DNA of 38,719 nucleotides from Bacteroidota bacterium. GTDB lineage: Bacteria; Bacteroidota; Ignavibacteria; Kapaibacteriales; NICIL-2. The stretch spans positions 1 to 38,719 of the forward strand of contig JAIBAE010000038.1 in assembly GCA_019695345.1 (NCBI GenBank), given 5' to 3'. Both the position numbers and the translations under genes were made by a program. Positions 1 to 38,719 of the stretch are shown piece after piece. Below the pieces are notes generated by a model. The model saw only the letters and a list, made by a program, of their open reading frames with translations, had not been told where the DNA came from and did no database searches. How positions within the stretch are numbered: the stretch's first letter is position 1; the number at the start of each line of letters is the position of its first letter.

Positions 1-2
1 AA

Positions 3-185
3 CCTGCAACCGATGTTCCGGCAAAACGCAACGACCAAAGTAATTACTACATCGGTAATATTCGCGTTGAGCATTACGGCAAAGGCGTTGGTTTTGTTAG
101 CGGGCACATGTCCGGCGAAGCACCGTTCTGGTCGTACACAAATCTGAAGCGTGCCGTAATTAATGGTATTGAATATAAACCGTAA
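3..185 (+). CDS. 3' end of an unidentified gene (partial)
   Basis: The open frame enters from the left edge of the window and ends at TAA 183-185, giving about 60 C-terminal residues. The reading ends in a hydrophilic tail with the residues NGIEYKP. The codon usage is like that of the neighbouring genes and there is no stop in this frame before 183, so it reads as coding. I do not recognise the family. A repeat of the R1 family with a strong hairpin follows 30 bases after the stop and may end the transcript. The N-terminal part, and therefore the function, lies outside the window. Confidence 0.6.
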   Translation, partial: PATDVPAKRNDQSNYYIGNIRVEHYGKGVGFVSGHMSGEAPFWSYTNLKRAVINGIEYKP

Positions 186-215
186 GTAGGGTTTACAATA
201 GTTGGTATGTGTTGG

Positions 216-277
216 TTGCTAACGCCCGACCGCACCGCGCCTTGCAGCAATGCAGGGCGTTTTGTTTTGCGGGAGAG
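216..277 (+). repeat. R1 repeat, copy 1 (with GCAA-loop hairpin)
   Basis: TTGCTAACGCCCGACCGC at the left, TTGCGGGAGAG at the right. The interior holds GCCTTGCA/GCAA/TGCAGGGC (239-258), an 8-bp stem with a GNRA loop, followed by T-rich sequence, so it may also act as a terminator of the partial gene. Confidence 0.8.
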
Positions 278-298
278 GTACACTATTGCGCCGCAGAG

Positions 299-347
299 CG
301 TTGGGCTCGCACCGGGTTTGCGCGCTGGCGGTTTGCTTCGGTAACAG
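299..347 (+). repeat. R2 repeat, copy 1
   Basis: GTTGGGCTCGCACCGGGTTT and GCGCGCTGGCG in the middle, ending TTGCTTCGGTAACAG. The same sequence is at 27173-27226 and, reversed, at 32621-32680. Confidence 0.8.
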
Positions 348-544
348 AGGGAAACCCTTTATGTATTTGAATATTCTTTTTGGTTGTTAAGTACCAGATA
401 CTATTTTTGGATGAAATTAAAGTTGAATGTATATAGTGTACATTAACGGTGTGATTCCTTGCACAACGATAAAACACCAGTTGTGTAAGCCGCAAGGGGA
501 ATAGAGCATCTGATTTGAGAGCGGCCGAAGTATTACAATTTATT

Positions 545-1918
545 ATGAGAAACGTTGCCTTTGTTTGCATAGCTACCATGGCTGTGCTATGTGTTTCCTT
601 TTCATTCTCTCCTTTTCTGTATTCGCAGGATATTGTTGCAATGGTAAAACGGGTTAAGCCCGCAGTAGTTACTGTTACATCTAAAAATGCGTTTGGATTA
701 AAAGACGGAGAAGGAAGCGGCTTTTTTATTACGCAGAATCAGGTAGTTACTAACTATCATGTAATAGAAGGTGCTTCCGGTATTTCGATTATGCTGAATG
801 ATAGTTCGGAGTTTCCGGCAAAACATATTTTGGCTCAGGACTCGGCATTGGATATTGCCATTCTGGAAATTGATATTCCTGCAAAACGCCACGTTACGGT
901 GTTGCCGTTAAAAACCGTATTACCCGAGCAAGGCGAAAAGATTTATGTGGTTGGCAGTCCGCTTGGATTCGAGCAAAGTGTTTCCGATGGCATTGTATCG
1001 TCGGTACGTGTAATTAAAGAATACGGTACCGGGAAGTTGATACAGTTTACCGCGGCTATCTCGCATGGTAACAGCGGAAGCCCACTACTTGATGTAAATG
1101 GCAACGTGCTTGGTGTAGCGCGGCTAACGTTACACGGCGGACAGAATCTGAATTTTGCAGTTCCTTCGGATGTAGTAAAGTCGTTAAAAATCGGAACACC
1201 AATTCCGTTTGCAGCTACCACTAAAATGTACGATGGCGTAATGATGAAAATCTCCGACGCGTTTAAGGTAGATACATCGTTACTTGGCGAGCCACCCGCA
1301 CAGTTTTCTCAGTACGATAAAAACATCTGGCGAATTAAAACAGCTGCTATTCGTAAAAATTGGGATACCAATATTGTTAACGGAATGATGAACCGGATTA
1401 TCCGTGCTGTAAAACGGATATACGATAACTTCGATATCAACAAAGACACATTACGGATGGGGCAGGCATCGGCAGTTATTCATGAGTCGTTGGGTGAAAA
1501 CTCCGACGGCGAAAACTTCTCGCCCGAAAACAAACAAAAGCTTGCTTACATCCGTGCGGAAATGGCTCTCTATGCTGCACGCTTGGCTATCAGAGGGAAA
1601 GCCACACCCGTAGGGGGCGTTGCATCGGTACTAAACGGTAGCGGGCAAGGACAAGTGTGGCACGATTTCAAAAAAGATGGAGAGTATTACCTTGTAACTA
1701 TGGCAGATACTTCTACCATAACCGATTTAGATATAGCGGTTTTTTATAAAGACGGGAACGAATGGAAAGCCGTTGCATGTAATACCGATAACGAGCCACA
1801 CTCGTATGTGTATTTTACCGCACCGGAATCCGGTGAATATGCTATTATCTGGCGAGTTGCAAAGTTTACCGGAACTGCCAAAGAAGGAATCTTTTCCTCT
1901 GTCTTCTTGCGGGAATAA
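545..1918 (+). CDS. HtrA/DegP-like trypsin-type serine protease (S1C), secreted, without PDZ domain
   Basis: This is a secreted trypsin-like protease of about 457 aa. The start chosen is ATG 545, which gives a signal peptide (MRNVAFVCIATMAVLC then a hydrophobic stretch ending SQ). An in-frame TTG at 515 would only add ten residues before it. The catalytic triad is visible: His72 in TNYHVIEG, Asp103 in SALDIAIL and Ser177 in HGNSGSP, with the HtrA-type order and spacing. After the protease domain (about 20-215) there is no PDZ domain. Instead comes a charged helical segment (about 215-340), then a beta-rich C-terminal domain of about 90 residues (from about 365) that resembles PPC-type domains of secreted bacterial proteases. 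It probably acts in the periplasm or outside the cell on damaged or surface proteins. The protease assignment is strong; the substrate and the role of the C-terminal domain are not known. Confidence 0.85.
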   Translation: MRNVAFVCIATMAVLCVSFSFSPFLYSQDIVAMVKRVKPAVVTVTSKNAFGLKDGEGSGFFITQNQVVTNYHVIEGASGISIMLNDSSEFPAKHILAQDSALDIAILEIDIPAKRHVTVLPLKTVLPEQGEKIYVVGSPLGFEQSVSDGIVSSVRVIKEYGTGKLIQFTAAISHGNSGSPLLDVNGNVLGVARLTLHGGQNLNFAVPSDVVKSLKIGTPIPFAATTKMYDGVMMKISDAFKVDTSLLGEPPAQFSQYDKNIWRIKTAAIRKNWDTNIVNGMMNRIIRAVKRIYDNFDINKDTLRMGQASAVIHESLGENSDGENFSPENKQKLAYIRAEMALYAARLAIRGKATPVGGVASVLNGSGQGQVWHDFKKDGEYYLVTMADTSTITDLDIAVFYKDGNEWKAVACNTDNEPHSYVYFTAPESGEYAIIWRVAKFTGTAKEGIFSSVFLRE

Positions 1919-1985
1919 ACTATCTGTTACGCTGTAGATATATCGGATATACCTTGTATTATTAATATTATTCTGGAGAACAACA

Positions 1986-2516
1986 ATGAACACGTCCGGC
2001 AATTGGAAAAACAAACGTATGGTTTTGCAGTTAATACTACCGTTAGTAGTATTAAGTTTAGTTGCGCTGAATAGCTGTAGTATGAATGGCAAGTACATCG
2101 AGCAACCAAAAGGACCCCGAGGGTTATGCAGTTTGGTTATCAATAATAACTACGACCACGATATAGTAGTAAAACTCTATGATGTAAAGAATCCAAACGT
2201 AACCTTACACTTCTTTTATGTATCCTCTAAAAGTACAGCAACCATAGCCGGCATTGCACCGGGTAACTTAATGATGCGGTACAGTAAAGGAAGTGATTGG
2301 GATAGCAAACAAAAAATGTTCTTACACGACCGCTCCAATTACGAATCCGATCAAATCTTTAAGTTCGAAGAAACCGAAACGGAAACTAAAACAAGCGATG
2401 GTATATACAAAGAACGCCACTATAGTGTTCAGCAATACACATTAAACGCAAGTTCGGGCGAGGGAAATGCAACTGTTTCGCCAATTGACGATAAAGAGTT
2501 TAACGATAAAAAGTAA
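1986..2516 (+). CDS. Small lipoprotein, unknown function
   Basis: This is a 176-residue protein with a type II signal peptide: basic N-terminus, hydrophobic core and a lipobox LNSC at about residues 28-31, so it is predicted to be lipid-anchored. A GGAG motif at about 1975 precedes ATG 1986. The mature part starts with a beta-sandwich-like region (LVINNNYDHDIVVKLYD) that looks like a small adhesive or carboxypeptidase-regulatory-type fold. It then becomes charged and low in complexity (ETETETKT). It lies 67 bases after the protease gene on the same strand and may be transcribed with it. The family is not recognised. An R1 repeat begins about 10 bases after its stop codon. Confidence 0.7.
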   Translation: MNTSGNWKNKRMVLQLILPLVVLSLVALNSCSMNGKYIEQPKGPRGLCSLVINNNYDHDIVVKLYDVKNPNVTLHFFYVSSKSTATIAGIAPGNLMMRYSKGSDWDSKQKMFLHDRSNYESDQIFKFEETETETKTSDGIYKERHYSVQQYTLNASSGEGNATVSPIDDKEFNDKK

Positions 2517-2526
2517 GTGGTACTTT

Positions 2527-2588
2527 TCTGCTAACGCAAACCGCGCCGTGCCTTGCAGCAATGCAGGGCATTTTTATTTGCGGGAGAG
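2527..2588 (+). repeat. R1 repeat, copy 2 (with GCAA-loop hairpin)
   Basis: Same interior hairpin as copies 1 and 3 (stem 2550-2569, loop GCAA), then ATTTTTATTT, 11 bases after the lipoprotein stop. Terminator-like. Confidence 0.8.
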
Positions 2589-2680
2589 AGAAACGTAGCG
2601 AAACCCAAAATGGCAAGCCAACGTACTACGCATTGTAAAAATGTAACTATACACTCAATTTTTTGGTTTTGAGGTTTACA

Positions 2681-3193
2681 ATGGAAAATGATATTCTGTT
2701 CTACGAAAAACAAAAGTTTACTCAGTGGTGGATTTGGGTTATTATACTTGGAATCAATGGTATAATGATGTACGGAATATATTATCAGGTTATTTGCGGG
2801 AAACCGTTTGGCAACCACCCAATGGATAATATTGGGCTACTATTAATGGCGATACCTATGCTTCTAATTCTTGTGTTGTTTTACGTAATGAAACTGGAAA
2901 CAAAGATTAAGTCCGACGGAATTTACGTCAGGTTTTTTCCATTTCACATAAAGTTTAAGCATTACCCATGGCAAACAATTTCCAAAGCGTATGTACGAAC
3001 CTACTCACCCATAGCAGAATACGGCGGATGGGGATTACGTTTAGGCTTGTTTGGAAAAGGTATGGCGTACAACGTATCGGGAAATGTTGGTGTGCAACTT
3101 GAGTTTGCCAACAATAAAAAACTTCTTATTGGTACACACAAACCCGATGAAATTACTATAGCTATAGAAGAGAATTTCAAGAACAGTAAGTAA
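2681..3193 (+). CDS. Membrane protein with two TM segments and a soluble C-terminal domain, unknown function
   Basis: This is a 170-residue protein. ATG 2681 is preferred because GAGG lies 7 bases upstream; an in-frame GTG at 2663 would add six residues. Two hydrophobic segments (residues about 14-35 and 52-71) form a hairpin in the inner membrane. The rest (about 75-170) is a beta-rich soluble domain with a short Trp/Gly-rich stretch (YGGWGLRLG) and a final helix, a layout like bacterial PH-like membrane proteins. That likeness is inference from the pattern of strands and the last helix. There is no catalytic motif. It sits between two R1 repeats and has no clear operon partner. Confidence 0.65.
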   Translation: MENDILFYEKQKFTQWWIWVIILGINGIMMYGIYYQVICGKPFGNHPMDNIGLLLMAIPMLLILVLFYVMKLETKIKSDGIYVRFFPFHIKFKHYPWQTISKAYVRTYSPIAEYGGWGLRLGLFGKGMAYNVSGNVGVQLEFANNKKLLIGTHKPDEITIAIEENFKNSK

Positions 3194-3200
3194 TGTTGTT

Positions 3201-3263
3201 ATGCTAACGCAAAACGCACCGGGCCTTGCAGCAATGCAGGGCATTTATTTTTGCGGGAGAGAA
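3201..3263 (+). repeat. R1 repeat, copy 3 (with GCAA-loop hairpin)
   Basis: Stem 3223-3242, loop GCAA, followed by ATTTATTTTT. Starts 8 bases after the stop of the membrane protein gene. Nothing else is seen in the 320-base gap to the next ATG at 3513. Confidence 0.8.
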
Positions 3264-3512
3264 AGCTACATAACAAATTACCATTGACTGGCAACGTGGT
3301 AAGTGATTCAACTCCATTTACATTCATAAGTATTTACATTGCTTTTAAAAAATAAAGGTTTATATTGTGGTGTAACCGGACAATCCTTGTTCCTTTGATT
3401 TATGTTGTACTCCTTACATTTTCCGGTTTAATACGATACATTTAATGGTTTCCTTTGAAAGTTATGAACTCAACATACTTTATATCATTTATCATAAAAA
3501 GGAGTTTCCCTG

Positions 3513-3671
<159 letters not shown>

Positions 3672-3684
3672 TATTATTCTCTCT

Positions 3685-6474
3685 GTGTCAATGTTTGGGC
3701 AGGGAAATAATATTCCGCTTGATAATACTGCACCTGCAAATCCCGTTAAAATAGGTTCTAGAAATATTGGATTACTGAATAATAGCCCCGTACTTCCACT
3801 TTTGCATTTGTATTCACCATTAACTTCAGACGAACTTTCTATCCGGCTTTCAACCGGAAATGACAACGACGAAGATTTCATTGGCTTTCTATCTTTAGTT
3901 ACAAATGCTAACACGTTATATGCAAGGTGCAGAAATTTATTTAGCGGGACAGATATTGTAAAGCCAGGTGATTTAGTCCTATCTTCTTGGAAGAAGGGTG
4001 GCGATGTTATAGTTACAACAAGAAATCATCAGAGTTCTATTCGTTTCTCGACCACACCTGACGAAAATACTGGAATTGATTATGAAAGAATGACGATACG
4101 AGAGAGTGGTAGTATAGGTGTGAATACCAATAACCCGATTGGTACTTTTGATATAATACCTAAGAACTCTTGGTTTTCAAAACCGAGAATTTCCTTTAGT
4201 ACAGACAGAACAAATGATGGTAATCCATCTATACGATTTTATAGACCAACTGGTAATACGAGTTTACCCGATTTAGTACCATCGTATGTTTGGTGGATAG
4301 AGACAACTTGCGGCACGGATGTATGGAATGCCAATGCAGCAGGTGCAATGAATTTCATGGCAAGTACAAATGGCTTATCAACGGATGTAACACCGGGTGA
4401 TGATAGAGCATTACCGAATCAGCCACCGAATATGTTTACAAGAATGACAATTCGTAATAACGGGAATGTTGGCGTTAACTATGAATTACCTATCAGTAAA
4501 TTACATGTGCATGATGGCTCAATTTTATTCGATGGTATTGTGGGCTCTACACCAAAAAAACACAAAGCATATCCAGGATTACCAACAGATGGAGATGGAG
4601 CACTGCAAGAAGAATTGGGAGAAGGCACACGTTTTATGTGGATTCCGGGGAAAGGTGCTTTAAGAGCAGGCAGAATCTCATCCACTTTATATAATGCACT
4701 ATATGTCATAGGTAACCATTATGGTATAGACGTAAAAAATTACTGGGACGATGAGAATATAGGTTTTTTTAGTGCTGCTTTTGGTGTAAATAATTTAGTG
4801 CAAGGCCCAAGTAGTGTTGCAATTGGCGTAGTTAACACAATACATTCCACGTTTATTGGTTCACTAAACAATGCTGGTGTACCTACAAATTCGAGTGGAT
4901 CGTGCTCCTTAATTGTTGGTAGCTATAATAACATTGATGGTCATAATTCGTTGGGTTATTCTACAGCACGAAGTTGTTTTATTGCGGGAAGTAGTAATGA
5001 AATAACTGTTATTGACCCTAATACACTACCAAACAGTTCGTTTATTCTTGGAGATGGGTGCCATGTGCATGGGTATGCTTCGGGGGCTTTTGGTTATTTT
5101 AATCATACAAATCAAGATGCAAGCTTTGCTATGGGACATCATGTTGAGTGTTTTGAAGAGAACACAATGGGTTTAGGGCAACATTTAGTATTAAATGCAA
5201 ATAGCACGATAGGTATTGGACAAGTACTTACTACTAGTGCTGTTAACTCAATCGTTATTGGTGGTGGATTTCTATATCAGCAAGGGGGTAATTTTTACCC
5301 GCTCGACAATAATATACCAAACTCTCTGATGATTGGTTTTAAATCTCAAACACCGACCTTGTTTGTGGGTGGAAGTGATTTTGATGGAAATTATCAAAAT
5401 GCTACCGAAGCGGACAGAAATAAGTTCGGTAAAGTGGGGATTGGTACAAAAACACCACCTAATTATTTAACTGTAAAGGGTAATGCTTCTATAGGTGCAA
5501 ATTACTCTGGAAGCCAAGCACCGACAGATGGTCTAATTGTAGAAGGGAATGTTTGTATTGGAACCACGACAGAGATTACTTACAATAATGGACAAAAAGC
5601 GAAGCTAAGCGTTAATGGAGTAGCTATGAGGTCAGATGGCTACACAAGTTGGGGAGTGACTTCAGATAGAAGATTAAAAAGGGATATAAGGGTATTCTCA
5701 GATGGACTTGATAAAATTGATAGTATCAAGCCAGTTTGGTATAAATACACCGGAGAATGTGGTACCGATACCACAGAGGAAAAAATTGGAATAATAGCAC
5801 AAGAGATAAAAGAAGTAGCACCATACACAGTAAAAGAAGCAACATATATTCAACGCAGAATCACCACACCCGAAGTAACAGAATCTTATGTACTAAGAGT
5901 TGATACAATTACCAGTAAACTAGGTGAAGTAAGATATGATACTATATTTACTTCTCGTACAATACCTGCTAAGATTGATACTCAAAAGACTAATGTTCTT
6001 ACCTATAACTCACACGCAATAACTTATATTCTGATAAATGCCGTTAAGGAACTCCACGGACTTTATAATACAGTTCAGTCCGAAACAAAAACTACGATTG
6101 ACAGTCTTACACATTCAAATTTAGAATTGCAGAAAAGAATTGTTGCGCTTGAAGAACGTGTCAACAGATTGGAATCGAAAATAAGTATTTCACAGGATAG
6201 TACAGATGATGTAATCCTTGACCAGAATAGACCCAATCCATTCAGCGAAGAAACAACAATTTTTTACTATATACCACCTCGGTATTCAACAAATGTATCA
6301 CTTATTCTAACTGATATTAATAACTCTAATACCATACAAACATATCAACTAAAAACTGATGAGCCCGGACAAATAAAAATAAATGCCGGTATGTTAAATA
6401 AAGGTGTTTACCTCTATTCAATAGTAGCAAATAGTATGATCTTAAAGTCAAAAAAAATGATGGTAATACACTAA
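3685..6474 (+). CDS. Large T9SS-secreted adhesin-like protein with YadA-like head repeats and an S74 chaperone domain; probably phase-variable
   Basis: The open frame starts formally at GTG 3685 (929 aa). Codons before it in the same frame read GIVFLLCSIILSVSMFGQ, a signal peptide that has no start of its own, so the real start is probably ATG 3513 across the heptamer repeat. Domains: a beta-rich N-terminal part; YadA/trimeric-autotransporter-like head repeats (about residues 365-560, many SVAIG / SFILG / NTMGLG units); a peptidase S74 intramolecular chaperone domain starting near residue 653 (motif SDRRLKRDI); a coiled coil (about 790-835); and a type A T9SS sorting domain at the end, with the typical LDQNRPNPF signature. 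It is probably a trimeric fibre at the cell surface. The first three-quarters lack the usual lineage codons and look AT-rich. A lipoprotein gene follows 31 bases downstream. Confidence 0.8.
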   Translation: MSMFGQGNNIPLDNTAPANPVKIGSRNIGLLNNSPVLPLLHLYSPLTSDELSIRLSTGNDNDEDFIGFLSLVTNANTLYARCRNLFSGTDIVKPGDLVLSSWKKGGDVIVTTRNHQSSIRFSTTPDENTGIDYERMTIRESGSIGVNTNNPIGTFDIIPKNSWFSKPRISFSTDRTNDGNPSIRFYRPTGNTSLPDLVPSYVWWIETTCGTDVWNANAAGAMNFMASTNGLSTDVTPGDDRALPNQPPNMFTRMTIRNNGNVGVNYELPISKLHVHDGSILFDGIVGSTPKKHKAYPGLPTDGDGALQEELGEGTRFMWIPGKGALRAGRISSTLYNALYVIGNHYGIDVKNYWDDENIGFFSAAFGVNNLVQGPSSVAIGVVNTIHSTFIGSLNNAGVPTNSSGSCSLIVGSYNNIDGHNSLGYSTARSCFIAGSSNEITVIDPNTLPNSSFILGDGCHVHGYASGAFGYFNHTNQDASFAMGHHVECFEENTMGLGQHLVLNANSTIGIGQVLTTSAVNSIVIGGGFLYQQGGNFYPLDNNIPNSLMIGFKSQTPTLFVGGSDFDGNYQNATEADRNKFGKVGIGTKTPPNYLTVKGNASIGANYSGSQAPTDGLIVEGNVCIGTTTEITYNNGQKAKLSVNGVAMRSDGYTSWGVTSDRRLKRDIRVFSDGLDKIDSIKPVWYKYTGECGTDTTEEKIGIIAQEIKEVAPYTVKEATYIQRRITTPEVTESYVLRVDTITSKLGEVRYDTIFTSRTIPAKIDTQKTNVLTYNSHAITYILINAVKELHGLYNTVQSETKTTIDSLTHSNLELQKRIVALEERVNRLESKISISQDSTDDVILDQNRPNPFSEETTIFYYIPPRYSTNVSLILTDINNSNTIQTYQLKTDEPGQIKINAGMLNKGVYLYSIVANSMILKSKKMMVIH

Positions 6475-6505
6475 TGGATTATCAACCACTAAAAAATTAA
6501 TTATC

Positions 6506-7351
6506 ATGAAAAAAACATTACATAAAAACAAGCTAGTAATAATTGGTTGTTTTTTAATATCAATTTACATGAACGGATGTAGTAACTCAAACGCGCCAAA
6601 AGTTAATGTTATACAAACATCTAAAAACGGAGTGTTGTATGGAGGTTTAGGATTATTCTTTGCATACCCTATAAAAGATACTGTTGCACACGAAATTTAT
6701 GGACCAAATATTTATTCAGGATCTGTTGTCAGTATAGTTGGTGCAAGTATTTCAACAACAACCGACAGTATAGGTAATTGGAAATTGAGCGGATTAGATT
6801 CGGGAATATATAGCATCCGTTTTACACACGAGGGCTACGATACACTTACATTATCTAATATTCGTACAAATGGGAATGATTCTAACGAAGTAAAAATTAC
6901 GCCGTATGGAGGTGTGTTTTTAGCAGAATACATCAAGCTAGAAATAGATACTGTTGTTCACAATATGATATATAGTTACACAGTTGATCATTTCACTAAA
7001 GATTCAATAATTTCAGGACAGTATATTGATTGCAGAGCAAAAGTTTCTATTGGAGTGTTAGGGCAGCAAGATGCTTCTTATGAGGTACTGGTATATGTAG
7101 ATACATTACCCAATGTATCAAGTACAAGTTACTTAGTTCAAGAACCAGCAGTAACCCCAAGGTTCAATCAGGATAGTATATATTTTACAATACGTTCATC
7201 GAAGTTATTAAATGTGTTCAATTCTAGTGGTGCTTCTATAGGGATGATACACAATAAAGATATTTATGTCAGGCTATATCCCAAGGTATTACGCCGTCAT
7301 AAATTCGAGATACTTCCACCGAGTAAAGTTTATAAAATACATATTCCGTAA
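6506..7351 (+). CDS. Lipoprotein with a carboxypeptidase-regulatory-like domain
   Basis: This is a 281-residue protein with a lipoprotein signal peptide (MKKTLHKNKLVIIGCF...; lipobox YMNGC at about residues 22-26). Residues about 70-115 have the pattern of a carboxypeptidase-regulatory / CnaB-like beta-sandwich: GASISTTTDSIGNWKLSG then the GIYSIRFTHEGYDT strand. The rest is beta-rich with no catalytic motif. It lies 31 bases behind the T9SS adhesin on the same strand and ends before a strong terminator, so the two are probably one transcript. Its likely place is the outer membrane, possibly as an anchor or partner of the adhesin (inference from position only). Low GC, like the adhesin gene. 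Confidence 0.7.
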   Translation: MKKTLHKNKLVIIGCFLISIYMNGCSNSNAPKVNVIQTSKNGVLYGGLGLFFAYPIKDTVAHEIYGPNIYSGSVVSIVGASISTTTDSIGNWKLSGLDSGIYSIRFTHEGYDTLTLSNIRTNGNDSNEVKITPYGGVFLAEYIKLEIDTVVHNMIYSYTVDHFTKDSIISGQYIDCRAKVSIGVLGQQDASYEVLVYVDTLPNVSSTSYLVQEPAVTPRFNQDSIYFTIRSSKLLNVFNSSGASIGMIHNKDIYVRLYPKVLRRHKFEILPPSKVYKIHIP

Positions 7352-7404
7352 AGTAACAATCTCGCTCAGAGAATTATTAGTCTTTTTCTGGAGTACTTGA
7401 CATG

Positions 7405-7426
7405 GGCGGCAATAGCCGCCTTTTTT
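7405..7426 (+). terminator. Rho-independent terminator after the adhesin/lipoprotein pair
   Basis: GGCGGC (7405-7410), loop AATA, GCCGCC (7415-7420), followed by six T. Perfect 6-bp GC stem. It lies between the end of the plus-strand lipoprotein and the end of the minus-strand DUF354 gene. Confidence 0.85.
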
Positions 7427-7460
7427 ATTTTTAACGATTATGGTTATGTATTGCATGAGA

Positions 7461-7524
7461 TTCTCTCCCGCAGTGCTGTGGATGTTACTTGTACAAGGCA
7501 CGGTGCGGTTTGCGGTAGCAAAAA
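7461..7524 (-). repeat. R1 repeat, copy 4
   Basis: Read on the minus strand: TTTTTTGCTACCGCAAACCG at the left end and CTGCGGGAGAGAA at the right. It ends 3 bases from the end of the DUF354 gene. Confidence 0.75.
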
Positions 7525-7526
7525 AT

Positions 7527-8561
7527 TTACCCAACTACCGAATCAACTATGTCCATCAGCTGGGGAACCAAGCCGTTGTTGGTGTAGCGGTAGTTTGGAT
7601 TGTGTGAATGTTTTGTAAAAGGAATATCGGCAACCTGAGCAGGTGATTCTATAAAGCGGAGTTTGCCTTGGCTTGATAAGTATTCGTCTATTGCAGGACG
7701 TTTGCCGGTAAACATGCTTACGGTTGGTGTACCAAGTAATGCGGCTTCGCGGTTCATGGTGCCACCGCCACTTACAACAAGGTCGCTCCAGTATAACAGT
7801 TGCATGCCCGGCAGGGCACTTGTTGCAATGCGTACGTTGGTAATTTGTTCTTGTTCTATAACACGCTCGGCAAGTTGTTTATCTACTTCGGTGCGTGGGG
7901 TAATCAGTCCGATAGCTTGTGGCTGGTGCGCAAACCGTTTAATAAGTTGTACAAGAATCTCTTCGCTACGGCTATCGTGGTAGTTTGAGGTCATGGACGA
8001 CGGGCGTATGGTAACAAACACTTTGTCATCGGGGATGTTTAATGAGCTTCGGAAGGAAGCATCGGGAACAAACGATGGCAAATAGAGTTCTTCCTTAAAC
8101 CCGTTGTACCGTATGATTTTTTGCAAAGGAATGTTTGCCTGTTGAAGCACGTTACTTGGTAATACTTCCGGACACGAAAGCACGCTTGCACACCGTTTGA
8201 ATATTGACATCTCGGTCCACTCGTAATCAAAGAATAACACATTAGGTAATCCAATCATTTTGGAGGTAACCGATAACGCACGCGAGCCGTGGCTTACAGC
8301 TACATCGGGCTTAAATGTTTTGATAACCGAGCGTAATTGTAACGAACGTTGAATAAGATTGAGAACTTTTTTTACTTTACTTGCTCCGGCATGTTCGCCA
8401 ACTTCGGTAAATGGGAAGCCGGCATTGGTTAGTAGCTCGCGGGTTTGTGCGTATTTTCTGGAGGTAATAAGTACGGAATCGCCACGTGCTTGCCATGCGG
8501 CAATAAGCGGCGTAAAAAACGGTACATGTGGGGAGTTGTCTATGTCTATCCAGATACGCAT
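7527..8561 (-). CDS. DUF354 family protein, glycosyltransferase/epimerase-like (GT-B fold)
   Basis: This is a 344-residue protein of the DUF354 family, which looks like UDP-GlcNAc 2-epimerase / MurG-type GT-B proteins. Features: the family start MRIWIDIDNSPHVPFF; a Rossmann-like N-terminal half with HGSRALSV (about 89-96) and FFDYEWTE; and a C-terminal half with VTIRPSS (about 183-189) and the nucleotide-sugar-binding-type segment SGGGTMNREAALLGTP (about 265-280). These proteins are thought to act in surface polysaccharide or glycan pathways; the exact reaction is not known. It reads alone on the minus strand and ends 11 bases from an R1 repeat. The family call is good; the substrate is not known. 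Confidence 0.8.
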   Translation of the reverse strand: MRIWIDIDNSPHVPFFTPLIAAWQARGDSVLITSRKYAQTRELLTNAGFPFTEVGEHAGASKVKKVLNLIQRSLQLRSVIKTFKPDVAVSHGSRALSVTSKMIGLPNVLFFDYEWTEMSIFKRCASVLSCPEVLPSNVLQQANIPLQKIIRYNGFKEELYLPSFVPDASFRSSLNIPDDKVFVTIRPSSMTSNYHDSRSEEILVQLIKRFAHQPQAIGLITPRTEVDKQLAERVIEQEQITNVRIATSALPGMQLLYWSDLVVSGGGTMNREAALLGTPTVSMFTGKRPAIDEYLSSQGKLRFIESPAQVADIPFTKHSHNPNYRYTNNGLVPQLMDIVDSVVG

Positions 8562-8629
8562 GAATCTTCCTTGATTATTGCGCTATGTACGGCAAGGATT
8601 ATGCCAAGGGAGATTAAGGCGGTTATATA

Positions 8630-8657
8630 GTAGAGACGTTTCGAGAAACGTCTCTAC
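8630..8657. repeat. Perfect inverted repeat, GTAGAGACG type
   Basis: TAGAGACGTTTC / GAAACGTCTCTA with a 2-base centre, in the gap upstream of the DUF354 gene. It belongs to a class of hairpin repeats (GTAGAGACG...CGTCTCTAC) seen scattered in many environmental genomes. A second, decayed copy follows at 8838. Confidence 0.85.
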
Positions 8658-8687
8658 ATCATGGTTACAGTTGTGTGAACTATATGG

Positions 8688-8751
8688 TTCTCTCCGGCAA
8701 AGCACCGGTGTGTTGTGTTGTACCATTCGGTGCCGTCAGGCGATAGCAAAG
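8688..8751 (-). repeat. R1 repeat, copy 5
   Basis: Minus strand: ACTTTGCTATCGCCTGACGG to GCCGGAGAGAA. Between the two GTAGAGACG-type hairpins, in the 347-base gap 8562-8908, which holds repeats and no gene. Confidence 0.8.
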
Positions 8752-8837
8752 TATTATACTAAAATGATGTAAGATTGCTCAACTTGAAAGGTGTTATTTC
8801 CTTGTTGAAATCTGAGAAATGTTCTTATTTCCTGTTA

Positions 8838-8861
8838 AGACGCGAGGCATCGCGTCTCTAC
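8838..8861. repeat. Hairpin repeat, second GTAGAGACG-type copy
   Basis: AGACGCGA (8838-8845), loop GGCA, TCGCGTCT (8850-8857), then CTAC. The left outer bases are changed (TTAAGA instead of TAGAGA). A form of the common AGACGCGAT repeat. Confidence 0.8.
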
Positions 8862-8908
8862 AAAAAGAATGTGAACTTACATGTGAACATTTCTATATCG
8901 TATCGGTA

Positions 8909-9616
8909 TTACAAGTCCAATACTATTCCTGCAAACACGCGGATGTCTCCGGTTTTTGCGGTGCCAATTGCAGTACCAAACGCTTTAAAGCTGGAAACAT
9001 CGCCCAAGCCAAATGTGTAGCGGGCATCGGCAACCAATGCGATAGATAACGCTAACGGAATCTGAACTCCGGCACCCATATCAACATTGATAACAGCTCC
9101 CTTTGCTTCGGGGGTTACATCAAGCGGCTTTTGTAGTTGCATGTTGGTGGTATCGAAATTTGCTGTTGCTGTTGCCGATAGGTTTACACTTACGTTGGGT
9201 CCGGCAAAAATGTACGGACGAATACCGCTTTCGGTTAGGTTTACTTTTAGCAGAACTGGGCAATCGAGCGAGGCAAACTTTTGCGTGTAGCTTAATGTTG
9301 ATGGCAATGATGATGGCAATGGTTGTGTGTACTGCCCAAGTTGTTGCATAACTAGTTTATCTATGCTCATATCAAACGAGCGAACGCTGTACGTTGGTTC
9401 TATTTGAATTGAGAAGGTTTTACTGAGTGCAAATTCCTGAATACCAACAATGGCAAAGTTTGTTCCGTTTGCAATGTTGGGCAGAATAGAATCTTTCTTT
9501 ACATAGTTCCATTGCGAAACAGTAGCACCAACTTTAATACCTGTGCCGGCGTGTGTTGTGCTTATTAAACACAATAGTGTTAGTGCCGCAACTGTATATC
9601 GAATCAATACTGTCAT
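8909..9616 (-). CDS. Outer-membrane beta-barrel protein (porin-like, OmpA-barrel size)
   Basis: This is a 235-residue protein with a clear signal peptide (MTVLIRYTVAALTLLCLISTTHA). The mature part has alternating hydrophobic/polar strands. It has the size and feel of the small OM beta-barrel (PorT / OMP_b-brl) families common in Bacteroidota: start GIKVGATVSQWNY, internal FSIQIEPTYSVRSF, and a final strand DIRVFAGIVLDL ending near the C-terminus, as barrel proteins do. ATG start on the minus strand at 9614-9616. It lies 43 bases downstream of argD on the same strand and may share its transcript by chance. Its role is structural or transport; no ligand can be given. Confidence 0.7.
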   Translation of the reverse strand: MTVLIRYTVAALTLLCLISTTHAGTGIKVGATVSQWNYVKKDSILPNIANGTNFAIVGIQEFALSKTFSIQIEPTYSVRSFDMSIDKLVMQQLGQYTQPLPSSLPSTLSYTQKFASLDCPVLLKVNLTESGIRPYIFAGPNVSVNLSATATANFDTTNMQLQKPLDVTPEAKGAVINVDMGAGVQIPLALSIALVADARYTFGLGDVSSFKAFGTAIGTAKTGDIRVFAGIVLDL

Positions 9617-9658
9617 AGATATTCCTCCGTGAGTAAATGATACTGCAATATAGGGTAT

Positions 9659-10852
9659 TTACATTGATGTTACTTCTATTACGCTTTCGCGCAATCGTGT
9701 TATAAACACATCTACATCTTGTTGCGTTAGTACAAGTGGTGGAACCATGCGTAAAACAGTTGTTGCAGTTGCATTGGTTATTACCCGCCGTTGTAGCAGT
9801 GCATTACGCAAACGAGTTGCATCTTCGGTTAGGGCTAATCCTAAAAACAAACCACGTCCGCGCACTTCGGTAATGTACGCCGAGAATTCCTGTTGTACAT
9901 CTTCTAAAGCACTCCGCAGATACGCACCAACGGCTCGGACGTTTTCTAAAACACCATTTTGTAATTCTTCCATAACTACAATTCCTGCAACGCATGCAAG
10001 CGAGTTCCCGCCATAGGTTGTGCCTTGCTGACCTTTTACCCACACATGGCTCATGGCTTCGGTGGCAAGTAACGCACCAAGCGGAAGTCCGCCGCCAATA
10101 CCTTTTGCCATAGTAACAATATCGGGTTTTATGTTGTGTTGTTCAAAGCCAAAGAAATCGCCTGTGCGCCCAACGCCCGCCTGAACTTCATCGGCAATTA
10201 TCAGGAATCCGTATTGAGCTTGCAGTTGGCGTATTGTTTCTACAAACTCGGGTGTTGCTTCGCTAATTCCGCCTTCGCCCTGAACAAACTCTAACCCAAT
10301 AGCAATAGTTTGGTCGTTCACCGTTGCACGAAGTTGTTCGGAATCGTTATAGGGTAACACAACTGTGTTTGGTAAAAACGGACCCATGCCATCTTTGTAT
10401 AATGGTTTATCCATAAGCGATAGCGCGCCGTAGGTTCTTCCGTGGAAGCCACCATAAAATGCAATTATGTTTCCGGTTTTGTTATGCTCCGTACCCCACT
10501 TGCGTGCAAGCTTTACAGCGCCTTCCCACGCTTCTGCACCGGAATTACTAAACACAATTTTACTATATCCGGTGCGGGCAGTAAGTAACTCTGCCAGACG
10601 TATCTGCGGCTCCTGATAAAAGAAATTAGAAATGTGCATATACCGTTGCGCTTGGTTGGTAACTGCCTCTACAATACGCGGGTGCGAATGCCCCAACGCA
10701 TTAACGGCAATACCGCTAAGCATATCTAAATACTCATTGCCTTCAACGTCAATTACTCTACATCCTTCGGCGCGGTCAATTGCCACCGGAAGGCGGTTAT
10801 ATGTTTGGTAAATAACCTCGTGTTCGCGGTTAATCAGTTCCTCTGTTGTCAT
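9659..10852 (-). CDS. argD: Acetylornithine aminotransferase (class III PLP-dependent), arginine biosynthesis
   Basis: This class III aminotransferase of 397 aa converts N-acetyl-glutamate semialdehyde and glutamate to N-acetylornithine and 2-oxoglutarate. The start MTTEELINREH at 10852 is used; the frame continues upstream to a poorer Met at 10939 whose extra 29 residues do not look like the family. Motifs in order: SNSGAEAWEGAVKLAR (PLP phosphate cup), FHGRTYGALS, GLEFVQGEGG, IADEVQAGVGRTG (Asp of the PLP pyridine contact), and MAKGIGGGLPLGA, whose Lys forms the Schiff base. Then TYGGNSLACVAG and the small domain. The argD call rests on overall similarity; 4-aminobutyrate and succinylornithine aminotransferases are close relatives. 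No other arg gene is visible in the window. Confidence 0.8.
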   Translation of the reverse strand: MTTEELINREHEVIYQTYNRLPVAIDRAEGCRVIDVEGNEYLDMLSGIAVNALGHSHPRIVEAVTNQAQRYMHISNFFYQEPQIRLAELLTARTGYSKIVFSNSGAEAWEGAVKLARKWGTEHNKTGNIIAFYGGFHGRTYGALSLMDKPLYKDGMGPFLPNTVVLPYNDSEQLRATVNDQTIAIGLEFVQGEGGISEATPEFVETIRQLQAQYGFLIIADEVQAGVGRTGDFFGFEQHNIKPDIVTMAKGIGGGLPLGALLATEAMSHVWVKGQQGTTYGGNSLACVAGIVVMEELQNGVLENVRAVGAYLRSALEDVQQEFSAYITEVRGRGLFLGLALTEDATRLRNALLQRRVITNATATTVLRMVPPLVLTQQDVDVFITRLRESVIEVTSM

Positions 10853-10895
10853 TATCACAATATATGTTGGTGAAGAAATACATTCAAATATAGCT

Positions 10896-10957
10896 ATGCT
10901 ATCGCAGTCCGTACCAAACGTGATACTTGTAAACAACAATCATCTGCGGGAAAGAAC
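10896..10957 (+). repeat. R1 repeat, copy 6
   Basis: TGCTATCGCAGTCCGTACC at the left, CATCTGCGGGAAAGAAC at the right. In the gap between argD and the Cys-rich secreted gene (10853-11152); nothing else was recognised there. Confidence 0.75.
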
Positions 10958-11152
10958 AATCAAGTTCCAAAAAGCGGTAATTGTTATGTTATACTATGAT
11001 GAATGTAATTAAAGTTTGTAGGATGATTTTGAAAAAGTATTCGCGCCTCCTGTTATTCTTGTTGTTGAGCAATAATCAAGATGAGTAAAAAATTCTTTGG
11101 TATAAAAATATTTATACCTATACTTGCTCATCATTAGTAATTCTTTTTTCAC

Positions 11153-12046
11153 TTGCGGAGATTATTATGCTTTTTGCTACCCCCCCCCCGAGTTTTTCTG
11201 ACTTTCCTCTTTTTGTTCTCGTTATTCGCTGTTAACACATTCTCTCAGGCAAATCCTGACTGCTGTGATTATAATAAATGCCCAAATATGGTAGGTGAGA
11301 AACCTATTATAGATTGTGAATATCATACGCCTGATTATCAAAATACATTTGGTAGTAACCCCCCAGCAGTTTGGTTTAAGCAAGACCCAAATAATCCTAG
11401 TTGTTATAGTGCTTGCTTTAAAATCAATGCTTGTGGAGGATCTCCTGTATCAGGGTTGAATCTTAATTTGGATGATGATTGTTTTAAAAAAAGTCGTAAC
11501 CAGATGACTATACAGACAAGATACGAAGGATCTCCATGGACAGCACCTACTAGCTTTGTACCTGCTGATTTACAACCTGCGCCAGTTACCTTGCCAAGTA
11601 TCATACCTCCATGTAGTTCCGCAACAGTACAAGTAAAGTTATGTAACTTTCCCTGGGAATGCAGTGCGAGATTCTTTAATATTTCTATTTCCTTGATTAA
11701 CCCAGAAGGAATACCATGCGAACAAGTAGAGAGGGTATATGCTGATTTTCTTCCTATTAATGATGTACAGAGTAGTTCTGTAGATGAAAATCAAAATTAT
11801 GTTGATTTGAAATGTTCCTCTGAGTCAAAAACTTATACAATAACTAATCATTCTAATAGTCAGCAAAGTTGTGATATTAAAGTTTACAGTATTAGTGGGA
11901 GCATTGTTGAACATGCTGAAACCGTAATAAATTCCCATGAAACTAAAACGAATACATTGCAAATTATTACGCCCGGAGTTTATATAATCAAACTATATAA
12001 TAGTGGTATCTTATCGTATCAACTAGTCTATATTAGAGAAGATTAA
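11153..12046 (+). CDS. Secreted Cys-rich protein with T9SS-like C-terminal domain; probably phase-variable through a C10 tract
   Basis: The longest open frame starts at TTG 11153 (297 aa), but ATG 11167 has GGAG (11157-11160) six bases upstream and is the better start. It is one base out of frame because of the ten C at 11180-11189. With nine (or twelve) C it reads MLFATPPRVFLTFLFLFSLF, a good signal peptide, into the body; with ten it stops at TAA 11233-11235. The mature protein starts near SQANPDCC and has about a dozen Cys in pairs, so it is likely disulfide-bonded outside the cell. The end (ITPGVYIIKLYNSG) matches the last strands of T9SS sorting domains. It is the first gene of a secreted-protein run of three with small gaps. 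The body belongs to no family I recognise. Confidence 0.7.
   Translation: MRRLLCFLLPPPRVFLTFLFLFSLFAVNTFSQANPDCCDYNKCPNMVGEKPIIDCEYHTPDYQNTFGSNPPAVWFKQDPNNPSCYSACFKINACGGSPVSGLNLNLDDDCFKKSRNQMTIQTRYEGSPWTAPTSFVPADLQPAPVTLPSIIPPCSSATVQVKLCNFPWECSARFFNISISLINPEGIPCEQVERVYADFLPINDVQSSSVDENQNYVDLKCSSESKTYTITNHSNSQQSCDIKVYSISGSIVEHAETVINSHETKTNTLQIITPGVYIIKLYNSGILSYQLVYIRED
11180..11189 (+). repeat. Homopolymer tract of ten C in a signal-peptide coding region
   Basis: Run of ten C directly after the start of the secreted-protein gene. G/C runs of this length are the classic phase-variation switch in bacteria with little mismatch repair of such tracts. With nine C the ATG at 11167 is in frame with the protein; with ten it is not. 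A base-calling error in the homopolymer would give the same picture. Confidence 0.9.
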
Positions 12047-12063
12047 TAAAAAACAATGAAGTC

Positions 12064-13521
12064 ATGAGAAATACTTTGTATGTAGTTGTTTTTTTGCCGT
12101 GGTTTATTTCACTCTGTACCTCACAAGAAATCGTGCATTCAGGGCATATTACTATGCAACCATGCACAATTGGTACAAGCAGGTATAGCAGAGTTTGTGA
12201 TACGGTATTTACTTTAAAAAATACCAGTAATAGGCCCATTGAATTAGTTGATATGGTAACGGAAGCTAAATATCCTTGGGAAATTACACAAGGCGGCAAT
12301 TTTTTTAGTGTTTGGGGAGCTCCATCGTTATATATTACATCACCTGTGGTATTACTACCTCAAGATAGTGTATTCTTTACACTACGTTATAACTCAAAGT
12401 ATGTTGATAGTCTTAGTAAAATTGGGTTCCTAGAGGGTCTGATAAGAATTACTTATGCATTTAGCGACGATACTGTTTATTTTAAAGACAGTATTGTTAT
12501 AACTTGTTCCTCTATTAACAATAATGATGTGATATCTACATCAGGAACATCAACAGCTGAAGTTAGGGCGTGCAATACTTTTGATACCTCTGCTACTGCC
12601 AAAAATCCATTTCTTGAGTACATCTATATTTATAACAAGGGTGATGCTATTCAGTCGATTGACTCTATTCATTATGTATCACTAAACAATACTTATCAGT
12701 ATCTTGGTGTTTCGGATGAAGATGATGACCCATATTCTTATGGGAAGTTCCCATATCTACTTAAACCCAATACAGTGGGTACGCTTAAGTTTCGGAATAA
12801 TCTTAACTCAACAAATCTATCTATTGGTTATGCCGACATTTTCATTAAAGACAGTAGAACCAATTCGCAGACAATTGTACACGACTCAATTCTATCGCTA
12901 AGAAAGTTTCTTGGGTCTGGATATAGTGTACTAAAGAGTGGCTATGGAATAGGGTATATTGGAGACTCTGTTAAGGAAATAACACGATTATACACATTAT
13001 CTTGTAGTGGAGAGCAGCTAACATTAGATTCTATTACAGCGGTCTCATGGCAACCAAACGAAGTACAAATACTGCCGGAGTCAGGGCTGCAATTTCCCAT
13101 AACAATTGAACCTGAATTTACCTACAACTTTTCAGTAAGCTACAAGCCAATGAGTTATAGAAGAATCAAAGGGTTTATAGTTTTACATTACTCAAGCGCG
13201 GATAGTTCATTTAAAAAGTATCTTCGTTTTACAACATTTGGGCAGGTACGCACAACATCGGTATATGATGATTATATAAGTAATAATATATCCATGAGTC
13301 CAAATCCGGCAAATGATTTTATATTGTTACGAGAAATGAATGGCAATAAAATAACTTCTGTATCGGTATATGATGTTGTTGGCAAGTTATGGTTTGAGAA
13401 ACCTGTTAACTCTGATACCGATATATTACAAGTAGCACAACTACCGGTTGGTACATACATGGCGTTAATTCGTAGAAGTGATACTACGTTACTTCAAGTT
13501 CCCTTTGTTGTTATGCGGTGA
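12064..13521 (+). CDS. Secreted beta-rich protein with T9SS sorting domain
   Basis: This is a 485-residue protein with a signal peptide (MRNTLYVVVFLPWFISLCTSQ). Two repeats of an Ig-like / 'choice-of-anchor' sandwich are visible: TVFTLKNTSNRPIELVDMV near residue 45 and TSGTSTAEVRACN near 160, with the strand spacing typical of these. The C-terminus is a type A T9SS sorting domain: SMSPNPANDFILLREM, then SVYDVVGKLWFEK, then LPVGTYMALIRRSDT. It is predicted to be exported and attached to the surface. It lies 17 bases after the Cys-rich gene and 6 bases before the IgGFc-binding gene on the same strand, so the three are probably one operon. A change of phase in the first gene could also affect this one through polarity. 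Function beyond surface display is unknown. Confidence 0.75.
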   Translation: MRNTLYVVVFLPWFISLCTSQEIVHSGHITMQPCTIGTSRYSRVCDTVFTLKNTSNRPIELVDMVTEAKYPWEITQGGNFFSVWGAPSLYITSPVVLLPQDSVFFTLRYNSKYVDSLSKIGFLEGLIRITYAFSDDTVYFKDSIVITCSSINNNDVISTSGTSTAEVRACNTFDTSATAKNPFLEYIYIYNKGDAIQSIDSIHYVSLNNTYQYLGVSDEDDDPYSYGKFPYLLKPNTVGTLKFRNNLNSTNLSIGYADIFIKDSRTNSQTIVHDSILSLRKFLGSGYSVLKSGYGIGYIGDSVKEITRLYTLSCSGEQLTLDSITAVSWQPNEVQILPESGLQFPITIEPEFTYNFSVSYKPMSYRRIKGFIVLHYSSADSSFKKYLRFTTFGQVRTTSVYDDYISNNISMSPNPANDFILLREMNGNKITSVSVYDVVGKLWFEKPVNSDTDILQVAQLPVGTYMALIRRSDTTLLQVPFVVMR

Positions 13522-13527
13522 TACTTT

Positions 13528-15780
13528 ATGCTTACACATATTCATGTATTAGCAACAACATTGTTTACAGTGTTGTTGCTAATTGTACACCCGCACCTTG
13601 CCCGTGCTGTTGAAACGCCTTCAACCTACGGGAAAGAGTTTTATGCCTGTTTCCCAAATAACGATGGCACTGCTTATCAAAAAGACAGTAATAGCGTTTT
13701 AAAATTATACATTGCCACGTATACCTCACCTGTAGCGCAGATAGATATTGATTATACGTTGAATGGAATACTGCATACTTCAAAACATGTTGTGTACAAA
13801 GATTCAATACTTACCTTTGATGTACCAATTACCATGGAGATATCCAACTCTTCAACCAATGAGTTAAAAAGCATACATATACGCTCCGATGAAAATATTA
13901 CCGTGTATGGTTTATCACACAAAGTGTTTTCAAGTGATGCGTTCTTGTGTTATCCGGTTACTGCATTAGATACAATGTACACAGTGCTTTCTTCTAGAAA
14001 CGAGATTTTTGGAAATGTAATTGGTAATTCAGGAAACAGATATTCGGGGTTTGTGATTATTGGAACAGAAGATGGTACCACCTGTAAGATTGTTCCATCA
14101 TGTCCGCTTAGATATCCTATAGCTAAAGCGCACGATACTGTAAGCATAGCAATAAACAAAGGCCAGACAAGATATATTAATGCTTCTATACTTAACAGGT
14201 ACGATGTTAGCAGTTCTATAATAATGAGTAGTAAACCTGTTGCGGTTTACTCTATGCACGAACGTACATTTCTGCCCGATACAGCTAAGACATTTGATTT
14301 CCTGATTGAACAAACTCCGCCTATTACACGCCTTAGTACAAAAACGGTATTAGTACCACATGTAAGTCCGGTAAAACCACCATTACCGCAACCACGCACG
14401 TACGCACGTATTGCCGCGTACTTTGATTCAACTTCTATATTTATCAATGGCAAGTATGATACATTGTTACACTCAGGTAACTTTATTCAGTTTTATGTGG
14501 ACTCTGCGTTAGTAGTAACTTCCGATAAACCAATACTGGTTGGGCAGTATCAAGAATCAAGTGGGCTTGGTGTAGTACAATTTGGAGATAAGAGAAATGG
14601 CGATCCGTTTATGGCCTTTATTCCGCCCGTAGATCAATTTATGTCAACATATACTGTTATCTCGCCTACCTTGCAAGATTTTACTGAGCATTGGATTAAT
14701 ATAACAACCCGAAAAGAAGGTATTGGCCGGGTTGCCATTGACAACGCTTTGATTCCCGACTCTTTATTTAAACCTGTTTACGATAGTAGTTATTATTATG
14801 CAAGGGTTAATGTAATAGCAGGAGTACACAGATTACAAAGTGATACAGTTTTTGGAATAGAAATGTACGGATATGGAGTATGGGATAGTTATGGTTACAT
14901 AGGTGGAATGAAAACCGAGCGCCTAATTGAAAAGATTATGGATAAAAGTCCCATAGAGGTTACTTCAGTATTCTTGTGTAACTCTGCAACTATCAACCTA
15001 CAAGACAAAGGAGAATTTTCATCCGGATTAGACTCTGTTTATATAACAGATTCTGAAAATATAATTGCAGATACAGTTGATGGTTACAAAGGAAGCAAGC
15101 AGGCACATATATCCGTTAGGTTAAAAGATCTACATAAAGATGGTTCCGTACAGTTTCAGGTAATTGATGTCGCCGGGAATACTATTCAATCAAAAACAGA
15201 TTTAAAAGGATTTACAGTTTCTTCAACTGCTAACAATCCTTATTTAATTAATTCCACCTATACATTGCCAATTAAGATTGAATATTCCAACGCCGGAAAA
15301 TTTACACAAATGGTAAAGGCATCATTAAAAAGCAATACCGTAATTAGTATATCACCTGAGTATGTTAATACTACTCTGGTAAGTTCACCTAATAGTAGGA
15401 ATACAATTCCCATCTTCATAACATCAAATAGCATTGGTGATTTCTACGACACCTTACAAATATGGGATGAATGTGATAGAATGATAGAAACACCTATACA
15501 TGCCATAATAAATCCAAACAGATATCATGGCGAGTTGTTTTGTAATCTCCCTATCGAAGCCGAAAGCACCACAGGAGTATATGTTTCTGCAAATACGTTT
15601 CAAACGCTTAGCATAAGTGGCAAGCTACAAGTGTACTCACTTCAAGGAAACAATATCATGACGATAGATGTAGTAGCACCAGCCAAGCATTCTTTAAACG
15701 AATTATCATCCGGTTTATACATGTACACTTTTACATCAGAACAATACAGTCAAAAGGGATTGATTCTGATTGCACATTGA
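13528..15780 (+). CDS. IgGFc-binding-domain surface protein with T9SS-like C-terminus
   Basis: This is a 750-residue protein with a signal peptide (about residues 1-27, ending ARA). The N-terminal about 450 residues resemble the IgGFc-binding N-terminal domain first seen in human FCGBP. Matching landmarks are GKEFYACFP, a strand of the type ITVYGLSHK, DPFMAFIPPVDQF followed by YTVISP, and the closing GYGVWDSYGYIGG. Residues about 475-650 form further Ig-like strands. The end has T9SS-type strands (KLQVYSLQGNNIMTI, then ELSSGLYMYTFTSE). Bacterial members are thought to be cell-surface adhesion proteins; no binding partner is shown here. The gene lies six bases after the previous stop, so the three secreted genes form one unit. 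Confidence 0.7.
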   Translation: MLTHIHVLATTLFTVLLLIVHPHLARAVETPSTYGKEFYACFPNNDGTAYQKDSNSVLKLYIATYTSPVAQIDIDYTLNGILHTSKHVVYKDSILTFDVPITMEISNSSTNELKSIHIRSDENITVYGLSHKVFSSDAFLCYPVTALDTMYTVLSSRNEIFGNVIGNSGNRYSGFVIIGTEDGTTCKIVPSCPLRYPIAKAHDTVSIAINKGQTRYINASILNRYDVSSSIIMSSKPVAVYSMHERTFLPDTAKTFDFLIEQTPPITRLSTKTVLVPHVSPVKPPLPQPRTYARIAAYFDSTSIFINGKYDTLLHSGNFIQFYVDSALVVTSDKPILVGQYQESSGLGVVQFGDKRNGDPFMAFIPPVDQFMSTYTVISPTLQDFTEHWINITTRKEGIGRVAIDNALIPDSLFKPVYDSSYYYARVNVIAGVHRLQSDTVFGIEMYGYGVWDSYGYIGGMKTERLIEKIMDKSPIEVTSVFLCNSATINLQDKGEFSSGLDSVYITDSENIIADTVDGYKGSKQAHISVRLKDLHKDGSVQFQVIDVAGNTIQSKTDLKGFTVSSTANNPYLINSTYTLPIKIEYSNAGKFTQMVKASLKSNTVISISPEYVNTTLVSSPNSRNTIPIFITSNSIGDFYDTLQIWDECDRMIETPIHAIINPNRYHGELFCNLPIEAESTTGVYVSANTFQTLSISGKLQVYSLQGNNIMTIDVVAPAKHSLNELSSGLYMYTFTSEQYSQKGLILIAH

Positions 15781-15819
15781 TAAGCTTTCCTGAACGTATG
15801 GATATGGTAATAATGTTGA

Positions 15820-15877
15820 GTCCCGCAACGCATTGGTGTTATGTTGTTGCCGTGCGGGGCGGTCGGGCGATAGCAAA
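15820..15877 (-). repeat. R1 repeat, copy 7
   Basis: Minus strand: TTTTGCTATCGCCCGACCGC to GTTGCGGGA. Forty bases after the IgGFc-binding gene. Confidence 0.85.
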
Positions 15878-15943
15878 AACACTATGTACATTTGTAATTG
15901 TTTTCGTGTAGATTAGTACAAACTCATTATACTAAATAACACC

Positions 15944-16441
15944 ATGAACATAACTCAACACTTCCAAATGCAATATGGTGCGGCGTTAGAAATGATGCGC
16001 ACCAATGTAGCCGCTTGCCCCGATGAACTCTGGAACGACCCGCAATACGGAAACCGCTTCTGGCATATTGCATATCATTCGCTGTTTTATACGGCGTTCT
16101 ATTTATCGCCAAGCGAGGCACAGCCAATACTATGGAGTAAATGCAAACCAAGCTACCAAATGATGGGACGCTGGAGCCAAGACCCCGCCTACAATCCCAA
16201 CGAAACAACGCCCTATACCAAAGAAGAAATAAACGAGTTTATAGATTTTCTGTTAGAGCGGATAACGGTGGCGTTTGATGAAACCGACTACGATGCCCCA
16301 AGCGGTATCTCGTGGATTCCGTTTAACAGGTTTGGAATGTACATGTATAACCTGCGCCATCTGCAACATCATATCGGTCAGCTTTCCGAACGTGTGCGCC
16401 AGGTAACAGGTAGCGGTACAGGGTGGATAGGTAAGGTGTAA
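15944..16441 (+). CDS. DinB-like four-helix metalloprotein
   Basis: This is a 165-residue protein of the DinB/YfiT-like superfamily: four helices with a metal site made by His. Visible candidates are FWHIAYHSLFYTAF (His near 45 and 49), and HLQHHIGQLSERVRQ, where HLQHH supplies the third ligand. The family has thiol transferases and many proteins of unknown role; nothing here narrows it. Start ATG 15944. The gene ends at 16441, and the minus-strand YciI gene ends at 16442, so the two stop codons touch base to base. It is the last gene before a repeat-rich stretch. Confidence 0.75.
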   Translation: MNITQHFQMQYGAALEMMRTNVAACPDELWNDPQYGNRFWHIAYHSLFYTAFYLSPSEAQPILWSKCKPSYQMMGRWSQDPAYNPNETTPYTKEEINEFIDFLLERITVAFDETDYDAPSGISWIPFNRFGMYMYNLRHLQHHIGQLSERVRQVTGSGTGWIGKV

Positions 16442-16777
16442 TTACAAATCGAACAAAAAGTGTTTACTAAACAACGAAAGCCGGAAGGGGAATAACTCTG
16501 CCGTCATGATTCCGTGCATAATGCAAGGGTCGGCGTTCATTATGCCTTCTGCTTCTTCTTTTGTATTGGCAGCAAACACGGCAAAGCCAATATTATCTTT
16601 CATATCAACATCGGTGCGCCCAACCATAATCATGGTGCCGGTTTCGGTAAGTGATTTCAGATATTCAAAATGTTGCTGAATAATTGCAGCATCCTCAGTG
16701 CTCCAATTATCGCTATCCCACAAGCGTTGGCAAAGCCGTAAAACATATATCCATTTGGGTGTATTCTTATCGTTCAT
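16442..16777 (-). CDS. YciI-like protein
   Basis: This is a 111-residue protein with the YciI/ferredoxin-like alpha-beta fold: KWIYVLRLCQRLWDSDNW, then HFEYLKSLTETGTMIMVGRTD, then GFAVFAANTKEEAEGIMNADPCIMHGIMTAELFPF. The pattern H-x-x-Y-L with a following Gly-rich turn and the D-P motif (NADPCI) are those of the YciI family, small dimeric proteins of mostly unknown role. Its stop codon directly abuts that of the plus-strand DinB-like gene, so the ends are convergent with no terminator between them. It is expressed alone on the minus strand. Confidence 0.75.
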   Translation of the reverse strand: MNDKNTPKWIYVLRLCQRLWDSDNWSTEDAAIIQQHFEYLKSLTETGTMIMVGRTDVDMKDNIGFAVFAANTKEEAEGIMNADPCIMHGIMTAELFPFRLSLFSKHFLFDL

Positions 16778-16847
16778 GCAGAAGTCCTGATACTATTTAC
16801 CATGTAAACTACATATTCTTGTATTCTGCTGCAAGTATCTGTATTGT

Positions 16848-16912
16848 ATGCTATCGCCCGACCGCGCCTATCCACATCTTTATCAACATTTCCACACGGT
16901 GCGGAACAGAAC
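16848..16912 (+). repeat. R1 repeat, copy 8
   Basis: TGCTATCGCCCGACCGCGCC to GTGCGGAACAGAAC. In the 716-base gap 16778-17493, which holds only repeats. Confidence 0.75.
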
Positions 16913-17003
16913 GCCCTGCTACAACCAAACGTTTATCGTGGTTATACTACACTAATGTAGGATTAATCAAGTTTATACGCTACAGTGCTTCAATTACTCT
17001 GCC

Positions 17004-17113
17004 GCTTTAGGGCGGGGAAACTACACATCAAAATAACTACGGGCTTTAGCCCTGCAACATTTCAGGACTGAAGTCCGAAACAAGTTAGTGGCTTCATTTC
17101 CCCACGCTAAAGC
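17004..17113. repeat. MITE-like element with terminal inverted repeats
   Basis: Ends GCTTTAGGGCGGGGAAA (17004-17020) and TTTCCCCACGCTAAAGC (17097-17113) match as inverted repeats in 15 of 17 positions. Inside are two smaller hairpins, GGGCTTTAGCCC (17041-17052) and GGACTGAAGTCC (17065-17076). No coding capacity. It is like the short non-autonomous elements common in Bacteroidota. Confidence 0.8.
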
Positions 17114-17198
17114 ATGAGGTTATGTTCTGTGTTACTGGATTATATCTGAATGATGTATACCCACGCAGGTATGCTGTAGGAATGATACGTACAATGAA

Positions 17199-17226
17199 CG
17201 CCCGTTTTCACGGGAATGACAGTCAG
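17199..17226. repeat. Short hairpin related to the GTCATTCCCG repeat
   Basis: CCCGTTTTCACGGGAATGACAG: a small stem with a TGACA end that matches the right end of the element at 22815. Probably a decayed half-copy. Confidence 0.6.
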
Positions 17227-17280
17227 CATGTTTACCTATTACTTCTAATCTAAACGATGTACGACGTGTTGTGCATGGAC

Positions 17281-17347
17281 GTTCTTTCTCCGGCAGGGAA
17301 TTGGTGTGTTGTAAGCAACGTTTTGTGCCGTCCGGCGATAGCAAAAA
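17281..17347 (-). repeat. R1 repeat, copy 9
   Basis: Minus strand: TTTTTGCTATCGCCGGACGG to CTGCCGGAGAAAGAAC. 147 bases before cheY. Between it and the cheY start nothing is recognised apart from the ribosome site. Confidence 0.8.
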
Positions 17348-17493
17348 TTATAGCAACTGCAAGCCAGTTATGGTAAATCGTTAAAATTTCGAGTGTCAAT
17401 TTTTTAGGAAAACATCCGATAGTTGGTAAAGACAACCATAAAAAACGATTAAAAAGTAACAATACTCCGATACACTATTAGAAGGATTTAGCT

Positions 17494-17868
17494 ATGCGTT
17501 TCCTTGTTGTTGATGATTCGCCCACAATGCGCCGCATTGTTGTTAATGCCTTACAAACCTTTGGCTGGGACCAAATTGTGGAAGCACAAGATGGCCAAGA
17601 AGCTCTGAGCAAATTAAAAGAGCATCCGGTTGAGTTTGTAATTACCGACTGGAATATGCCGGTTATGACCGGATTAGAGTTAACCAAAGCAATCCGTTCC
17701 GATGGTACTTTGGCAAAGTTGCCGGTGTTGATGGTAACTACACGCGGCTTAAAGCAAGATATTATTGAAGCATTGCAGGCAAAGGTGAACAATTATGTTG
17801 TTAAGCCATTTACTCCGCAGATTTTGAAAGAGAAGATTGATACGGTTCTGCAAACAATGGCGGCTTAA
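17494..17868 (+). CDS. cheY: CheY response regulator
   Basis: This is a 124-residue single-domain receiver. The acidic pocket is complete: Asp7 and Asp8 (VVDDSPTMRR), phosphorylation site Asp52 (ITDWNMPVM), Thr82 and Lys104 (YVVKPF). It is phosphorylated by CheA, and its phosphate removed by the CheZ-like protein encoded next. The start ATG 17494 has AGAAGGA 7 bases before it, a better ribosome site than most genes here. It heads a run cheY-cheZ-cheA-cheB with gaps of 20-60 bases, probably one transcript. The output target (a flagellar switch or other motility device) is not in the window. Confidence 0.92.
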   Translation: MRFLVVDDSPTMRRIVVNALQTFGWDQIVEAQDGQEALSKLKEHPVEFVITDWNMPVMTGLELTKAIRSDGTLAKLPVLMVTTRGLKQDIIEALQAKVNNYVVKPFTPQILKEKIDTVLQTMAA

Positions 17869-17900
17869 TTACCAAACAACAAACAAGGAGTAAAGAACAC

Positions 17901-18923
17901 ATGATACGTGATAAAGACCTTCAGCAATTACTTGCCAAAAGCGAAGAGCTTAAAGCCCTTTTTGTTTTAGGGCAGCGAGTTGTTCCGTTTTTGGAAGAAT
18001 TGTTTGTGTTTGTTCGGGAGGTTTCCCCGGCATTAGAGGACATCAATAAATCCATTGAAGACAATTTAAGCCGCATACCAAAAGCATCGAAGCAGTTATC
18101 CAAAGTTACTGAGGCAACCGAGCTTGCTACCAACGAGATTATGGATATTGTAGATGGCTTAAACTACAAAATGAATGTATTAGACCGTAACCTGAAAGAT
18201 GTGCAAACACGCTACTATGCACTGCAACATGCGTGCTCTGCGGCGGTAGAGATTTCTCGTGCCGGATTAAACAACGGACAAATGGGCAATCCATACTTAA
18301 CTAAAATTGAGAGTATGCTAGCGCCGGAAAGCACCAACGAAGACGCGGTATTATGTTTTAATAATTCGGAATCGGTATTAAGCAGTGTGCGAACAGATGC
18401 AAGTAATATTATGATGTCCTTACAGGTACAGGATATTACATCGCAACAGCTTGCGGCGGTAAACCATGTTATAGAAACTGTACAAGGTAAACTGAATTCG
18501 ATTTTAACCAGATTTAAGAGTACGGATTTAGATGAAGTTTCCGAACAGGCACATGCAGTAGAGCAACGTATCACAGTAAATTCAACCACGTTGCATAGAG
18601 AAATTGTGTTTGACCCTAATGCTGTTGACGGATTAGGTGGCGATAAAGTACAACGCCAAAATGATGTTGATGATTTAATGAAGTCGTTACAAGAAGGTTT
18701 AGGTGATGTACGCGAAGAAGCCTCTATGGATGATATCGATGCGTTGTTTGCATCATCGGCGGCCATGGATTCTATCCAGCAAGATATGGCAGCGGCTACC
18801 ATGCAAATTCCGGGAACATCAGTTGCTGAAGCTATTGCAACACAAACAACTGTAGCAAGCAACAACGATGACTCGGATGAGGTTTCGCAAGACGACATTG
18901 ATGCATTATTTAGCGCAGTCTAA
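17901..18923 (+). CDS. cheZ: CheZ-type CheY-P phosphatase with FliM-like CheY-binding motifs
   Basis: This is a 340-residue mostly helical protein, predicted to dephosphorylate CheY-P. The central segment MMSLQVQDITSQQLAAV matches the CheZ active-site helix: Asp178 and Gln182 in DITSQ stand where E. coli CheZ has Asp143 and Gln147 (DLTGQ). The C-terminal ~70 residues are acidic and disordered-looking and carry two short motifs: SMDDIDALF (276-283 region) and SQDDIDALF at the very end (329-337). These look like the CheY-binding peptide at the FliM N-terminus (SQxEIDALL) more than the E. coli CheZ tail. AAGGAG lies 10 bases before ATG. CheZ is uncommon in this part of the bacteria. The family call is good; the activity is inferred. 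Confidence 0.75.
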   Translation: MIRDKDLQQLLAKSEELKALFVLGQRVVPFLEELFVFVREVSPALEDINKSIEDNLSRIPKASKQLSKVTEATELATNEIMDIVDGLNYKMNVLDRNLKDVQTRYYALQHACSAAVEISRAGLNNGQMGNPYLTKIESMLAPESTNEDAVLCFNNSESVLSSVRTDASNIMMSLQVQDITSQQLAAVNHVIETVQGKLNSILTRFKSTDLDEVSEQAHAVEQRITVNSTTLHREIVFDPNAVDGLGGDKVQRQNDVDDLMKSLQEGLGDVREEASMDDIDALFASSAAMDSIQQDMAAATMQIPGTSVAEAIATQTTVASNNDDSDEVSQDDIDALFSAV

Positions 18924-18962
18924 CATTAACAACACTTACCAGACATCAAGGAAGGTTATTTT

Positions 18963-20930
18963 ATGAGCAACCCACAATTTTCCGACTCAGAAATGAAAGA
19001 GATATTCGAGAGTTTTGTTGTTGAAACTCGAGAATTATTGGATGCCTTATCATCCGACCTGATGTTGCTGGAATCGGAGCCGGAGAACATGGATTTGATG
19101 AATCAAATCTTCCGTAGCGTGCATACCATAAAAGGTACTGCGGGATTTATGGGATTTGAACAGATTCAAACCATTACTCATAAAGGCGAAGACTTGTTGA
19201 ACAAATTACGTAAAGCTGAACTGCATGTAACCCAAGAAATTATTGATGCTTTATTAGAAGTATACGACTGGATTGTTGTTCTATTAGAGAAAATTGAGAA
19301 TGGTGACAATGAAAAAGTAAACTTTGATTCTACCGTACAGCAGTTAGTTGCATTAATAAATGGGCAAGGGCAAAACGGAAATTCCGTAGTAACCACCCCG
19401 GAAACGGTTGCAACAACAACACAAAGTGCAGGAACCGGCGATGCCTTAAGTGCAATTGTGAATAATCCGGATTTTGGTAAAGGAACCGGCGATGATTTTA
19501 CCGATGATGAAGAGGCTGCATTGCAGGCAGCATTTGCACAGATAAACAAAGGCTTTACTGCACCTGTTATAACAGCTGCTTCGGCAACTACACCAAAACC
19601 CGAAGTAATATCTGTTGCAGAAGTTGCAACTACTGAACAAGTACAGGAACCACGCATACCGCTTGCTAAAGATAAACCTGCGGAATCGAAACAAGTAGAT
19701 AAAAATGCTGCATCGGCAGATACAACCATACGCGTTGATGTAGGTCGTGTGGAAGTGCTGATGAATTTAAGCGGTGAACTTGTATTAGGAAGAAACCGCC
19801 TGCAACAAATTGCCGAGAAACTTCATACCTCATTCGAGGGGAATGAATTAGTACGCGAGTTGTTGGAAACAGCAACACAAGTTGACTTTGTAACATCGGA
19901 AATACAAACAAGTGTTATGCGCATGCGCATGGTGCCTATTGCCAAGTTATACCAAAAAGCACCACGTATTGTACGCGATATAAGCCGCGAAGTACAGAAA
20001 GAAATTGAACTTGTACTAAAAGGTGAAGAAACAGAACTCGACAGAACCATTATAGAAGAATTAAACGACCCACTTATTCACATGATTCGTAATGCGTGTG
20101 ACCACGGTATCGAATCGCCCGAGGAGCGCGAGGCAACTGGTAAGCTACGCAAAGGTAAAGTTGTGTTGGATGCAGAGCAAGAAGGAAACATGATTGTTAT
20201 CAAGATAATTGATGACGGTAAAGGTATGGATCCGGAAAAGTTGAAATCCAAAGCAGTTGAAAAAGGAATCTTAACACCAGAACAAGCTGCTGCTATGTCT
20301 GCAAAAGAAGCGTTCCAGTTGATATTTGCTCCGGGCTTCTCTATGGCTAAGGTTGTTTCCAATATCAGCGGTCGGGGTGTTGGGATGGATGTAGTGCGAA
20401 CCAACATCCAAAAACTAAAAGGTATTATTGATATTGATTCTGAGCTTGGCAAAGGCACTACATTTACTATTAAACTACCATTAACTCTTGCAATTATACA
20501 AGGGTTGTTAGTAAAAGCCGGGAATGAAGTGTATACATTGCCATTAAGCTCGGTTATTGAAGTTGTTGCTGTAAATCCGGATAGCATTTGTACAGTTAAT
20601 CAGCGTCAGGTTGTACGGATTCGCGAGCAAGTGTTTCCGATACTACGTCTTGATTCCACGTTATCGGCACCGGATTTATATAGTAAAGAAATTGAGAACA
20701 AATACATAGTGGTTATAGGATTGGCAGAACAGCGCATAGGTGTGGTAGTTGATGAACTGTTAGGCCAGCAAGAAATTGTTATCAAGTCGCTTGGGCAATA
20801 TCTCGGACATATAGAAGGCATTACCGGCTCTACAATATTAGGCGATGGTAGTGTTGTTATGATTATAGATATAGCTGAGTTGATAGAAATTGCAAAGCGT
20901 GAAGCAGGTGCTTTAGAAGAAGTGTATTAA
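18963..20930 (+). CDS. cheA: Chemotaxis histidine kinase CheA
   Basis: This is a 655-residue CheA. Domains: P1 phosphotransfer (about 8-120) with His54 in SVHTIKGTAGF; a long Ala/Thr/Glu-rich linker (about 135-250) in place of a clear P2; P3 dimerisation (from about residue 253, DTTIRVDVGRVEVLMNLSGELV); P4 ATPase with N box HMIRNACDHGIE (near 373), G1 DDGKGMDPE and G2 GRGVGMDVV; and P5 CheW-like domain (about 500-650, TLPLSSVIEVV, IVVIGLAEQRIGVVVDELLGQQE). It autophosphorylates and passes phosphate to CheY and CheB. Start ATG 18963 after AAGGAAGG. Same strand and order as its partners. The weak P2 is a possible oddity; it cannot be settled by eye. Confidence 0.92.
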   Translation: MSNPQFSDSEMKEIFESFVVETRELLDALSSDLMLLESEPENMDLMNQIFRSVHTIKGTAGFMGFEQIQTITHKGEDLLNKLRKAELHVTQEIIDALLEVYDWIVVLLEKIENGDNEKVNFDSTVQQLVALINGQGQNGNSVVTTPETVATTTQSAGTGDALSAIVNNPDFGKGTGDDFTDDEEAALQAAFAQINKGFTAPVITAASATTPKPEVISVAEVATTEQVQEPRIPLAKDKPAESKQVDKNAASADTTIRVDVGRVEVLMNLSGELVLGRNRLQQIAEKLHTSFEGNELVRELLETATQVDFVTSEIQTSVMRMRMVPIAKLYQKAPRIVRDISREVQKEIELVLKGEETELDRTIIEELNDPLIHMIRNACDHGIESPEEREATGKLRKGKVVLDAEQEGNMIVIKIIDDGKGMDPEKLKSKAVEKGILTPEQAAAMSAKEAFQLIFAPGFSMAKVVSNISGRGVGMDVVRTNIQKLKGIIDIDSELGKGTTFTIKLPLTLAIIQGLLVKAGNEVYTLPLSSVIEVVAVNPDSICTVNQRQVVRIREQVFPILRLDSTLSAPDLYSKEIENKYIVVIGLAEQRIGVVVDELLGQQEIVIKSLGQYLGHIEGITGSTILGDGSVVMIIDIAELIEIAKREAGALEEVY

Positions 20931-20991
20931 AGTATTTACGAGAATATTCCCTTAACAAAGGGTATTAAACCCATGTAGATTGAGGTACGAT

Positions 20992-22185
20992 ATGTCAGCC
21001 GTTTTAAGAGTACTTGTTGTTGATGACTCTGCATTTATGGTGAGAACATTAAAGCAGATGTTGGAGTCGTCTCCGGATATAAAAGTAGTTGGTGTAGCAC
21101 AGAATGGTAAAGAAGCCATCCAGATGACGTCCGATTTAAAACCGGATATCATAACAATGGATATCGAAATGCCGGTTATGAATGGTATTGATGCTATTCA
21201 GAACATAATGCAAAATAACCCTACGCCAATTTTAGTAATAAGTACGCATACAACCGATGGTGCCCAGGTTACTATTGATGCTCTTACTTCCGGTGCAGTT
21301 GATTTCATCCTTAAAAACTCAGCGTTTAATGCTAATCAACTCATGTTAATGAGAGATGAAATTATTGAAAAGGTACTGGCTATTGGGCGTAATAGTAGTT
21401 TGCGAAACGAGCTTACACGACAAAGCGTTCTTAAAGTACAAGCACACAAAACACCGGTTAATACAATTCAACCTCCTGTACCAAAGTTATTAGTACGTAC
21501 CGATACAGTATCGTCTGCTGTGCAAAACGTGTATAGTAATGCTGCGAGTTCACAGGAACAATTGCGGAAACGTCCGGCACAATCATACTTCAAAATTGCT
21601 ATGATTGGTATCTCTACAGGCGGGCCTTTATCGCTTCAAAAATTACTACCAGTAATAAACGAACCTTTGCCTGTGCCGTTATTAATAGTGCAGCACATGC
21701 CTGCAAAGTTTACGGCTTCGCTTGCAGAGCGGCTTAACGCTATGTGTAAGTTCCGCGTTAAAGAAGCTGAGCATGGCGAACAACTGCAAGCAGGTACCGT
21801 GTACATTGCGCAGGGTGGTATGCAAATGACCGTTACAAAACAACATACCATAGATATCAGTCACGAGCCATCTGCGGTATTGTATAAACCATCGGTTGAT
21901 GTACTTGCGCAAAGTGTGCTAGAAGTATATGGGGGCAAAGTTTTAGGTATTATGATGACCGGTATGGGGCGCGATGGCGCAGATACCTATAAACTGTTAC
22001 ATCAGGCAGGCGCATACATTGTATCGCAAAATGCAGAGACATCGGTTGTGTATGGTATGCCTAAGGCAGTTAACGACGAAGGCATTGCACACGAAATAGT
22101 TGGCTTAGAAGCAATGGCAGGCGTAATAACACAATGCCTAACATCAAAAAGTACAACACCTGTTGGTGTTGGCACATTTGCATAA
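20992..22185 (+). CDS. cheB: CheB, chemotaxis receptor methylesterase/glutamine deamidase
   Basis: This is a 397-residue protein: receiver domain, linker, then methylesterase domain. ATG 20992 is used because GAGG lies at 20982-20985; an in-frame TTG at 20980 adds four residues. The receiver has Asp11/Asp12 (VVDDSAFM) and phosphorylation site Asp57 (ITMDIEMPVMNG). The esterase has the Ser208-His235-Asp328 triad: GISTGGPLS, QHMPAKFT, and GMGRDGADTYKLL. CheB-P removes methyl groups from MCP receptors and so adapts the system. It lies 61 bases after cheA. No CheR is present nearby, so the opposing enzyme must be elsewhere. Confidence 0.92.
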   Translation: MSAVLRVLVVDDSAFMVRTLKQMLESSPDIKVVGVAQNGKEAIQMTSDLKPDIITMDIEMPVMNGIDAIQNIMQNNPTPILVISTHTTDGAQVTIDALTSGAVDFILKNSAFNANQLMLMRDEIIEKVLAIGRNSSLRNELTRQSVLKVQAHKTPVNTIQPPVPKLLVRTDTVSSAVQNVYSNAASSQEQLRKRPAQSYFKIAMIGISTGGPLSLQKLLPVINEPLPVPLLIVQHMPAKFTASLAERLNAMCKFRVKEAEHGEQLQAGTVYIAQGGMQMTVTKQHTIDISHEPSAVLYKPSVDVLAQSVLEVYGGKVLGIMMTGMGRDGADTYKLLHQAGAYIVSQNAETSVVYGMPKAVNDEGIAHEIVGLEAMAGVITQCLTSKSTTPVGVGTFA

Positions 22186-22196
22186 CATAGAAAACC

Positions 22197-22634
22197 ATGA
22201 AATACGATACATCACGCAACTTACCCGATTACGAAATTGCACAGTTTTCTCGAGAGTTCGAAGAACAACGAATGGTGCGGGAGTTTGCCGACTATCTTAA
22301 CGTTGGCGAAATCTCTGGAACAACTCGTGGTGTACCCAAGGGCTCGGTAATAGAAGCAGAGTTTGTACATCACAGCGATACAAAAGTAGAAGTAGTACGC
22401 GATTCCATTTTACATGAACAAGACTCTCACTCACCCATCACCGTGTTACTGCACAAAGACGAACGTGCCGACATCCGTAGCATCGAAGTAATATGCTCTT
22501 GCGGTAAACGCGCCGTTATCAATTTGGAATACGATGGTGATACCGAAGCAATAACGCATCATTCCGATTACATGGTTGCCGATGGAAGTGTATTCACCGA
22601 ATTCAGCGAAGACCTGCCCGGGCAAAGTGGATAA
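22197..22634 (+). CDS. Conserved-looking small protein at the end of the chemotaxis operon, unknown function
   Basis: This is a 145-residue protein starting 11 bases after the cheB stop. The first half is charged and helical (MKYDTSRNLPDYEIAQFSREFEE...), and the second half is beta-like with EVICSCGKRAVINLEYD. The CxC pair looks like half of a zinc or redox site, but no full metal site is visible. No signal peptide and no membrane segment, so it is cytoplasmic. The tight spacing after cheB makes it part of the chemotaxis unit. I do not recognise the family; an adaptor or assembly role in chemotaxis or motility is a guess from position only. Confidence 0.65.
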   Translation: MKYDTSRNLPDYEIAQFSREFEEQRMVREFADYLNVGEISGTTRGVPKGSVIEAEFVHHSDTKVEVVRDSILHEQDSHSPITVLLHKDERADIRSIEVICSCGKRAVINLEYDGDTEAITHHSDYMVADGSVFTEFSEDLPGQSG

Positions 22635-22654
22635 TCTTTAGTATAATTTCTTGT

Positions 22655-22715
22655 TCCCCCTCATCTGCCGCAACAACCCATTCTGCGCCGTCACTCAGGC
22701 GGAGCCAACCGTTAC
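22655..22715 (-). repeat. R2 repeat, partial copy
   Basis: Reverse-strand likeness to R2 (GGTTGGCTCC..., then GTTGTTGCGGCAGA). Poorly kept; the gap 22635-23026 has this and the element below, and no gene. Confidence 0.5.
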
Positions 22716-22814
22716 AGCATCGCAAATATTTTAGAACTGTTTTAGTAATAAAAACGGTTTAAGATTTGAATCGAAACCTACAAGGATTCTGTTTCTGTCT
22801 TTTAAAACGATGTT

Positions 22815-22907
22815 TGTCATTCCCGAAAACGCTGAATAAAGCGTTTATCGGGAATCCATAGGTCTCCGTTTACGTAATATGGATACCCGATTTCTCGTGT
22901 ATGACAG
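22815..22907. repeat. MITE-like GTCATTCCCG element
   Basis: TGTCAT (22815-22820) pairs with ATGACA (22901-22906), and GGGAATCCATA (22850-22860) with TATGGATACCC (22878-22888, one mismatch). An inner hairpin lies around CCCGAAAACGC / GCGTTTATCGGG. It is like the widespread GTCATTCCCG...GGGAATCC repeat family; 93 bp, non-coding. Confidence 0.8.
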
Positions 22908-23026
22908 TTCTTGAATAATTCTTAAACAGTTACTAAAATCAAATTCCAGTAAAAGAATTTTGCAGATTGTAACAAACAACCCTATGTTGGAACAACACAA
23001 ATAATTCCAAGCCCATTAAGTTTACC

Positions 23027-24514
23027 ATGAAACTGTTTTTTGTAATCCTGCTTTGTGCAAATGTATTATTTGCCCAAATACCTATTACTACCCCAACAAG
23101 TACCCAAGCCATACCCGTACTACAAGAATGGTGGCGAGCCGACAATATGGGCTATGGCATAAACGGCATGACGTGGCTTGATAACTTTTACAACGGTAAA
23201 GGTGCATTGGTAATAAGCACCCCTAACGGCGTACAAACTTGGCAACTACGATACCCGTGGGATACGGTAAATGTTTTTACATGGAGTGGCGGAGATGCTA
23301 ACATTAAAACAGGAGACTTCAACGGCGATGGAGTTACGGATTATCTTGATGATAAAGGAAACATATATATAGGAAAGAAACAAGGTACTCCCCCAGTGTT
23401 AAGTAATATGAAGTTAAGCTACAGCTTACGGAACGAACAATTAAGAATATCTGATCTTAATAATGATGGAAAATCTGATGTTCTTGTTTTTGCTGATGCT
23501 TTATATCCTAATGGATTGTTTGCACAGGTATTTCTTGGAAATCAAATAATTGATAATATCAAACCTAAGAATATCAGTAGAGTAGGTCTAATTGACACAA
23601 GTTCATTTTCGTATTGCCTTTACGAAACAGAGCAACACAAGCTACGCATGATAACAGTATATTATCAAAAAGGTTCTTTTGATGGATATAAACTCTATGA
23701 TGTATCACTTAACAACGCCGACACAACAATTATATTAAAACCGTTGCATGAATTTATGGTTTCCGACGAAAAGCGAACTTGTGGCGGTACTAATACATTG
23801 CTTATAGATAATCTCAAACACACAATCCATTGGGTTGCTTTAGAAATGATAAATGAACGCCGTGAACTAACCAATGTTACTGTGTATGATGTAACGAATG
23901 ATACATTTAATAAACTCTACTCGGTTAGGATGGATAGCGTTACTACAATTGGAAGCTTTAACAATAGTATTGATAATAATGGGACTAAAGATTTTTATAT
24001 AGTCAGATGGAAAGTAGATTTATTAAGTAAATTGATGCTGTTTAGCGGAGAAATGTTTTCATCATTTAATCAGTTGAGTGAATATAAGCTTTGTCAATAT
24101 CAAGGATGTACAACAGTAAACGACTTAAATCAGGATGGAATCGCAGATATTGTTACACGTGGGGAGTATTTTGATGATAATTGTTTTAGGATTGTATTAA
24201 GTGATAAGACTAGCAGCGCAATAGAAGTAATTCCACAAGTATCTTCCTTTTCAACTAGATTTTTGTCATCTATACCTGTTAACAGTAAACAAGATATACA
24301 TTTAGAATTCAAATCTGAATTGTCCCAAAATATAGATATTGACATTACCGATATACTTGGAAGAATCGTATTCAGAAGGAAAATAATTATACCAAATGAT
24401 ACAAGTAATGTTTTGTTACAAACATCTCTGTTATCACTAAACATCGGTAAATATTTTATTCAATGTAGTTCACTGGACGGCAAACAAGTACTACCTTTTA
24501 ATATTGTTGAATAG
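23027..24514 (+). CDS. FG-GAP/VCBS-type beta-propeller secreted protein with T9SS sorting domain
   Basis: This is a 495-residue protein with a signal peptide (MKLFFVILLCANVLFA). Repeats with the FG-GAP/VCBS calcium-binding pattern are seen: TGDFNGDGVTDYLD (near residue 88), ISDLNNDGKSDVLVF (near 145) and VNDLNQDGIADIVTRG (near 366). They bind calcium through Asp-rich loops and build a beta-propeller. The C-terminus is a T9SS-type sorting domain (SIPVNSKQDIHLEFKSEL, then DITDILGRIVF, then LLSLNIGKYFIQCSSLDGK). It is likely a surface adhesin or binding protein. It follows a MITE-like repeat region, far from other surface genes, and runs alone. The binding target is unknown. Confidence 0.75.
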   Translation: MKLFFVILLCANVLFAQIPITTPTSTQAIPVLQEWWRADNMGYGINGMTWLDNFYNGKGALVISTPNGVQTWQLRYPWDTVNVFTWSGGDANIKTGDFNGDGVTDYLDDKGNIYIGKKQGTPPVLSNMKLSYSLRNEQLRISDLNNDGKSDVLVFADALYPNGLFAQVFLGNQIIDNIKPKNISRVGLIDTSSFSYCLYETEQHKLRMITVYYQKGSFDGYKLYDVSLNNADTTIILKPLHEFMVSDEKRTCGGTNTLLIDNLKHTIHWVALEMINERRELTNVTVYDVTNDTFNKLYSVRMDSVTTIGSFNNSIDNNGTKDFYIVRWKVDLLSKLMLFSGEMFSSFNQLSEYKLCQYQGCTTVNDLNQDGIADIVTRGEYFDDNCFRIVLSDKTSSAIEVIPQVSSFSTRFLSSIPVNSKQDIHLEFKSELSQNIDIDITDILGRIVFRRKIIIPNDTSNVLLQTSLLSLNIGKYFIQCSSLDGKQVLPFNIVE

Positions 24515-24562
24515 GTGAAGTATGAGAATCATTATAAATGCACTCACCGGAACTCCATGTCC

Positions 24563-24583
24563 CGTCAGATGTTACATCTGACG
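24563..24583. repeat. REP-like hairpin
   Basis: CGTCAGATGT and ACATCTGACG form a perfect 10-bp stem around one T. In the gap behind the FG-GAP-type gene, with nothing else but the R1 copy after it. Confidence 0.7.
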
Positions 24584-24654
24584 AAGTAAACTGACAACCT
24601 GTAGCAACATCATTAACCTCAGTCACGGAAACCGCATGGCTCAATTGTAGCACT

Positions 24655-24717
24655 TTATTTCCCGCAGTGTGTTGCTTTTAATTGCACAACGTGTGGTGCG
24701 GTCGGGCGATAGCAAAT
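24655..24717 (-). repeat. R1 repeat, copy 10
   Basis: Minus strand: TTTGCTATCGCCCGACCGC to GCGGGAAATAAAG. It lies just before the bidirectional terminator at 24721. Confidence 0.85.
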
Positions 24718-24720
24718 AAA

Positions 24721-24754
24721 AAAAGCCCATACTACAAAGTAATACGGGCTTTTG
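24721..24754. terminator. Bidirectional terminator
   Basis: AAAAGCCC (24721-24728) and GGGCTTTT (24746-24753) with a 17-base loop, flanked by A on the left and T on the right, so it can serve both strands; it ends the CADD-like gene on the minus strand. Confidence 0.75.
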
Positions 24755-24773
24755 TGTTTTTATGCAGAACGTA

Positions 24774-25454
24774 TTAGTTACTGCACCATTTTTCGTACAC
24801 GCCATCTAACAACAGGTTAATTGCATCGGCTGCTTCGCGGGCGGAATCCAATGCCAAGTTTTGTTGTTCTTCGGTGCGGCAAATGCGAACAAGCGCATCG
24901 CGTGTAACCTGACGGTGAATAACATCAGCTTCTTCGTGTACCTGAAAAAACACAAGTGCATCTTCGGTATCTAAGTTGTAATGTTTTTTCAAACCGTCAA
25001 TTTTGGTTGTACTAACTTCCGGAATTTGTGATTCGTACGCATACAATGCAGCCAAACCTACAGCAGGATTATCGTTTTTGGATAATGTTTTAAGAATACG
25101 TACCGACTCTTTTGTGTGTGGTAAATACTCGCGTGTTGCAATTTCTTCGCGCGATACTTCCAACGAGTCAGCAAATTTGCGCCATAATTCCGGGTGGTTA
25201 TTTGCACCGTGCTCTTCTTCCATTAAATTCTCCAGCAACATCTGGCGAACTTCCATGTCGTCTGCGCAGTTAGCGTGTGTAGCACTAACGTATGTTGGGA
25301 AGTGATATACTTGGTGGTAATATTCAAGTGCATACTGGCGAAGCATGTCTTTTGTTAACGTTCCGTGATTCCACATTTGGTAAAACGGATGTTGTAACAT
25401 GTGGCGCTCGTTAATAATAGCGTCCAGTTTGTCTAAAAACTCTTTATCTGTCAT
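24774..25454 (-). CDS. CADD-like haem-oxygenase-fold protein, predicted p-aminobenzoate synthase (folate)
   Basis: This is a 226-residue TENA/THI-4-fold protein that matches the CADD family (Chlamydia protein associating with death domains). CADD is known to make p-aminobenzoate for folate by using one of its own tyrosines with a di-iron site. Seen here: HPFYQMW near residues 22-28 with Tyr25; YYHQVYHFPTY (about 45-55); the metal-site motif MEEEHGANNH (about 77-86); and VHEEADVIH (about 171-179). The ordinary TENA thiaminase Cys motif is missing. It reads alone on the minus strand, divergent from clpS and with a terminator at 24721-24754. The family call is fairly good; the self-sacrificing chemistry is inferred from the family. 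Confidence 0.75.
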   Translation of the reverse strand: MTDKEFLDKLDAIINERHMLQHPFYQMWNHGTLTKDMLRQYALEYYHQVYHFPTYVSATHANCADDMEVRQMLLENLMEEEHGANNHPELWRKFADSLEVSREEIATREYLPHTKESVRILKTLSKNDNPAVGLAALYAYESQIPEVSTTKIDGLKKHYNLDTEDALVFFQVHEEADVIHRQVTRDALVRICRTEEQQNLALDSAREAADAINLLLDGVYEKWCSN

Positions 25455-25566
25455 GCGGATTTCCTCCTCGGGTTAAAATAAAAAGTACTACTAAAATTCA
25501 TGGTTGTTTTGTTAGGGCGCAAAACTACACATTTCCTATTTTTGCGCACCCAGAATTTTAAAAGGA

Positions 25567-25875
25567 ATGAATCAAATCCCTATGAATATCTTCGATACCG
25601 ATACATTAGAAACCGTAGAAGCCGAAACAATAGACACCGTAGAGGTGGTTTTGCCCGCAAAATGCGTATTATTTAACGACGAATGGCACACGTTCGACGA
25701 AGTAATTACGCAAATAATAAAAGCCACGGGCTGCTCGTACAGCAAAGCCGAGCGGCACACACTGGAAGTACATAACTCCGGGAAATCCATTGTGTACAAC
25801 GGCGAACTTGGGCGTTGCCTGGAAGTTAGCAGCGTTTTAGAAGAAATTGCTCTGCACACCAAAGTAGAATTTTAA
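25567..25875 (+). CDS. clpS: ClpS, N-end-rule adaptor of the Clp protease
   Basis: This is a 102-residue ClpS. The core is typical: [31 protein letters not shown], then [42 protein letters not shown]. The NDEWHTFD segment is the family signature (NDDYTTM in E. coli, NDDWHTFD-like in this lineage), and VHNSGK follows it. It gives N-degron substrates to ClpA/ClpC. Start ATG 25567; an in-frame ATG at 25582 is possible, since AAAGGA abuts the first start. clpC is 7 kb away on the same strand. It is divergent from the CADD-like gene. An R1 repeat begins right after the stop. Confidence 0.85.
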
Positions 25876-25876
25876 T

Positions 25877-25942
25877 TCTGCTAACGCAAGGCGGCACCGT
25901 AAGGTGCGTATCAAATAACCATCCCTGTTGCCGGAAAGAACC
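25877..25942 (+). repeat. R1 repeat, copy 11
   Basis: TTCTGCTAACGCAAGGCGGC to TTGCCGGAAAGAACC. Starts two bases after the clpS stop. Confidence 0.75.
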
Positions 25943-25991
25943 TTTGCGGTACTAATCACCAATATCATTTACACAGAATAAAACACATTAC

Positions 25992-27155
25992 ATGTTGCCA
26001 TCCATATATCACTCTCAGCAACCGTTAACCGTAGGAATTCTTGGCGGCGGACAGCTTGCCAAAATGTTAGCGCAATCTGCCTATAAAATGGGTTTACGCG
26101 TTGCCGTAATAGAACACGGTGCCGATTCGCCCGCCGGAGTAATGACCAAACACGAATTTACCCGCGGCTGGAACGATGAAGAGGAATTACAGGAGTTTAT
26201 CAGGGTAAGCGATATTGTAACATTGGAAAACGAATTCATTGCACCCGAAATACTCTACAAAATAGCCGAGCACCGCTTGGTATTCCCCGCACCAGAAACC
26301 GTTGCGTTAGTACAAGATAAATACACACAAAAGCAAACAATGGCTAATGCCGGCATCCCAACACCACATTTTGCGGCATGTAACTCCGTTGAAGAGATAA
26401 CGGAATTTGCTGCGGCGCATAACTTCCCCATTGTTATTAAAACACGCAAGTTTGGATACGATGGTTACGGCAACCATACAGCCCGGAACGCAAATGAATG
26501 CGCCGTTGCGTGGAATAAATTTATGGGAGGCGAAGAACCACGCCCAGTAATGGCAGAGAGCTTTGTTAACTTTATAAAAGAACTTGCCGTAATAGTTGCC
26601 CGTAACCGCAGGGGGGAAATAGCTGTGTATCCATGCGTGCAGACAATCCAGCAAAACCATATTTGTGTAACAGTGCTTGCACCTGCACCAATTGAGCAAC
26701 ACATCCAGCAACGGGCACAGGAAATTGCTGTTGCATGCGTTGAAGCAATTAACGGCGTAGGAGTTTTTGGCGTTGAATTGTTCTTAACACAGGATGACGA
26801 CATCATATTTAACGAGATAGCCCCACGTCCGCACAATAGCGGGCATTACACCATAGAGGGCTGCCATACCTCTCAGTTTGAAAACGGGATTCGTGCTGTT
26901 TGCAATTTGCCTCTTGGCTCGCCGGAACTTGTTGGTGGTGCGGCGGCAATGATTAATCTTCTGGGCGAGAGGCGCGGAGACGGTGTGCCGGACAGCGTTG
27001 TGGATTTCCTGAAACACCCGTATGCGTCGTTGCATTTGTATGGTAAAAAGGAATCGCGCATTGGGCGGAAGATGGGGCATGTAACTGCCGTTGGCCAAAC
27101 CGTTAACGAAGCATTTGCCCGCGCCCGCGATGCAGTTGAAGCATTAATCTGGTAA
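25992..27155 (+). CDS. purK: N5-carboxyaminoimidazole ribonucleotide synthase PurK
   Basis: This is a 387-residue ATP-grasp enzyme of purine biosynthesis that uses AIR, ATP and bicarbonate to make N5-CAIR. Motifs: VGILGGGQLAKMLAQSA at the N-terminus, IVTLENEFI and LVFPAPETVALVQDKYTQKQ, IVIKTRKFGYDGYGNHT (ATP-binding loop), FIKELAVIVARN, GVFGVELFLT, and FNEIAPRPHNSGHYTIEGCHTSQFE (metal/substrate site). The length is normal for PurK. The partner PurE is not in the window. It lies 116 bases after clpS with an R1 repeat between them, so it is probably expressed on its own. Strong family call. Confidence 0.93.
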   Translation: MLPSIYHSQQPLTVGILGGGQLAKMLAQSAYKMGLRVAVIEHGADSPAGVMTKHEFTRGWNDEEELQEFIRVSDIVTLENEFIAPEILYKIAEHRLVFPAPETVALVQDKYTQKQTMANAGIPTPHFAACNSVEEITEFAAAHNFPIVIKTRKFGYDGYGNHTARNANECAVAWNKFMGGEEPRPVMAESFVNFIKELAVIVARNRRGEIAVYPCVQTIQQNHICVTVLAPAPIEQHIQQRAQEIAVACVEAINGVGVFGVELFLTQDDDIIFNEIAPRPHNSGHYTIEGCHTSQFENGIRAVCNLPLGSPELVGGAAAMINLLGERRGDGVPDSVVDFLKHPYASLHLYGKKESRIGRKMGHVTAVGQTVNEAFARARDAVEALIW

Positions 27156-27172
27156 CACATAGTTTATCTGCG

Positions 27173-27226
27173 CCGTACAACGGTTGGCTCGCACCGGGTT
27201 TGCGCGCCGGCGGGTTGTTGCGGCTG
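27173..27226 (+). repeat. R2 repeat, copy 2
   Basis: GTTGGCTCGCACCGGGTTTG, GCGCGCCGG, GGTTGTTGCGG. 18 bases after the purK stop; the rest of the gap to the TPR gene (to 27439) holds its ribosome site only. Confidence 0.8.
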
Positions 27227-27439
27227 TAGTGGGATTCTATACTAATTGCCTCTAATTCGCTTGCTGTTTTCGTTCATTCCGTAATTCTACTGTTTTGCAT
27301 ATTGGGTTGTTTTGGTATTTTTCCTTTTGTATAGCAGATATTTGGTGCAGAATGTTGAATTTTGCACGCAGCATTTGTGTTTATACCTAAACTTAAAACA
27401 CGTTAATCATCTAAAAATCCGCTCTTATTAGGAGGTACA

Positions 27440-28951
27440 GTGAAAACAACAACCACATTCGTCGTGTTGTTATCGGTTATTTGGCTTGCGCTGGTTGGTT
27501 GCGGCGGCGTAAAAATGACACCGGAATATATTAATGCTAAAAAGGCAATCGAACGTAACGATTGGGAACAGGCAAAAGACTTATTGGAAAAAGAAGTTGC
27601 CAAGAATAAAGGGAACTACGAAGCATGGTACTTTTTAGGCACAGCCCGCAAACAACTGGGCGATGTGAAAGGTATGCTTGATGCGTATAGTGTTGCCGAA
27701 AAAGGTGTTGACGAAAAATATCGTGTTGCCATGAACAATACGCGTTTTAGCGCATGGGCGGAAATGTATAATACATCCGTAGATATTTATAACCGCTTTG
27801 CCGATAACACCGACATTGCCAAGATTGACAAAGGCATTGAAACAATGAATAATGCCATTGCCTTAAAACCTGAACTTCCGGAAAACTATTCGTTACTTGG
27901 AATGATGTACGAAGGTAAAGGCGATACCATTGCTGCAATCCGCGCTTACGAGAAATATGCAGAATTGCAAAAGCCCGCTATTGATTTGGCTAAAAGCAAA
28001 GGTATGTCGTTAAATATTCTTCGCGATAAAGCATTAAACTCACTCGGACAGGCAGAAACCACAAAAGGTATGCGCAGTGGTAACGACTCGTTATTGGTAG
28101 ATTACATCCGTAGCGGCAGCGATACCGTGTATATGTACTCCATCCAAAAAGATAAATCGGGATTTGTTGCAGAAGGCTGGCGTGTTAACCCACCGGCAAC
28201 ATGGACTGCACAAGAGCGCGAGCGTTATGCACCAATTAATGTGCGTCCGTTTACACAACTTGGTTCGTTGTATTACAACCGTCGCGAGTACGATAAAGCT
28301 TTAAAGTATATTGATATACTTTCTATCTTAAAACCATCCGATGAACAAGCACAAAACCTGAAGGTTCAGATTTATCAGGACCAAGGTAAAATGGATGAAG
28401 CATTATCATCGCTATCGGGCTTAGTGCAATCCGACCCCAAAAACAAATACTTTTTATCGAACTATGCGTTGGCGTTATTCCGTACAGAAAAATTAGACGA
28501 GGCAATTGCGCAGTACGAAAAAGCATTACAGATTGACCCCGATTATGATGTTGCATTGTTTAATGCTGCTGCGGCATTAAAAAACCGCGCGGCACAATTC
28601 CAAAAAGAAGAACGCGACCGCCGCGATAAAGACTCCAAGTACAAAGAGAATGAACAACGCTACTTCCCGCTTCTTACCAAAGCTGCAGAATACTTTGACC
28701 GTTACCGTAAACTACCTGCGCACCGCGACGATTTAACAGCCGTAGAGCACATGGTAAACATTTACGAAACAACACGCGATAAACCCAAAGTAAAACAAAT
28801 GACAACCGAGCTTGAAGCAATGGAATACGTAAACAGTTCCAACCCACGCTACTGGGAAATTCTTGGTGGCGTATATGCACGTAGCAATCAAACCGATAAA
28901 GCAGAAAAGTCATTCAAAAAAGCCGACGATATGCGCAAAAACCAAAAGTAA
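27440..28951 (+). CDS. TPR-repeat lipoprotein
   Basis: This is a 503-residue lipoprotein with several tetratricopeptide repeats. Start GTG 27440, directly after AGGAGG at 27430-27435, one of the best ribosome sites in the window. Lipobox ALVGC near residues 17-21. TPRs: IERNDWEQAKDLLEKEV, NYEAWYFLGTARKQLGD, PENYSLLGMMYEGKGDTIAAIRAYEKYAELQ, a pair around LGSLYYNRREYDKALKYIDIL, then ALALFRTEKLDEAIAQYEKAL and YWEILGGVYARSNQTDKAEKSF near the end. TPR lipoproteins act as scaffolds in envelope assembly or secretion; no partner can be named. A terminator hairpin follows at 28996. Confidence 0.85.
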   Translation: MKTTTTFVVLLSVIWLALVGCGGVKMTPEYINAKKAIERNDWEQAKDLLEKEVAKNKGNYEAWYFLGTARKQLGDVKGMLDAYSVAEKGVDEKYRVAMNNTRFSAWAEMYNTSVDIYNRFADNTDIAKIDKGIETMNNAIALKPELPENYSLLGMMYEGKGDTIAAIRAYEKYAELQKPAIDLAKSKGMSLNILRDKALNSLGQAETTKGMRSGNDSLLVDYIRSGSDTVYMYSIQKDKSGFVAEGWRVNPPATWTAQERERYAPINVRPFTQLGSLYYNRREYDKALKYIDILSILKPSDEQAQNLKVQIYQDQGKMDEALSSLSGLVQSDPKNKYFLSNYALALFRTEKLDEAIAQYEKALQIDPDYDVALFNAAAALKNRAAQFQKEERDRRDKDSKYKENEQRYFPLLTKAAEYFDRYRKLPAHRDDLTAVEHMVNIYETTRDKPKVKQMTTELEAMEYVNSSNPRYWEILGGVYARSNQTDKAEKSFKKADDMRKNQK

Positions 28952-28995
28952 TTGTACGCATTACGTCCAACACATAAAAATATAGAAGCTTAAAC

Positions 28996-29033
28996 GCCGT
29001 CAAAGCAACACAATACTTTGGCGGCTTTATTTT
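28996..29033 (+). terminator. Terminator after the TPR lipoprotein gene
   Basis: Stem GCCGTCAAAG (28996-29005) with CTTTGGCGGC (29016-29025), one G-T wobble, loop of ten bases, then TTTATTTT. 45 bases after the stop of the TPR gene. Confidence 0.75.
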
Positions 29034-29058
29034 ACACTTAATACCATAGGAACACAGG

Positions 29059-29370
29059 ATGAACAACAACGAGCCACAACAACCTCAGCAAATCAATATC
29101 GAACTTGGAGAAAAAGAGGCGGAAGGCATTTACTCTAACCTTGCAATTATTTCGCACTCGCCTGCGGAATTTATAATGGACTTTACCAGAATATTACCCG
29201 GCGTACCAAAAGCACGTGTGCTATCGCGCATTGTAATGACACCCCAACACGCTAAACTTCTATTAGCGGCACTGAATGATAACATCATTCGTTACGAGCA
29301 ACAATACGGCGAAATTATAGTAAACGATGGCGCAATGATGCCACCCGTAGAAGGTCAGAAATTTCACTAA
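29059..29370 (+). CDS. DUF3467 family protein
   Basis: This is a 103-residue protein of the DUF3467 family: INIELGEKEAEGIYSNLAIISHSPAEFIMDFTRILPG, then KARVLSRIVMTPQHAKLLLAALNDNI, and a short acidic tail. These are small cytoplasmic proteins found widely in bacteria with unknown function. The start follows AGGAACACAGG. A clear terminator ends the gene (29394-29421), and an R1 repeat sits right behind it. The family call rests on the pattern around HSPAEFIMDF and RIVMTPQHAK, which is typical. Confidence 0.85.
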   Translation: MNNNEPQQPQQINIELGEKEAEGIYSNLAIISHSPAEFIMDFTRILPGVPKARVLSRIVMTPQHAKLLLAALNDNIIRYEQQYGEIIVNDGAMMPPVEGQKFH

Positions 29371-29393
29371 CCGTTACGCGGTTAAAAAAGAAA

Positions 29394-29421
29394 GGGAGCG
29401 ATACACATCGTTCCCTTTTTT
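29394..29421 (+). terminator. Terminator after the DUF3467 gene
   Basis: GGGAGCGAT (29394-29402), loop ACAC, ATCGTTCCC (29407-29415), then six T, with AAA before the stem that can pair with them. Nine-base stem with one G-T. Confidence 0.9.
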
Positions 29422-29422
29422 A

Positions 29423-29487
29423 TTTGCTATCGCCCGACCGCAACGCGCGGCATTAAACTACACGGCATTCTGCTGCGGGAAAGAAGC
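29423..29487 (+). repeat. R1 repeat, copy 12
   Basis: TTTGCTATCGCCCGACCGC to CTGCTGCGGGAAAGAAG. It overlaps the T tail of the DUF3467 terminator. Confidence 0.85.
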
Positions 29488-29534
29488 TTGTACTACACCA
29501 AGCCATGTTCGCAAGAAACTGTGTGGCAAAAGCA

Positions 29535-30416
29535 TTACTCTAAAATCTCTGCCACATGTTTGCGAATGTTCTTGGCTATAAGTGCAGTTGGTAAATCATT
29601 ACTATCCGAGCCAAACGGATCTTCAATTTCTTCGGCAATAAGCTCCATACTTGCCAACACGTACAGAATAAACACCGAAACCGGAATAACCAACCAACCC
29701 ATTGCAAACACATATCCAATTGGTATAGTCATTACATAAAAGAACACAAACTTTTTAAGGAACACGCTGTACGAAAAAGGAATAGGTGTACTTTTAATAC
29801 GCTCGCATGCACCGCATACATCGGCAAAGGTTTGGAGTTCGGTGTTAACAAACAACAGTTGCTCTCCACTTATGCTACCACTTGCATAGAGTTCTTGAAT
29901 TCGTTGTGTTAAGAGCAGAGTAATCTGGTTTGGGATGTGTTTGCCGGTATCAATACTTTCCGAGTAGGGAAGTTCGTTGGTGTCGATGGTATTCTTTACT
30001 GCATCGGGGCTTAAATGAATTGATAATGCCTGCGCGTAATTGGCAATAGTCTGCGAGAAAAACACACGCGACTCTTTATCATTGTTTGGTAACATGCTGT
30101 GTAGCTTAATAGCAAGCGCACGACTGTTATTTACCAATGAACCCCACAGTTTACGTCCTTCCCACCAACGTTCGTAAGCAGTATTGGTGCGGAACACTAA
30201 CAACAGTGATATTACAAACCCAAGCAAGGTGTGCATTAAGGTGATATTCTTAATGTACGGATTATCGCTCAACTTAAAGAACTCAAGTTCTAAATACGCA
30301 AGAATGCCTGCATATACAGCTATTGCCAGCATAAGCGGAAATAACGCCCTAACGGTGTCCGAACGGTGGAAGCGAAATATAAAGGTAAACCAGTTTTTGG
30401 GGTTGTATGTTAGCAT
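29535..30416 (-). CDS. Bestrophin-like (UPF0187) anion channel
   Basis: This is a 293-residue inner-membrane protein of the bestrophin/UPF0187 family. The start MLTYNPKNWFTFIFRFHRSDTVR at 30416 is the family start; the open frame runs further upstream (to 30740) but that part overlaps dnaX and does not look like the family. TM segments at about residues 22-42 and 55-75 (LLGFVISLLLVFRTNTAYERWWEGRK, whose RTNTAYERWWEGR is the bestrophin signature), and two more near 205-245 (FFYVMTIPIGYVF, VIPVSVFILYVLASMELIAEEIEDPFG). The last part is cytoplasmic. Bacterial homologues are pentameric ion channels; selectivity varies, and chloride or cation passage cannot be told from sequence. It is divergent from dnaX. 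Confidence 0.85.
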   Translation of the reverse strand: MLTYNPKNWFTFIFRFHRSDTVRALFPLMLAIAVYAGILAYLELEFFKLSDNPYIKNITLMHTLLGFVISLLLVFRTNTAYERWWEGRKLWGSLVNNSRALAIKLHSMLPNNDKESRVFFSQTIANYAQALSIHLSPDAVKNTIDTNELPYSESIDTGKHIPNQITLLLTQRIQELYASGSISGEQLLFVNTELQTFADVCGACERIKSTPIPFSYSVFLKKFVFFYVMTIPIGYVFAMGWLVIPVSVFILYVLASMELIAEEIEDPFGSDSNDLPTALIAKNIRKHVAEILE

Positions 30417-30490
30417 AAACGTTTCTGTTAAATAAAGTACGCTACAATGTACAAAGTTTCTGTGTTTTGCTGGTGATTTTGTTGATGAGG

Positions 30491-30557
30491 TTTTATCCCC
30501 GCAAGGCATTGGATACGTGAAGCTAAAAGGTTCGGGGCGGTCTGGCGATAGCAAATA
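30491..30557 (-). repeat. R1 repeat, copy 13
   Basis: Minus strand: ATTTGCTATCGCCAGACCGC to CCTTGCGGGGATAAAA. It lies between the divergent bestrophin and dnaX genes. Confidence 0.8.
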
Positions 30558-30624
30558 ACCTATTTCTAAAACTTGTTGAAAACAAGCTGTACGCCGAAAC
30601 ACCTGTGCGTTGTATGTTTGCGCC

Positions 30625-32589
30625 ATGAACGAACAGCAGCCCATAGAAGATTTTATTGTTACCGCCCGTAAATGGCGTCCGCTACGTTTTGCCGATGTAG
30701 TGGGCCAGGAGCATATTTCCACAACGCTTTCTAATGCCATACGCAGTAACCGTATTCATCATGCGTATTTGTTTTGCGGTCCGCGAGGGGTTGGTAAAAC
30801 AACAAGTGCCCGCATTTTTGCACGCGCCATTAATTGCAGTAATCCAAACGGGATTGAACCATGTAACGAGTGCGATTCGTGTAAGGATATTGTAAGCGGA
30901 CGCTCGATGGATGTAATTGAGATTGACGGGGCTTCTAATAATAGTGTAGATGATATCCGTAAGCTGCGCGAAAACGCTAAGTACCCGCCTGTTAATGGTA
31001 AATACAAAATGTATATCATTGATGAGGTACACATGCTTTCTACCAGTGCATTTAATGCACTGCTGAAAACGTTAGAGGAACCACCTCCGCACCTGATGTT
31101 TGTGTTTGCTACAACGGAGTCGCATAAAATACCTGCAACTATAATTAGCCGTTGCCAACGTTTTGATTTCCGCCGGATGGAAGTGGAGAGTATTGTTCAG
31201 CACCTTGGCTATATTTCCCAACAAGAGAACATTACCATTGATGAAGAATCGCTTGTTGCCATTGCTAAAAAAGGTGATGGCTCGATGCGCGACTCGCAAT
31301 CAATCTTCGACCAAGTTCGTGCCTTTTGCGGCGATAGTATTGTTTATGCCGATGTAAGCAAAGCGTTACATTTGATTGATGAAGAGTTTTTCTTTACTAT
31401 TAGCAAAGCCGTGTACGAGCGCGATGTAGCCGCTATGTTTGGCATTGTACGCAATGTAATGATGCAGGGCTACGATGTACAGGAATGTTTAATTGGATTA
31501 CTTGAGCACTTCCGTAATATTCTTACCATACTTGCAACGGGTAATACCAAACTGATAGAAACATCGTCGGCAATTATAGAACGCTACAAACAAGAAGCCA
31601 CGCGCTTTACCAAAGCAGATGTACTGCGCATCATGACGCTTATCAGTTCTACCGAGCAACAGTTAAAGTTTGCGCCGCAACCGCGTTTACGGTTTGAGTT
31701 GTTGCTTTCGCAACTTGCCTCTATGGATTCTACCATAGAACTCGGAACTCTGATTCAGGAGATTCGCGAAGGAAAAAAAAACGGTAGTTTGAACGGTGCT
31801 TCGCCAAAAGTTGCCCTGAAACCCGCACAAACAGTTGCACCAAAGGTAGAACAACCTGCAACTACAACTGTTCAGGAAAAAACAATACAGTATAATAACG
31901 CCGCACCTGAACAAGAAACACCGCAAGCACCACAGCCTTCGGCACCAACATCTACAGTAACCGAGCAACCTGTTGCAACTACAGCACCCGTGCCGCCAAA
32001 AGCATCAACCGAACAAGTAGCTGTTGCGGCAAAAGCATCAACAAACGGAACAAATGGAATTACGGCTCAGCATATACAATCGGGCTGGGAGAGTTGTTTA
32101 CAGAACTTACCTGCCTCGGCTAAGATGGCAATTGGGTCGGATGATTTTTGCAGTGTACGTTTTTTTGATGGCGAAATTGTAATTCTGAACACCGAGAAAT
32201 TTATGTGCGATAATTTGCTTGCACAGCGCGCCGCCATTGCAAAGCAAATGGAATTGTTCTATGGTACATCTATTAAAATATCGGTGGTACATTCCGAAGA
32301 CATTCAAAACCTGCCCGAGCAATATGTACCAATAGCGGCACCTGCAGTTACGCAGGAAATTGCCTCGGTTCCTGTAATACCAGCCCCCAACGGTAACGGC
32401 GTTCACAACGTTGATGAAAAAACAATCCGCCGTATTGGTGCCGAGGATGACACCCAAACCGTTATACGTCCGGCAAGTGTTGTAACGCCTGCTAATACTA
32501 TCCGTAACGGCGCGGCAGACCGCACTCCGCTGGAGAACGCCATTGTAGAATTATTTGGTGCTAAAAAGATTCCGCTAAGTACAAAGTAA
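30625..32589 (+). CDS. dnaX: DNA polymerase III tau subunit (dnaX), with a slippage site for a gamma form
   Basis: This is a 654-residue tau. Start ATG 30625 (MNEQQPIEDF). Domains: AAA+ ATPase with Walker A GPRGVGKT (residues 52-59), zinc-binding CNECDSC region, Walker B-type MYIIDEVHML, and sensor 1 FATTESHKIPATIISRCQRF. Domain III ends near 365. Then comes a low-complexity Ala/Pro/Thr-rich linker (about 390-490) and a C-terminal domain that would bind the alpha subunit. At 31773-31781 there is a run of nine A (codons GGA AAA AAA AAC). Adding one A, or a -1 frameshift, reads Lys-Lys-Lys-Arg and stops at TAG 31785-31787, giving a 387-residue gamma-like product at the domain III boundary. It is the clamp-loader core of the replisome. 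Confidence 0.92.
   Translation: MNEQQPIEDFIVTARKWRPLRFADVVGQEHISTTLSNAIRSNRIHHAYLFCGPRGVGKTTSARIFARAINCSNPNGIEPCNECDSCKDIVSGRSMDVIEIDGASNNSVDDIRKLRENAKYPPVNGKYKMYIIDEVHMLSTSAFNALLKTLEEPPPHLMFVFATTESHKIPATIISRCQRFDFRRMEVESIVQHLGYISQQENITIDEESLVAIAKKGDGSMRDSQSIFDQVRAFCGDSIVYADVSKALHLIDEEFFFTISKAVYERDVAAMFGIVRNVMMQGYDVQECLIGLLEHFRNILTILATGNTKLIETSSAIIERYKQEATRFTKADVLRIMTLISSTEQQLKFAPQPRLRFELLLSQLASMDSTIELGTLIQEIREGKKNGSLNGASPKVALKPAQTVAPKVEQPATTTVQEKTIQYNNAAPEQETPQAPQPSAPTSTVTEQPVATTAPVPPKASTEQVAVAAKASTNGTNGITAQHIQSGWESCLQNLPASAKMAIGSDDFCSVRFFDGEIVILNTEKFMCDNLLAQRAAIAKQMELFYGTSIKISVVHSEDIQNLPEQYVPIAAPAVTQEIASVPVIPAPNGNGVHNVDEKTIRRIGAEDDTQTVIRPASVVTPANTIRNGAADRTPLENAIVELFGAKKIPLSTK
31757..31787 (+). 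promoter_or_regulatory. dnaX slippage site (A9) with upstream SD-like element
   Basis: AGGAG (31757-31761) lies 11 bases before A9 (31773-31781), and the -1 frame stops six bases later at TAG 31785. In E. coli dnaX an internal SD stimulates -1 frameshifting on A AAA AAG; in Thermus dnaX a run of nine A causes transcriptional slippage. Either would make a gamma form here. I could not find a strong downstream hairpin. Confidence 0.65.
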
Positions 32590-32620
32590 TCATACTGTAA
32601 TCATACTAATCATACTATTG

Positions 32621-32680
32621 TTCCCCGCTTCTGCCGAAGCAAACGCGCCAGCGCGCAAACCCGGTGCGAACCCAACGTCG
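32621..32680 (-). repeat. R2 repeat, copy 3
   Basis: Reverse orientation. GTTGGGTTCGCACCGGGTTT, GCGCGCTGGCGCG, then TTTGCTTCGGCAGAAGCGG. Longest copy of R2 and nearly identical to copy 1 over its first 45 bases. Confidence 0.8.
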
Positions 32681-32730
32681 TGCATCGCGCCAAGAGATAT
32701 TGCTCACGGTACATGTTAGTTTGGAAGTAG

Positions 32731-32797
32731 AGTTCCTTTCCCGCAGAATAATGGTGTTTTGTAATTGATTGGCAGGAGCGGTCTGGCGATAGCAAAG
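32731..32797 (-). repeat. R1 repeat, copy 14
   Basis: Minus strand: CTTTGCTATCGCCAGACCGC to TTCTGCGGGAAAGGAAC. The remaining 270 bases before clpC show no gene and no structure that I can support. Confidence 0.85.
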
Positions 32798-33064
32798 AAT
32801 CCCCCAAGAATATATTGATACAGCATTCAGTTTATGGAGTTTCCGGACGATACTTCGAGGTGGTAAGGAACACCCGATTTGTTACGGTGGCAGGCGGAGC
32901 GTTGTGCAATAATGTATCCGGTACGTGCGTCAAAACGGGTGGAAACAAAAACAAAGCGGATTGTGCGTTTACTATTACTATATTAGTACACAGTGAAGGA
33001 ACACCGTTGTTGTGGTTTTCAGATATCTGCGTACTATTTGCTCATTTTATTGAGAGAGCCGGTT

Positions 33065-35587
33065 ATGGAAGGAAATTTTTCAAATAGAGTTCAGGATGTT
33101 ATACGCCTAAGCCGCGAAGAAGCATTACGGTTGGGGCATGATTATATAGGTACGGAGCATTTGTTGCTTGGCATAATCCGCGAAGGCGAAGGAATTGCCG
33201 TTAAGATTTTACGTAATCTTGGCGTGGATTTGTTCAAACTGAAAAAGTCGATTGAGGATACCGTTCGTTCATCCAGCGGTACACTTACCATTGGCAATAT
33301 CCCTCTTACCAAACAAGCCGAAAAAGTTTTAAAGATTACATACTTAGAAGCAAAACTGTATAAATCGGATGTGATTGGTACAGAACATTTGTTGCTTTCG
33401 TTGCTTCGCGATGAAGATAACATTGCGGCACAGATTCTATCGCAGTTTAGCGTTAGTTACGATGCCGTGCGTAAAGAGTTAGATAACATTATTAGCGGTA
33501 AACCAAGTACACCTCCGCGCAGTGGCGAACGCGCACAAAGTGGTGGCGGAACTTCTCGCGGCTCTAAAAAAGCATCGGAAGAGCGTGTTAAAACTCCGGT
33601 GTTAGATAACTTTGGCCGCGATTTAACCAAACTTGCCGTTGAAGGAAAGTTAGACCCGGTTATTGGCCGCGATAAAGAAATTGAACGTGTAGCACAAGTG
33701 CTCTCGCGCCGTAAAAAGAATAACCCCGTGTTAATTGGCGAGCCCGGCGTTGGTAAAACTGCCGTTGTTGAAGGTTTGGCATTGCGCATTATAGAGAAAA
33801 AGGTTTCGCGTGTGTTGTTTGAAAAACGTATTGTTACGTTAGACCTTGCAGCATTGGTTGCAGGTACAAAATACCGCGGTCAGTTCGAGGAGCGCATGAA
33901 AGCCGTAATGAACGAACTTGAAAAAGCTAAAGATGTAATCTTATTTATTGATGAGTTACACACCATAGTTGGTGCAGGTGGCGCATCGGGTTCGTTAGAT
34001 GCATCGAATATGTTTAAGCCCGCACTGGCCCGTGGAGATATTCAATGTATTGGTGCTACAACATTAGATGAGTACCGCCAGTACATAGAAAAAGACGGCG
34101 CGTTGGATAGACGGTTCCAGAAGATTATGGTAGACCCACCAACAGCCGACGAAGCAATTCAGATTCTGAATAACATCAAAGACCGTTACGAAGAACACCA
34201 TGCAGTGCGTTATACCGATGAAGCTGTTCGCCAATGTGTGTTGCTTGCCGATAGATACATCACCGACCGTTTCTTGCCCGATAAAGCAATTGACGTGTTA
34301 GATGAAGCAGGCGCACGTGTACATCTCTCTAACATTAGTGTTCCGAAGGAAATCTTAGACCTTGAAGCTAAAATTGAAGATGCTCGCGGACAAAAAAACA
34401 ACGTTGTAAAAAGCCAAAACTTCGAGGAAGCAGCTCGCCTACGCGATTTAGAAAAACGTTTGCAACAAGAACTTGAAACAGCAAAAGAAGATTGGGAAAC
34501 TAAATCTGCCGAAATGGTATTTACTGTGGACGAAGAAAATGTTGCAACGGTAGTTGCTAGCATGACTGGCATTCCGGTAAACAGAATTGCGGAATCGGAA
34601 TCAGCGAAGTTGCTAAAGATGGCAGAAGAATTAAAAGGCCAAGTAATTGGTCAGGACGAAGCAGTAGAACATTTGGCAAAAGCAATACGCCGCGCACGTG
34701 CCGGACTAAAAGATCCCGCACGTCCAATTGGCTCGTTTATGTTTTTAGGTCCAACCGGTGTTGGTAAAACTGAACTTGCAAAAGCGTTAGCGCGCTACAT
34801 GTTTGATACCGAAGATTCAATCATTCGCATAGACATGAGCGAGTACATGGAGAAATTCAGTGTATCGCGTTTAGTTGGTGCACCTCCGGGATATGTTGGT
34901 TACGAAGAAGGCGGACAGTTAACCGAAAAAGTACGCCGCAAACCGTACAGCATTGTGCTACTCGATGAAATCGAAAAAGCACATCCCGATGTATTCAACA
35001 TCTTACTGCAAGTGTTCGATGACGGTATCTTAACCGATGGCTTAGGTCGCCGTATTGATTTTAAGAACACCATTATCATCATGACATCGAACGCCGGTGT
35101 ACGCGATGTAAAAGCAGGCGGACGCATTGGCTTTAGCAGCAGCAACTCAACCGAAGACAAATACGAAGCAATGAAAGCAACGGTAGAAGAATCCATGAAA
35201 CGACTCTTCAATCCGGAGTTCTTAAATCGTATCGATGATTACGTTATCTTCCGTCATCTTTCCAAAGACGACATCTACAAAATCATCGACTTACAACTTG
35301 CTAAACTGCTCAAACGCATGGAGCAAAATGGTATCTCGTTGGAACTTGCTAAATCTGCAAAAGACTTCTTAGCCGATAAGGGCTACGACGACAAATTTGG
35401 CGCACGTCCGCTACGCCGGGCAATACAACGCCATATAGAAGATGAGCTTGCCGAAGAAATGTTAAAGGGCACCTTTAAGGAAGGCAGTAAAGTTAAAGTG
35501 AAGTTCGATAAAAAAACAAACAAACTCCACTTTACTGAATCCAAGCCCAAAGACACCGAAGAAATTGCAGAAGCAGACGTAGAATAA
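33065..35587 (+). CDS. clpC: ClpC, Clp/Hsp100 AAA+ unfoldase
   Basis: This is an 840-residue ClpC. The start ATG 33065 ([20 protein letters not shown]) is the normal family start; the open frame runs back to 32993 without family likeness. Domains: two Clp_N repeats (about 1-145; [16 protein letters not shown], then [16 protein letters not shown]); AAA1 with Walker A GEPGVGKT and Walker [11 protein letters not shown]; a middle UVR domain ([21 protein letters not shown]) that marks ClpC; AAA2 with GPTGVGKT and [13 protein letters not shown]; and the C-terminal D2-small domain. It works with ClpP and the adaptor ClpS to unfold proteins. A terminator follows at 35612. It is the last chromosomal gene before the cassette array. 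Confidence 0.93.
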
Positions 35588-35611
35588 ACAAAGGTAACAC
35601 TGCTTATCAAC

Positions 35612-35647
35612 ATCCCGAACAGCACACGTTGTTCGGGATTTTTTTTA
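35612..35647 (+). terminator. Terminator after clpC
   Basis: Perfect ten-base stem ATCCCGAACA (35612-35621) / TGTTCGGGAT (35630-35639), eight-base loop, then eight T. It lies 25 bases after the clpC stop and directly before an R1 repeat. Confidence 0.92.
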
Positions 35648-35709
35648 TGCTATCGCAGTACGGCACCAAACGGTTTCTATAACACAACATGTATCTGCCG
35701 AAGAGAACC
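35647..35709 (+). repeat. R1 repeat, copy 15
   Basis: TATGCTATCGCAGTACGGCACC to ATCTGCCGAAGAGAAC. It starts at the T tail of the clpC terminator; 160 bases further on the cassette array begins. Confidence 0.7.
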
Positions 35710-35795
35710 GCAAGCAAGTAACACCATTGTTCGCGAGAGAAGTGTTGTTATGTTTGTAAAAAGAACTAAAAAATAAAAGGAAATGAATAATCCAA

Positions 35796-35851
35796 AAAAC
35801 TTCCTCCTATTTCCGGAAAACAGCAGATAGGAGGAAGTTTTTAAGAAAAAA
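35796..35851 (+). repeat. Three-part inverted repeat left of the cassette array
   Basis: AAAACTTCCTCCTAT (35796-35810) pairs perfectly with ATAGGAGGAAGTTTT (35827-35841), a 15-bp stem with T after it. The second arm can also pair with a third piece, AAAAAACTTCCTC (about 35846-35858). It is thus a switch-like pair of alternative hairpins. It may be a terminator or attenuator, or part of the attachment site for the first cassette. Confidence 0.6.
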
Positions 35852-35867
35852 CTTCCTCTATAAACGA

Positions 35868-35876
35868 GTTATAGCC
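35868..35876 (+). other. Left boundary of the cassette array (integron attachment point)
   Basis: GTTATAGCC with the expected crossover between G35868 and T35869. It is the reverse complement of GGCTATAAC at 36333-36341, the R'' box of the first cassette's attC. The site to its left has no integrase gene and no complete attC that I can fold, so it is either a degenerate attC or a non-attI insertion point. Confidence 0.65.
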
Positions 35877-35903
35877 AATTTTAAGACGAGCCCGACTGAA
35901 TAA

Positions 35904-36398
35904 ATGACCAAGCAAGAACAAATATATAATTGGTTGACAACAGGACTTGAACAGCCTGCTGACAAACTTTCGGAAATATTTTATTTCGATAAACGAGACA
36001 ATGAATTTTTCTCAATTCTTGTAACGGACTACTTTATGTTTGACGAAAACCTGAATGTAGCCAAAGACACCACAACTTCATATTCAAAAGAAAATCTTGA
36101 AAGTCTCGTTGACAGAATAAAGAGAATTGAAAATAAAGACGCTTCAATTATTTCCTTGCCAAGACTTGGAAACTTAAAAAGCACAACAGACACCGATTTT
36201 ATTAATCAGCAAGTAGACAGTTTTCTGAACTTAAATTCAATTAGCATAGAGACTGCAACAATATGGGAAGTTGAAGAAACTGGGACAATAACTATAGACT
36301 TAAAAAATGACAATGATGAGAAGAAAAAAACTGGCTATAACAGCACCTTGCCAAAAGCGGGGCGTTCGTGGTGGCAGAAACTTTTCAGCTCCGAATAA
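35904..36398 (+). CDS. Cassette 1 ORF: unknown 164-residue protein, C-terminus encoded by the attC site
   Basis: This is a 164-residue cytoplasmic protein with no signal or membrane segment. The start is ATG 35904, 35 bases inside the cassette. The body is acidic and mixed alpha/beta (MTKQEQIYNWLTTGLEQPAD..., FFSILVTDYFMFDENL), with no motif I recognise. The frame runs into the attC site (starting 36333), so the last 22 residues (TGYNSTLPKAGRSWWQ... ) are encoded by the recombination site. AT-rich codon use unlike the neighbouring chromosome genes. Being in a cassette, it is probably accessory and exchangeable; its function cannot be told. Confidence 0.6.
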   Translation: MTKQEQIYNWLTTGLEQPADKLSEIFYFDKRDNEFFSILVTDYFMFDENLNVAKDTTTSYSKENLESLVDRIKRIENKDASIISLPRLGNLKSTTDTDFINQQVDSFLNLNSISIETATIWEVEETGTITIDLKNDNDEKKKTGYNSTLPKAGRSWWQKLFSSE

Positions 36399-36468
36399 AC
36401 CTTAGTGCTAGCTTGAAAGGTCGGTGCTTCGAAATCCCCGCCTTTGGCAAGCTGCAAAACGTTATGCC
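36333..36468 (+). other. attC site of cassette 1
   Basis: R'' GGCTATAAC (36333-36341), then CCTTGCCAAAAGCGGGG, a variable middle, CCCCGCCTTTGGCAAG, and R' with crossover at G36461/T36462 (AACGTTATGCC). The arms pair imperfectly over about 25 bp, as attC sites do, with a large middle. R'' is the reverse complement of the cassette's own first bases (GTTATAGCC at 35868). Length about 136 bp. Confidence 0.85.
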
Positions 36469-36474
36469 CCATTT

Positions 36475-36972
36475 ATGGACACTGACACATACATAATAAG
36501 ACATTGCAAAAAATGTAAGCACAGACAACGATATGACTATCCGAAAAGAGAGGTAGCGTTCGGACTTCACGATGACGATCCATTTTTATGTTCTAAATGC
36601 AATTACGACAGCTCAGACTACGGCGAAGTTCATTGCAACAAACTTGACGACGATATTTTGTCTGAGTGGATAATAAATCCTGACGTTTATTTATTAGAAC
36701 AAGACGAGGAGTTATTTCTGGCAGACATTAATTACTTAGACCTCTTACTTAAATATCTTGACGACAAAAAGGCTCTCCCAGCAAAGAAAATTATTTTACT
36801 TGAAGCACTTTGTGTTATTGTTTATGACATTATAAAAGACGACAAGGACAAAGAGCATTTAAATAGACTCAAGGACGAGCTTCTAAAAAGAAAACAATTA
36901 CTTCACGACTTTAAAGACTCAATCATGGCATATTTAACGGACGTTGTTTACCCATTTTTGGGACTTAAATAA
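36475..36972 (+). CDS. Cassette 2 ORF: zinc-ribbon-like protein, unknown function
   Basis: This is a 165-residue protein. ATG 36475 lies 13 bases inside the cassette and is preferred to GTG 36424, which lies in the attC site. The N-terminus has two CxxC pairs (CKKC at residues 10-13 and CSKC near 39-42), a likely zinc ribbon. The rest is helical and acidic with Leu-rich stretches (LLLKYLDDKKALPAKKIILLEALCVIVYDI). No catalytic motif or membrane segment. The gene uses the AT-rich codon style of the other cassettes. Family not recognised; perhaps a DNA or protein binder (inference from the zinc ribbon only). Confidence 0.65.
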   Translation: MDTDTYIIRHCKKCKHRQRYDYPKREVAFGLHDDDPFLCSKCNYDSSDYGEVHCNKLDDDILSEWIINPDVYLLEQDEELFLADINYLDLLLKYLDDKKALPAKKIILLEALCVIVYDIIKDDKDKEHLNRLKDELLKRKQLLHDFKDSIMAYLTDVVYPFLGLK

Positions 36973-36975
36973 ACG

Positions 36976-37156
36976 AGGCATAACAGCAAGCCATGGCGCA
37001 ATGCGGGCGGACATGCAAGGCTTTTGCAAATTTAAGGTCGCTTCGCGAATTGACATTTTCATTTTGCAAAAGTCTAATAAACACATATCTTTATAAAAAC
37101 GTTTCGGCAGACAGTGTTTCATAAACGCACTGCGCAATCTTGCGAAACGTTACCTG
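36976..37156 (+). other. attC site of cassette 2
   Basis: R'' GGCATAAC at 36976-36983 is the reverse complement of the cassette 2 start GTTATGCC (36461). The right end GAAACGTTACCTGC has its crossover at G37149/T37150. The arms GCAAGCCATGGCGCAATGCG and CGCACTGCGCAATCTTGC pair imperfectly. The middle is long (about 180 bp in all) and includes a further small hairpin. Confidence 0.75.
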
Positions 37157-37246
37157 CAATGCTATGGCGACACTGCTAACATCAAACTGAGTACCATTGA
37201 ACGACCTTTTTATAAATACAGCGATTAAAGAAATTGATGAACCGAC

Positions 37247-37852
37247 TTGGGAATCACTAAACAGTATTTAGAAGTTCATGCTGTTGTTCGTGTTGACAAC
37301 AAGCCGACTATTGCAAGACTTGAAACCGAATATGATGAGGACAGTGCTATCGTTTATTTTCCAATTCAAGACGAAAGTTTTTTCCTTGCTGTTTGCGTTA
37401 GCAAAAACGAACTACCCGAAGTGACAGGAATTTATTTTCAATCAGGCAACAGAGTTTATTTTCGTGCGACATCAGACAAACTTTCTTTTGACGAGTTAGC
37501 AGCAAAGACAAGATTAAAACCTATTGATGGTTGGAACAACGGTGAGCCGATGAAATCAAACCCAACTAACAATTATAAGTTTAGTGCTTTACATTTCAAT
37601 CCATTTCCAGACGAGGCATACAACATGGAATATAAAATGAAACTTTTGCTAACTGAATTGGAGAAAGACAGAAAAGGAATTAAAGAACTTGTTGAAAGTG
37701 CAAATGGATATATCTCTATTGCTTCATATCGTTACATAGACCAGTTTGGTGGAATCCACCTTGACAAAGAATTAGTAAAACGACTTAACGACATCGGACT
37801 TGAAGTTGATTTTGATATTTATGTTGGCGGAAATCCTTTAATTTGTGATTGA
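37247..37852 (+). CDS. Cassette 3 ORF: DUF4279-like protein
   Basis: This is a 201-residue protein. The start TTG 37247 is the only start in this frame before the body; ATG 37237 is in another frame and stops after seven codons, so the true 5' end is unsure. The C-terminal about 120 residues match the DUF4279 layout: ELAAKTRLKPIDGWNNGEP, then a helical stretch, then YISIASYRYIDQFGGIHLDKELVKRLNDIGLEVDFDIYV. DUF4279 proteins are small cytoplasmic proteins, several of them thought to be immunity-type partners; this is not shown here. The first 80 residues form an extra beta-rich part. It is the gene of the third cassette (37150-38086). Confidence 0.6.
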   Translation: MGITKQYLEVHAVVRVDNKPTIARLETEYDEDSAIVYFPIQDESFFLAVCVSKNELPEVTGIYFQSGNRVYFRATSDKLSFDELAAKTRLKPIDGWNNGEPMKSNPTNNYKFSALHFNPFPDEAYNMEYKMKLLLTELEKDRKGIKELVESANGYISIASYRYIDQFGGIHLDKELVKRLNDIGLEVDFDIYVGGNPLICD

Positions 37853-37941
37853 TAATAAACGACAGAGCAATGAATGTAAATCACCTTGAACAAACTTCCT
37901 ACGAACTTCAAACAGTTGTGCTCCGAACGAACAGCAGCACT

Positions 37942-38094
37942 GCAGGTAACATAAGATTAAAAGAAATTTTAAAAAAGGGGGCATTGACCGTAAGACGAAC
38001 AGTGGTGCATCTAACAAACTGTTGTGGTTATACAAACAGTCGTGCTTGTAATCCCCCTTTTTTAAAACTTCTTTAATTCCTTCTTTGTTAGCAG
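37942..38094 (+). other. attC site of cassette 3
   Basis: R'' GCAGGTAAC at 37942-37950 is the reverse complement of the cassette 3 start GTTACCTGC (37149). The long arms AAATTTTAAAAAAGGGGG and CCCCCTTTTTTAAAACTT pair almost fully. Crossover at G38087/T38088 (TTTGTTAGCAG). About 153 bp. Confidence 0.85.
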
Positions 38095-38101
38095 TAATAG
38101 T

Positions 38102-38560
38102 ATGAAGACAGTAATCAAGTGGACATTCAAAATATTAGCAGGACTTTTTGCTGTAGTGTTCTTATGTGTTCTGACCTATTATAGTTACTACAAATGGCGC
38201 CAGACTAGAACTTATGAAGAAAAAATAACTGTGACAGCGTACTATATGAAATATGCATGTGGTGACTGCTCCGTTGACATGAAAGTGCAAGCCGTGGATA
38301 ATCCGAAATATAATTTTATTATCGGGCAAGACATATTTCCAACACCTAAGACAAAAACGTTTGAAGAACTTTGCGATTTTATTGGTTCAATTGGTTACGA
38401 GTCATCAACTGGACCTGATTATATTGAAGAATCATTTACATTAATTGGACGCTTGCATAAGCATTCACACGGCTTGCCAATATTTGAATGTTCAGAAGCA
38501 CCATTCTTTACAGTAGACAAAATCAAATACGGAACGAATGGAAAGTGGAAAGACTTTTAA
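38102..38560 (+). CDS. Cassette 4 ORF: small membrane-anchored protein, unknown function
   Basis: This is a 152-residue protein with an N-terminal signal anchor (residues about 7-29, ILAGLFAVVFLCVLTYYSYY), so it is probably in the inner membrane with the body in the periplasm. The body has two Cys (ACGDCS, near 53-56), which may form a disulfide or bind metal, and a mixed alpha/beta pattern (FEELCDFIGSIGYESSTGPDYIEESFTLIGRLHKHSHGLP). Start ATG 38102, 14 bases inside the cassette. Low GC. Family not recognised; the cassette setting says it is accessory. Confidence 0.6.
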   Translation: MKTVIKWTFKILAGLFAVVFLCVLTYYSYYKWRQTRTYEEKITVTAYYMKYACGDCSVDMKVQAVDNPKYNFIIGQDIFPTPKTKTFEELCDFIGSIGYESSTGPDYIEESFTLIGRLHKHSHGLPIFECSEAPFFTVDKIKYGTNGKWKDF

Positions 38561-38577
38561 TGACGATATAAGAAGAA

Positions 38578-38719
38578 CTATTACTGCTAACTGGCGTAGC
38601 TGTTGCACAACTACCTAAAGTTTTACGTTGGCTGTATAGTGCGCTGTAGCATTATAGTTTTTATGTAGTGTGTTATAGCACATAATACACGTGGAAGAGT
38701 AAAAAACGATGCATTTACG
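38578..38719 (+). other. attC site of cassette 4, right boundary not resolved
   Basis: CTATTACTGCTAAC (38578-38591) is a 14/14 reverse complement of the cassette 4 start GTTAGCAGTAATAG (38087-38100), the R'' box signature. Possible right ends are ACGTTGGCTG (38625-38634) or GTGTTATAGC (38670-38679). A hairpin of the type GTAG(c)TGT...ACA(a)CTAC lies at 38596-38615. The array probably continues past the window. Confidence 0.65.

Follow-up and report, generated by a model that had tools for sequence, protein, structure and literature searches.

Four gene cassettes follow one another at the end of a Bacteroidota contig where no integrase stands beside them, which raises the question of what kind of integron the array belongs to and which integrase could have assembled it. 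The window analysed is the whole stretch of 38,719 nucleotides, a complete contig (G000:C44:1-38719) of a genome of 4.56 Mb in 163 contigs.

A cassette array at the contig end

The four cassettes are co-directional, run from position 35869 to the contig end and, as the earlier note had read them, carry a single main forward ORF apiece in the ORF list (Table 1). The matches between cassette starts and R'' boxes reported in that note are all present in the sequence, in such a way that each cassette opens with the reverse complement of the R'' of its own attC over 7-13 bases, the signature of a circular cassette. A mechanical finder, which looks for a word of at least 8 bases at G↓TT (the arrow marks the crossover point), its reverse complement before AAC and a stem closing on another G↓TT, recovered cassettes 1 and 3, with 0.1 matches per strand found by chance in dinucleotide Markov resamples of the whole window. 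Cassette 2 was missed because its match has 7 bases, and cassette 4 because the contig stops short of its R'. This right edge is an assembly break within attC4, a repeated site with around 14 more copies in the genome, which is the last attC in the arrays inspected; near-identical copies of it terminate contigs C160 and C7.

Table 1. Features of the window at and beside the cassette array.
Feature	Position	Strand	Basis
clpC-like AAA+ gene, left neighbour of the array	32993..35587	+	ORF; Walker/ClpC motifs in translation
Generic intergenic repeat GCTATCGC..CGGCACCAAAC, part of the leader	35649..35689	+	
Promoter-like site TTG-N19-TATGTTTG	35727..35756	+	sequence; conserved in other leader copies
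Orphan attI-like site	35790..35868	+	architecture as in the attI behind integrases of the patch-less family
Cassette 1	35869..36461	+	junction CTATAAACGAG↓TTATAGCC, crossover 35868/35869; start/R'' match TTATAGCC/GGCTATAA; finder
Cassette 1 ORF, 164 aa, no family match	35904..36398	+	
attC1, functional bottom strand, typical family length (129 nt)	36333..36467	-	covariance model; fold
Cassette 2	36462..37149	+	junction AAAACG↓TTATGCC at 36462; 7-base start/R'' match TTATGCC/GGCATAA
Cassette 2 ORF, 164 aa, CxxC pairs, no family match	36478..36972	+	
attC2, longer and atypical	36975..37156	-	R''/R' boxes; fold; covariance model 8 bits
Cassette 3	37150..38087	+	junction GAAACG↓TTACCTGC at 37150; start/R'' match TTACCTGC/GCAGGTAA; finder
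Cassette 3 ORF, 201 aa, DUF4279 (PF14106, E=4e-12)	37247..37852	+	
attC3	37942..38094	-	finder stem score 17; covariance model
Cassette 4, cut by the contig end	38088..38719	+	junction TCTTTG↓TTAGCAG at 38088; start/R'' match TTAGCAGTAATAG/CTATTACTGCTAA (13/13)
Cassette 4 ORF, 152 aa, N-terminal hydrophobic (membrane-like) stretch, no family match	38102..38560	+	
attC4, incomplete, VCR-like repeat	38578..38719	-	

Having two or more attC in a 4-kb stretch and no IntI in its vicinity, the array is a cluster of attC sites lacking an integrase (CALIN), as it had been labelled. No integrase is encoded in the window, the interval between the clpC-like gene and the array included. The label is correct and incomplete at the same time, in that the left boundary is not bare, being formed by an attI-like site.

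The attC sites form a covarying family

A covariance model was built from 57 attCs of arrays in other genomes, the window genome being excluded from the build. The search with it, suggested as a check in the earlier note, recovered attC1 (90.3 bits, E=2e-20) and attC3 (24.9 bits, E=2.6e-4); attC2 matched weakly (E=3.4) and attC4 was not found. In the whole genome, 12 sites were detected at E<1e-6. The statement that all the attC fold holds for attC1 to attC3, while attC4, of which the visible part alone could be considered, folds weakly. A search of Rfam for attC gave no match, as expected.

The family sites are uniform, around 128 nt long (the middle 80% measure 122-130 nt), and strongly covarying, with compensatory changes on both sides in 17 of the 21 consensus pairs. 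They are imperfect palindromes with R and L boxes and a folded bottom strand, as attC sites are defined. In their consensus the R stem adjoins a 4:0 bulge, usually TTTT or TTCC, and there is also a 1:1 C.A/G mismatch; single-sided extrahelical bases, which I2 reads, do not appear in the consensus of the 57 sites. The folds are minimum-energy ones with RNA parameters, and therefore single sites can differ from the consensus.

An integrase lacking the IntI patch

No canonical IntI was found in the window genome at the strict threshold. The best TIGR02249 match (204 bits, against a cut-off of 265) is a 372-aa protein on contig C37. Within around 100 bp of its stop codon come an attI-like core and the start of a cassette, after which the contig ends. 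The check proposed for intI in the full genome gave, besides this single integrase of the matching family, no canonical IntI at that threshold. The IntI-specific additional domain around patch III (I2/patch-III insertion), a mark of canonical integrons, is absent in the alignment from the C37 protein and its 18 homologues (19/19), called patch-less here, and present in 6/6 IntI, three of them from order-level relatives and three plasmid-borne, including IntI1. In the IntI4 structure (2a3v), residues 211-243 have no counterpart in the C37 integrase. The AlphaFold model of the latter (pLDDT 83, pTM 0.54) shows a Xer/IntI fold, with 4a8e, 5hxy and 2a3v as the nearest structures.

In a 31-sequence tree of moderate support, midpoint-rooted and with long-branched outgroups, the patch-less proteins form one group (90/85) that is sister to IntI (100/99) and separate from the Xer-like proteins. 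The integrase terminates in an IntI-like SP(L/F)D motif and frequently carries an N-terminal extension of around 65 aa. A HARP-like domain was considered for the N-terminal part, where Pfam shows no HARP; a weak DUF5710 match in 7 of 20 patch-less members (best E=0.0012) is a lead at most. Other Xer-like recombinases of the genome are encoded on contigs C107 and C144.

The earlier note had also considered an integrase beyond the right edge of the array. This is unlikely, because in the patch-less type the integrase precedes attI, in such a way that it would fall between the clpC-like gene and position 35869; moreover, the sole full-length member of the family is the one on C37, beside its own attI and cassette. 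Since the matching integrase lacks the IntI patch, the window array is probably not the leftover of a canonical integron.

Patch-less integrases are linked to attI and cassettes

A scan of 84,980 genomes gave 293 relatives of the integrase, and the best 80 loci were fetched, most of them from Flavobacterium, Pedobacter and other Bacteroidota. Across the 80 loci the finder gave 137 matches on the downstream side of the integrase (326 kb) and 2 on the upstream side (576 kb), with at least one downstream match in 47 loci. In 38 loci the first junction lies at most 130 bp from the integrase stop, with the consensus TATAWACWAG↓TTA, and the word TATAWAYNAG↓TT was found within 150 bp of the stop in 53 of the 72 testable loci, for a background of 0.0004. 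The integrase-adjacent attI with insertion at G↓TT is thus found in the family and at C37, and in the relatives complete cassettes adjoin the same integrase; the window site is an orphan attI. Shorter patch-less integrases lie near arrays in divergent orientation in three genomes (G025, G037 and G051).

Among 61 order-level genomes, attC sites were detected in 10 of the 11 with a patch-less integrase and in 12 of the 50 without (Fisher p=6e-5). Most of these 12 relatives, in which a patch-less integrase was undetected, have few matches, and many occur in three of them (G030, G021 and G042).

The array starts at one of several orphan attI sites

The attI of the family comprises a hairpin and, after it, a direct repeat of the hairpin arm; in the relatives the site lies around 100 bp behind the integrase. 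The window site shares this architecture, with hairpin arms AACTTCCTCCTAT (35798-35810) and ATAGGAGGAAGTT (35827-35839), a direct repeat AACTTCCTC at 35850-35858 and the core TATAAACGAG, the crossover falling between 35868 and 35869. Upstream of it, the leader carries TTG-N19-TATGTTTG, which we take to be a Bacteroidota-type promoter (consensus TTG...TAnnTTTG). The attI-specific part of the leader is present at ten loci of the genome, on contigs C44, C160, C13, C95, C92 (two) and C41 (four), and cassette-like sequence follows each orphan attI locus that was read out. The complete form with hairpin and repeat is retained at three loci; elsewhere the hairpin is absent, apparently by deletion between the direct repeats. 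As a search word for attI, TAAACGAG↓TT alone was uninformative (29 genome matches against 22 for the reversed control). Not every genome has dispersed attIs: a complete Flavobacterium chromosome carries a single attI.

One cassette is shared between two loci. Its gene has two copies with 97% identity over 474 bp, one at C41:46455 and the other following an orphan attI at C160. The homology starts exactly at G↓TT and ends just past R''; the attC interiors of the two copies differ. Together with the exact junctions and the covariance model matches, this bears out the view of an array built by insertion of circular cassettes.

These data make it very likely that the window feature is an array of cassettes belonging to an integron lineage widespread in Bacteroidota, in which the integrase is devoid of I2/patch-III, with the C37 integrase probably acting in trans. 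As read from the sequences, the integrase would recombine the folded bottom-strand attC of a circular cassette, reading a hairpin mark different from that used by IntI, with the double-stranded attI core TATAAACRAG↓TT as target, and cassettes would then be shuffled by attC x attC recombination. Orphan modules of a promoter-like site and an attI, about ten in number, are dispersed over the chromosome, and the array starts at one of them, so that cassettes could be kept, and probably expressed from the leader promoter, at several loci. The attI of C37 (..TATAAGGTAG↓TT) is unlike the orphan ones (..TATAAACRAG↓TT), so that a different integrase, since lost, may have built the window array and the other orphan-attI arrays.

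Alternative origins of the array

The orphan-attI arrays might instead be dead relics, in which the attI region was duplicated with decayed or IS-interrupted integrons and cassette exchange has ended. Orphan attIs are likewise found in the complete genome G017, where a frameshifted integrase remnant precedes one of them and the end of an IS-type transposase, joined to the integrase 3' end, precedes three, and therefore attI copies can arise from broken integrons; in the window genome, several older arrays show an imperfect match between R'' and cassette start. By contrast, no integrase remnant was found beside the fetched orphan attIs of the window genome, and the perfect R''/start matches of the four window cassettes and the 97%-identical copies at C160 and C41 imply recent movement, in such a way that we hold this origin to be possible and rather unlikely.

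A more doubtful explanation is that the array is an ordinary CALIN, either a decayed canonical integron or the product of an IntI from elsewhere using secondary sites, with the patch-less integrase as a bystander. CALINs are common, their number being inflated by draft genomes (PMC9024848), the window has no integrase, and canonical IntI is present at the strict threshold in the relatives G001, G013 and G021, the last of which also has R1 attCs. However, G001 and G013 carry a canonical IntI and yet no R1 attCs, and the canonical array of G001, which belongs to the same taxonomic family as the window genome, has different attCs, 56 nt long and with two extrahelical bases. Besides, the window genome has no IntI over the cut-off, the left boundary is an attI and not a random secondary site, and patch-less integrases lie within around 100 bp of attI and cassettes in dozens of genomes, so that this explanation is improbable.

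Finally, inverted GCTATCGC..CGCACC copies on both sides of several arrays could suggest non-autonomous transposons flanked by terminal inverted repeats that move attI and cassettes around the chromosome, which we reject as very improbable because the GCTATCGC..GCACC motif is a generic intergenic repeat found regardless of arrays, around 84 times in 356 kb or about once per 4 kb in the loci of this genome that were read.

Relation to known systems

The integron of a patch-less integrase resembles the sedentary chromosomal integrons of the Vibrio, Xanthomonas and Treponema type in its tyrosine recombinase gene with an adjacent attI, the G↓TT crossover, the co-directional single-ORF cassettes and the folded attC with R and L boxes, including VCR-like ones repeated within one genome. 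It differs from them in the integrase, which lacks I2/patch-III and often has the N-terminal extension, in the attCs, which have no consensus extrahelical bases and show a 4:0 bulge adjoining the R box, and in the many orphan attIs of a single genome. XerA is a dif-site resolvase. The archaeal-type XerA/XerC proteins (NF040815, 5hxy, 4a8e) resemble the integrase most closely in sequence and fold and also lack the I2 insertion, whereas the integrase described here has attI and attC cassettes next to it and carries the IntI-like motif at its end. As to the CALINs defined by IntegronFinder (PMC9024848), the window array shares with them an attC cluster with no neighbouring IntI, and differs in opening at a recognisable attI and in having a related patch-less integrase in the same genome.

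Integron surveys define the integrase through the I2/patch insertion (PMC2426708; PMC9668308), a domain reported to be necessary (Messier and Roy 2001, as cited in PMC2426708). For the integron-like subgroup of Smyshlyaev et al. 2021 (PMC8138268) the insertion is called essential for integron function, and in the portion of that paper considered here the insertion-less members are not linked to attC arrays. No prior description of patch-less integron integrases with arrays was found in the open PMC literature. The system is an integron by anatomy and lacks one defining feature of the accepted integrase definition. What we read as new is a patch-less integron lineage, presumably active, that IntI-based surveys miss and that has dispersed attI sites in the window genome; as those surveys define the integrase by I2/patch, a large Bacteroidota cassette reservoir would be filed as CALIN or missed.

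In more general terms, we favour, with less confidence than for the window array itself, that patch-less integrases are a separate working lineage, sister to IntI, that recombines attC hairpins lacking extrahelical bases, either as an ancestral state or through coordinated loss of I2 and those bases, and that in some Bacteroidota it serves many dispersed promoter-attI sites in trans. Escudero et al. 2016 (PMC4792948) posed as a chicken-and-egg problem whether the I2 domain or the attC extrahelical bases came first. The joint absence of I2 and of its known ligand, the extrahelical bases, is consistent with co-evolution as described there, and a natural sister lineage that lacks both and yet has attI/attC arrays makes the question directly testable. 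Several orphan attIs per genome would mean that an integron need not be a single locus.

Cassette contents

PADLOC gave no match to a defence function for the cassette ORFs. A protein 41% identical to the product of the cassette 3 ORF precedes an attC in genome G051.

Cassette genes and their attC sites

One cassette gene occurs at two places in the source genome (L119, L123), where the copies are 97% identical. Because the interiors of their attCs nevertheless differ, and homology ends just beyond R'', these copies suggest that attC interiors could be exchanged on a given cassette gene, which is relevant to the origin of species-specific attCs. In another genome, G051, an attC directly follows a DUF4279 gene whose protein is 41% identical to that of window cassette 3; judged by sequence, both genes belong to one cassette gene family common to different genomes.

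Orphan attIs and an intergenic repeat

Three orphan attIs lie within 16 kb in genome G017, each directly behind one and the same kind of IS-type transposase end, fused to the integrase 3' end. In the source genome, two more face each other on opposite strands, about 1 kb apart, each having a cassette of its own.

The intergenic motif GCTATCGCnnnnCCGCACC(AAAC) is very abundant in the source genome: across 356 kb of loci from that genome it recurs about 84 times (around 1 per 4 kb), often with TTGTTCGTGA..TATGTTTG behind it. It looks like a genome-wide repeat bearing a promoter.

Patch-less integrases

Residues 1-66 of the patch-less integrase form an N-terminal extension with the motif GA.WS..LK.WH.PDT, predicted to be a beta-rich domain with a weak likeness to DUF5710, and possibly a DNA-binding module. 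A second, shorter type adjoins arrays in divergent orientation, as in class 1 integrons, at L112, L113 (G037), L117 (G051) and L120 (G025). Contigs bearing the Bacteroidota-type patch-less integrase were also found in MAGs named Rhizobium and Bifidobacterium breve (L155 and L180), labels that are probably errors of binning or naming.

Locations of the features described
Feature	Location	Locus
Cassette gene, two copies	G000 (source genome):C160:12853-13443 and C41:46455-46950	L119, L123
DUF4279 gene	G051:C2, locus positions 8340-8936	L288
Three orphan attIs	G017:C1:544080-559730	L279
Facing orphan attIs	G000:C92:26363-27573	
Copy of GCTATCGCnnnnCCGCACC(AAAC)	window 35649	
Integrase N-terminal extension	locus positions 7625-7822	L015
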